Shown here: positions 1 through 36,935 of the stretch, piece after piece | How the letters are laid out: every line of letters begins with the position of its first letter | Numbering within the stretch: position 1 is the first letter of the stretch | IMG/VR virus record: IMGVR_UViG_3300022751_000031 | Span: 1-36,935 of that record | Reading direction: 5' to 3' (one strand) | Source: a virus | Length of the DNA: 36,935 nucleotides | Made by a program: the position numbers and the translations under genes | The notes under the pieces: model-generated | What the model was told of the DNA's origin: nothing | Databases searched by the model: none | What the model saw: the letters and a program-made list of their open reading frames with translations, nothing else

Positions 1-132
1 CAGACGATTGCGACAATTGCGCGTGAATCGAAAAAATGGTTGAAGATCCAGAATATTCAGGTCAATGAAATGGAACTTCCTGACGGTCTTTACAATGGTT
101 ATTACGATATAACATCGAATCGAGTTTACTAA
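1..132 (+). CDS. P22 gp4-like tail accessory protein, C-terminal part
   Basis: This is the C-terminal 43 codons of a gene cut by the window edge; the other part starts at 36347. The frame opens at base 1 and ends with TAA at 130-132, which overlaps the ATG of the next gene (TAATG). The residues QTIATIARESK resemble the end of gp4-type adaptor proteins, which join the portal ring to the tail and help keep packaged DNA inside. If the last base of the window and base 1 are the same C, the two parts fuse in frame into a protein of about 239 aa. P22 gp4 itself is shorter (about 166 aa), as I recall. Identity rests on the N-terminal part and on its position before gp10. Confidence 0.8.
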   Translation, partial: QTIATIARESKKWLKIQNIQVNEMELPDGLYNGYYDITSNRVY

Positions 133-1538
133 TGAAGGCGGGGCTTATAGGTGGATCAAGTCAACAACGCTCGCTACCATTTAATGCTGAGCGATCCGTT
201 AACCTATTCCCTGTTTTAGACCAAGCAGGGAAAGATGTTGCTGCCCTTTACTCTAAGCCCGGTAATCAGTTATTCGCCTCTGCTGGTATTGGTCCGGGCC
301 GTGGGTCATTCACTGCTTCTAATGGTCGGTCATTCTTTGTAAGTTCTACCGCTGTGTTTGAGTTACTTGGTAATGGTACAACTGTACAACGTGGCACTGT
401 TGACCAGTCTCAGGGTGGGGTCACGATTGATGAAAACGGATTTCAATTAGCTGTATGTGATGGACAAAGCCTCTACATCCTGACCTATGCAACAAACGCA
501 TTCCAAAAGGTTACAACCGTTAACCTCCCATCCGCCTCGACTGTGACTTTCATTGACGGGTACTTTATCGTTAACCGCCTTAACTCAGGTATTTTCCAGA
601 TTTCAAAGTTGTATGACGGTCTGGTATGGGCTGCGTTGGACTTTGCCACTGCGGAATCATCTCCTGATAGCCTCTTACGTGTTTTAAACGTGTCGGGCCA
701 GTTGTGGTTATTCGGTGACAAGACGACAGAGATTTGGTCAAATACTGGCGGTCTTAAGTTCCCGTTTACCCGTATTGCAGGTGCTAAGCTGGAGAATGGT
801 ACATCTTCCCGTTTCTCACCCCTTTCCCTCGATAACTCCGCTTTCTGGGTTAACAATGATAAGAACGGATTCGGGATTGTTTACCGCGCTGAGGGTTTCT
901 CTCCTAGACGTATTTCCACAGAAGCGATTGAACTAAAAATCCAGTCTGCAATCTATCCTGACCGTATTCGGTCGTTTTCATATCAGGAAGATGGTCATAC
1001 ATTCTTTATCCTGACGGACGGGGGAATGGAAACAACCCTTGTCTATGACCTTGCAACACAGGTCTGGCACGAGAGAGCTTTCCTAAATGAAGACGGAAAC
1101 TACGAGCAGGACATCGCTATTACCGCGACATATGCCTTTAATCGCTGCCTTGTTATGGATCGCCGCAACGGAAACATCTATGAGCAAAGCCTTAAGTATT
1201 ATGACGATAACGGAGAAGAAATCGCCCGTGACCGTACCTTCACCCATCTTACAGACGAAAACCAGCCATTCACGTATGCTAATCTAACGGTTGGATTTGA
1301 GACGGGTGTGGGACTTCAAACGGGATTAGGGCAAGACCCTAAAGCTACGTTATTCCTATCTAAAGATGGTGGTAAGACCTTCTCAGGGGGATATATTACT
1401 TCAATTGGCAAAGCTGGTAAGTTCCGTGACCGAGCCGTATGGAGGCGTTTAGGGCAAGCCCGTCAAATGACATTCCGTGTAAGAATTACTGACCCTGTTA
1501 AGGTTTGTATTTCGGGAAGTTGGTTTAACACATTATGA
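132..1538 (+). CDS. P22 gp10-like packaged-DNA stabilization / tail hub protein
   Basis: A 468-aa protein, close to the length of P22 gp10 (about 470 aa). The N-terminus (GLIGGSSQQRSLPFNAERSVNLFPV) is cited here only by its features: a short Gly/Ser/Gln lead, then the RSVNLFP motif and a KPG turn typical of the family. The rest is beta-rich, in keeping with the known beta-propeller-like tail hub fold. In P22 the protein forms a hexameric ring between the gp4 adaptor and the tailspikes and seals DNA in the head. Its place directly after gp4, with start and stop overlapping (TAATG), matches the conserved gp4-gp10 order. The stop overlaps the ATG of the next gene at 1535. Confidence 0.88.
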   Translation: MKAGLIGGSSQQRSLPFNAERSVNLFPVLDQAGKDVAALYSKPGNQLFASAGIGPGRGSFTASNGRSFFVSSTAVFELLGNGTTVQRGTVDQSQGGVTIDENGFQLAVCDGQSLYILTYATNAFQKVTTVNLPSASTVTFIDGYFIVNRLNSGIFQISKLYDGLVWAALDFATAESSPDSLLRVLNVSGQLWLFGDKTTEIWSNTGGLKFPFTRIAGAKLENGTSSRFSPLSLDNSAFWVNNDKNGFGIVYRAEGFSPRRISTEAIELKIQSAIYPDRIRSFSYQEDGHTFFILTDGGMETTLVYDLATQVWHERAFLNEDGNYEQDIAITATYAFNRCLVMDRRNGNIYEQSLKYYDDNGEEIARDRTFTHLTDENQPFTYANLTVGFETGVGLQTGLGQDPKATLFLSKDGGKTFSGGYITSIGKAGKFRDRAVWRRLGQARQMTFRVRITDPVKVCISGSWFNTL

Positions 1539-1948
1539 TTGAAGTTCCTACATACGAAGTTTTAGCAGAGGATGACGGTAAAGCTAAGTTGACTTGGCTG
1601 CTGTTCTTTCAGTTACTCGCTTCTGGCGACCCTGGCACTGCATGGCAACCTGTTGTTACTAATCTTACATCGGTCGGCACTCCTGCTATCACTGGGGCTT
1701 ATTATGAGAATCAGGGTTTCACTGACTTCTGGGTTAATATTATCCCGACCACAAGCATTTCAGGTACGGCAGGGTCAATCTATATCGATCTTCCTTTCAC
1801 TGTTTCAGTGGATGCGCCTTGCTTTGGTGTCGCTGGATTAACCTCTGGAATTGGCGCGGTGGATTCTGTTTCTAAACGAATTTACCCACCAACATTTTCG
1901 GCACTAACCATACCATTAACAATAACTGGCAGAGTTCTGTCACAATAA
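1535..1948 (+). CDS. Hypothetical tail-module protein
   Basis: A 137-aa protein of no family I recognise. It starts on an ATG overlapping the gp10 stop (ATGA), so it is translationally coupled to it. The N-terminal 40 residues are mixed charged and aromatic; the remainder alternates hydrophobic and small polar residues, as in beta-sandwich virion proteins, with no membrane segment or signal peptide. It lies between gp10 and the first ejection protein, so I infer a minor tail or hub-associated structural protein. It could alternatively be a host-surface-binding decoration. Confidence 0.7.
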   Translation: MIEVPTYEVLAEDDGKAKLTWLLFFQLLASGDPGTAWQPVVTNLTSVGTPAITGAYYENQGFTDFWVNIIPTTSISGTAGSIYIDLPFTVSVDAPCFGVAGLTSGIGAVDSVSKRIYPPTFSALTIPLTITGRVLSQ

Positions 1949-1958
1949 GGAGACTACT

Positions 1959-3059
1959 ATGGGTTTATTTAAGAGCGTTAAAAAAGTCGTAAAAGGTGTA
2001 GCTAAGTTCGCTGGACCTATCGCTGCATTAAGCGGTGTGGGTTTGCCCTTAGCTGCTGCAATCGGTGGTGCAGGGGGTCTTCTTTCTGGTGGTGGACTTA
2101 AGGGTATTGGTCTTGGTGCTTTAGGTGGAGCTGCGGGAGCGGCTGGTGGTTCTATTTTCGGTACAGGGGGTGCATTAGGTACAAACCTAACTGGAGCCGG
2201 ACTTTCTGCGGCTAATGGTGCTTTGGCTTCTGGACTTGTAGGCGCTCAAGACGGATTATCTGGAGCATTGACAAGTGGATTAACTGGTGGACTGGGTGGA
2301 TATTACTCAGCTGGTGGATTCAGTAATGGTCTTTCAGGCGGTGGTCAAACTGGAAGCACGGCTTTTGCTAATGGTTCTGGACTTGGTAAAGCTGGGGGAA
2401 TTAGCCTTTCATCCCCATCCACAACCCAGCTAACGGGTGGTATTTCTTCGTCCTATGCACCAGTTTCCTCGGCAAGCAGCGGATTTGGATCTTATCTTGA
2501 TAAAGCCAAGGACCTTATTGGTGAGTATGGGAATGTTATTTCCCCTGTGGCTTCTGCTGCAATCGGTGGGGTTACGAATACACAAGCCGCTGAGGATTTG
2601 CTTAAACAGCAAGAAAAGTCCCAAGCACTCTTAACACCATTCCTGAATAGCAAGTTTGAGCCGGGTGACCTTACACAAGACGCTGGTTATCAATTCCAGC
2701 TTCAACAGGGACAAAACGCTTTGGATCGCGCTCAATCGGCTCGCGGTAATTACTTCTCTGGTGAAGCTTTACAAGCGGCTAATGATTACGGTCAGGGGTT
2801 GGCTTCAACGACTTATGACGATGCATATAAACGCTACTTATCTAACCAGCAACAGAAGTTAGGCGTTGCAGGAGCCTTGACAGGCGTGTATGATAACATC
2901 GGTAATATCAATGCAAATGCGACTACAAATATCGGTAACGGTGTGGCTGCAGGAGTAGGTGGATTGCTAGGCGGTGGATTCAACAACCAAGGCCAGAGTT
3001 TTAACACTGACAACGCCCTTATTCGTGCATTGTTAGCTAGACAAGGGGCTTATCAATAA
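1959..3059 (+). CDS. DNA ejection protein, gp7-like (internal virion protein 1)
   Basis: A 366-aa protein with a basic start (KSVKKVVKGVAKF), then about 170 residues of Gly/Ala-rich, weakly hydrophobic sequence. A more helical, Gln-rich segment follows at about 210-310, and a Gly/Ala tail closes it. This layout is typical of P22 gp7-type ejection proteins, which are packed in the head and released ahead of the DNA to build a channel through the cell envelope. The start has a good ribosome site (AAGGAG, 1948-1953). The stop overlaps the ATG of the next ejection gene (TAATG). Family assignment is by composition, the AEDLLKQQEKSQALL helix and position, not by long identity. Confidence 0.78.
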   Translation: MGLFKSVKKVVKGVAKFAGPIAALSGVGLPLAAAIGGAGGLLSGGGLKGIGLGALGGAAGAAGGSIFGTGGALGTNLTGAGLSAANGALASGLVGAQDGLSGALTSGLTGGLGGYYSAGGFSNGLSGGGQTGSTAFANGSGLGKAGGISLSSPSTTQLTGGISSSYAPVSSASSGFGSYLDKAKDLIGEYGNVISPVASAAIGGVTNTQAAEDLLKQQEKSQALLTPFLNSKFEPGDLTQDAGYQFQLQQGQNALDRAQSARGNYFSGEALQAANDYGQGLASTTYDDAYKRYLSNQQQKLGVAGALTGVYDNIGNINANATTNIGNGVAAGVGGLLGGGFNNQGQSFNTDNALIRALLARQGAYQ

Positions 3060-4186
3060 TGGCAGTTGATTTAGGTGTATTCCAGAGACAAGTTAGTCTT
3101 CTAGACCGTCAGAAGCTTCAAGAAGAATTTGAGTTAAAGAAGCAATTAGGTCAGGCTCAACTTGCACAAGCTGGAGCGCAACTGGCTAAGGCTCAATATC
3201 TTGATGTTGACAAGCTAGGTGAGCAGTCACTGTTTAAAGCTGCACAAGGTTTAGAACTTTCCCCACAGGAGCAAGCTGCAGCCCGTTTCGTATCTGCAAA
3301 GACGGAGAAGGTGCAATTTGACCCTGTTACAGGTTCTCGCATTGATACGCCATCCCTAGCTAACCGTTTAGGAGTTAACATTGGCGGTGGTCAGCCTATG
3401 CAACAGCCAATGATGCAACCACAACAGGCCCCACAACAGGAATCGCCTCCTCAAATGGGTAATCTGGTTGCTGATCCATTTTCTGGCGGTGGTTCTAATC
3501 TACCTCCTGCAATGAATGTTGGTAGCTTGCCTAACGTAAATCAGCCGCAACAATTCGTTAATCAATATGAGCAACGATACAATCAAGCTATGGCCGATGC
3601 CGCAAACAATCCAAAGCTTCAGCAACAAATTAAGGCAGACTACCTAAAAAGCACACTAGCTCCCAATGAATCGGAGGCTAAAAATGCTGGGTATGCTCAA
3701 CGTATGGTCTTTAGCGATCCAATTATATCAGACCCTAAAAACATTTCTGCAGCGACAGACCCTAAACAAGTAGCAAGAGCAAATATCCCATTGATAGGGA
3801 ACTTTCTTAAATCTGATGAATATCAGGCATCGGAACAGGCCCAAAGAGATTTTCTTGCCGCTATTCTTCGCCGTGAATCAGGCGCATCTATTGCTCCAAC
3901 TGAGTTAACAGAAGGGCGTAAACAATATTTTCCACAACCTGGAGATAGTGAATTAGTTCTCCAGCAAAAGGCTGCAAATCGTCAGACAGCACTAGGTGGT
4001 GTTGAATTGTCGGCTGGCCCCTCTTATGCAAGATCACAGCCAGTAACTCCAACAAAAGAAAACCTACAGCAATCATTTGATAAGAAAAAAGATGCAATAC
4101 AAATCGTAGAGCCAACCAGAGCACCTGATGGCCATATGTATATATCTGACCCTAATCGCCCAGGAAAGTTTTTGAGAGTTGATTAA
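3059..4186 (+). CDS. DNA ejection protein 2
   Basis: A 375-aa protein. Residues 1-60 are a predicted coiled coil rich in Gln, Leu and Lys. A Pro/Gln/Met-rich linker follows at about 115-155. The second half carries the motif RRESGASIAPTELTEG followed by PQPGDS, which recurs in podovirus and lambdoid injection or internal structural proteins. I infer that it is carried in the capsid and ejected with its neighbours into the host envelope. It overlaps both neighbours by TAATG, so the three ejection proteins are probably made in fixed ratio. The exact P22 counterpart (gp20 or gp16) cannot be set from sequence alone. Confidence 0.75.
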   Translation: MAVDLGVFQRQVSLLDRQKLQEEFELKKQLGQAQLAQAGAQLAKAQYLDVDKLGEQSLFKAAQGLELSPQEQAAARFVSAKTEKVQFDPVTGSRIDTPSLANRLGVNIGGGQPMQQPMMQPQQAPQQESPPQMGNLVADPFSGGGSNLPPAMNVGSLPNVNQPQQFVNQYEQRYNQAMADAANNPKLQQQIKADYLKSTLAPNESEAKNAGYAQRMVFSDPIISDPKNISAATDPKQVARANIPLIGNFLKSDEYQASEQAQRDFLAAILRRESGASIAPTELTEGRKQYFPQPGDSELVLQQKAANRQTALGGVELSAGPSYARSQPVTPTKENLQQSFDKKKDAIQIVEPTRAPDGHMYISDPNRPGKFLRVD

Positions 4187-6129
4187 TGGCAAAATTAACA
4201 CCAGTAGAGTTTGACCCATTTGCTAAATCACAGAAATTAACCCCTGTTGATTTCAATCCATTTGAAACAGCAACACAGGTTCCAAGTGCTTCAAGAACGG
4301 TATTAGATCAAGGATTACAGGGTGCTACATTTGGCTTTGCAGATGAGGCAACGGACAGAATTGGAGCTGGTATCGCATCCGCTTTAACACCGGATTTAAC
4401 TTATAGTGATGCTTTAGGGCAAGCACGAGATTTATCAAAACAACAACTAGGCGCTGAATTAGAAGAGAGACCTGTTTTGTCTATTGCTTCTAACTTAGCT
4501 GGTGGTCTAGCAACAGGAGGAATTGGTGCAGGAACTAAAACAGGTGCGACGGTTGGGAATATTATTCGGTCTGGCAACCTCGGATCGCGTATTGCTAAAG
4601 GCGCAGTGGCAGGTGCCGCATCCGGTGGATTATACGGTGCTGGTTCTGCGGATGAAGGTTCTCGCTTGCAAGGCGCTACCACTGGTGCTGAGTATGGGGC
4701 TGTTCTCGGCGGGGCTTTGCCTGCTGCGGGTGCTGCATTTAATAAACTAAATACCAAAAAGGTTATCCCTAAAGCTGATGAAGTTCGTCAACTTGCTAGT
4801 GGATTATATCAAAAAGCAAATCAATTAGGTGGAACGCTTAAGCCTGAAATTACCAATCAGTTTCTTGATTCAATCGATAACCTAAGACCGCAGACAAAAA
4901 TCGGACAGATGGTTGCTGGTGATTCGGAATTTACTAAAATTGCAGACCGCATCAAGGGTATTCGTGACGAGCCTCTTGATCTTCAATCTGCCCAAGAATT
5001 AGATGAAATTCTAGGAAATACCATAGATGGTTTGATGGATAACGGTAAATTAACCAAAGAAGGTTATAAAGTACAGAATATCCAAAACAATCTTAGAGAT
5101 GCTATTGAGAACGCTACCGAAGACCAGATTACGGGTGGTAAAGAAGGGTTTGACGCATTAAAAGAAGGTCGATCTTTATGGTCAACATCTTTGCGCATGA
5201 AAGACCTTGAGCGTATTGTGGATAATGCGAATACATTCCAAGTTCCTGCTACGGCCATTAAATCGGGTTTCCGGCAGATAGTTCGAAACCCTAAGAAATT
5301 CTCTCGTTACAGCCCAGAAGAACAAAAAGCCATTAAACGAGCCTCTGAGACTGGAATTGTAACAGATATACTTAACATCGCTGGTAGTCGTCTTGGCCCT
5401 ATTATTAGTGGATCTGCTGCCTTTGCAACAGGTGGACCTATTGCTGCTGGTTTGGCTTCTGCTGCATCCTATGGAACATCTAGCCTTGCAAGAAACGCCG
5501 CCGAATCATTACAAGGTGGGCGCGCTATTGATGCTATTCGTGCCGTAGCTGACAGATCGGGCTTATCTAGAGAAGTGAAGAGAATTGATTTACAGAGAGA
5601 TTTTGATAGAATAAAAAATTCTTCATTTATTAAGAGTGAGACTGGTGCCATAGGTAACTTTCCTAAAGATTTAATTGATGAAAGCGACTTAACGGGCGTC
5701 ATTACAGGAAGGCCAGTAACTTTCAATTATACACATAATACTGATTCAGCAGGAAAATATTACGGAAAAGCTAAGGCTGGAGACCAATTTGGAAGAGATA
5801 TTGAACCTTCTGGTAAATACATGAATATAACTTCCGAAAAAGGATTAGATAGAGCAAAGTCAATTTCAACATCAATTGAAACAGGAAAAAAGACTTTCAA
5901 AAACCCTATTGTTATTGATAATGATAATCTGAATTGGAAAAAAGAACTTAGTAAAATGTACGGTGGAAAAACCGGTAAAAATTTAACTGATGCATTGGTT
6001 AAAGATGGTTACGATGGGATTATAACTAAGGAAAATAAATATATATCTGAGGTTATAGATCTATTGAGCAAAAAACCCGAGAAGGAAGATTTACAAAAGG
6101 CTTTTGAAGCCAGAAAGCTAAAGAAATAA
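4186..6129 (+). CDS. DNA ejection protein 3 with ADP-ribosyltransferase-like C-terminal domain
   Basis: A 647-aa protein. Near the N-terminus a short motif is repeated in tandem, LTPVEFDPF and LTPVDFNPF, followed by long Gly/Ala-rich amphipathic stretches (about 45-190 and 400-440), as in P22 gp16-type ejection proteins. A helical middle section follows. The last 150 residues look like a separate domain: an Asn-Tyr-Thr-His element near residue 515, a GKYMNIT strand, GGKTGKNL, KDGYDGIIT and a terminal ISEVIDL. These resemble the ADP-ribosyltransferase-like domains found at the ends of phage ejection and polyvalent proteins. Such a domain could act on a host target after ejection; this function is inferred. 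It may instead be a degenerate, structural copy. Confidence 0.78.
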   Translation: MAKLTPVEFDPFAKSQKLTPVDFNPFETATQVPSASRTVLDQGLQGATFGFADEATDRIGAGIASALTPDLTYSDALGQARDLSKQQLGAELEERPVLSIASNLAGGLATGGIGAGTKTGATVGNIIRSGNLGSRIAKGAVAGAASGGLYGAGSADEGSRLQGATTGAEYGAVLGGALPAAGAAFNKLNTKKVIPKADEVRQLASGLYQKANQLGGTLKPEITNQFLDSIDNLRPQTKIGQMVAGDSEFTKIADRIKGIRDEPLDLQSAQELDEILGNTIDGLMDNGKLTKEGYKVQNIQNNLRDAIENATEDQITGGKEGFDALKEGRSLWSTSLRMKDLERIVDNANTFQVPATAIKSGFRQIVRNPKKFSRYSPEEQKAIKRASETGIVTDILNIAGSRLGPIISGSAAFATGGPIAAGLASAASYGTSSLARNAAESLQGGRAIDAIRAVADRSGLSREVKRIDLQRDFDRIKNSSFIKSETGAIGNFPKDLIDESDLTGVITGRPVTFNYTHNTDSAGKYYGKAKAGDQFGRDIEPSGKYMNITSEKGLDRAKSISTSIETGKKTFKNPIVIDNDNLNWKKELSKMYGGKTGKNLTDALVKDGYDGIITKENKYISEVIDLLSKKPEKEDLQKAFEARKLKK

Positions 6130-6130
6130 C

Positions 6131-7903
6131 ATGTCGGTATTGTTAACGCCTCCATACTTACAATTTGAAGATGAAAACGGTGTACCGTTAGCTGGTGGTA
6201 AGGTTTTTACTTATGCCGCTGGTACAACGACACCTAAAGCCACTTACACAGATTCAAGCGCATCCCAACAGCTACCTAACCCAATTATATTAGATGCTGC
6301 TGGACGTGCCACTATCTGGATTCAGGGCGCGTACAAGATTGTCGTACAAGACGCTGCAGGAGTTACAATCCGCACCACCGACAACATCACATCCTTTACG
6401 GTTGCTGCTGCTGCATCACCATCTTATTTCCAGTCATTTTCCGGTAATGGCGCTCAGACAACATTCACATTATCGCAGCCTATGGGTACTGACCCTAATG
6501 CTTTGATGATCTTTGTTAACAATTCGCCATCCGTTACAAACACGCCATTCTTTCAGGCTTTAGCTAACACGACTATTCAGACAGCCTTTACGGTATCTCA
6601 AGACCTTGGAACTGACCCTAACGCTATTACAGTGTTTAAGGCTACCAGCGCAACAACATGGAATATTGCTCGTCCTGTTACCGATTATACAATTAACGGA
6701 ACTACCTTAACTCTGACAGCGCCTATTGCTACAGCTTATTCCCCTGGCGTTCTGGTGTTTAAAAACCCTGTTCTTAATGATACGACAACAGGTGTAGGTT
6801 TACAGATTCAGAACCCATCCTCCTATACCATTAACGGGACGACATTAACTTTCTCGACAGCGCCTAAGACGGGTACTAATAACATTCTGGTATTTGCTCC
6901 ATCATCCCTTGTCGGTGCGGCTTCCCAATCTGCTGCTGCTGCTGATGCATCTGCCACGGCTGCTGGTAACTCTGCGGTTATTGCGGCTCAACAGGCTACA
7001 AGCTTTACAGGCACATCGGCAACGTCAACATTAATTGGCACTGGTTCAAAAGTATTTACTACACAGCTTAATAAGAACTTCCTGCCGGGAGAGTTCCTGA
7101 CAATCGCTTCTAATGCCAATCCAGCTAATTATATGTATGGACAGGTAACAGCTTACGATCCTGCAACTGGTATTCTTACCGTAAACGTAACGGTATCTGG
7201 TGGATCAGGTACATTCACTGATTGGAATATTGCTCTATCCGGTCAGCAAGGACTTCCAGGAGGAGGTGTTGCTAATGGTACATATGGCGACATCGTTGTA
7301 TCTGGCGGGGGCTTAACTTGGAATGTTAACAAATCCTCTCAAGCACAGGCTACAGGCGGTACAGACAATACTACGTTTATGACTCCCTTGAGAACTAAGC
7401 AAGCAATTGACGCTAATCCAAATATTATACTAGGAACTGTTCAGGCTACAACCTCGGGAACATCTAAGGATTTTACAGCCATTCCAGCAGGTACTAAGCG
7501 CATCACTATTAATTTTCAAAATGTTTCCACTAATGGAACAAGTGATATAATTTTACAAATTGGGGACACAACCGGATATAAGAATACAGGTTACTTAGGC
7601 TCAGCATCAGTTATTGCAGCAGCTATCGTAACTGTAAATCTTAACACTGGATTCTTATGTCCCTATGATAACGCCCCGTCTGCCGCCACTGTTAGACACG
7701 GTTTTATTGTTTTAAATCTTATGGATTCAGCCAACAACATCTGGACTGCCAATGGTAATTTTGGATTTTCAAATATCGCCCGAAGTGGTATGACTGTAGG
7801 CAGTAACTCACTTTCTAATGTTTTGGATCGCATCCGTATTACTACCGTTGGTGGAACAGACACATTCGATCTTGGTTCAATTAACATTATGTACGAAGGA
7901 TAA
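6131..7903 (+). CDS. Tail fibre / tailspike protein
   Basis: A 590-aa protein. Residues 1-90 form the widespread phage tail N-terminal domain: PYLQFEDENGVPLAGGKVF, then YAAGTTTPKATYTD, LDAAGRA and a Tyr-Lys-Ile-Val element, which attaches fibres or spikes to the tail. Then come at least two diverged repeats with GTDPNA and DYTINGTTLT/SYTINGTTLT motifs, an Ala-rich stretch (about 255-290), and a beta-rich C-terminal part. The start lies 2 bp after the previous stop, and an SGNH hydrolase follows 3 bp after its own stop. I infer a receptor-binding fibre working with that enzyme. No catalytic depolymerase motif is visible within this protein. Confidence 0.85.
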   Translation: MSVLLTPPYLQFEDENGVPLAGGKVFTYAAGTTTPKATYTDSSASQQLPNPIILDAAGRATIWIQGAYKIVVQDAAGVTIRTTDNITSFTVAAAASPSYFQSFSGNGAQTTFTLSQPMGTDPNALMIFVNNSPSVTNTPFFQALANTTIQTAFTVSQDLGTDPNAITVFKATSATTWNIARPVTDYTINGTTLTLTAPIATAYSPGVLVFKNPVLNDTTTGVGLQIQNPSSYTINGTTLTFSTAPKTGTNNILVFAPSSLVGAASQSAAAADASATAAGNSAVIAAQQATSFTGTSATSTLIGTGSKVFTTQLNKNFLPGEFLTIASNANPANYMYGQVTAYDPATGILTVNVTVSGGSGTFTDWNIALSGQQGLPGGGVANGTYGDIVVSGGGLTWNVNKSSQAQATGGTDNTTFMTPLRTKQAIDANPNIILGTVQATTSGTSKDFTAIPAGTKRITINFQNVSTNGTSDIILQIGDTTGYKNTGYLGSASVIAAAIVTVNLNTGFLCPYDNAPSAATVRHGFIVLNLMDSANNIWTANGNFGFSNIARSGMTVGSNSLSNVLDRIRITTVGGTDTFDLGSINIMYEG

Positions 7904-7906
7904 AAA

Positions 7907-8833
7907 ATGATTAATTACACACTTGGAGACAGCCTAACCGTTGGCGTAGGAGCATCTACAACAGCTAAATCGTGGGTAGGCTTAGCGACCCCAGTAAACC
8001 TTGCACGCAATGGTGATATGGCTGCAGAACTGTCAAATAAAATTAACGGTATCGGCGGCGCTCCACTGGTTCCTGAGCCATCGAAAACATACAGTATTAT
8101 GATTGGGGTAAACGACCAGAAGAATTACCGTGGTGATGCTGTAAAGCAAGGTTACTATAAATCATTTCTGCGTTGTGCATTAGCTTACTTATTTATTCCA
8201 GTAAAAAACAAGGCCCGTGATGCATTAATCACTTACACCGGAACTTGGGGGAATACTCCCGTTAACACCTATGGTAAGTATTCAGCTACCCCTAACTCCA
8301 CAGCAGAAACTACCGTTAATGGTACATCTGTATATGTCTCCTACATTATCCAGAATAGCAACAGTTATGTGGCAGAGATTCGTGTTGATGGGGTATTAAA
8401 GAAAACTATCAATGTATCAACAACCCCTATGGGTACTGCCAATGGTTCAAGCTATGCATCTGCATGTGAGAGAATTGATGGTTTATCTCCTGGGTCTCAT
8501 ACGGTAAATGTTAAGGTAATATCAGCGGCGGCGTATTTTTACTTAGAATGGATTGGCGGTAACGAGCAAGTATCATCCCCTCGTGTATTATTGGGAAATG
8601 TGATTAAAATGTCCAATGCCGCATATACCCAATTTGCCACAAGTGACACTATCGTTAACGCTTACAATACCATCATTGATGACCTTATTACGGAGTTTAC
8701 GGCAGATGGCTTTGATGTTGATAAGGTAGATGTTCATTCCGTAATTAACCCTTTAACTGACCTTACATCTGACGGCGTTCACCCTAATGATGCTGGACAT
8801 TTAAAGATATTTCAGGCGTTTTCGGCGGCATAA
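7907..8833 (+). CDS. SGNH/GDSL-family hydrolase with inserted beta-sandwich domain, tail-associated
   Basis: A 308-aa protein with all four SGNH blocks: GDSL at residues 7-10 (nucleophile Ser9), Asn35-Gly36 as block II candidate, GVND at 67-70 (block III), and DGVH at 289-292 (catalytic Asp289 and His292). Between blocks III and V, about residues 95-220 look like a separate beta-sandwich (Thr/Asn/Ser/Val-rich, YVAEIRVDG, LSPGSHTVNVKV), as in carbohydrate-binding or esterase accessory domains. Family members deacylate or deacetylate surface sugars. Its place right after the tail fibre suggests a virion enzyme that de-esterifies host capsule or lipopolysaccharide. No signal peptide is seen. Confidence 0.85.
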   Translation: MINYTLGDSLTVGVGASTTAKSWVGLATPVNLARNGDMAAELSNKINGIGGAPLVPEPSKTYSIMIGVNDQKNYRGDAVKQGYYKSFLRCALAYLFIPVKNKARDALITYTGTWGNTPVNTYGKYSATPNSTAETTVNGTSVYVSYIIQNSNSYVAEIRVDGVLKKTINVSTTPMGTANGSSYASACERIDGLSPGSHTVNVKVISAAAYFYLEWIGGNEQVSSPRVLLGNVIKMSNAAYTQFATSDTIVNAYNTIIDDLITEFTADGFDVDKVDVHSVINPLTDLTSDGVHPNDAGHLKIFQAFSAA

Positions 8834-9112
8834 TTGGAAATAAATGATTTCACCCTCGGTCTACTCGGTACAATCGGAACATCACTTGTTACGACAATTG
8901 GCGTTTTATGGTATAAACTGGGTAAGACTGAGGAAGAAAAAGACTTAATCCGTGATAAGTTCCAAGAAAAGATTGAATCCTTACTCATAAAAGTGACAGA
9001 ATTGATGGTTACGAGTACCAGCCAAACTACCACTTTCACCAATGCCATTAAAGAGATTACTGAATCGATGGCTAGGATGAAAGAGGAGTTTCTGAGAGGT
9101 AAAGGTCAATGA
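8834..9112 (+). CDS. Membrane-anchored coiled-coil protein of the lysis region
   Basis: A 92-aa protein starting at a TTG immediately after the hydrolase stop; no ATG in this frame lies near enough to replace it. Residues 6-28 form one hydrophobic segment (GLLGTIGTSLVTTIGVLWY), followed by a charged helix (29-60) and a Ser/Thr-rich helical tail. This resembles small one-membrane-span proteins found next to phage lysis genes, possibly a holin of the single-span type or an anti-holin. Its stop overlaps the next ATG (ATGA). Function is inferred from layout only. Confidence 0.65.
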   Translation: MEINDFTLGLLGTIGTSLVTTIGVLWYKLGKTEEEKDLIRDKFQEKIESLLIKVTELMVTSTSQTTTFTNAIKEITESMARMKEEFLRGKGQ

Positions 9113-9300
9113 TATTTAACCGCAAGAAAAAGGACGTGGAAATTAGCTCACCTAAACTGGAGGTTGAGTTGGAGAAAGCCATTGAGCGGAAGAAAGAGGC
9201 TGACCGTGATTTCCATGATATTAAGGGAATCTGTGGCCCGCATGTTTTAGAAATTTTCATAGATGCATTAGCTAAAGGAAAGTTAAAAAACCATGCATAG
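9109..9300 (+). CDS. Small charged protein of the lysis region
   Basis: A 63-aa protein, highly charged in residues 4-40 (many Lys and Glu, predicted helix) with a more hydrophobic C-terminal helix (VLEIFIDALAKG). There is no membrane span. It overlaps the upstream gene by 4 bp and the downstream holin candidate by 8 bp, so it belongs to the same translational unit. I do not recognise the family; a cytoplasmic partner of the neighbouring membrane proteins is possible. Confidence 0.6.
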   Translation: MIFNRKKKDVEISSPKLEVELEKAIERKKEADRDFHDIKGICGPHVLEIFIDALAKGKLKNHA

Positions 9301-9703
9301 CTTTATTAAATATAACCAGATATTCGCTGATGACCTCAAATTCGCCATGAGTTGGGGTGCTTTGGTGTTGGGATTCATTGTGTTAATAACCGCCCTGTGC
9401 ATCTTATGGGAATGGAAAGAGACTAAACCTAAGGACCAGAAATTCTTCTTGTGTTTCGGTATATTCTTTCATTGGCTTGCAACTGTGGTATCTCGTGCAT
9501 TATCGCTGTTAGTTGACAGTGGATCAATTCTTGCCCGAACAGAACACATGCTAACCGCTATTAACCTTATATTCGTTATAACTGCGGGAACTTTCTATTT
9601 TAAAGCCCTAGTACACCACTGGAAACCTAACTTGTGGAGATATGTATTAAGTGGTATTGTTGGATTAATCTTTATCGCTTACGTGTATCGGATTGCTCTA
9701 TGA
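9293..9703 (+). CDS. Four-span membrane protein, candidate holin
   Basis: A 136-aa protein with four hydrophobic segments at about residues 20-39 (WGALVLGFIVLITALCIL), 51-73, 85-104 and 115-133, joined by short charged loops. It directly precedes the endolysin, with overlapping stop and start (ATGA at 9700-9703). Holins collect in the inner membrane and open it at a set time so the lysozyme can reach the cell wall. Four spans is unusual for a classical holin (one to three), so it may be a holin-like accessory protein, with the single-span protein at 8834 being the holin or its regulator. Confidence 0.62.
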   Translation: MHSFIKYNQIFADDLKFAMSWGALVLGFIVLITALCILWEWKETKPKDQKFFLCFGIFFHWLATVVSRALSLLVDSGSILARTEHMLTAINLIFVITAGTFYFKALVHHWKPNLWRYVLSGIVGLIFIAYVYRIAL

Positions 9704-10140
9704 AATTAATGGGTAAAGAAACCTTAAAAATGGAACTAAAGGCCGATGAGGGTATAGTTGACCATGCCTATCAAGATCATTTAGGGTTTTGGACTATCGG
9801 CTGCGGTCACTTAATTGACGCTCGTAAAGGTGGTAAGATTAGCCAGAAAGTTATAGATATTCTTCTGGAAGATGATATAGACGAAAAATCCAAACAGGTT
9901 TATGACGCTCTACCGTGGGTAAAAGAGTTATCAGATGGCCGACAACGCGCCCTTATAAACATGTGTTTTCAAATGGGCATCAACGGTCTGCTGGGGTTTA
10001 AAAACTCACTGGCGGCGCTTAAATCGGCTCAAACACCTAATGAATTTTCAAAAGCTGCTGACATGTTCCTGCAAAGCAAATGGGCAACACAGACCCCCGC
10101 TCGTGCTAAACGAGTTACAGATATGATTAGGAAGGGCTAA
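9700..10140 (+). CDS. Endolysin, T4-type lysozyme (GH24)
   Basis: A 146-aa muramidase that cuts the glycan strands of peptidoglycan. The start at 9700 is chosen because its ATG overlaps the upstream stop (ATGA) and gives a normal-length lysozyme; the frame stays open further upstream but would run into the holin candidate. The catalytic triad is visible as Glu17, Asp26 and Thr32, with exactly the T4 lysozyme spacing (9 and 6 residues), in DEG...YQDHLGFWTIGCGHL. The LINMCFQMG segment matches the conserved C-terminal lobe. No signal-anchor sequence is present, so release probably depends on a holin. It is followed directly by the spanins. Confidence 0.93.
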   Translation: MKLMGKETLKMELKADEGIVDHAYQDHLGFWTIGCGHLIDARKGGKISQKVIDILLEDDIDEKSKQVYDALPWVKELSDGRQRALINMCFQMGINGLLGFKNSLAALKSAQTPNEFSKAADMFLQSKWATQTPARAKRVTDMIRKG

Positions 10141-10539
10141 ATGACATGGCTAATATCCAACTGGAAGATACTTTTGGCTGTCGCTCTGACTGGTTTCTTA
10201 GCCTACTCATTGCATACGTGTTCTCTGACTAGGGCTATCGAAAAGCAAAGACTTGCAACTGAATTACAGTGTATTAAATCACAGGAGATTACTACCAATG
10301 CTGAAAACACTTTTAATGCTGGCCGTAATCAGCTTGACAATGACCTTAGCAGCTTGCCAGCACCCTCCTGCATTAAGATCAGCACCACCAGCGGGTCCGA
10401 TGCAACCAACCAGCCCAACAAGCCGAGTCATAGAGATGCGGTCAATACTGACATCTTATACAAGTTCGCTGCCGCCTGTGAAGTGGATCGCCTAAAAGTT
10501 ATCGCATTGCAACAATTCATAAAGGATGAGCGTAAATGA
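10141..10539 (+). CDS. Rz-like inner-membrane spanin (i-spanin)
   Basis: A 132-aa protein that starts on the base after the endolysin stop. It has one N-terminal hydrophobic segment (about residues 8-26, ILLAVALTGFLAYSL) and a polar periplasmic domain with several Cys. In phages of Gram-negative hosts this protein pairs with an outer-membrane lipoprotein to fuse the two membranes in the last step of lysis. The partner gene lies inside it in another frame (10298-10495). Primary identity is weak, as usual for spanins; the call rests on topology, position and the nested partner. Confidence 0.85.
   Translation: MTWLISNWKILLAVALTGFLAYSLHTCSLTRAIEKQRLATELQCIKSQEITTNAENTFNAGRNQLDNDLSSLPAPSCIKISTTSGSDATNQPNKPSHRDAVNTDILYKFAAACEVDRLKVIALQQFIKDERK
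10298..10495 (+). CDS. Rz1-like outer-membrane lipoprotein spanin (o-spanin), embedded in Rz
   Basis: A 65-aa protein wholly inside the i-spanin gene in another frame. It has its own ribosome site (AGGAG at 10283-10287) and ATG. The N-terminus is a lipoprotein signal peptide (MLKTLLMLAVISLTMTLAAC) with lipobox LAAC, so Cys20 would be lipidated. The mature part begins QHPP and is rich in Pro, Ser and Thr, a mark of Rz1 proteins. The +2 position after Cys is Gln, which favours outer-membrane sorting. The nested arrangement matches the lambda Rz/Rz1 type and is strong evidence for a Gram-negative host. Confidence 0.88.
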   Translation: MLKTLLMLAVISLTMTLAACQHPPALRSAPPAGPMQPTSPTSRVIEMRSILTSYTSSLPPVKWIA

Positions 10540-10697
10540 AACCCGTAAATCTATTCCAAGGTGACCAAAGACTGGGAAACCTAACAAAGGCTATTCAGGA
10601 TATTATTTATGAACGTGGTCAGGGTATTCCAATTCCTGCTATCTTAGGTGTTCTGGAACTAGTTAAGATTGGTATTTATGAATCGAGCAAGGAATGA
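10536..10697 (+). CDS. Small hypothetical protein ending the late operon
   Basis: A 53-aa protein whose ATG overlaps the i-spanin stop (ATGA), indicating coupling. It is an amphipathic, mostly helical sequence (LTKAIQDIIYERGQGIPIP, then AILGVLELVKIGIYE) without a clear membrane span or known motif. It is the last rightward gene before the convergent leftward operon. The short length and lack of homology that I can recall make its function unknown. Confidence 0.6.
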   Translation: MKPVNLFQGDQRLGNLTKAIQDIIYERGQGIPIPAILGVLELVKIGIYESSKE

Positions 10698-10704
10698 TCA
10701 TCCT

Positions 10705-10746
10705 ACAGATGGAGATAACAGACGATGACTCATTCTCCCTGATCTG
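10705..10746. terminator. Imperfect hairpin between convergent operons
   Basis: ACAGAT plus GGAGA (10705-10715) can pair with TCTCC and ATCTGT (10734-10746), leaving CTG bulged and an 18-nt loop. A competing stem is CCCTG/CAGGG at 10737-10756. It lies in the 66-bp gap where the late rightward and early leftward operons meet, a place where a bidirectional terminator is expected. No run of T follows on either strand, so it may not be an intrinsic terminator. Confidence 0.3.
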
Positions 10747-10763
10747 TATGCCAGGGTATGTGT

Positions 10764-10952
10764 TTAGTTATCTAGGGTTTTAGGGTCGTTGTATTTCCAC
10801 CTGAACAACAATAAAGCTCTATCCAGTCTATACTCATCTGCAACCCTGAAAACATCCCCTTGAGCGGGGGGACCGTTTAATCGGCGCATTGACCGCAAGT
10901 ATTTACATGCTTCATTCCATCGTACTGTAGGAGTTTTTAAATAGTGATTCAT
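10764..10952 (-). CDS. Hypothetical protein, last gene of the leftward early operon
   Basis: A 62-aa basic protein rich in Arg and aromatic residues (RWNEACKYLRSMRRLNG, then a DEYRLDRALLLFRWKY helix). Its start codon overlaps the upstream stop by 1 bp, which supports it as a real, coupled gene. The helical, Arg-rich middle part could bind nucleic acid, but no named motif is visible. Confidence 0.6.
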   Translation of the reverse strand: MNHYLKTPTVRWNEACKYLRSMRRLNGPPAQGDVFRVADEYRLDRALLLFRWKYNDPKTLDN

Positions 10953-11263
10953 TACCGTTTATATCCCATCTTTTTCCAAGCTGCTACCTGATTTAATAGT
11001 TCGGAAATAATATCCCCATCCGTCCCCTCGTTTTTTGATAACTGGTGATGATAAAATTCGGCTACGTCATTGAAAACCATTCTCAAATAATCCAGACGTT
11101 CATCTAGTGCCTTAATTACACGTTCCGCCTCTTTACCTGCCTCTTCTGGAGTAAATGTTGTACCAATCTTAATCATCATCTGGCAGCGGTTTGTATCGAT
11201 TACATGATTTGCTCTTATTGAATATTGGTGTATTTGCGTTTCAAGCGTAATAGGTTCCATCAC
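10952..11263 (-). CDS. Hypothetical protein
   Basis: About 103 aa. Two start codons are adjacent: GTG at 11263 and ATG at 11260; the ATG overlaps the upstream stop (ATG/TGA arrangement) and either could serve. The middle is a charged helix (FTPEEAGKEAERVIKALDERLDYLRM) with a FYHHQ element after it. No family is recognised. The gene sits in an unbroken run of overlapping leftward early genes. Confidence 0.62.
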   Translation of the reverse strand: MMEPITLETQIHQYSIRANHVIDTNRCQMMIKIGTTFTPEEAGKEAERVIKALDERLDYLRMVFNDVAEFYHHQLSKNEGTDGDIISELLNQVAAWKKMGYKR

Positions 11264-11598
11264 ACGCCCTCCTGTTTGATCTTATTATATAAATCTAGTG
11301 CTTCTGTACTGTCTTTTAACTTTTGTTCGATATGAGTTCTTGCATGTGGCATTACTTCTTTTGCCAAGTTCAAAACAGACAAATTCATCATCAAAGACTT
11401 TGCCAGTTTATCAGCTACTTCCATATAAGATGGCGTTTGTAATGATGTGCGGATTATTTCAGTAATTTCCATGCGATCAGAAACCAAAGAAACCGTTTCA
11501 GGATATTGCATTAGGTGCTTCATCATCAATTTTTGAGCGCGTTCTACCCAATCTAAAGCCTTCTTCTTATCTTCTGGCATTTCGGTTTTATCGGTCAT
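11260..11598 (-). CDS. Hypothetical helical protein
   Basis: A 112-aa protein, predicted almost entirely helical, rich in Lys, Glu, Met and Leu (KKALDWVERAQKLMMKHLMQ). There are no Cys, membrane spans or nucleotide-binding motifs. It overlaps its upstream and downstream neighbours by 4 bp each, so it is part of the same transcript. I do not recognise a family; a small cytoplasmic early protein acting on a host factor is one possibility among many. Confidence 0.65.
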   Translation of the reverse strand: MTDKTEMPEDKKKALDWVERAQKLMMKHLMQYPETVSLVSDRMEITEIIRTSLQTPSYMEVADKLAKSLMMNLSVLNLAKEVMPHARTHIEQKLKDSTEALDLYNKIKQEGV

Positions 11599-11849
11599 TT
11601 TAATTCCTCAACAAAATATCCTGATACAATCCAGACTAATGAAATATCAGAAATGTATGAAACAATCCCATCCTTAAGAGATAATCCAGCTTTTCTATAT
11701 TCTGGTTTATCATCAGAATTATATCCATTGCATGCATCAAACCGCATGAATAAACCTTCATTAGGGCAATCATACATGCGAAACACTTGACCGACTTCTA
11801 ATTCAGAAAACATTAATTCAGGCTTGCGTCGTTTTAATTTAAATTTCAT
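11595..11849 (-). CDS. Hypothetical protein with a phage ELEVGQVF-type beta motif
   Basis: An 84-aa protein. After a basic start (MKFKLKRRKP) comes FSELEVGQVFRMYDCPNEG followed by LFMRFDA. This pattern, a short strand ending in EVG-x-x-F and then a strand with F/M/K, occurs in many small phage proteins of unknown role. It overlaps both neighbours by 4 bp. No catalytic motif is seen. Confidence 0.65.
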   Translation of the reverse strand: MKFKLKRRKPELMFSELEVGQVFRMYDCPNEGLFMRFDACNGYNSDDKPEYRKAGLSLKDGIVSYISDISLVWIVSGYFVEELK

Positions 11850-12199
11850 TTCGTCTCCGGTGGTTTTGGTGATGGTTTCCAGTGTGTCAATTCTCGATCT
11901 TCTATGCAGCCATCATCTTGAGAAAATACCCATCCAGAATAATATTCTCCTTCAAGCTCATTGCCTTTGTCAAAAAATTGCTCAGATTTATAAAATTGAA
12001 AAACACCGTCAATATATGCACCGACAAAAACTAATTCATTTTGTGGGCATGTATCAATATCCTGCCATTGATCTTCCAGAAGCGCAGTAAGGGCTTCACG
12101 AATTAAATCCTCACCTATTTCAAATATACTTCCAGCAGAACCAATTTCATTAAGTTTAGCTAATCCATCTTCCAGACGTTCCCGTGTTAAATTGGTCAT
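11846..12199 (-). CDS. DUF551-like protein
   Basis: A 117-aa protein. The N-terminal third is helical. From residue 44 it shows the pattern QWQDIDTCPQNELVFVGA, and near the end LTHWKPSPKPP. These are the two hallmarks of DUF551-type small phage proteins (W-x-x-I-x-x-x-P-x-x-x near the start, HW-x-P-x-P-x-PP at the end). The role of this family is unknown. A second gene with the same pattern lies at 13935-14189, so the phage carries two diverged copies. Confidence 0.7.
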   Translation of the reverse strand: MTNLTRERLEDGLAKLNEIGSAGSIFEIGEDLIREALTALLEDQWQDIDTCPQNELVFVGAYIDGVFQFYKSEQFFDKGNELEGEYYSGWVFSQDDGCIEDRELTHWKPSPKPPETK

Positions 12200-12435
12200 T
12201 GTGAATCCTCTAATGAATAAGAATATTTATTAATAGGTATTTTTAATCCGTTGCAATATGGGCATGAAACGGTGTTATTTTTATGAAATATCCAGCCATC
12301 TTTTCTGGCCGCAGTCCTGCATACCGAGCCAATTTCATCTGTATATTCCCACATTTTATCTAAATCATACCTATCAGAAACAGCGCATGGCTTTCTATCG
12401 CAATAAAGATTTAACGTGTAGCATCCAACTTCCAT
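12196..12435 (-). CDS. Small Cys-rich (zinc-ribbon-like) protein
   Basis: A 79-aa protein with Cys at residues 5, 12 and 17, another near 39, and a CPYC pair near residue 59. The block CRTAARKDGWIF followed by CPYCNG is a pattern seen in many small phage and actinobacteriophage proteins that probably bind one zinc ion. No enzyme motif is present. It overlaps the DUF551-like gene downstream by 4 bp. A DNA- or protein-binding role is inferred only from the zinc-ribbon look. Confidence 0.65.
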   Translation of the reverse strand: MEVGCYTLNLYCDRKPCAVSDRYDLDKMWEYTDEIGSVCRTAARKDGWIFHKNNTVSCPYCNGLKIPINKYSYSLEDSQ

Positions 12436-12677
12436 TATTCCCCCAACTCCGCATCAATTTCTTTGACCATCTGGGCGGCCATTGCTTTGAAAACAGTTGA
12501 GAAATGCCATCCGCATTGTGTGGCTGAAATCATACCATTACTCGGTTCTTGTTGAATCCGATCTGCGATTAATAGGGCGCGTTGGATTGCATCCTGAATT
12601 TCAATAGTGAAAAAATCTGATATAGGTTCCTTTATCCATTCAGATGCGGCTTTGTAGTCGTAAGGGGTTTCGGTCAT
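12435..12677 (-). CDS. Hypothetical protein
   Basis: An 80-aa acidic, mostly helical protein (ISDFFTIEIQDAIQRALLIADRI). A GMISATQCGWHFSTVFKAMA segment follows. No known motif. It shares 1 bp with the next gene and overlaps the upstream gene by 4 bp, which supports it as a coupled early gene. Confidence 0.62.
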   Translation of the reverse strand: MTETPYDYKAASEWIKEPISDFFTIEIQDAIQRALLIADRIQQEPSNGMISATQCGWHFSTVFKAMAAQMVKEIDAELGE

Positions 12678-12931
12678 TTCAAAACTTCCATCTTGTTGTT
12701 TATTATTTTTATATGTTCCAGAAGTTTTTCCAATTCTGGTTCAATTGTTTGTTGCACTATAGGGGATTTTATAAATTGATAACCCGCTTCAAATTTACGT
12801 TTTCCATCTATTAATTGCGACAGATAACAGTGAAGTTCACTGTGATATTGGAAAAAGAATTTCAAAACCGCTTCATTATCACCAACGGTAGGAAATCGTT
12901 TTAACATTTCAGATATTGTTTCAATAGACAT
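12674..12931 (-). CDS. Hypothetical protein
   Basis: An 85-aa helical protein with aromatic-rich middle part (VLKFFFQYHSELHCYLSQL) and a charged C-terminal helix (LEKLLEHIKIINNKMEVLK). No membrane span is convincing. The start overlaps the upstream stop by 1 bp. Family unknown. Confidence 0.62.
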   Translation of the reverse strand: MSIETISEMLKRFPTVGDNEAVLKFFFQYHSELHCYLSQLIDGKRKFEAGYQFIKSPIVQQTIEPELEKLLEHIKIINNKMEVLK

Positions 12932-13548
12932 TATTCCTGCTCCATATTGGTGTGCTTTGTGATTATTTCTAAAAGATCGTTACAAGTTAAATCTGCCCAT
13001 GTATCTCTAATATATTTTTCCTGTATGTTTTTGATGCCGATTTCAATGGCTTTAAAATCCAAATTGAGTTCCCGCACATCGTCTGACTGATTTGCAAAAA
13101 CCCACTGGCAGTTAATACATTTAAGATCACGCTCTGGAATACTATCTCCGCATGAACATTGAGCATCGTCTGATCTGGTTGATAGGGCGGATTCCGATAA
13201 TGTTAAAACGCCAGTCTTTTTCTGTTTAATGAAAATTCCGCACATTCGATACAGCCAGCTTACAATTTCTGAACTATCATCAGACGGTATAATATGTCTG
13301 GTTCGTTCAATCCATTTTATAAACTGAGTGAAATCATTTTCATCGCATGACCAGCCCGCCGCCATATCCCCTGTTGCTGGGGTCGGGGCTGTTCGGGTGT
13401 ATTTAACACCATCTGTTGGATTATCAGACCATGCATAATTTTTATCGTCATGCTCTTTCAGATAAATAACTTCTGGCATCTGGTCGGGGGTGCTTTCTAC
13501 AATACCAGTATAAACGTAATCTGGCATAAATTCTGGTTTATTGGTCAT
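12931..13548 (-). CDS. Hypothetical protein with a zinc-ribbon-like segment
   Basis: A 205-aa protein, one of the largest of the distal early genes. The first 65 residues (YVYTGIVESTPDQMPEVIYL and YTRTAPTP) resemble short beta units seen in other small phage proteins. At about residues 131-148 there is a four-Cys cluster (CSCGDSIPERDLKCINCQW) that fits a zinc ribbon. The C-terminal 50 residues are helical. It overlaps both neighbours. A composite regulatory or nucleic-acid-binding protein is possible; function is unknown. Confidence 0.65.
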   Translation of the reverse strand: MTNKPEFMPDYVYTGIVESTPDQMPEVIYLKEHDDKNYAWSDNPTDGVKYTRTAPTPATGDMAAGWSCDENDFTQFIKWIERTRHIIPSDDSSEIVSWLYRMCGIFIKQKKTGVLTLSESALSTRSDDAQCSCGDSIPERDLKCINCQWVFANQSDDVRELNLDFKAIEIGIKNIQEKYIRDTWADLTCNDLLEIITKHTNMEQE

Positions 13549-13751
13549 TGGTTTTCCTTAATCCAGTCATTACTGGTAAATTGAGCGCATTTGTCTTGGG
13601 AAAATCTCTTTGTTACGATAGTACAAGTAAACTCAGTAGGATATTTTACCTCTAATTTATTTTCTAACTTGATACAATATAATCCAGCACATAAAGCTAC
13701 AATTGACTGTAGTGCAAATAATATAAGTAACGACTTTTCAAAATCAGTCAC
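13545..13751 (-). CDS. Single-span membrane protein
   Basis: A 68-aa protein with one hydrophobic segment at about residues 7-27 (LLILFALQSIVALCAGLYC) and a polar C-terminal part that would face the periplasm or cytoplasm. It overlaps the two-span membrane gene upstream by 8 bp, and the pair may act together at the inner membrane, for example in superinfection exclusion. That role is a guess from topology. Confidence 0.6.
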   Translation of the reverse strand: MTDFEKSLLILFALQSIVALCAGLYCIKLENKLEVKYPTEFTCTIVTKRFSQDKCAQFTSNDWIKENQ

Positions 13752-13935
13752 GGATAAACTCCTTAATCATAGCAAAAATCCCCATACCTAAGAAAGAATA
13801 AACCCCTAAGCATAGTAGAAACATTAAAGCCTGAGACAGGGAATAATGGTCTGGATTAGTTAACATATGTAAAAATATTAATGAAGGGGAAGCCACTACA
13901 GAAGCTATTAGCATGTCTTTAATACGGTATTTCAT
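13744..13935 (-). CDS. Two-span membrane protein
   Basis: A 63-aa protein with two hydrophobic segments, about residues 8-24 and 35-57 (ALMFLLCLGVYSFLGMGIF), basic N-terminus and a charged C-terminal end. It shares 1 bp with the upstream DUF551-like gene and 8 bp with the single-span gene downstream. No family is recognised; an inner-membrane early protein is the only supported statement. Confidence 0.6.
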   Translation of the reverse strand: MKYRIKDMLIASVVASPSLIFLHMLTNPDHYSLSQALMFLLCLGVYSFLGMGIFAMIKEFIRD

Positions 13936-14189
13936 TATTTAATCTCCTCTGCTGGGGCTATTAATAATTGCCATAAAGTTGGTTTTACAGGTATTGCCGT
14001 ATTACGATATTTACTTTCCCATGTGGAATAGAAGTCTCCTTTTCTACCTTCTCCAAGAATATATAGTCTTCCTGCTGTAGAATCAGGGTGATAATCCTTC
14101 CATGAACAAATATAAGGAAAGTTATTTTTATCATCCCATCCTACAATAATAGTTCCGTCACGTGGTGCGTTTTCGATTGATTGCCACAT
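13935..14189 (-). CDS. DUF551-like protein, second copy
   Basis: An 84-aa protein beginning MWQSIENAPRDGTIIVGWD, the classical DUF551-type opening (W-x-x-I-x-x-A-P-x-DG), and ending with TLWQLLIAPAEE. The frame is open to an ATG at 14222, but I place the start at 14189: the family begins at this Met, and an upstream gene (stop at 14191) would otherwise be overlapped by 32 bp. Function of the family is unknown. A diverged relative is at 11846-12199. Confidence 0.7.
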   Translation of the reverse strand: MWQSIENAPRDGTIIVGWDDKNNFPYICSWKDYHPDSTAGRLYILGEGRKGDFYSTWESKYRNTAIPVKPTLWQLLIAPAEEIK

Positions 14190-14190
14190 A

Positions 14191-14367
14191 TCAAATGACC
14201 ATATGCGAGCGCTGTGGCTCATCCAATAGACGTAAATTACCTAGAAATTCACCTAGTTCTGCTGCTTGTTCATAGTCTAAGAACCCATCATTTTTAACAA
14301 TGGCTTCTCGGATTTTAGCAGCCTTATTTTCTAGTACTTCCCGTAAGTCTGTAATTTGAATAATCAT
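14191..14367 (-). CDS. Small hypothetical protein
   Basis: A 58-aa protein beginning MIIQITDLREVLENKAAKI, charged and helical, with FLDYEQAAELGEFLGNL in the middle. The ATG at 14367 directly follows the upstream stop at 14368, and its own stop is 1 bp before the next start, so it fills an otherwise empty slot in the operon. No family is known to me. Confidence 0.62.
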   Translation of the reverse strand: MIIQITDLREVLENKAAKIREAIVKNDGFLDYEQAAELGEFLGNLRLLDEPQRSHMVI

Positions 14368-14565
14368 TTAATAACCTCTTCCATTAGAGTATGGAAAAGA
14401 ATATCCAATGCCATTAAAATAAAAAACATCAAATTTACCAAAAATAGATTGGCTATCTATACTTCCATTAAATGAACCAAACTTTTTAACTACCCAAAGT
14501 TTAATTTTATTTGACCTTTTTGTGTTGTCAAAAAATGACTTGTATATAATTTCATTTTTATTCAT
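14368..14565 (-). CDS. Hypothetical protein
   Basis: A 65-aa basic and aromatic-rich protein (Phe, Tyr, Lys, Asn, Ser), with a helical N-terminus and a beta-like C-terminal half. No motif is visible. It overlaps the upstream gene by 4 bp. The Asn/Lys-rich, AT-rich composition differs somewhat from neighbours and might mean recent acquisition. Confidence 0.58.
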   Translation of the reverse strand: MNKNEIIYKSFFDNTKRSNKIKLWVVKKFGSFNGSIDSQSIFGKFDVFYFNGIGYSFPYSNGRGY

Positions 14566-14795
14566 TGGTAAATCTCCGTCATTAGGTTGTAAATTTTATC
14601 AGTAACATCTGCGCCATTGAGAATTTTTAATTGGCTTCTTGCCATTTTCAAAGCTGAAACAAGATCATCATGGGCGTTACAAGCACGGACTATTAAAGGG
14701 AAATATTCGTGCGTAACATAGATTATCTTACAAGGTTGACTCAGAAAAGTTCCTTCCATGTTCAGTAAAAAAGTGGGCGTCGGTGTATTTGTCAT
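14562..14795 (-). CDS. Hypothetical protein with NAHDDLVSAL-type phage motif
   Basis: A 77-aa protein. The segment RACNAHDDLVSALKMARSQ matches a short helix (N-x-H-x-x-L-x-x-x-L) shared by many small phage proteins of unknown role; a related NSHPALVEDLEMI occurs in the protein at 19108-19395. It overlaps its neighbours by 1 and 4 bp. Confidence 0.65.
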   Translation of the reverse strand: MTNTPTPTFLLNMEGTFLSQPCKIIYVTHEYFPLIVRACNAHDDLVSALKMARSQLKILNGADVTDKIYNLMTEIYQ

Positions 14796-15034
14796 TACTG
14801 CACTCCTACCATGTTTTCACGAAACGAATTGTAAGCCATCGCATTAGCTGACATGTAACCCATCATAGTACCTCCGCTGAATACGTTGTATGTTTTCGGG
14901 TTAAGTAATGTACGTGCTGTGTCGATAGCGTCTGCCTGAATACGGCGGTCTGCTTCGATCTTGATCCACTTAGCGCTGAATGCGTCAATCTGGTCATATA
15001 CACGTTGCATAGCTGGGGAAGTTGTAAAGGTCAT
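14795..15034 (-). CDS. Hypothetical protein
   Basis: A 79-aa protein with a helical first half (DQIDAFSAKWIKIEADRRIQ) and a Gly/Met/Ala/Asn-rich second half (FSGGTMMGYMSANAMAYN). There is no membrane span or known motif. Base use is closer to the late structural genes than to the small AT-rich neighbours. It shares 1 bp with both neighbours. Confidence 0.62.
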   Translation of the reverse strand: MTFTTSPAMQRVYDQIDAFSAKWIKIEADRRIQADAIDTARTLLNPKTYNVFSGGTMMGYMSANAMAYNSFRENMVGVQ

Positions 15035-15240
15035 TAGATTAATCCTCCAGCACGTTCGATTTGACCAAAAGTCATACCGTAGTATTCATCATCACTCTCT
15101 GGACGTTCATCAATCCATAACTGCTGACCCCATGATTGCATGAAGCTTGCTTTCAAGACGCTTTGGCGGTTATCACGACATTCTTGGAATCCTGCCCAAA
15201 AGTTATCAGTGCCTTGTACTGGTGTTGTATGAATTTTCAT
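15034..15240 (-). CDS. Hypothetical protein, first gene after the only gap in the operon
   Basis: A 68-aa protein starting MKIHTTPVQGTDNFWAGFQ. The start at 15240 is chosen over the frame's earlier ATG at 15297 because it has a good ribosome site (GGAGAG, about 7 bases upstream) and avoids overlap with the regulator gene. The sequence WAGFQECRDNRQSVLKASF and a C-terminal MTFGQIERAG helix have no recognised family. The 34-bp gap in front holds a possible promoter, so expression may be set separately from the upstream genes. Confidence 0.65.
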   Translation of the reverse strand: MKIHTTPVQGTDNFWAGFQECRDNRQSVLKASFMQSWGQQLWIDERPESDDEYYGMTFGQIERAGGLI

Positions 15241-15268
15241 CGTCTCTCTCCGTTGTTTCGATATAAGT

Positions 15269-15297
15269 AATCTACTACAACATAAACGCCGCGTCAA
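15269..15297 (-). promoter_or_regulatory. Candidate internal leftward promoter
   Basis: On the minus strand, TTGACG (15292-15297) and TAGATT (15269-15274) are separated by 17 bp. They fall at the end of the XRE gene and in the only intergenic gap of the leftward operon, 29 bp before the start at 15240. This is a fair sigma70-type match, but short motifs of this quality arise by chance. Confidence 0.38.
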
Positions 15298-15487
15298 TGG
15301 TTTTATTTAGCTCAATAACCTTTTTTTTCAAAATAATGGTTAATGATTTCTTAACGTCATCTGGTATTGGTCGACCTAGGCGTTCCATAGAGTCTACACG
15401 ACCCTTTGCTAAGTTTAGTGCGGTTGCTAGTTGTCCAAGGCTCATGTTGAGCGTGGTGCGGACTTTCTTTAGTTGCTTGCCAGTCAT
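15275..15487 (-). CDS. XRE-type helix-turn-helix regulator (Cro-like)
   Basis: A 70-aa protein with an XRE/Cro-type helix-turn-helix in residues 3-35 (KQLKKVRTTLNMSLGQLAT, ALNLAKGRVDSMER). It lacks any C-terminal oligomerization or cleavage domain like that of CI, so it is more like Cro or an antitoxin-type binder. A natural target would be the divergent promoter region at 18936-19032, where three direct repeats are found; that link is inferred. It lies just upstream of the operon's only gap and overlaps the GcrA-like gene by 4 bp. Confidence 0.75.
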   Translation of the reverse strand: MTGKQLKKVRTTLNMSLGQLATALNLAKGRVDSMERLGRPIPDDVKKSLTIILKKKVIELNKTIDAAFML

Positions 15488-15696
15488 TGCACATATCCTT
15501 CTAATTCATCGTAATTGTAAACATAAAACACCTTATTAGCGATTAGCCTAGCGTGTCGTCCTACGCATGAGTTCTTTGTAAATATCGAATCACCTACCTC
15601 CTGATTGAGATACTCTGCACATCGTGTATGCGGTATGTCGATATAACGCATGTATAACAGCATGTAGTCTAGGTCTTTGGTCCATGGGCTATTCAT
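15484..15696 (-). CDS. GcrA-like DNA-binding protein
   Basis: A 70-aa protein. The pattern SPWTKDLDYMLLYM, then CAEYLNQEVG and FTKNSCVGRHARLIANK, matches the N-terminal helix-turn-helix of GcrA-type regulators (W-T-x-x-x-x-x-L ... TRNAVIGKVHRL). GcrA works with sigma70 at promoters carrying methylated GANTC in alphaproteobacteria. The long C-terminal sigma-binding part of GcrA is absent. The gene lies two genes from a DNA adenine-type methyltransferase. The resemblance is short and could also be that of a general HTH protein. Confidence 0.62.
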   Translation of the reverse strand: MNSPWTKDLDYMLLYMRYIDIPHTRCAEYLNQEVGDSIFTKNSCVGRHARLIANKVFYVYNYDELEGYVQ

Positions 15697-16025
15697 CGTA
15701 TCTTTTCCCCTGGCTTACGGACAATCAAAACATCTATTCCCTGATCTGCTTTCAGTATCTTGTATTTCAACTTGCTCAGTGGCGTGAGCAATCCCTTAAA
15801 GTCCGCGACAATCGTTTCTCCTGTTTTCAGGGTGTATCGGTAGTCTGGAATTACTTTGAAAACCTTGTGGCCGTTTATAACGATCTGGAAGGTTACTTGT
15901 CGATCTAGTATGGTGATTTCGCCAGTGCGGTGAAGTTCTTTTAGGTAAAGATAATGGTTGTACTCCCCGCGACTGTCAAATTTTCCGTGTTTTGGGCAAA
16001 TTAACTTTTTATTACCGTATTTCAT
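15693..16025 (-). CDS. DUF1064-type endonuclease-like protein
   Basis: A 110-aa protein matching the phage DUF1064 pattern: FDSRGEYNHYLYLKEL near the start (Glu21 as family Glu), IPDYRYTLKTGETIVADFKG with Asp61 and Asp75-x-Lys77. These acidic and Lys residues fit a PD-(D/E)xK nuclease fold. Family members are thought to act as junction-resolving or repair nucleases. Its place among annealing, NinB and methyltransferase genes fits a DNA recombination role. Confidence 0.78.
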   Translation of the reverse strand: MKYGNKKLICPKHGKFDSRGEYNHYLYLKELHRTGEITILDRQVTFQIVINGHKVFKVIPDYRYTLKTGETIVADFKGLLTPLSKLKYKILKADQGIDVLIVRKPGEKIR

Positions 16026-16693
16026 TTAATCATCTCCAGTAACATGTCGGGTTGTGAGTAAGCGTCTCTGATGCGTTGGCAAGCTATGTCGAAGTATTTC
16101 TTTTCGCGCTCAATTCCAATGAATGACTTACCCATTTTAACGGAAGCAACGCCAGTAGTACCAGAACCCATAAAAGGATCTAAAATGCTGGTTGAATTAA
16201 CAGGTAAATGTCCAATGCACCACCGCATAACCTCAACTGGTTTCTGAGTAGGGTGGTCGCCTCTTGGTTCGTTATTCTTTCTTAACATACCATTCCACAT
16301 AAACTTAATTAGTCTTACTGCCTTATTTAGATTAGTCCAAGCCATCTCACAGTCTGCAAAGTCACTTGAACCGTTTTCCTTATCCCAAATCAACCAGCAT
16401 TTTGTAGGTGGTAATTCAAAGTAGTTACCACCGAATATAATTTGATTGGTTGATATATTCCTAATCATAGAAATTAATAATGGTGAGCAAGGCTCATTAT
16501 CCCAGTCATCATCCCCGTAATCCTTGGATACAGCTAGTTTTCCTCTTGACTTGTTTTTTCCTGCGGCCTCACCAATACCATATGGAGGATCAGTGACCAC
16601 AGCATCAACCTTATCCAGAAACGGCATTACATCCACACAATCCGCATGGTACAAAACACAATCCCCGATAACTACCTTTTCAATATATTTCAT
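16022..16693 (-). CDS. DNA adenine-type methyltransferase (DPPY, beta-like order)
   Basis: A 223-aa methyltransferase. The catalytic DPPY lies at residues 35-38 and the SAM-binding DPFMGSGTTG at 172-181, so the catalytic motif comes before the cofactor motif, as in beta-class enzymes such as CcrM and HinfI. A target-recognition region lies between them. The start at 16693 is chosen because its ATG overlaps the NinB stop (ATGA); a longer frame to 16732 would overlap NinB by 43 bp. No partner restriction gene is seen. It may shield phage DNA or alter host or phage transcription. The C-terminal domain of CcrM is absent. N4-cytosine activity cannot be excluded. Confidence 0.88.
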   Translation of the reverse strand: MKYIEKVVIGDCVLYHADCVDVMPFLDKVDAVVTDPPYGIGEAAGKNKSRGKLAVSKDYGDDDWDNEPCSPLLISMIRNISTNQIIFGGNYFELPPTKCWLIWDKENGSSDFADCEMAWTNLNKAVRLIKFMWNGMLRKNNEPRGDHPTQKPVEVMRWCIGHLPVNSTSILDPFMGSGTTGVASVKMGKSFIGIEREKKYFDIACQRIRDAYSQPDMLLEMIK

Positions 16694-17070
16694 CGATCTA
16701 ACCCGTATTCCAAAGGTGAAGGTATAACACAACCAATCTTATTAGCTGCCAGTATCGTGTAATCTATCAGGCGTGAGTAATCTTCTTTTGTGAGCGTTTC
16801 AGATGCTTTTACCATCGTGTGAACTTTACCCCTATTGTCTTTCCATGTTTCCAGACCCAGTACAGCTTCTTTAATCATGTACTTTGTCTGCTCTTTTGTG
16901 TATCCGGTATATTCAGCGATTATTCCGATAGCCATATGCCAGTAACTTCTCTGCGGGTTTGTCTTACCCGGCTTTTTAATAGACACAGACCATCCTTCGC
17001 CAAGCATTGCAATAGCTGTAATGCAGTTAGCTTTTACTCTGTCATTGGCTAGGATGTATGTCTGTTCCAT
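16690..17070 (-). CDS. NinB-family recombination mediator (lambda Orf-like)
   Basis: A 126-aa protein of normal NinB length. Visible features are GEGWSVSIKKPGKTNPQRSY, the basic loop typical of NinB, then WHMAIGIIAEYTGYTKEQ and LTKEDYSRLIDYTILAANKI. Lambda Orf binds single-stranded DNA and SSB and helps load annealing proteins. Here it follows directly after the Rad52-type and SSB-like genes, so the three can form a full annealing pathway. It overlaps the methyltransferase start by ATGA. Confidence 0.82.
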   Translation of the reverse strand: MEQTYILANDRVKANCITAIAMLGEGWSVSIKKPGKTNPQRSYWHMAIGIIAEYTGYTKEQTKYMIKEAVLGLETWKDNRGKVHTMVKASETLTKEDYSRLIDYTILAANKIGCVIPSPLEYGLDR

Positions 17071-17325
17071 TTAGAACGGCGATGTGTCATCGTCAAAGGA
17101 CTGAGTAGGCGCTTGCTGTTCATTACGCATGTTATCCAGCTTGGTAACCTTTTCTTTGAATGACAGGCTAATAAACGGACCCTTTGATCCTTGTTTATCC
17201 CACCCGTTGATATAATAATTCTTCCCGTCAATTTCCACAGTAGCTTGCCAGTCAGCGTGGGTTTCCTGTTCTTTACGGTCATTACGGAATAGGTTAGTTT
17301 TGTTTGGTTGCGGTTCGTAAGCCAT
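17071..17325 (-). CDS. Small SSB-like protein with acidic DDD...PF tail
   Basis: An 84-aa protein. Its N-terminus (PNKTNLFRNDRKEQETHAD) and core (VEIDGKNYYINGWDKQG, FISLSFKEK) match a small beta-barrel family found in many phages next to annealing genes. The last residues, DDDTSPF, resemble the acidic DDDIPF tip of bacterial SSB that recruits repair proteins. I infer single-stranded DNA binding or mimicry of the SSB tail. The start overlaps the stop of the annealing gene by 1 bp. Confidence 0.7.
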   Translation of the reverse strand: MAYEPQPNKTNLFRNDRKEQETHADWQATVEIDGKNYYINGWDKQGSKGPFISLSFKEKVTKLDNMRNEQQAPTQSFDDDTSPF

Positions 17326-18029
17326 TATAGCCCTTTCTCAGTGAAGTAGATTTTCAGTTTATTGTGTCGGTCTGTCAGATCTTTCTTAAGGTCGTCTGGC
17401 ATACCATTAAATCGCCGCTTGTCTTTGTTATCCTTCGCCCATCGGGTAAGGGTTTCAATATCGCCAATCTTGCCAATTTCCTCTAAAGCCTTTTCATAGA
17501 TGGCTTGTGCATCATATCCTAGGTCTTTTAGGTCGTCTTGAACGCCAGGATAGTTTTTAATGGCTTCTGATTTCTTAGGCTCTGGCTGCACGTACTTAGA
17601 AGCATCAAACTGCCCCATATGAACATCAGCACTCATACCAATGTGTTTCATAGCGTTCATTAGAGCATCCGTAAAAGCTTTCTTAAATGCTTCGTCATCA
17701 GAACGTAGGCCGGAGGATTGCTTAACTATGATAAAGTCACCACCAACGCCCCAGATGTAATCGTCCGAGCTAAGATCTTTCATATTAGCAGTCCATAGTC
17801 CGACAGTGCAATATACAAGCTTCTGCCCCTCTGTACCATCAACGATCTGGTATTCAGGTTTAGTGTAACCCCAACCCTCTCCGCACTGACCAAATACCTC
17901 AGTCATTTTCTGAATAGAATAAATAGGCTTGATAGCAGTTCCGCGGAAACCACCAGCTCGCGTAAATTCTTTTGTTTGCTTTGGGTCTGTTGTTGAAACA
18001 GCATTCCAAACCTTCATGTTTTCAGTCAT
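17325..18029 (-). CDS. Rad52/Sak-type single-strand annealing protein
   Basis: A 234-aa protein. The pattern WNAVSTTDPKQTKEFTRAGG, FRGTAIKPIYSIQKMTEVFG and then DDEAFKKAFTDALMNAMKHI followed by GMSADVHMGQFDASKYV is typical of phage Rad52-like (Sak-type) proteins; an ERF relation is the main alternative. These anneal complementary single strands during phage replication and help form concatemers for packaging. The C-terminal part (about 150-234) is charged and helical, likely for partner binding. It starts on an ATGA overlap with the small gene upstream and is followed by SSB-like and NinB genes. Confidence 0.85.
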   Translation of the reverse strand: MTENMKVWNAVSTTDPKQTKEFTRAGGFRGTAIKPIYSIQKMTEVFGQCGEGWGYTKPEYQIVDGTEGQKLVYCTVGLWTANMKDLSSDDYIWGVGGDFIIVKQSSGLRSDDEAFKKAFTDALMNAMKHIGMSADVHMGQFDASKYVQPEPKKSEAIKNYPGVQDDLKDLGYDAQAIYEKALEEIGKIGDIETLTRWAKDNKDKRRFNGMPDDLKKDLTDRHNKLKIYFTEKGL

Positions 18030-18160
18030 TCTCTCTCCAGTTCTTCTTTAATCTCTTCCATCGTGAACATGTGTCCAATGTGTTTAAAGAGATATTCAGT
18101 TGTTGCGTTAGGGTTTAGTAGTTTACGGGCGAATATCAAGTTACTGAGTGTTTCGTTCAT
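18026..18160 (-). CDS. Small hypothetical protein
   Basis: A 44-aa protein (starts MNETLSNLIFARKLLNPNA, ends MEEIKEELERE). It is linked by ATGA overlaps to both the gene before it and the annealing gene after it, which makes it almost surely translated. The sequence is helical and acidic at the end. Function is unknown. Confidence 0.62.
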   Translation of the reverse strand: MNETLSNLIFARKLLNPNATTEYLFKHIGHMFTMEEIKEELERE

Positions 18161-18384
18161 TTCTGCTCCATGATTTTAGTCCGATGGCGCTTTAATCTCG
18201 CTACTGCTTTCTTGCAGTCAACTTTAGGCTGTCCGTCATGGGATAACACTCCGATAGCGTAATCTAGGTATCGCAGCGGATCATAACGTTTATCATCCTG
18301 TTTATCGCGGTATGTTTTATATGCCAGTAACGTAATAACGTTTATAGCTCCAATTGCTAGGATTGCGTATGGTTCGTAACTCAT
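18157..18384 (-). CDS. Membrane-anchored small protein
   Basis: A 75-aa protein with one hydrophobic segment at about residues 5-22 (PYAILAIGAINVITLLAY) followed by a basic cytoplasmic-type tail (VARLKRHRTK). It overlaps neighbours by 4 bp on both sides. No family is recognised. The basic tail and position among recombination genes could reflect DNA contact at the membrane, but that is speculation. Confidence 0.6.
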   Translation of the reverse strand: MSYEPYAILAIGAINVITLLAYKTYRDKQDDKRYDPLRYLDYAIGVLSHDGQPKVDCKKAVARLKRHRTKIMEQK

Positions 18385-18725
18385 AGTGTTTTCCCTCTCG
18401 TGTTAATTAATTCTAAACATCCGTCAAAATCCTTATCCTTGTAACGGCGGTATAATTCCTGTGCTACGTCAGCTTGGTTTTCGATAGAATACTTGGCAAA
18501 GAACGCATTCTCATCGCCTTTAGCGTGTAATCGTGCGTGTACTGTGTAATGCAATGGTAAAACGTAATCGTCAGGGCTTTTAAGTCCCACACCACGTCCT
18601 GCTGGTGTGATTAATAAATGGTGAGCCACACAGTTAGCTTGAATGCCAGAGATAAAGCATGGCAATGTTGCTACGTATGACAGGTAGGGTTTATCCTTGA
18701 TTCGCTTTTCCTTAAACCAAGCCAT
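18381..18725 (-). CDS. DUF968/Ref-like HNH-type nuclease protein
   Basis: A 114-aa protein. The pattern PYLSYVATLPCFISG, then CVAHHLLITPAGRGVGLKSP, DDYVLPLHYTVHARLHAKGD matches the C-terminal HNH-type domain of DUF968/Ref-like phage proteins: AHHL, G-x-GLKSPDDY, PL, and H-x-x-LH-x-x-G. The His pair, the following Asp-Asp-Tyr and the last His pair fit an HNH nuclease fold. Only one of the usual zinc Cys pairs is present (Cys23 and Cys31 are isolated), so metal binding may differ. It probably acts in recombination or host DNA cutting. Confidence 0.72.
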   Translation of the reverse strand: MAWFKEKRIKDKPYLSYVATLPCFISGIQANCVAHHLLITPAGRGVGLKSPDDYVLPLHYTVHARLHAKGDENAFFAKYSIENQADVAQELYRRYKDKDFDGCLELINTRGKTL

Positions 18726-18904
18726 TACACAACCTCTATAAAGGTAATCTTAATACCATTAGAAACAGTCTCTTTAGTTGCTTGAAGGTGTTTTGATTTT
18801 GCGAATCGTCTGGCACAACGGTAAATGCTTTCTAAATTACCCTTTTTATATAACTTGGCTTTATTAAGCGTATATCCGCTAAAATCGTATTTCTTTGAAC
18901 TCAT
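18725..18904 (-). CDS. Small basic protein, first gene of the leftward early operon
   Basis: A 59-aa basic protein (MSSKKYDFSGYTLNKAKLYK, then CARRFAKSKHLQATKE). The frame remains open to 18946, but that would begin inside the promoter -10 region; the start at 18904 lies about 25 nt after the predicted start of transcription and has an AAAGA ribosome site. It is the first gene expressed leftward. Its charge suggests nucleic-acid binding; no family is known to me. Confidence 0.66.
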   Translation of the reverse strand: MSSKKYDFSGYTLNKAKLYKKGNLESIYRCARRFAKSKHLQATKETVSNGIKITFIEVV

Positions 18905-18935
18905 AACGAATCTTTCTTTGTTGTCGATAATCATG

Positions 18936-18963
18936 ATTATACACACTCAAAAATACATTGCAA
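18936..18963 (-). promoter_or_regulatory. Leftward early promoter
   Basis: On the minus strand, TTGCAA (18958-18963) and a perfect TATAAT (18936-18941) are separated by 16 bp. Transcription would start near 18929, giving a short leader before the start codon at 18904. All 28 leftward genes lie downstream. It is divergent from the rightward promoter at 19005. Confidence 0.78.
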
Positions 18964-18970
18964 TAGCTAA

Positions 18971-19000
18971 AATGAACAATAATGAAAATAGGTGAACAAA
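18971..19000. promoter_or_regulatory. Three 10-bp-spaced direct repeats between divergent promoters (candidate operator)
   Basis: The blocks AATGAACAAT (18971-18980), AATGAAAATA (18981-18990) and GGTGAACAAA (18991-19000) are in exact 10-bp phase, with core TGAAnA. They place equal half-sites on one face of DNA between the two TTGCAA -35 boxes, so a protein bound here could control both. The phage XRE protein is a candidate. Confidence 0.5.
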
Positions 19001-19004
19001 GTCC

Positions 19005-19032
19005 TTGCAATCCACAACCAACCATGTATCAT
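19005..19032 (+). promoter_or_regulatory. Rightward early promoter
   Basis: TTGCAA (19005-19010) and TATCAT (19027-19032) with a 16-bp spacer. Transcription would begin near 19039, leaving a leader of about 70 nt before the start at 19108. This has the same -35 box and spacing as the leftward promoter opposite. Confidence 0.75.
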
Positions 19033-19040
19033 AGCATTGT

Positions 19041-19107
19041 CGTCAGGGTTAATCTCTCAGCTCTGGCGTCGTTTATACAGAGAGATGATAATGTAAGGAG
19101 AGATTAC
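19041..19107 (+). promoter_or_regulatory. Leader RNA: hairpin with apical anti-ribosome-site loop and decoy copy
   Basis: CGTCAGGG (19041-19048) pairs with CTCTGGCG (19061-19068) over 8 bp (two G-U). The 12-nt loop contains TAATCTCTC (19050-19058). This is fully complementary to GAGAGATTA (19098-19106), which includes part of the AAGGAG ribosome site (19095-19100), and 7 bases also match GAGAGAT at 19080-19086. The loop can pair with only one copy, so two pseudoknot states are possible: site hidden or site free. Confidence 0.55.
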
Positions 19108-19395
19108 ATGACACAAGACAACTACAGTATTGATGCTGTTGACTGCGATGGTAAGAAGTTCACAATCCTGAAAGATAACGAAAACCTAATTGACAGTTAC
19201 TATGATGTTATGGGTTTTGAAAAAGAAGAAGCCCAACACATCGTTAAATGCGTTAACAGTCATCCCGCATTAGTAGAGGATTTGGAAATGATAAAGAAAT
19301 CAGAAGAGATTGCATTATTTAACGGAAACCATAGCAAAACCTGGAAGATTGCAGACAAAGCACTATCTATCGCAAAGGGAGATGATAATGACTAA
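19108..19395 (+). CDS. First rightward early protein, hypothetical
   Basis: A 95-aa acidic protein. The start at 19108 is chosen because it follows AAGGAG by 7 bp; the frame is open back to 18982, which would lie upstream of the promoter. A beta-like N-terminus (YSIDAVDCDGKKFTILK) leads into helices, with NSHPALVEDLEMIKK, a small phage motif also echoed at 14562-14795. Function is unknown. Its ribosome site is the target of the hairpin-loop switch in the leader. Confidence 0.68.
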   Translation: MTQDNYSIDAVDCDGKKFTILKDNENLIDSYYDVMGFEKEEAQHIVKCVNSHPALVEDLEMIKKSEEIALFNGNHSKTWKIADKALSIAKGDDND

Positions 19396-19546
19396 GGATG
19401 AAAAAATAGATAGGCTAATAGAGATTGCTTTTGATCTTTTGCATCATGATGCTGATTATAGCGATCCAGATGGTTTAGATGGATGTAATTATGAAACTGC
19501 GCAATTGATGAAAAAGAAATTCAGAAAGGTAATCGGTTCAAAATGA
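19388..19546 (+). CDS. Small acidic early protein
   Basis: A 52-aa protein starting MTKDEKIDRLIEIAFDLLHH, followed by an Asp-rich stretch (DADYSDPDGLDGC). The ATG at 19388 follows a GGGAG site and overlaps the preceding gene by 8 bp; an ATG two codons upstream is an alternative, whereas longer readings of the frame run into the preceding gene. Strongly acidic small early proteins are sometimes host-factor inhibitors, but no family is recognised. Confidence 0.6.
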   Translation: MTKDEKIDRLIEIAFDLLHHDADYSDPDGLDGCNYETAQLMKKKFRKVIGSK

Positions 19547-19611
19547 CCATCCAACACATCCTAACCCTAATAGAGAACGTATCACCCTTTCAAAAATCCA
19601 AGGAGTACTAA
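19543..19611 (+). CDS. Possible 22-aa coupling peptide
   Basis: A short frame whose ATG overlaps the previous stop (ATGA) and whose stop lies 2 bp before the ATG of the next gene. It fills the gap exactly and contains that gene's AAGGAG ribosome site. It may be translated to keep ribosomes moving into the next gene. The size is too small for certainty. Confidence 0.3.
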   Translation: MTIQHILTLIENVSPFQKSKEY

Positions 19612-19613
19612 AT

Positions 19614-19913
19614 ATGATAAACATACAAAAAGCAATATCTACACTTTATAAGTGTTCAGAGAATAATAAAATACCAGAAAAATGCTCAGAACTATCCGCT
19701 TTAGCCGCTTTGGAATTCGTTGACTTATGCGATGAATTACAAGAGGCAAGTAAAATACTAAAGCAGTACCACAAGGATAAAATATTACTACAAAATAGAA
19801 CAGAAGCTTTATTTGAAATAAAAAACATGAAGTCACCTTTCGTAGGAGGGAAAACTCAAAAGTACGGAATGTCAAAACGAATGAAAATTATCGCATCACG
19901 CGCTCTAAAATGA
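19614..19913 (+). CDS. Hypothetical helical protein
   Basis: A 99-aa protein rich in Lys, Glu and Leu with long helices (LAALEFVDLCDELQEASKIL) and a very basic C-terminal end (KTQKYGMSKRMKIIASRALK). It starts 8 bp after an AAGGAG site. The basic tail could bind nucleic acid. No family is recognised; it is part of the rightward early operon. Confidence 0.65.
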   Translation: MINIQKAISTLYKCSENNKIPEKCSELSALAALEFVDLCDELQEASKILKQYHKDKILLQNRTEALFEIKNMKSPFVGGKTQKYGMSKRMKIIASRALK

Positions 19914-19953
19914 TAAAAAATATTCATCACGAACGATCAAAAGGAGATGGGAA

Positions 19954-20196
19954 GTGAATACAGACACAAAACCAAAAAACGACTTGGACTGGATGGATGC
20001 ACCGATTGAGAGCGATAAGTGGCGTAATCTACTTTTTGATAAAAATGGTTTATCGTATAGAGGCATTAGAATATTTAAATCTGAAATGGTAGCTAAGATT
20101 GCCGCAGACGGTTTGGATAAAGAAAAGCATACAATTACCATGGATGGAATTATACCAGCAGAAGAATATTCACATGTAATCCAGATGCCCCTATAA
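19954..20196 (+). CDS. Hypothetical early protein
   Basis: An 80-aa protein with GTG start at 19954 preceded by AAAGGAGATGGGAA, a strong ribosome site. The sequence NDLDWMDAPIESDKWRNLLF and later TMDGIIPAEEYSHVIQMP form a mixed fold with no known family. It is the last gene of the first rightward early block; a new promoter follows. Confidence 0.62.
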   Translation: MNTDTKPKNDLDWMDAPIESDKWRNLLFDKNGLSYRGIRIFKSEMVAKIAADGLDKEKHTITMDGIIPAEEYSHVIQMPL

Positions 20197-20231
20197 CCCT
20201 CACACAACCCCCGTAAAATAGGAAATACTAC

Positions 20232-20259
20232 TTTACAACAATTCTAAACTATGTATTAT
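20232..20259 (+). promoter_or_regulatory. Promoter of the replication block
   Basis: TTTACA (20232-20237) and TATTAT (20254-20259), spacer 16 bp. Transcription would start near 20266, just at the foot of a hairpin. It drives the small protein at 20348 and the DnaB-type helicase operon. Confidence 0.65.
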
Positions 20260-20266
20260 AGCCTAA

Positions 20267-20347
20267 TGGCGGTGGTTATTCCCTCGCTTGATGTTCCACA
20301 GGTCAAGGCCGCCAGCCAATTAACTGTGGATGACTGTGGAGGTCACA
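20267..20347 (+). promoter_or_regulatory. Leader RNA: second hairpin with apical anti-ribosome-site loop and decoy copy
   Basis: TGGCGG (20267-20272) pairs with CCGCCA (20309-20314), and inside it CTTGA (20287-20291) pairs with TCAAG (20303-20307). The 11-nt apical loop holds TCCACAG (20295-20301). This is complementary to two tandem copies of CTGTGGA, at 20324-20330 and 20334-20340, exactly 10 bp apart. The second copy runs into the GGAGGT ribosome site (20338-20343). The design is the same as at 19041-19107. Confidence 0.58.
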
Positions 20348-20545
20348 ATGATAAATATCGATATTACCGGGACTAACGGTGACTATAACGTCAACATTTC
20401 TATGTATGACTTCCTTGGTCCAAATTCCGTTATTATTAACTACAATAATGAAGATCCTATTATCGGTGACAAGGAAAGCTTAGACGCTTCATATAATTTC
20501 GTAATGGATGTTGTTTCAAAACTGTTCTATGAGATGTCAAAATGA
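20348..20545 (+). CDS. Small acidic protein upstream of the helicase
   Basis: A 65-aa protein (starts MINIDITGTNGDYNVNISMY), beta-like with a helical end. The start at 20348 follows GGAGGT by 4 bases and is preferred over an in-frame ATG at 20330 that lacks a ribosome site. The stop overlaps the helicase ATG, so regulation at this start site would also set helicase output. Family unknown. Confidence 0.66.
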   Translation: MINIDITGTNGDYNVNISMYDFLGPNSVIINYNNEDPIIGDKESLDASYNFVMDVVSKLFYEMSK

Positions 20546-21867
20546 ACGATCTTTATAACGAACAGGCAGAGCAATGGGTTCTAGGCACATTACTCAAAAA
20601 CAATAATTTATACGATAAGATCAGCGATACCTTATACCCTTCATACTTTGCCCATGATATTCACGCAAAGATATTTGAAACCATTTCCGAACGTATCCAG
20701 TCGGGTAAAACAGTACGCTGGAATAACTTTGACCATTTAAAAGATGACCCTGATTTTATGAATGTTGGCGGTAAGGATTACCTTGTTGGCTTGCAATCGG
20801 TTGACGGTGTGGCATTTATCGATAATGCCCATATTATACGGGATTATGGATTAAAACGCAAGATTGTAGACGTAGCTAATCAAGCGCTCATTGAAACAAA
20901 AACCACTAAAGAAACGCCGGAAATTATCGGTGATCTTGAGCGTTCCCTTTTTTTGCTGGCCGATAAGAAGTCAACCGAGGATATTCAAAGCGCTACTAAG
21001 GGTATGGAAGACGCTGTTGACTGGATAAAAGAGATTCATTCCGGTAATGTCCGACCGCTTAAGACAGGTTTATTAGACTTAGACCGTACAATTAAGGGGC
21101 TATTTCCTTCCCGCTTGTATATCATTGCAGCGCGGCCGGGAATGGGTAAAACCGTCTTAGCAGTCAATATGGCTGAATACGCCTCTAAAACTGACCGTGT
21201 GCTGTTCTTTTCCCTAGAAATGAGCCGACAAGAGCTTTCAATGCGTATCGCCGCGAGACATACTGGAATACCTGTTGAAGAGCAGCCTACGGTAACTGAC
21301 CCTAAGATCATTGCTTACCTTCGTGATTCGGTTAAATGCGATAACCTTATGATTGACCAGAGAACTATGGGAATATCACAGATGGCTCTTGTCGCCAGAC
21401 GATTACACCGCCAAGGAAAGATAGGCGCTATCTTTATCGATTACGTTGGCCTTATTCCAGGGGATATGCGTTTCGGACGTACAAACATGGTTACAGAGAT
21501 TACCGCTGAGTGTAAAAGGCTTGCCAAAGAGATTGAGGTTCCCGTGGTGTTGCTTTGCCAGCTAAACAGACAGGTAGAGAAGCAAGAAGACAAAAGGCCC
21601 ACCCTTGCAGATTTACGGGACTCTGGTTCTATTGAACAGGATGCTGACGTTGTAATGTTTATTTACCGGGAAGAATACTACCTTAACGGAAAACAAGACC
21701 AACCGATGGATAAGCGTAAAAAGGATTCGATACCGATGGAAGATCAGATTGAGGCTGCTAAAGGCAAGGCTGAGATTATCGTAGCCAAGAACCGTCAAGG
21801 GCAATCAAAGACCGTTCACGTTCGGTTTAATGGTGTTAAACAATTCTTCTTTGATGAGGTGGCGTAA
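20542..21867 (+). CDS. DnaB-type replicative helicase
   Basis: A 441-aa helicase with the DnaB N-terminal domain (EQWVLGTLLKNN, FAHDIHAKIFETI) and RecA-like core. Walker A is RPGMGKT at residues 198-204, Walker B ends IGAIFIDYVGLI near 295-306, followed by a conserved CQLNRQVE and LRDSGSIEQDADVVMFIYR. These are all typical of DnaB. It would unwind the phage fork, recruited by the next gene product. It overlaps its neighbours upstream (ATGA) and downstream (TAATG). Confidence 0.95.
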   Translation: MNDLYNEQAEQWVLGTLLKNNNLYDKISDTLYPSYFAHDIHAKIFETISERIQSGKTVRWNNFDHLKDDPDFMNVGGKDYLVGLQSVDGVAFIDNAHIIRDYGLKRKIVDVANQALIETKTTKETPEIIGDLERSLFLLADKKSTEDIQSATKGMEDAVDWIKEIHSGNVRPLKTGLLDLDRTIKGLFPSRLYIIAARPGMGKTVLAVNMAEYASKTDRVLFFSLEMSRQELSMRIAARHTGIPVEEQPTVTDPKIIAYLRDSVKCDNLMIDQRTMGISQMALVARRLHRQGKIGAIFIDYVGLIPGDMRFGRTNMVTEITAECKRLAKEIEVPVVLLCQLNRQVEKQEDKRPTLADLRDSGSIEQDADVVMFIYREEYYLNGKQDQPMDKRKKDSIPMEDQIEAAKGKAEIIVAKNRQGQSKTVHVRFNGVKQFFFDEVA

Positions 21868-22538
21868 TGAAAGATATTTTCCGTATTGATTGGCTTCCTC
21901 ACAGATGGCTGCACAAAACCTCTATGTTGGAGCCTGTAGTGAGAGGTATTTATATCCAGATTGTCTGCCTGATTTATTGCAATGAAGGGGCTATTGAAAA
22001 CAATCCGAAGTGGATTTCCGGGGTTTGTAACTGTTCTCCGAGACTAGTAAAATCAGCTATTGATACATTGGTATCTGGTGATTGGTTAGAGTTTCAGGGT
22101 GATAAACTAACCCAAAAAAGAGCTGAACGTGTGCTGAGTGAGACGCGAACGCGCATCGAACACAGCTCGAACGGAGGACGAACTAAGGCTGAAAACCAAC
22201 GTAAAAATAACATTAACAAAGAGATAGTTTCTAGTGGTGTAGAAAATTCACTACGTGCCAATAACAATAACAATAACAATAACAATATAGATTACAGCTT
22301 ATTTTACCCCCCTGAAAAAGCCAAGGAAATTTACATGGAAGGTAAGGTAATAAAACTAAACTATCAGGACTATTACCGCTGGTGGAAAGAGATCATTCCC
22401 CAGATAGCAAATGAGGATGATTTTTACGAAATACTGAATGAGCGTGATGACTGGCTGGATAAGCAACCTATCGCAGCGCAAAAGAAATGGTTCATGACAA
22501 CGCCGCGCGATCTTGCTAACAAAGCAAAGGGGATATAA
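21867..22538 (+). CDS. Replication initiation / helicase-loader-like protein (DUF1376)
   Basis: A 223-aa protein. The N-terminal 90 residues match the DUF1376 winged-helix pattern (IDWLPHRWLHKTSMLEPVVR, GIYIQIVCLIYCNEGAI, then LTQKRAERVL), as in phage replication proteins that bind the origin and load helicase. A low-complexity linker with nine Asn in a row (residues 132-140) joins it to a C-terminal helical domain with YYRWWKEIIPQI. Directly behind the DnaB-type helicase, it likely does the job of lambda O/P or DnaC. No AAA+ ATPase motif is seen. Confidence 0.78.
   Translation: MKDIFRIDWLPHRWLHKTSMLEPVVRGIYIQIVCLIYCNEGAIENNPKWISGVCNCSPRLVKSAIDTLVSGDWLEFQGDKLTQKRAERVLSETRTRIEHSSNGGRTKAENQRKNNINKEIVSSGVENSLRANNNNNNNNNIDYSLFYPPEKAKEIYMEGKVIKLNYQDYYRWWKEIIPQIANEDDFYEILNERDDWLDKQPIAAQKKWFMTTPRDLANKAKGI
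22260..22286 (+). repeat. AATAAC microsatellite coding nine Asn
   Basis: Four and a half copies of AATAAC within the DUF1376 gene encode nine Asn in a row as a linker between domains. Such an array can slip in replication. Changes in units of six bases keep the frame, so linker length could vary without loss of protein. Confidence 0.85.
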
Positions 22539-22936
22539 TGAACTTTTACGAATCAGAACGATGGATTAAGCTCAGATATAAATTCTTACGGACAGTCGAG
22601 CGACAATGCTTATGCTGTGGAAACAAGAACCAAAAGACTGAATTTCACGTTGACCATATCAAGCCACGTTCAAAATACCCAGAACTAGAATACAATTTCA
22701 ATAATCTTCAATTATTATGTAAGTTATGCAATATGGGAAAGTCTAATGATTACGAGGATGATTGGAAAAAGATGAATATTCCGAAGATAAAAAAGCCTGA
22801 CCTTAGTTACCAGGGAAGATTGGATTTTATAAAACGTCAGGAATCTATAGGATTGGTAATTTCGCCGGAAGATAAGGCTAAATACCTTCGCCAAGCAGAA
22901 GATTATGAGCCATTTGAAACAGAATTAAGTAACTAA
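22538..22936 (+). CDS. HNH endonuclease
   Basis: A 132-aa protein with a complete HNH motif: Cys24 and Cys27 (CLCCG), His38-x... in VDHIKPRSK with Asp39-His40, Asn in NNLQLLC, and Cys61/Cys64 (CKLCN). The four Cys bind zinc; the DH...N...part forms the cutting site. Free-standing HNH genes in phages may act as packaging-linked nucleases, homing enzymes or repair nucleases. Its neighbour is the replication protein, so a role in replication or homing is more likely than packaging. It overlaps the previous stop by 1 bp. Confidence 0.88.
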   Translation: MNFYESERWIKLRYKFLRTVERQCLCCGNKNQKTEFHVDHIKPRSKYPELEYNFNNLQLLCKLCNMGKSNDYEDDWKKMNIPKIKKPDLSYQGRLDFIKRQESIGLVISPEDKAKYLRQAEDYEPFETELSN

Positions 22937-22960
22937 CAACACACAACAACGGAGAGATAG

Positions 22961-23191
22961 ATGACACCACTGTTAACAAAACACACAACCAATGTTCTAG
23001 GCGCTCCTAATGGTTGGGATGCTGACAAAAAAGGACCATGTTTAGGTCTTCCGGTAGCTAAATTACATGGTAATTATTACTCATACTGGAAGCCAACCTT
23101 AAAAGAACGCTTCAAGATTATTATCGGAAAGCCTATTACTTTGGTTGTTTCGTGCGAATCACACCCACCAGTGGCAATGGAGATTAACTAG
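22961..23191 (+). CDS. Conserved phage protein of unknown function
   Basis: A 76-aa protein preceded by GGAGAG. It contains YWKPTLKERFKIIIGKPITL followed by HPPVAMEI, a pattern I recognise from many small phage early proteins (Y-W-x-P-x-x-E-R, ... HPPV). The family has no assigned role. The next gene begins on the base after its stop. Confidence 0.7.
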   Translation: MTPLLTKHTTNVLGAPNGWDADKKGPCLGLPVAKLHGNYYSYWKPTLKERFKIIIGKPITLVVSCESHPPVAMEIN

Positions 23192-23398
23192 ATGACTTTA
23201 GCAACCACTGTAAGTATTGATACTGAAATAGCTCTTCTTTAAAAGCTTATCGATGATGGTAAATTAGATTCAATTATTACATTATGCATCACAGATGGCG
23301 GTATCCTCCACATTATGACCCAAGCAACCCCACTGGCAACTGTTCAGGGTATGCTTAAAAGTGGATTAAAAGCTGTTAATGATACGATTGGCGAGTAA
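23192..23398 (+). pseudogene. Small gene interrupted by an in-frame TAA
   Basis: A 69-codon frame (MTLATTVSIDTEIALL, stop, KLIDDGKLDSIITLCITDG ...) with TAA at codon 17 (23240-23242). Start and stop fit the neighbours exactly: the ATG follows the previous stop directly, and the final TAA at 23396-23398 directly precedes the next ATG. The text on both sides of the stop reads as one protein, and CAA (Gln) to TAA is the simplest change. It may be a fresh nonsense mutation, a read-through site or a base-call error. Confidence 0.6.
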
Positions 23399-23569
23399 AT
23401 GAAACCTACTAAATACAAAGGCTGGGAAATAACCCAACTACCCCACGGCTCTTACAAAGCTACTAAAGACAACCACACTATTAACTGCAGTAGCGTGTAT
23501 CTGTTGTATAAGTTAATTGATGAGGACACGAGTTTAACCAATGAAAGGCCTAAAGATGACCGTCTATGA
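23399..23569 (+). CDS. Small hypothetical protein
   Basis: A 56-aa protein beginning MKPTKYKGWEITQLPHGSYK, a beta-like opening seen in small phage proteins (G-W-x-I ... G-x-Y-x-A), followed by a helix (VYLLYKLIDED). It starts on the base after the previous stop and overlaps the next frame by 14 bp. Function is unknown. Confidence 0.6.
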   Translation: MKPTKYKGWEITQLPHGSYKATKDNHTINCSSVYLLYKLIDEDTSLTNERPKDDRL

Positions 23570-23762
23570 CCCATTAAAATTCTGGCAGCATAATGACCCA
23601 TCACTTTCTGAGCCTCAATGAATTTGCCCGCATGAATTTGAGCTTATGAATTTACCAGCTAAAGAGGGTATCTTTTACGATTCATGCGAATTATCTAGTG
23701 TTTCCCCGTGTATTCATTGTGGAAAGTCAATAGCAGAACTTAACCTGGAGGAATCAGAATGA
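23556..23762 (+). pseudogene. Small zinc-ribbon gene interrupted by an in-frame TGA
   Basis: A 69-codon frame with TGA at codon 22 (23619-23621). After it the frame continues ICPHEFELMNL ... SVSPCIHCGKSIAEL, with a CPH/C/CIHC arrangement like a zinc ribbon. TGG (Trp) before CPHEF would suit the context. The final stop overlaps the next ATG (ATGA), as expected for an intact gene. TGA serves as a normal stop in many genes here, so a general code change is ruled out; nonsense mutation or programmed read-through remain. Confidence 0.58.
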
Positions 23763-23938
23763 CTAAAGAACCTAATAGATTTGAACTAGCTATTAATATG
23801 CTGACAGGAAATTACGATAAAGGGTATATTAGGAATAACGAAAACCCTTCATATCAGGATGTATTATTAGAAGCCCTTAAACTCGCCGCTGAACACACAA
23901 GTAACCCATACAAACCTGTCGAAGAGCCATTTAAATAA
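23759..23938 (+). CDS. Small hypothetical protein ending the early operon
   Basis: A 59-aa protein preceded by a strong GGAGG site. It has helices (NRFELAINMLTGNYDKG, YQDVLLEALKLAAEHT) and a Pro-rich end. No family is recognised. A new promoter begins 5 bp after its stop. Confidence 0.62.
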   Translation: MTKEPNRFELAINMLTGNYDKGYIRNNENPSYQDVLLEALKLAAEHTSNPYKPVEEPFK

Positions 23939-23942
23939 ACAC

Positions 23943-23970
23943 TTGCAAGATATATAATACCTGATACAAT
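23943..23970 (+). promoter_or_regulatory. Promoter of the structured RNA and terminase-side block
   Basis: TTGCAA (23943-23948) and TACAAT (23965-23970) with a 16-bp spacer, matching the early promoters at 18958 and 19005. Predicted start of transcription is near 23977, at the beginning of the structured non-coding stretch. Confidence 0.72.
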
Positions 23971-23976
23971 ACCCTT

Positions 23977-24199
23977 GCTAGTCCGAACCACTGAATAGTG
24001 ATGTAGGTCTGGCAACCTGTCTTTATGTAATGCCCCTACCTAGTTTATGCCGCCTAGCTTGAGAGCAGCCGGAAATTCAGTTCAAGGACATTACTTATGG
24101 ACTGGTCCTCAACTAGAATAGTACACCGTAGCGCTTAGGTAAAAGAAGATACTTTAAATGGCCATGCAAAAACCCATTCGAGGGAACCAGTCCAAGCTA
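23977..24199 (+). ncRNA. Structured non-coding RNA or long leader
   Basis: About 220 nt without a convincing gene. Pairings visible by eye: CACT/AGTG with a GAAT loop (23989-24000); GTAGG (24003-24007) with CCTAC (24035-24039) around GGCA/TGCC; AGGAC (24085-24089) with GTCCT (24105-24109); and a long-range helix of GGACTGGT plus CCTC (24099-24110) with GAGG and ACCAGTCC (24180-24193), stacked on TAGCTT/AAGCTA (24055-24060, 24194-24199). Some helices are mutually exclusive. It ends a few bases before the ribosome site at 24204. It could be a free small RNA or a switchable leader; no known RNA family is recognised. Confidence 0.5.
24141..24156 (+). repeat. Degenerate copy of the late-region 16-bp element
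   Basis: AAAAGAAGATACTTTA matches 13 of 16 bases of the element found exactly at 26730 and 33443. It lies inside the structured RNA, 60 bp before the terminase-side gene block. Its weaker match makes this copy uncertain. Confidence 0.4.
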
Positions 24200-24215
24200 T
24201 TAAAAGGATACTAAC

Positions 24216-24392
24216 ATGCTAACACAAATCGTCTTATCCCTCGTAATCCTTGTCGTACTGGCACTGTATTACCGATACATCTCCCCAGAAGCTCGTAAGA
24301 TCGTCCCAGATGACCTCATCATGGCTATTATTAACATTGTGGTGGGTATCGTGGCTATTGCGGGTATTCTCCGAGTTTGGGCGCTTATCTAG
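24216..24392 (+). CDS. Two-span small membrane protein
   Basis: A 58-aa protein with hydrophobic segments at about residues 4-19 (QIVLSLVILVVLALYY) and 36-57 (MAIINIVVGIVAIAGILRVW), joined by a charged loop. It follows AAAAGGA by 7 bp. No family is recognised. It is the first gene after the structured leader and the only one before GroES, so its level may be set by the RNA. A role in host-membrane change or lysis timing is possible. Confidence 0.62.
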   Translation: MLTQIVLSLVILVVLALYYRYISPEARKIVPDDLIMAIINIVVGIVAIAGILRVWALI

Positions 24393-24442
24393 TGATATAT
24401 TACAAAACAATGTATGGCTATATACACCTACCATTAAACATA

Positions 24443-24471
24443 TTGCAATACATCACAGACACAGATAGTTT
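24443..24471 (+). promoter_or_regulatory. Candidate promoter before GroES
   Basis: TTGCAA (24443-24448) and TAGTTT (24466-24471) with a 17-bp spacer, in the 110-bp gap between the membrane protein and GroES. The -35 box is the same as at three other promoters of this genome; the -10 box is weak. Confidence 0.5.
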
Positions 24472-24502
24472 GGTGTGCGATGATTAACCCAAAGAGAAGA
24501 AA

Positions 24503-24781
24503 ATGAAGATCCTACACGATAACGTCCTGATTAAACGCAATGAGACAGAGGAAACCACCAAGAGCGGTATCATCCTATCCCCGTCCACAATTGACCAACC
24601 AAGTGAAGGCGTTGTAACCCACGTAGGCCCAGGATATGATCTAGGCGTTAAGCAATACAAGATGACAGTCAAGCCCGGCGACAGAGTTCTATTCCATAAA
24701 CACGCAGGAACGGACGTAAAGGTAGACGGCGAGACACTAAGACTATTGCCAGAGTCCAATATTATTGGTATATTTGAGTAA
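24503..24781 (+). CDS. groES: GroES-like co-chaperonin
   Basis: A 92-aa protein, near the usual GroES length (about 95-100). It starts LHDNVLIKRNETEETTKSGI, where bacterial GroES has V-x-V-K-R-x-x-x-E-x-x-x-GGI; ILSP is the mobile-loop tip that contacts GroEL. The GVVTHVGPG and VKPGDRVLFHKHAGTDV blocks and final IIGIFE are all classical. A phage GroES probably replaces the host version on host GroEL so that phage coat protein can fold, as known for T4 gp31. It lies just ahead of the packaging and head genes, consistent with that role. Confidence 0.93.
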   Translation: MKILHDNVLIKRNETEETTKSGIILSPSTIDQPSEGVVTHVGPGYDLGVKQYKMTVKPGDRVLFHKHAGTDVKVDGETLRLLPESNIIGIFE

Positions 24782-24812
24782 ACATAATAATAGTTAATAC
24801 AACGGAAGTACA

Positions 24813-25142
24813 ATGGCTGGTGAAGATAACATTATAGGCAAAGGATTTGATGCCAGACCTGATGCTATCAATAGAGATGGTCGCCCTAAAGGGTCACGCA
24901 ACCGCTCTACAATCGTCCGTGAGCTTATTGATGCTCTGGCAGATGGTCATGCTGATAGAACAAAGTTTGAAGTAGCTACACTGGCGGTTTTAAGCAAGGC
25001 AATGTCTGGTGATATTCAGGCTTGGGAGAAACTTGCTGACAGTGCATTCGGCAAGGTTTCAGACAAGACAGAGGTTACAAACCCTGACGGAAGTTTAACC
25101 CCCCAGTCAATTACGGTTAAAGTCGTAACGAAGAAGGAATAG
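24813..25142 (+). CDS. Terminase small subunit-like protein
   Basis: A 109-aa protein. It has the NRDGRPKGSRNRSTIVREL motif (GRPKG-S-x-NR) typical of DUF5681-like proteins that precede large terminases, then helices with AMSGDIQAWEKLADSAFGK. It probably recognises the packaging site on DNA and hands it to the large subunit. It is small for a terminase subunit but in normal order, two genes before the large subunit. Confidence 0.75.
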   Translation: MAGEDNIIGKGFDARPDAINRDGRPKGSRNRSTIVRELIDALADGHADRTKFEVATLAVLSKAMSGDIQAWEKLADSAFGKVSDKTEVTNPDGSLTPQSITVKVVTKKE

Positions 25143-25144
25143 CT

Positions 25145-25456
25145 ATGGAATACGAAGATTTAATTGGTGAGGAGGACGATTCTAAATTTGAATCTATGAT
25201 CCTAGAGTTAAGAGCTGACAGAGAAGCTGATAAAAATCGAAAGATTGAATGGGAAAAGAACGCACCTGAACGTAAGCGTATTCATGAAGAACGTATGCTT
25301 AATGATCCAATGTATAGACGTATGCAAGAGATTCTTATTGGTTCAGCAAGTATCTTAGGTAATATGTTACCTATGGTATACAATAATAATTCTATACGTT
25401 GTGATGTAATTAATATTAAAAAACCAGCCCGTTATATAGGTAAAGATGGAGCTTAG
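25145..25456 (+). CDS. Hypothetical protein between terminase subunits
   Basis: A 103-aa protein, highly charged in residues 1-65 (KFESMILELRADREADKNRK) and more hydrophobic after residue 70. No family is recognised. It starts 2 bp after the small subunit and overlaps the large subunit by 11 bp, so it may assist packaging. A second component of the small terminase complex is a possibility. Confidence 0.62.
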   Translation: MEYEDLIGEEDDSKFESMILELRADREADKNRKIEWEKNAPERKRIHEERMLNDPMYRRMQEILIGSASILGNMLPMVYNNNSIRCDVINIKKPARYIGKDGA

Positions 25457-26723
25457 TATTGCCCCTGCTTTCCAATGTCTATTCGATGAGGAAGACCCTA
25501 ACTACTTTAAACGCTACCTTGTCTGGTATGGTGGACGTGGTTCAGGCAAGACTGTAACGATTGCCAAGGCTTTGCTTATTCGTGGTATGAAGCTCCCTGA
25601 ACGTATCTTGTGCGCTCGTGAGTTTCAAAACTCTATTGGCGATTCAGTTCTGAAAACCCTGGAAGACGAGATTGACGCTTTAGGCTTAAGGGACTTCTAT
25701 ACAGTACAGAATAATGCAATATACGGTAAGAACGGAACTGAGTTTATCTTCAAGGGCCTTAGAAACAATATCCAGTCCGTAAAGTCTATGGCCGGTGTTA
25801 CTATTGTATGGTTAGAAGAGGCGCAAACGCTTTCGGATAGATCGTATGAAGTTCTTATACCTACTATTCGTGCCGATGGCTCACAGTTCCTTATTAGCTT
25901 TAACCCTGATAATGACGATGACCCAACCTATGTAAGATTCGTGGTTAATACTCCAGAGGATGCTCACGTTCAATTGGTAAACTATCCCGATAACCCTTGG
26001 TTCCCGGAAGTTCTTCAGCGGGAAATGGAACATATCAAACATAGAGACACAGACCTTTATAACCATATCTGGTTAGGCGAAACCCGTAAGAACAACGTGG
26101 GAGCTATCTATGGTAAGTGGATTAGCGAGATTGAAGAAGCGGGTCAAATCACCTCAGTTCCTTATAACCCATCATTCCCGGTTGTTGTGGCGTGGGATCT
26201 CGGATTTGGAGATAGTACAGTCCTATGGTTCCTGCAGATAGTCGGTAAAGAGCCACGTTTGATTGACTGCTATGCTAACAACATGGAAGGTCTGGACCAT
26301 TACGTTAAGGTGATTAAAGAGAAGCCATATAACTATGAGGCTCAAGTCTTACCCCATGATGCTGGTCATAACAGCCTGAGAACCGGGACGACCTTAGCAA
26401 AGCAGCTTGAGACAATGGGCCTTAAAGACCTTATCATCCTGCCAGTTGACAGTGTAGAGACTGGAATCCAGTTGGTTCGTCAGCTTATCCCTCAGTTGTG
26501 GATAGATGAGGTTAAATGCGAGAAGGGCATTAGTGCTTTAAGAAAATATCAGTATGAGTTTGATGAAGACCGTAAAGTATTCAAGAATAAGCCATTACAT
26601 AACTGGTGCTCTGATTATGCTGATAGTTTGCGTTATCTTGCTACCTATCTAAAAACTAAGAAGTCACCTATTCAGCGCATGTCTGAACCTGGGTCATCTG
26701 CTTATAATATGGGTGCTTATTAG
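25446..26723 (+). CDS. Terminase large subunit
   Basis: A 425-aa packaging motor. The ATPase has Walker A GGRGSGKT at residues 29-36 and Walker B VTIVWLEEAQT near 118-128. The nuclease half begins with VVAWDLGFGDST near residue 250 (metal-binding Asp), with LPHDAGH and DYADSLRYLATYL further on. This layout fits the Terminase_3/PBSX-type family. It powers headful DNA packaging and cuts concatemers. It is followed by a promoter and the portal gene. Confidence 0.94.
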   Translation: MELSIAPAFQCLFDEEDPNYFKRYLVWYGGRGSGKTVTIAKALLIRGMKLPERILCAREFQNSIGDSVLKTLEDEIDALGLRDFYTVQNNAIYGKNGTEFIFKGLRNNIQSVKSMAGVTIVWLEEAQTLSDRSYEVLIPTIRADGSQFLISFNPDNDDDPTYVRFVVNTPEDAHVQLVNYPDNPWFPEVLQREMEHIKHRDTDLYNHIWLGETRKNNVGAIYGKWISEIEEAGQITSVPYNPSFPVVVAWDLGFGDSTVLWFLQIVGKEPRLIDCYANNMEGLDHYVKVIKEKPYNYEAQVLPHDAGHNSLRTGTTLAKQLETMGLKDLIILPVDSVETGIQLVRQLIPQLWIDEVKCEKGISALRKYQYEFDEDRKVFKNKPLHNWCSDYADSLRYLATYLKTKKSPIQRMSEPGSSAYNMGAY

Positions 26724-26725
26724 TA

Positions 26726-26754
26726 TTGTATAAGAAGATATTCTAGGGTATCAT
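26726..26754 (+). promoter_or_regulatory. Promoter before the portal gene
   Basis: TTGTAT (26726-26731) and TATCAT (26749-26754) with a 17-bp spacer, in the gap between terminase and portal. The spacer holds the exact 16-bp element repeated before the scaffold gene. Confidence 0.5.
26730..26745 (+). repeat. Late-region 16-bp element, copy 1
   Basis: ATAAGAAGATATTCTA, identical to 33443-33458. It contains the inverted repeat AGAA-N4-TTCT, so it could bind a dimeric regulator. Both exact copies lie in gaps before head-gene blocks. Confidence 0.65.
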
Positions 26755-26778
26755 TCGTTTAAAACATGGGGTGTCAGT

Positions 26779-29118
26779 TTGGCCGATAGCATTTACGATA
26801 GTATTAAAGATCCAGTTGTTAGACGGATGTTAAAGAATTACAAGCTATCGGAAGATGCAGAGTCGGATAACCGTTCAAGAGCCTTGTATGCTATGAAGTT
26901 TCGCCGTGGTGGTGAAGCGCAATGGGATGATAAGATGCTATCGGTTCGTAAAGAGGGCAATAGACCGTCTGAATCGTATAACCAAATCCCTCAATTCCTC
27001 CATTCGTTAACAAATGATATGCGCATTAATATGCCGCAAACCCGATTCATTCCGGGTGATGACGGTGATAAGGAAATCGCTGACATTTACGAAGAGAAGG
27101 CACGTAATATCCAAGCGTCATCTGAGGGTGAAGTAGCTTATGATAATGCTGCAGACAGTCAGGCAACGATTGGTTGGGGTTACTGGCGATACATCACAGA
27201 ATATGAGAATGAAAAGTCCTTTGACCAAGAGATTAAGATTCGCTGGGTTCCTAACACTCTAGCCGTGTTTGATGATCCTAACGTATTGATGCAGGATTAC
27301 TCAGACCGTAAGTTCCTGATTGAAGTCTTCGATATGCCTGACCATGAGTTCAATGAGTACCGTGATGAAAATGATCGATACGATTCTGGTATGCTGGAAT
27401 CTATCGGTACTCAATCTCCGGGATGGGCTACAAACTGTACAGTACGTGTTGCTGAGTATTGGGAATTAACCCATGATAAGTCATTTCTCTACCGTGAGAA
27501 GCTGAAAGATGGTAAGTTCGGCGAAGTTACAGAAACTAAACCGAAAGGCGATTACGAGGAGCGAGAAGTCCTCAAGCCTAAGGTTATGTGGTATAAATGT
27601 ACCGCAACAGAGGTTTTAGAGCGTAAAGAATGGCCAGGGGTTTACATTCCTTATGTCCGTGTGTCTGGTGAGATGCAGATTATCGATGGTAAGACATATT
27701 TCTCCGGTCTTGTAGAGCCTATGATTCCTGCCCAAAAGCAATTTAATCACTGGTCCAACACTGCTACTGAAATTATGGGGATGGTTCCTCTAGCCCCTTG
27801 GATTGCTGCTGCTGGACAGATTGACCCATATAAAGAGATTTGGGATAAGTCGAATGTTAAGAAATACCCGTATTTGCCTTATGAGCCTGTTGACGTAGGT
27901 GGAAACCCATTACCGCCTCCACAGCGTTCTAGTGCATCTGCTGACGTATCGGGTGCTTTGGCTCTTGTAAATCAGGCACAGCAAAACTTTTATAACACAA
28001 CTGGTATCTTCCCTGCATCCTTAGGTAAGCAAGGGAATGAAACATCCGGTAAAGCTATTAATGCCCGTAAAGTCGAGGGAGAAACATCTACCTTCCACTT
28101 CCCTGATAACATGGCTCGTGCGTTACGTTTCGGTGGTCGTATCTTAGCTGACCTCTTTCCAAAAGTGTACGATGGTTCCCGCAAGATTCGCGGTAAGAAG
28201 GAAGATGGCACAACAACAGAATATGACATTAACAAACCTTTCAAAGACCCTAAGACTGGGGAAATGAAGGAATATGACATGACTGTTGGTACATATGATG
28301 TCATGGTTACGACTGGCCCAAGCTTCACAACGAAACGCCAAGAGTCTGCAGATGCTATGCTGACATTGGCAACCTCTACAAATCTTATGGAAGTGGCACC
28401 AGATAAGTTCTATGAAGCTCAAGACTGGCCGGGCGCTCAAGAGATTGCTGACCGATACAAGAAAGTATTACCACCTGCCTTGACAGCAGAAGACGATGAT
28501 TCTCCTATTCCACCACAAATAACTGCACAAATGGAGCAGATGAATGCTGTTATTCAACAGTTGCAAGGTCAATTAGGACAGGCAGAACAAGCTATCCAAT
28601 CGAAAGAGGCCGAGATTCAACTGAAACAGGCTGACTTACAATTAAAAGCCCAACAGATGCAGTTTGACGAACAGGACGCACAACGTCAGGCCCAGCTTGA
28701 TATGGAGAAGATTCAGTTAGACCGTGAGAAACTGGCTGTTGAAACCCTTAAGATTGAGATTCAAGGCGCGTCAGATCAGGTAAATAACGTCCCTGCTGGA
28801 GAAAGAACCATTGAACACCAAGGCGAAGAATCAGAAAATGTTCTTATTGCTAGAATCAATGATCTAAAGATGAAACGCGAACAGGAAGCTATTGACGCTC
28901 AAACGATGCAGCAAATGCAGATGCAACAACAGGCAATGGAAACAGAACGCGCCCAGATTGCCCTCTCACAAGAAGCCAATAAACAGTCTCAAACAGAGGC
29001 TTTAATGGGTACTTTAAGTGGAATTGAGCAGATGTTGGGTGGGTTAATCCAGTCTATCAATACTCCTAAAGTTGTCGTAAGGAACCCAGAAACGGGGTTA
29101 GTTGAAGGGATTCAATAA
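26779..29118 (+). CDS. Portal protein, P22 gp1-like
   Basis: A 779-aa protein, similar in length to P22 portal (about 725 aa). It starts on TTG at 26779 after a GGGGTG site; no nearer ATG fits. The core (KFRRGGEAQWDDKMLSVRK, LTNDMRINMPQTRFIPGDDG, YDNAADSQATIGWGYWRY) is typical of P22-type portals. Residues 578-665 form a long coiled coil, then a Gln/Met-rich region, corresponding to the portal barrel that extends into the head. The dodecamer would be the DNA gate. The stop overlaps the ATG of the fibre gene. Confidence 0.92.
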   Translation: MADSIYDSIKDPVVRRMLKNYKLSEDAESDNRSRALYAMKFRRGGEAQWDDKMLSVRKEGNRPSESYNQIPQFLHSLTNDMRINMPQTRFIPGDDGDKEIADIYEEKARNIQASSEGEVAYDNAADSQATIGWGYWRYITEYENEKSFDQEIKIRWVPNTLAVFDDPNVLMQDYSDRKFLIEVFDMPDHEFNEYRDENDRYDSGMLESIGTQSPGWATNCTVRVAEYWELTHDKSFLYREKLKDGKFGEVTETKPKGDYEEREVLKPKVMWYKCTATEVLERKEWPGVYIPYVRVSGEMQIIDGKTYFSGLVEPMIPAQKQFNHWSNTATEIMGMVPLAPWIAAAGQIDPYKEIWDKSNVKKYPYLPYEPVDVGGNPLPPPQRSSASADVSGALALVNQAQQNFYNTTGIFPASLGKQGNETSGKAINARKVEGETSTFHFPDNMARALRFGGRILADLFPKVYDGSRKIRGKKEDGTTTEYDINKPFKDPKTGEMKEYDMTVGTYDVMVTTGPSFTTKRQESADAMLTLATSTNLMEVAPDKFYEAQDWPGAQEIADRYKKVLPPALTAEDDDSPIPPQITAQMEQMNAVIQQLQGQLGQAEQAIQSKEAEIQLKQADLQLKAQQMQFDEQDAQRQAQLDMEKIQLDREKLAVETLKIEIQGASDQVNNVPAGERTIEHQGEESENVLIARINDLKMKREQEAIDAQTMQQMQMQQQAMETERAQIALSQEANKQSQTEALMGTLSGIEQMLGGLIQSINTPKVVVRNPETGLVEGIQ

Positions 29119-31865
29119 TGGCTATCATCGTAAAGCACGCCAAGACCAATAATATCCCTGCATGGACCCAAGCGGATTTAGACATTCAGATTGCTGCTGG
29201 TAACTTTCCCCCCGGCACAACACTAGCTGATATTACCCTTTCAACGGATTGGAATACTAACCACCAGATTACGGGATTGGGTGCTTTAGCTGAACTGAAT
29301 ACGGTTTCAGTCGATGGTGTGACTATCATTGGTAATGGTGTCAATATTCCTTTGTCTTCGGTGGGTGATGGGGATGGCAACGTAAAAGGCCCGGCAAGTT
29401 CAACTGATAACGCTATTACTCGCTTCGATGGTACAAGCGGTAAGATCATCCAGAATAGTAATGCTTCCTTAACGGATGGCGGGATGCTTATTCTTGCGCC
29501 TCAATCTGGCGTTGGTTATACCCAAGGTGGCTTATTTTATGATTCAGATAATGAATCGCTGACATTCTTTAATAACGATGCTGATATTTCCTTACAAATT
29601 GGCCAAGAGGAATGGATCCGTGTTGTTAATAACTCTGGCACTACGATTGCCAATGGTCGTCCAGTATATTCAACAGGGGCGTCTGCTGGTATGCCAACGG
29701 TTGCCCTAGCCAATGCCAACGCCTTAGCAACTGCCCAAGTTATCGGTATCACAACAGAATCAATTGCCAACGGTGCGGTGGGGTTCGCCACGACATATGG
29801 GACAGTTCGTGGTGTAGACACATCGGCGTTTGCCTCGGGTGCTAACTTATTCTTAGCGACTACTGCGGGGACATTCACGACAACAGCCCCAGCGTCTCCT
29901 AATCAGCGTGTTCGTGTCGGTATTGTGGGTGTTTCCAACGCAACCACGGGGACCATTATTATGGCTTCCCCTACCAACACTTTAGGATTTGGTGCGGCTA
30001 ATCAGTTGCTGGCTATGAATACGGCAGGAACGGCTAACGAATATAAAACGGTAAGCTCTACCACTTCGATTACAGCGGTACAGGCTGCGGGTGCTTTATC
30101 ATTCCAGCGTGCTGCGCTTACGGGTGATATTACCTCCCCTGTGAACAGTAACGCTACAACTCTAGCCACAGTAAACGCTAATGTGGGTTCCTTTGGTTCA
30201 GCCTCGTCTGTTATGACCCAAACAGTAAATGCTAAAGGCTTAACGACAGCGGCTGCATCTGTGGCAATCCAGATTGCAGAGAGCCAAGTCACTAATCTGG
30301 TTTCAGACCTTGCCGCTAAACAGGGCACAATAACCTTGACAACAACAGGGACAAGCGGTGCTGCTACTCTGATAGGTAACACTCTTAACATTCCTAACTA
30401 TGCCTCGGGCGGTGGGACAGTTACTAACGTCTCTGGTACGACTAACCGCATCGTGGTCACGAACCCTACAACAACCCCTGTCATTGATATTGGGACCGAT
30501 GTTGTCACTCTGACAGGTACTCAGACGTTAACAAATAAAGACCTGACTACTGGAAATACCTTTCCAACATTCAACCAGAACACAACAGGTTCTGCGGCTA
30601 CACTGACCACAACAAGAAGCATATCGGCAACTGGTGATGCAACATGGTCTGTTAACTTTAACGGGTCTACTAATGCCACATCTGGACTAACATTGGCAAC
30701 GGTTAATGCAAATATTGGGACGTTTAACAATGTTACTGTGAACGCCAAGGGCCTCGTAACTGCAGCGTCTAATGTCGCTTACCTTACGGGGAATCAGACA
30801 ATCACTATATCCGGTGAGGCTTCTGGGTCCGGGTCAACAGCTATATCATTAACGCTTAACAATGCCTCTGTTATTGGCAAGCTTCTAACGGGGTTTACGT
30901 CTGGTGCTGGATCTATATCGGCCACGGACAGCATTTTAACAGCAATCCAAAAGCTAAACGGCAATGATGCCCTTAAGCAGACACTTGTTACGTTAACGAC
31001 AACAGGAACGGGTGCGGCTACCTTTAACCAAGGGACGGGTGCTTTAAACATTCCAACTCCTGTTTCATCATTTTCCCCTCCTGTTCGCCAGACGGTTTTA
31101 CAAGGACCTGTTACTACAGCAGGATTACCAGACTTCCTCCCAGCTACATCTGCCAGTCTTTCTATCACCAGCCAGAACGTAAGTACAGGCTTGAACGCCC
31201 TTATCATTACAGCGGCTACTGGGACAACGAATAACACAGGAATGACTACAACCAACCTAACTTGGACAGGTCTTACAGCATCGACAACCAACTTCCTATA
31301 TGTTGACATTGACACGGCAGGGGTCATTACGACCGGATCAACAACCGTCCTTCCTATCTATCAATGGGGTGGGACTCCAGCGGTAACGGCTAATCAATTT
31401 ACATTCAATATTCAGCAGATGGCCTCATTTGTTGGTAACGGAACTGTAGCTAATCAGGCTGGAAGGGTCTTTGTTGGTGAAGCTGTAACTAACGCCACAA
31501 CAGTTACCAATGCCTTTGGTTATGCTTATATGGGTCGTTATCAGGGTGCTTATATCGCAACGCTTCCCGCTGTGGCTGTTAATACAATTGCTCAACATAA
31601 CATCGGAACATACCCCCGTTACTCAGCATTTGAGGCAGAGTGTACAGCAGCTACTGATGGGGATTTCCTATTAGGCGAAAAATTAAATTTAATTCCTTAT
31701 AAAAACAGTTTCGCGGGACAGGGTGAGTTTAACCCCGTAACTCGTAATCAGGTTAGAACCAGAGCGGGTGATCTTGGCTGGACCGGATGCACAGTTGGCG
31801 GGGGCACTACGCCCCTAACGCTTGCGTCTTGGAAACGACGACATGTTGCGGAACGTGGCTGGTAG
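29118..31865 (+). CDS. Large repetitive tail fibre / head-fibre-like protein
   Basis: A 915-aa protein rich in Thr, Ala, Asn and Gly with repeating beta units: ATVNANVGSFGS and VTVNAKGLVTAASNVA occur twice or more (about residues 350-380 and 530-560), with TLTTTGTSGAATL and TLTTTGTGAATF as another repeat. These are typical of trimeric fibre shafts. GPASSTDNAITRFDGTSGK near residue 90 is a common fibre element. The C-terminal 230 residues are non-repetitive and may be the tip. It is unusual that it sits between portal and scaffold rather than in the tail block. It may be a second receptor-binding fibre. Confidence 0.8.
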   Translation: MAIIVKHAKTNNIPAWTQADLDIQIAAGNFPPGTTLADITLSTDWNTNHQITGLGALAELNTVSVDGVTIIGNGVNIPLSSVGDGDGNVKGPASSTDNAITRFDGTSGKIIQNSNASLTDGGMLILAPQSGVGYTQGGLFYDSDNESLTFFNNDADISLQIGQEEWIRVVNNSGTTIANGRPVYSTGASAGMPTVALANANALATAQVIGITTESIANGAVGFATTYGTVRGVDTSAFASGANLFLATTAGTFTTTAPASPNQRVRVGIVGVSNATTGTIIMASPTNTLGFGAANQLLAMNTAGTANEYKTVSSTTSITAVQAAGALSFQRAALTGDITSPVNSNATTLATVNANVGSFGSASSVMTQTVNAKGLTTAAASVAIQIAESQVTNLVSDLAAKQGTITLTTTGTSGAATLIGNTLNIPNYASGGGTVTNVSGTTNRIVVTNPTTTPVIDIGTDVVTLTGTQTLTNKDLTTGNTFPTFNQNTTGSAATLTTTRSISATGDATWSVNFNGSTNATSGLTLATVNANIGTFNNVTVNAKGLVTAASNVAYLTGNQTITISGEASGSGSTAISLTLNNASVIGKLLTGFTSGAGSISATDSILTAIQKLNGNDALKQTLVTLTTTGTGAATFNQGTGALNIPTPVSSFSPPVRQTVLQGPVTTAGLPDFLPATSASLSITSQNVSTGLNALIITAATGTTNNTGMTTTNLTWTGLTASTTNFLYVDIDTAGVITTGSTTVLPIYQWGGTPAVTANQFTFNIQQMASFVGNGTVANQAGRVFVGEAVTNATTVTNAFGYAYMGRYQGAYIATLPAVAVNTIAQHNIGTYPRYSAFEAECTAATDGDFLLGEKLNLIPYKNSFAGQGEFNPVTRNQVRTRAGDLGWTGCTVGGGTTPLTLASWKRRHVAERGW

Positions 31866-31943
31866 AGTTTCATTGTAATGATGAAAGCAGGGATTCAATT
31901 ACGTTTCCTTGTACTGCCATAATCATATTCAAAGGAATAAATA

Positions 31944-32648
31944 ATGACATACGTAAAAGCAACACGACCATTAAGCGTACATTTTGTATTAATTTATACC
32001 GCTACAGTGTTAAACAATACGCAGCTATATAATTACGACACAACTTACGCTGACACAATCACCAACCAAACCATGTATGACGATAACTCATGGTGGTATG
32101 ACGACCTATTGCTGAAACCTACATGGGCGCAGATTCTGGATAGATGGCCAGCGACAGTACTTTATTTCCAATACTACCCATTTCCCCAGACAAGCATTGA
32201 TAATATTGAAAGCTACCTTATTAACGATATTCCAGTATTGTTTAATGCGAAACAGGATAAGGTTAATAAGTCATTTAATAACAATCCAGGGCGTACCATC
32301 ACTACTGGAACTGGCGCTACAGGTTTCCGACCATCCACCACCCGTGATGCAGAGGCACATTACAGTGTATCTATCGCCACATCGGTTAGCTTGGCTGGTA
32401 ACTCATCAGGTTATCTTGTGTTGGAAATTGCGCCTACTAACTCTGCAACAGCTGGCGATTGGGTTGAGATTGCCCGTGTATCCAGCGGTCAGTCTGGTTC
32501 ATTGGTTGTTGGATTGGCTCTGAATCAGACGGGTGGAGGACAGATTGCGGGGATTATTCCTGCTGGTTACTACGCTAAAATCCGATCTGTTAACGTGGCA
32601 GGGACACCAACCTACACACTAAACGGTCAGCAGGAAGTATTATTGTAA
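31944..32648 (+). CDS. Fibre-tip / receptor-binding-like protein
   Basis: A 234-aa protein. The N-terminal 110 residues are aromatic-rich (YDDNSWWYDDLLLKPTWAQI) and unknown. The C-terminal 120 match a common phage fibre-end domain: RTITTGTGATGFRPSTTRDA, HYSVSIATSVSL, YLVLEIAPTN, IIPAGYYAKIRSVN, then QQEVLL at the very end. It follows AAAGGA by 7 bp. It probably works with the large fibre encoded just before it. A terminator-like hairpin follows. Confidence 0.72.
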   Translation: MTYVKATRPLSVHFVLIYTATVLNNTQLYNYDTTYADTITNQTMYDDNSWWYDDLLLKPTWAQILDRWPATVLYFQYYPFPQTSIDNIESYLINDIPVLFNAKQDKVNKSFNNNPGRTITTGTGATGFRPSTTRDAEAHYSVSIATSVSLAGNSSGYLVLEIAPTNSATAGDWVEIARVSSGQSGSLVVGLALNQTGGGQIAGIIPAGYYAKIRSVNVAGTPTYTLNGQQEVLL

Positions 32649-32675
32649 TATTGCCTGTAATCTGTTAATTTACAT

Positions 32676-32704
32676 GGAGGGCTGGGAACGGCCTTCCTAT
32701 TTTG
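32676..32704 (+). terminator. Rho-independent terminator
   Basis: GGAGGGCT (32676-32683) pairs with GGCCTTCC (32690-32697) over 8 bp with a 6-nt loop, followed by TATTTT. It lies 28 bp after the fibre-tip gene and just before the ribosome site of the next small gene. It may act as a partial stop that sets fibre output. Confidence 0.65.
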
Positions 32705-32713
32705 GAGGAAGTG

Positions 32714-32878
32714 ATGGACTTTGTTGAGAAAGAAGAGAAGTATGACAGCTTGTGGAACCGTCAAACGGACCCAGATAGCTTGAAAAACCGCCTTTATAAC
32801 GTAGAAACTACTGTATTTTACTTGGCAGAAGGCTTTCACAATCACGAGAAGCGGATCACAAAACTTGAGAAACAGTGA
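32714..32878 (+). CDS. Small charged coiled-coil protein
   Basis: A 54-aa protein (starts MDFVEKEEKYDSLWNRQTD) with strong GGAGGA ribosome site 5 bp upstream. It is predicted helical and ends with HEKRITKLEKQ. No family is recognised. It overlaps the next gene by 14 bp. Confidence 0.62.
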   Translation: MDFVEKEEKYDSLWNRQTDPDSLKNRLYNVETTVFYLAEGFHNHEKRITKLEKQ

Positions 32879-33029
32879 ACACATCTGGTTAGCCGCTACG
32901 TTTATAGTCTTTGCCATTAAGCTTTTGGACTATCTAATCCCATATCTATACAACCGACACAAAGCCATTGAACGTCTAAAAGACGATAATGTAGTCCTTG
33001 CAGCGATGATTAAGGATAGAAATGTTTAG
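32865..33029 (+). CDS. Small single-span membrane protein with TTG start
   Basis: A 54-aa frame with TTG start at 32865. Residues 7-27 are hydrophobic (IWLAATFIVFAIKLLDYLI), followed by a basic helix (YNRHKAIERLKDDN). It bridges the gap between its neighbours: 14 bp overlap before, 8 bp overlap after. There is no better start in frame. Function is unknown. Confidence 0.5.
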   Translation: MRNSEHIWLAATFIVFAIKLLDYLIPYLYNRHKAIERLKDDNVVLAAMIKDRNV

Positions 33030-33423
33030 CGGCTTTCAGCATTCAGGTTATCAGAACAACGCTTATCAGATTATTAAGTCTGGATATGTAGCACCTGTTG
33101 AGATTGGTGGGGGTGGTAAAGCATCTCACGCAGGGGAATACGAGCAAGCCAAGAATAACTGGAAGATCGATGAATATAATCGAATCCAAAAAGAAAAACG
33201 TGAGGCAGAGCGGGTTCTGGCTTTAAAAGAGCTTGAGATTGAGGCTTTAGAAATCAAACGTGAAGAGGCCCTAGCTGACCAAAATCTGCAAATTGAATTA
33301 ATGGCCCTATTCATTGAGGCAAAACGCCTTGAAGATGAGCGGTTAAAACTGGAAGCTTTAGTTAAATGGTGGATGAGAGAAGAGGAAGAAGTGATGATTC
33401 TTCTCCTATCCTTGCCGTTTTAA
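33022..33423 (+). CDS. Hypothetical coiled-coil protein with FSGFQ...NAYQ start
   Basis: A 133-aa protein beginning MFSGFQHSGYQNNAYQ, a repeat-like Gln/Phe motif (F-x-x-x-x-Q-x-x-A/G-F/Y-Q) seen at the start of several small phage head-region proteins. Residues 50-120 are a long charged coiled coil (KREAERVLALKELEIEALEI). It overlaps the upstream gene by 8 bp. It may be a minor head or scaffold-associated protein. Confidence 0.65.
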   Translation: MFSGFQHSGYQNNAYQIIKSGYVAPVEIGGGGKASHAGEYEQAKNNWKIDEYNRIQKEKREAERVLALKELEIEALEIKREEALADQNLQIELMALFIEAKRLEDERLKLEALVKWWMREEEEVMILLLSLPF

Positions 33424-33428
33424 TACAG

Positions 33429-33457
33429 TTGACAACATTCTGATAAGAAGATATTCT
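33429..33457 (+). promoter_or_regulatory. Promoter before the scaffold gene
   Basis: TTGACA (33429-33434) and TATTCT (33452-33457) with a 17-bp spacer; the -35 is a perfect consensus. The -10 falls within the second copy of the 16-bp repeat. A transcript starting near 33464 would begin with a small AAGAA/TTCTT hairpin (33466-33479). Confidence 0.6.
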
Positions 33458-33458
33458 A
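33443..33458 (+). repeat. Late-region 16-bp element, copy 2
   Basis: ATAAGAAGATATTCTA, identical to 26730-26745. Here it overlaps the -10 box of the promoter before scaffold and coat genes. Confidence 0.65.
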
Positions 33459-33500
33459 TAAGTGCAAGAACAAATTCTTTACCTTGGAGGGTTGGAAAAA

Positions 33501-34304
33501 ATGCAAGAAACCGTTGAGTCTGGCGCACCTGTCGCTGTTGAAACTAACGTAGAGTTACCTGCCGAAGATAATGGCATTGTAGGGGAAAGTACTACTCACC
33601 CGCAAGAACCAGAACCGGAAGCAAAAACGGAACCTGAAAAGGAACCGGACAGCAGTGAAGAAAAGGCTAAAAAGCCAGGTGGCTGGAAGCGTAAACTGGA
33701 TCGTCAAGCGGCTTACATTCAAGAACTAGAATCTAAGCTTAATGGAGCGAACCAACCGCAGCAAGCTAAAGCCGGTAATGAGCCTCCAAAAGAATCTGAT
33801 TATGATAATGTTATGGATTGGATTACTGCACAAGCTGAGTACGTAGCGGATAAGAAATTGTCTGACTACCAACAAAAGCAAATGCAGGAACAGGAAGTCC
33901 AGCAACTTCAAAAAATGATTGCATCTCACGAAGAGCGGGAAGCCGCTTACGAACAGGAAGTTCCTGACTATGAGGAGAAGATTAGCGTCATCCGTGATAG
34001 CGGTCTACTAACCCCTGATATTCAGAAAGCTGTTTTATCCTCGGATATGAGTGAGAAGATTGCCTATCATTTAGGAAACTACCCTAGCGACTTGCTCGTT
34101 ATGCAGAATCTTAAGGGACAGGCATTGAAACAGGCAATTGCTACCATTGAAGACTTTATTGAAAATCAGCCTAAAACTGCAGTCAAACAAACAAGAGCCG
34201 CTGCGCCTATTTCTCCTGTGACTTCTAAAGCTGGAGCCTCCACAAAAGCCCCTACTGAGATGACACAACAAGAGATTGAAGCTTGGCGGTATGGCCGCAA
34301 ATAA
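33501..34304 (+). CDS. Scaffolding protein
   Basis: A 267-aa protein. The start at 33501 is preferred over a GTG at 33462: it has a GGAGG site 10 bp upstream, and the earlier GTG would be at the very start of the transcript. The N-terminal 60 residues are acidic and Pro-rich (PEPEAKTEPEKEPDSSEE), the middle is a Gln-rich coiled coil (DYQQKQMQEQEVQQLQKMIA), and the last residues are a small basic helix (QQEIEAWRYGRK). This is the usual layout of P22 gp8-type scaffolds, whose C-terminus binds coat. It directly precedes the coat gene. Confidence 0.85.
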   Translation: MQETVESGAPVAVETNVELPAEDNGIVGESTTHPQEPEPEAKTEPEKEPDSSEEKAKKPGGWKRKLDRQAAYIQELESKLNGANQPQQAKAGNEPPKESDYDNVMDWITAQAEYVADKKLSDYQQKQMQEQEVQQLQKMIASHEEREAAYEQEVPDYEEKISVIRDSGLLTPDIQKAVLSSDMSEKIAYHLGNYPSDLLVMQNLKGQALKQAIATIEDFIENQPKTAVKQTRAAAPISPVTSKAGASTKAPTEMTQQEIEAWRYGRK

Positions 34305-34323
34305 GCTGAAAAGCCTTTTGCGG
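34295..34323 (+). terminator. Hairpin at the scaffold-coat junction
   Basis: CCGCAAA (34295-34301) pairs with TTTGCGG (34317-34323), 7 bp with a 15-nt loop that includes the scaffold stop codon. The downstream TGTATTTC is only weakly T-rich. It may be a leaky terminator or an RNA processing site that helps set the scaffold to coat ratio. Confidence 0.4.
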
Positions 34324-34354
34324 TGTATTTCAACCGTAATAAGGAGTCTGCCAC

Positions 34355-35578
34355 ATGGCAAACAACATTCTAGTAAATGGTATTGTAGAAAAACTGGCGT
34401 TGCCAATTCTACGTAACAAGCTTCCGATGGTTATGGAAGCTAACAAAGACTATCAAGAAGACATTAGTTCCGAAAACGCTCGCGCTGGCGGTACTATTTT
34501 TGTTAAACGTCCACCTCGTTACATTGGCCGTGATGGCGAATTGATGAAAGTGGAAAGCACCATTGAAACTGCAGTTCCTATGACCTTGCAGCTTTCCGGT
34601 GTTGATGTTTCCTTCTCTCAAAAAGACCTGCAATTGTCTATGGATGACGTTAAGCGCGGTGGTTTAGACCACGTTCTTGAGCCAGCTATGACTACTATTG
34701 CTGCAAAGATCGAAGCTGCTGGTACTAACTTGTACAAAACAGTTGCAACATCTGTCGGTACTCCAGGTACACCACCAACCACCACAACTCCAGTATCTCT
34801 AGCCAATGCGTATATTGATAGCTTGGGCGGTTCTATGGGTAGCGAACGTATCGCTGTTCTGGATTCTTTCGCCAACGCTTCTATGGCCGATAGCTTGAAA
34901 CTGGTCTTTAACCCATCTGCTGAAATTTCCAAAGCTTACATGCGTGGACGTTTGGGTACAGGTTATGGATTTGATTTCTATAGCGACCCTGCTATTCAAT
35001 CGCACACTGCTGGTACATACGGTGGTACTCCTGTTGTTAACGGTGCTGGTCAAACTGGATCATCTCTGGTAACAAACGGCTGGACCGTTACAACAACTAC
35101 ACTGAATGTCGGTGATACTTTCACAATTGCTGGTGTTAACTCTGTTAACCCTCAAACTCGTGTAAGCACTGGTAAACTGCAGTTCTTTGTTGTAACCCAA
35201 AAGACTGTAACAGACGGTTCCGGTAACTCCACAATCGCTATTAGCCCTGCCATCACCCCATCTGGCCAGTTCCAGAACGTGGATGCTGCTCCTGCGGCTG
35301 GTGCGGCTATTACCGTTACTTCCGGTGCTTCCGGTCAGGTATCTCGTCAATCGTTACTGTATGATAAAAACGCTTTCACCTTTGCGTGTGTGCCTCAAGC
35401 ACTACCAAATGCGAGCGGTGTTAACTATGCAGGTCGCGCTTCTGACAAGATGTCCGGTCTAAGTATCTCTCTTGTTCAGCAATACGATATTAAAACTAAC
35501 CAGATGTTGACACGTTTCGACGTTCTATATGCATGGTTGGCTACATATCCTGAACTTGCTGTTCGTCTACAAGGTTAA
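34355..35578 (+). CDS. Major capsid protein, P22 coat (gp5)-like
   Basis: A 407-aa protein, near the length of P22 coat (430 aa). It shows the P22-coat family start (MANNILVNGIVEKLALPILR, then ANKDYQEDISSENARAGGT), followed by VKRPPRYIGRDGE and the E-loop-like region. A beta-rich part at about 225-335 (TNGWTVTTTTLNVGDTFTIA, then SGQFQNVDAAPA) fits the inserted I-domain. It follows AAGGAG by 10 bp. It is expected to fold with GroEL and the phage GroES. It forms the HK97-fold shell. Confidence 0.93.
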   Translation: MANNILVNGIVEKLALPILRNKLPMVMEANKDYQEDISSENARAGGTIFVKRPPRYIGRDGELMKVESTIETAVPMTLQLSGVDVSFSQKDLQLSMDDVKRGGLDHVLEPAMTTIAAKIEAAGTNLYKTVATSVGTPGTPPTTTTPVSLANAYIDSLGGSMGSERIAVLDSFANASMADSLKLVFNPSAEISKAYMRGRLGTGYGFDFYSDPAIQSHTAGTYGGTPVVNGAGQTGSSLVTNGWTVTTTTLNVGDTFTIAGVNSVNPQTRVSTGKLQFFVVTQKTVTDGSGNSTIAISPAITPSGQFQNVDAAPAAGAAITVTSGASGQVSRQSLLYDKNAFTFACVPQALPNASGVNYAGRASDKMSGLSISLVQQYDIKTNQMLTRFDVLYAWLATYPELAVRLQG

Positions 35579-35592
35579 GAAAGGACTTCACT

Positions 35593-35979
35593 ATGCCTAA
35601 CCAATTATCAAACACTGTCGGTCTGCTTATCAATAGCGCTAATCCTTTGCCGGATGGTACTGTTGAATCGACCACTTCGATCTCCTCTTTGGCTGCTGCT
35701 GGTACAACTCAGGCAACTGCCGCTGCGGTAACAACCGAAGTAACCACAATCACTAACAACACTGCAGCTAACGGTGTAGCGCTTCCTGTTCCTACCAAGG
35801 GCCAGATGTTCTACATTATCCCCGCATTGGTTACTAATGCCCCACTGGTATATCCTCCAGTTGGCGGTTCTATTAACTTTGGGGCTGCTAACGCAGGTCT
35901 GGCGGTTCCGGCTCGTAAGTTGACTACATTCATCGCTCTTGATGATGTCGGTAACTACGCTGCTAACGTCAGCGCTTAA
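35593..35979 (+). CDS. Head-associated protein, possible decoration protein
   Basis: A 128-aa protein, Ala/Thr/Asn-rich and beta-like (GLLINSANPLPDGTVESTTS, then FYIIPALVTNAPLVYPPVGG). It starts after AAAGGA, 14 bp behind the coat gene, and is followed by a strong terminator. The position and composition suit a small capsid decoration or head-completion protein. No family is certain. Confidence 0.68.
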   Translation: MPNQLSNTVGLLINSANPLPDGTVESTTSISSLAAAGTTQATAAAVTTEVTTITNNTAANGVALPVPTKGQMFYIIPALVTNAPLVYPPVGGSINFGAANAGLAVPARKLTTFIALDDVGNYAANVSA

Positions 35980-35985
35980 AACTGG

Positions 35986-36013
35986 GGCGGGGTGAAAGCC
36001 TCGCCTTTTCTTT
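35986..36013 (+). terminator. Rho-independent terminator
   Basis: GGCGGGG (35986-35992) pairs with CCTCGCC (35999-36005), 7 bp with one G-U, loop TGAAAG, followed by TTTTCTTT. It lies right after the decoration-like gene. As the tail genes follow without a clear new promoter, read-through at this site would set the head to tail protein ratio. Confidence 0.8.
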
Positions 36014-36026
36014 AAAGGAGAAAACT

Positions 36027-36347
36027 ATGTCTAAAAAAGAAGAAGTAAAGCAAGAAGAAGTTGTTAACCAACCCGACAACGCTCCAATTGCACCAGAGAT
36101 CAATCAGAACATCGATAGTTCCGTATTGGCTCACCAATGGCAAAAAGACAGCGCTTCTTTGAATACAAACGAACTTGCTGGCTATGCAAATAGCGGTAAG
36201 AGCATTGTTGACGAAGTAAACGCAGCCAACGATAAAGGCGAAAAAGAAAAAGAGAAGAAAGTTAAAATCTCTGAATCTGAAAAAGAGCGCCGTTCAAAAC
36301 TGGACGTTTCTCACGCTGACTACCTTAATCCAAGTCTGGATCACTAA
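36027..36347 (+). CDS. Hypothetical charged protein before the tail adaptor
   Basis: A 106-aa protein, extremely rich in Lys, Glu, Asn and Asp (KKEEVKQEEVVNQPDN, and later KGEKEKEKKVKISESEKERR). It is predicted mostly disordered or helical. It follows AAAGGAG by about 8 bp and overlaps the gp4-like gene (TAATG). It could be a minor head or portal-associated protein; no family is recognised. Confidence 0.66.
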   Translation: MSKKEEVKQEEVVNQPDNAPIAPEINQNIDSSVLAHQWQKDSASLNTNELAGYANSGKSIVDEVNAANDKGEKEKEKKVKISESEKERRSKLDVSHADYLNPSLDH

Positions 36348-36935
36348 TGGCCGATACAGCGCTCACTATCATCACGGATGCCCTCCTTGATTTAGGGGTG
36401 CTGGCCGATGAAGAAGTCCCTACTGCCTCAATGGCAGCGGGGGCGCTTCGTAAATTAAATAATATGATTGATTCATGGAATATCGAAAGCCTTATGGTTT
36501 ACGGTGCGAATCAATATGTTTTACCATTCATTTCTAATAAAGGCTCTTATACGATTGGCCCGTTAGGGGACTTTAACATCCCTCGACCAGCTTTGATTGA
36601 ATCAGCTTTTATCCGTGATATGATCGCTCCTGCTGAAAATCGATTAGACCAGCAGCTTTATATTTATACAGACCAAGAATGGCAGCAACAGCCTTTTAAG
36701 GGTCAAATTACAACTTATCCTTTTGGTGTATGGTTTGATTATGGATTCCCATATGTTACAGCCTACGTTAATCCCATTCCTAATACTGGCCAGTATTCTC
36801 TTGTTATTTGGACAACGGGATTAATCAATAATCTTGAGCTTGCAGATGTCATTAGTTTAGCGCCAGGATATAAAAGAGCCTTGACTGCTAATTTATGCAT
36901 TGAACTGGCGGCATCTTACCAAGTAGAAATCCCCC
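36347..36935 (+). CDS. P22 gp4-like tail accessory protein, N-terminal part
   Basis: The first 196 codons of a gene cut by the window end. The pattern ALTIITDALLDLGVLADEEV, ALRKLNNMIDSWNIESLMVY, YTIGPLGDFNIPRPALIESA, then LAPGYKRALTANLCIELAAS is typical of podovirus gp4-type head-tail adaptors. The protein joins the portal to the tail hub. Its last 43 codons are at 1-132. One base is left over at the end of the window; if it is the same C as base 1, the frame runs on as EIPQTIATIA. Confidence 0.88.
   Translation, partial: MADTALTIITDALLDLGVLADEEVPTASMAAGALRKLNNMIDSWNIESLMVYGANQYVLPFISNKGSYTIGPLGDFNIPRPALIESAFIRDMIAPAENRLDQQLYIYTDQEWQQQPFKGQITTYPFGVWFDYGFPYVTAYVNPIPNTGQYSLVIWTTGLINNLELADVISLAPGYKRALTANLCIELAASYQVEIP

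Follow-up and report, generated by a model that had tools for sequence, protein, structure and literature searches.

A 5'-terminal hairpin loop complementary to the Shine-Dalgarno site of the first early rightward gene in an uncultured podovirus: a candidate translational brake

The leader of the first early rightward gene of an uncultured podovirus carries a stable hairpin (hairpin I, 19041–19068, + strand), the loop of which is exactly complementary over nine nucleotides to a segment overlapping the Shine-Dalgarno (SD) sequence of the same gene. With moderate confidence, this leader is considered to form a cis-acting brake on translation of the first early gene, in which the loop would pair with the SD region as a pseudoknot or kissing complex. 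This reading is supported by (i) the perfect 9-nt complementarity of the hairpin I loop, the hairpin itself being stable, (ii) the rarity of such an arrangement and (iii) the location of the SD in a second loop, and is also favoured by the position of hairpin I right behind the inferred transcript start. The analyzed stretch of DNA, here referred to as the window, comprises the 36,935 bases of a single virus record (IMG/VR record IMGVR_UViG_3300022751_000031).

The source virus is a podovirus and encodes a P22-type portal protein (Pfam, E-value 7e-138), a P22-type coat protein and a Terminase_3 terminase. Leftward genes span from ~18946 down to ~10760 and rightward genes are encoded from 19108 on; thus, 18947–19107 represents a divergent intergenic region. 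The first early rightward gene (19108–19395, +) encodes a product of 95 amino acids, the function of which was not recognised from sequence: only a weak match to phrog_38385 (E-value 0.006) was obtained, no Pfam family was found in the protein, and its AlphaFold model is of low confidence (pLDDT 58), too poor for a fold search. The second gene starts at 19388 (ribosome site and start codon at 19376–19390, +), and a DnaB-like helicase is encoded at 20542–21867. Further along the rightward arm, a phage-encoded GroES-like co-chaperonin (24503–24781, +; Pfam Cpn10, E-value 6e-23) is located just upstream of the terminase genes, and GroES is annotated at a similar place in MW202674. The leftward arm harbours genes for an N6/N4 DNA methyltransferase (Pfam, E-value 1e-22) and a PHROG-annotated exonuclease (16022–16732 and 17325–18029, both −), the latter matching proteins in phage records that carry annotations as exonuclease or as Rad52-like annealing protein. 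A 70-amino-acid helix-turn-helix-like protein (15275–15487, −), which matches a phage repressor family below threshold, represents a possible regulator.

A putative early rightward promoter (TTGCAA-N16-TATCAT) is located at 19005–19032 (+). Exact matches to the pattern TTGCAA-N16-TATNAT occur twice in the window (0.07 expected), arranged back to back in the same intergenic region, the other one forming a divergent leftward promoter-like site (18936–18963, −). Based on the position of the pattern at 19005–19032, the rightward transcript probably starts with a G near 19039, and hairpin I begins ~2 nt past this inferred start. No hairpin comparable to hairpin I was found in the leftward early transcript.

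The 8-bp stem of hairpin I, formed by the arms CGTCAGGG (19041–48) and CTCTGGCG (19061–68) with two G-U pairs, had been placed correctly by the initial annotation and can be extended to 10 bp by U49-G60 and U50-A59, leaving an 8-nt loop (AATCTCTC; −12.1 kcal/mol). Folded alone, 19039–19072 yields −14.4 kcal/mol (z −6.3), a value equalled by none of 200 shuffles. An intrinsic terminator was judged a poor reading, since the tail (TCGTTTAT) does not form a T run. The loop letters TAATCTCTC (19050–19058, +) are complementary at nine of nine positions to GAGAGATTA (19098–19106), so that the nine-base match claimed initially proved exact; elsewhere in the window, sequences resembling the loop are no more frequent than expected by chance. 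The complementary segment takes in the last three bases of the SD AAGGAG (19095–19100, +; SD and complementary segment together span 19095–19106) and most of the spacer, in agreement with the further claim that part of the first-gene SD is matched. The calculated duplex energies are −12.2 kcal/mol for the SD region with the hairpin I loop and −10.8 kcal/mol for the SD with the 3' end of the 16S rRNA.

A feature absent from the initial annotation is the location of the SD inside the loop of its own small hairpin (hairpin III, 19091–19109, +), composed of an ATGTAA stem strand (19091–96), the SD-containing loop GGAGAGA (97–103) and a TTACAT stem strand (104–109). The segment 19089–19112 folds with −3.4 kcal/mol (z −6.1). 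As hairpins I and III thus carry loops complementary over UCUCUC/GAGAGA, a kissing complex is possible. The first stem strand also reads as a start codon followed immediately by a stop codon (ATG TAA, 19091–19096, +), the stop overlapping the first-gene SD; positioned after a ribosome-site-like stretch, it could couple or load ribosomes. According to the proposed mechanism, hairpin I would form once the 5' end emerges from the polymerase, as predicted by folding, and the SD would emerge ~30–40 nt later in the loop of the small hairpin. The two loops would then pair via UCUCUC (19053–58) and GAGAGA (19098–103), with as many as 9 bp in the case of an H-type pseudoknot, and this pairing would compete with ribosome binding to the SD. 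The SD would also be hidden by a nested long-range fold built from the same letters.

A rather unlikely alternative is that the sole role of hairpin I is to protect the transcript's 5' end, its match to the SD being a coincidence without effect. In line with this, complements of 9 nt or longer arise in 0.7 % of shuffles of 19039–19093, a frequency to be weighed with a look-elsewhere factor of ~60, as the whole window with ~60 leaders to choose from had been scanned initially. Moreover, 19–23 % of shuffles hide the SD equally in their final fold, so that occlusion as such is ordinary. A further point against the brake is the unremarkable stability of the fold of the whole leader (z −1.45; −0.6 to −0.7 in another computation). 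However, the placement of the match in a loop and the loop-loop match are far rarer than the bare complement, it being understood that these tests were devised after the sequence had been seen and that a pyrimidine loop more easily matches the purine-rich SD. A hairpin of at least 7 bp with a 9-nt loop match was obtained in none of 5,000 leader shuffles (8-nt match, 0.08 %), and of the 63 gene starts in the window, no other shows a loop match exceeding 6 nt. Other phage loci, with 1,676 gene starts, contained not a single 9-nt and only one 8-nt loop match. A pair of consecutive hairpins whose loops are complementary over at least 6 nt formed in one of 3,000 shuffled leaders, and among 7,374 tiles covering both strands of the window such a match is restricted to this place. 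A similar loop-loop scan of 2.0 Mb of other phage loci returned 164 redundant matches of at least 6 nt, a handful of which show, besides a start-like triplet nearby, a tetramer resembling an SD at the second loop, their placement at gene starts not being established. Being so rare across the starts of ~1,700 phage genes, the arrangement seems to be a specific device rather than a common leader style.

Folding of the growing transcript predicts hairpin I (probability near 1.0) as the only strong structure up to a transcript end at 19104. The pairing probability of the SD then reaches 0.8 at 19112 and about 0.93–0.98 from 19116 on. The closed form predicted by the folding program is a long nested fold, not described in the initial annotation, which hides the SD and dissolves hairpin I. 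On the direct refolding path from the open (−18.4 kcal/mol) to the nested form (−21.1 kcal/mol), as determined by a search allowing no pseudoknots, the saddle lies at −2.3 kcal/mol, corresponding to a barrier of ~16 kcal/mol. Such a barrier would trap hairpin I, making the contact of its loop with the SD the easier way of hiding the latter; loop-loop pairing would be kinetically easy, since hairpin I need not open.

The predicted folding order also invites comparison with a kinetic timer like that of the MS2 maturation leader. That the nascent RNA is briefly open, with hairpin I holding the anti-SD strand, is considered unlikely, and so is the later stage, in which refolding to the long-range nested structure would shut the SD and the start codon. 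The transition from hairpin I near 1.0 to SD pairing of 0.94–0.98 in the growing-transcript folds agrees with such a timer, as does a drop in SD accessibility matched by only 2.9 % of shuffles. However, the latter value (P 0.029) is modest, and refolding across ~16 kcal/mol would be too slow for the lifetime of a messenger unless assisted by a pseudoknot intermediate. An RNA thermometer was rejected, since SD pairing stays at 0.9 or above from 30 to 55 °C and warming thus leaves the SD closed. Rfam cis-regulatory families yielded no hit at gathering score in the window and only chance-level matches in the leader.

Returning to the pairing of the loop with the SD, the initial annotation had proposed a full switch, in which the loop pairs either with the SD (closed) or with a decoy, GAGAGAT (19080–19086, +), leaving the start site open. 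The seven bases are indeed complementary to the hairpin I loop, the decoy is transcribed ahead of the SD, and the two loop duplexes are only 1.7 kcal/mol apart (−10.5 with the decoy, −12.2 with the SD). Nevertheless, loop-decoy pairing amounts to ~0–1 % throughout the nested ensembles. The decoy is also disfavoured by a crude pseudoknot tally, in which stacking energies are summed and a penalty of 9.6 kcal/mol, the value of the Dirks–Pierce model, is added: the 9-bp pairing with the SD scores −18.8 and that with the decoy −16.6 kcal/mol, a difference of ~2 kcal/mol that lies within model error, energies of pseudoknots and kissing complexes being rough only. The decoy furthermore forms part of a ribosome-site-like copy (19079–19093) that shares 14 of its 15 letters with the second-gene ribosome site (19376–19390), and the exact 12-mer GAGATGATAATG occurs in the window only in these two places. 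Since copying from, or convergence with, the second-gene ribosome site accounts for these letters, no decoy role is required to explain them. In its duplex with the anti-SD, the decoy segment (−7.1 kcal/mol) is weaker than the sites of gene 1 (−10.8) and gene 2 (−11.9). Of the two proposed partners, the SD is well backed by sequence, rarity and folding, the decoy only weakly, and the full switch appears improbable. Most likely, the 7-nt decoy is a ribosome-site-like duplicate that would act at most as a minor competitor or as a landing place; that ribosomes do land there is speculation. Another ribosome-site-like stretch, AGAAGAGATTGCAT (19302–19315, +), is present within the first gene and is 86 % like that gene's own ribosome site (AGGAGAGATTACAT).

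Repetition of the short sequence GAGAGATNA at 19050 (−), 19080 (+) and 19098 (+) could be taken to indicate a DNA-level operator binding a repressor downstream of the promoter. The three copies are the only ones in the window (~1.1 expected) and all lie in this leader within 57 bp. Such an operator is nonetheless highly improbable, considering that GAGAGATNA is not palindromic, is spaced unevenly (30 and 18 bp), is absent at the leftward promoter and coincides in two of its three copies with ribosome-site sequence. Moreover, no repressor was recognised, the one helix-turn-helix-like protein remaining below threshold.

Scans of phage records, IMG/VR and GTDB genomes with exact short peptides or DNA words, which could miss relatives of moderate identity, revealed no relative of the leader DNA or of the first-gene protein. 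Exact-peptide searches with phage proteins were likewise negative. Three distant loci were obtained with a scan using the portal protein alone. Alignment scans with terminase and portal proteins yielded 160 loci (34–50 % identity in the best segments), none of which carries the first gene or its near neighbours. The sole match to the loop-spacer-SD-ATG pattern (L090) lies in antisense orientation within an unrelated phage's gene and was dismissed as a chance match.

Among known systems, a proposed kissing-loop form hides the SD in the rpsO leader of Mycobacterium tuberculosis (PMC8470358). The leaders of the rpsO/S15 operator of E. coli and of its mycobacterial version likewise can form two stem-loops or a pseudoknot, and the proposed brake resembles this operator in build, since hairpins I and III can provide two stem-loops with pairing of a loop to the SD side as a pseudoknot or kissing form. 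Different from the ribosomal protein gene with its product S15, the present gene is a phage early gene with an unrelated product and no known repressor; its product is not S15 (no Pfam family), and membership in the rpsO/S15 operator type was therefore rejected. It is improbable, yet conceivable, that an rpsO-like operator is carried by an early gene of a DNA phage, with a 5' loop kissing an SD hairpin, stabilised by a protein and shutting off the earliest translation. Similarly doubtful candidates for the stabiliser would be the gene's own product or a host protein such as S15, the site of which the leader would imitate. In stem I, a U-G pair adjoins a C-G pair (19043-66 and 19044-65), which is a lead only towards a repressor that would bind and stabilise the pseudoknot.

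The leader pseudoknot of T4 gene 32, located 67 nt upstream, nucleates protein binding and does not itself pair with the SD (PMC3014915). The likeness to this system is that, in both cases, a leader able to form a pseudoknot precedes the ribosome site of a phage gene; an operator of the gene 32 type was rejected, since the first gene does not match any family of self-repressing single-strand binding proteins. The leaders of MS2 maturation, hok and aapA3 are metastable, the order of co-transcriptional folding setting access to the SD and CU-rich strands masking it (PMC6733600). In the present leader, too, folding order during transcription would set access to the SD and a CU-rich strand would mask it. 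By contrast, MS2 employs a cloverleaf and long-distance pairing, and the toxin messengers hok and aapA3 come with antisense RNAs and are processed at their 3' ends; nothing of the latter kind was seen here. An MS2-type succession of open nascent and closed final fold is predicted for the present leader, to be read with the 2.9 % of shuffles and the ~16 kcal/mol barrier given above. In timP, tisB and ColIb-P9 repZ, the partner of a 5' hairpin element is likewise located downstream, close to the ribosome site (7-bp pairing in timP), but these pseudoknots promote translation and leave the SD unoccupied (PMC11228461, PMC8383071), whereas in the present leader the loop would pair with the SD itself. 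If regulation proves true, a second phage leader with direct loop-to-SD contact, located at the first early gene, would widen the class of leaders with such a contact.
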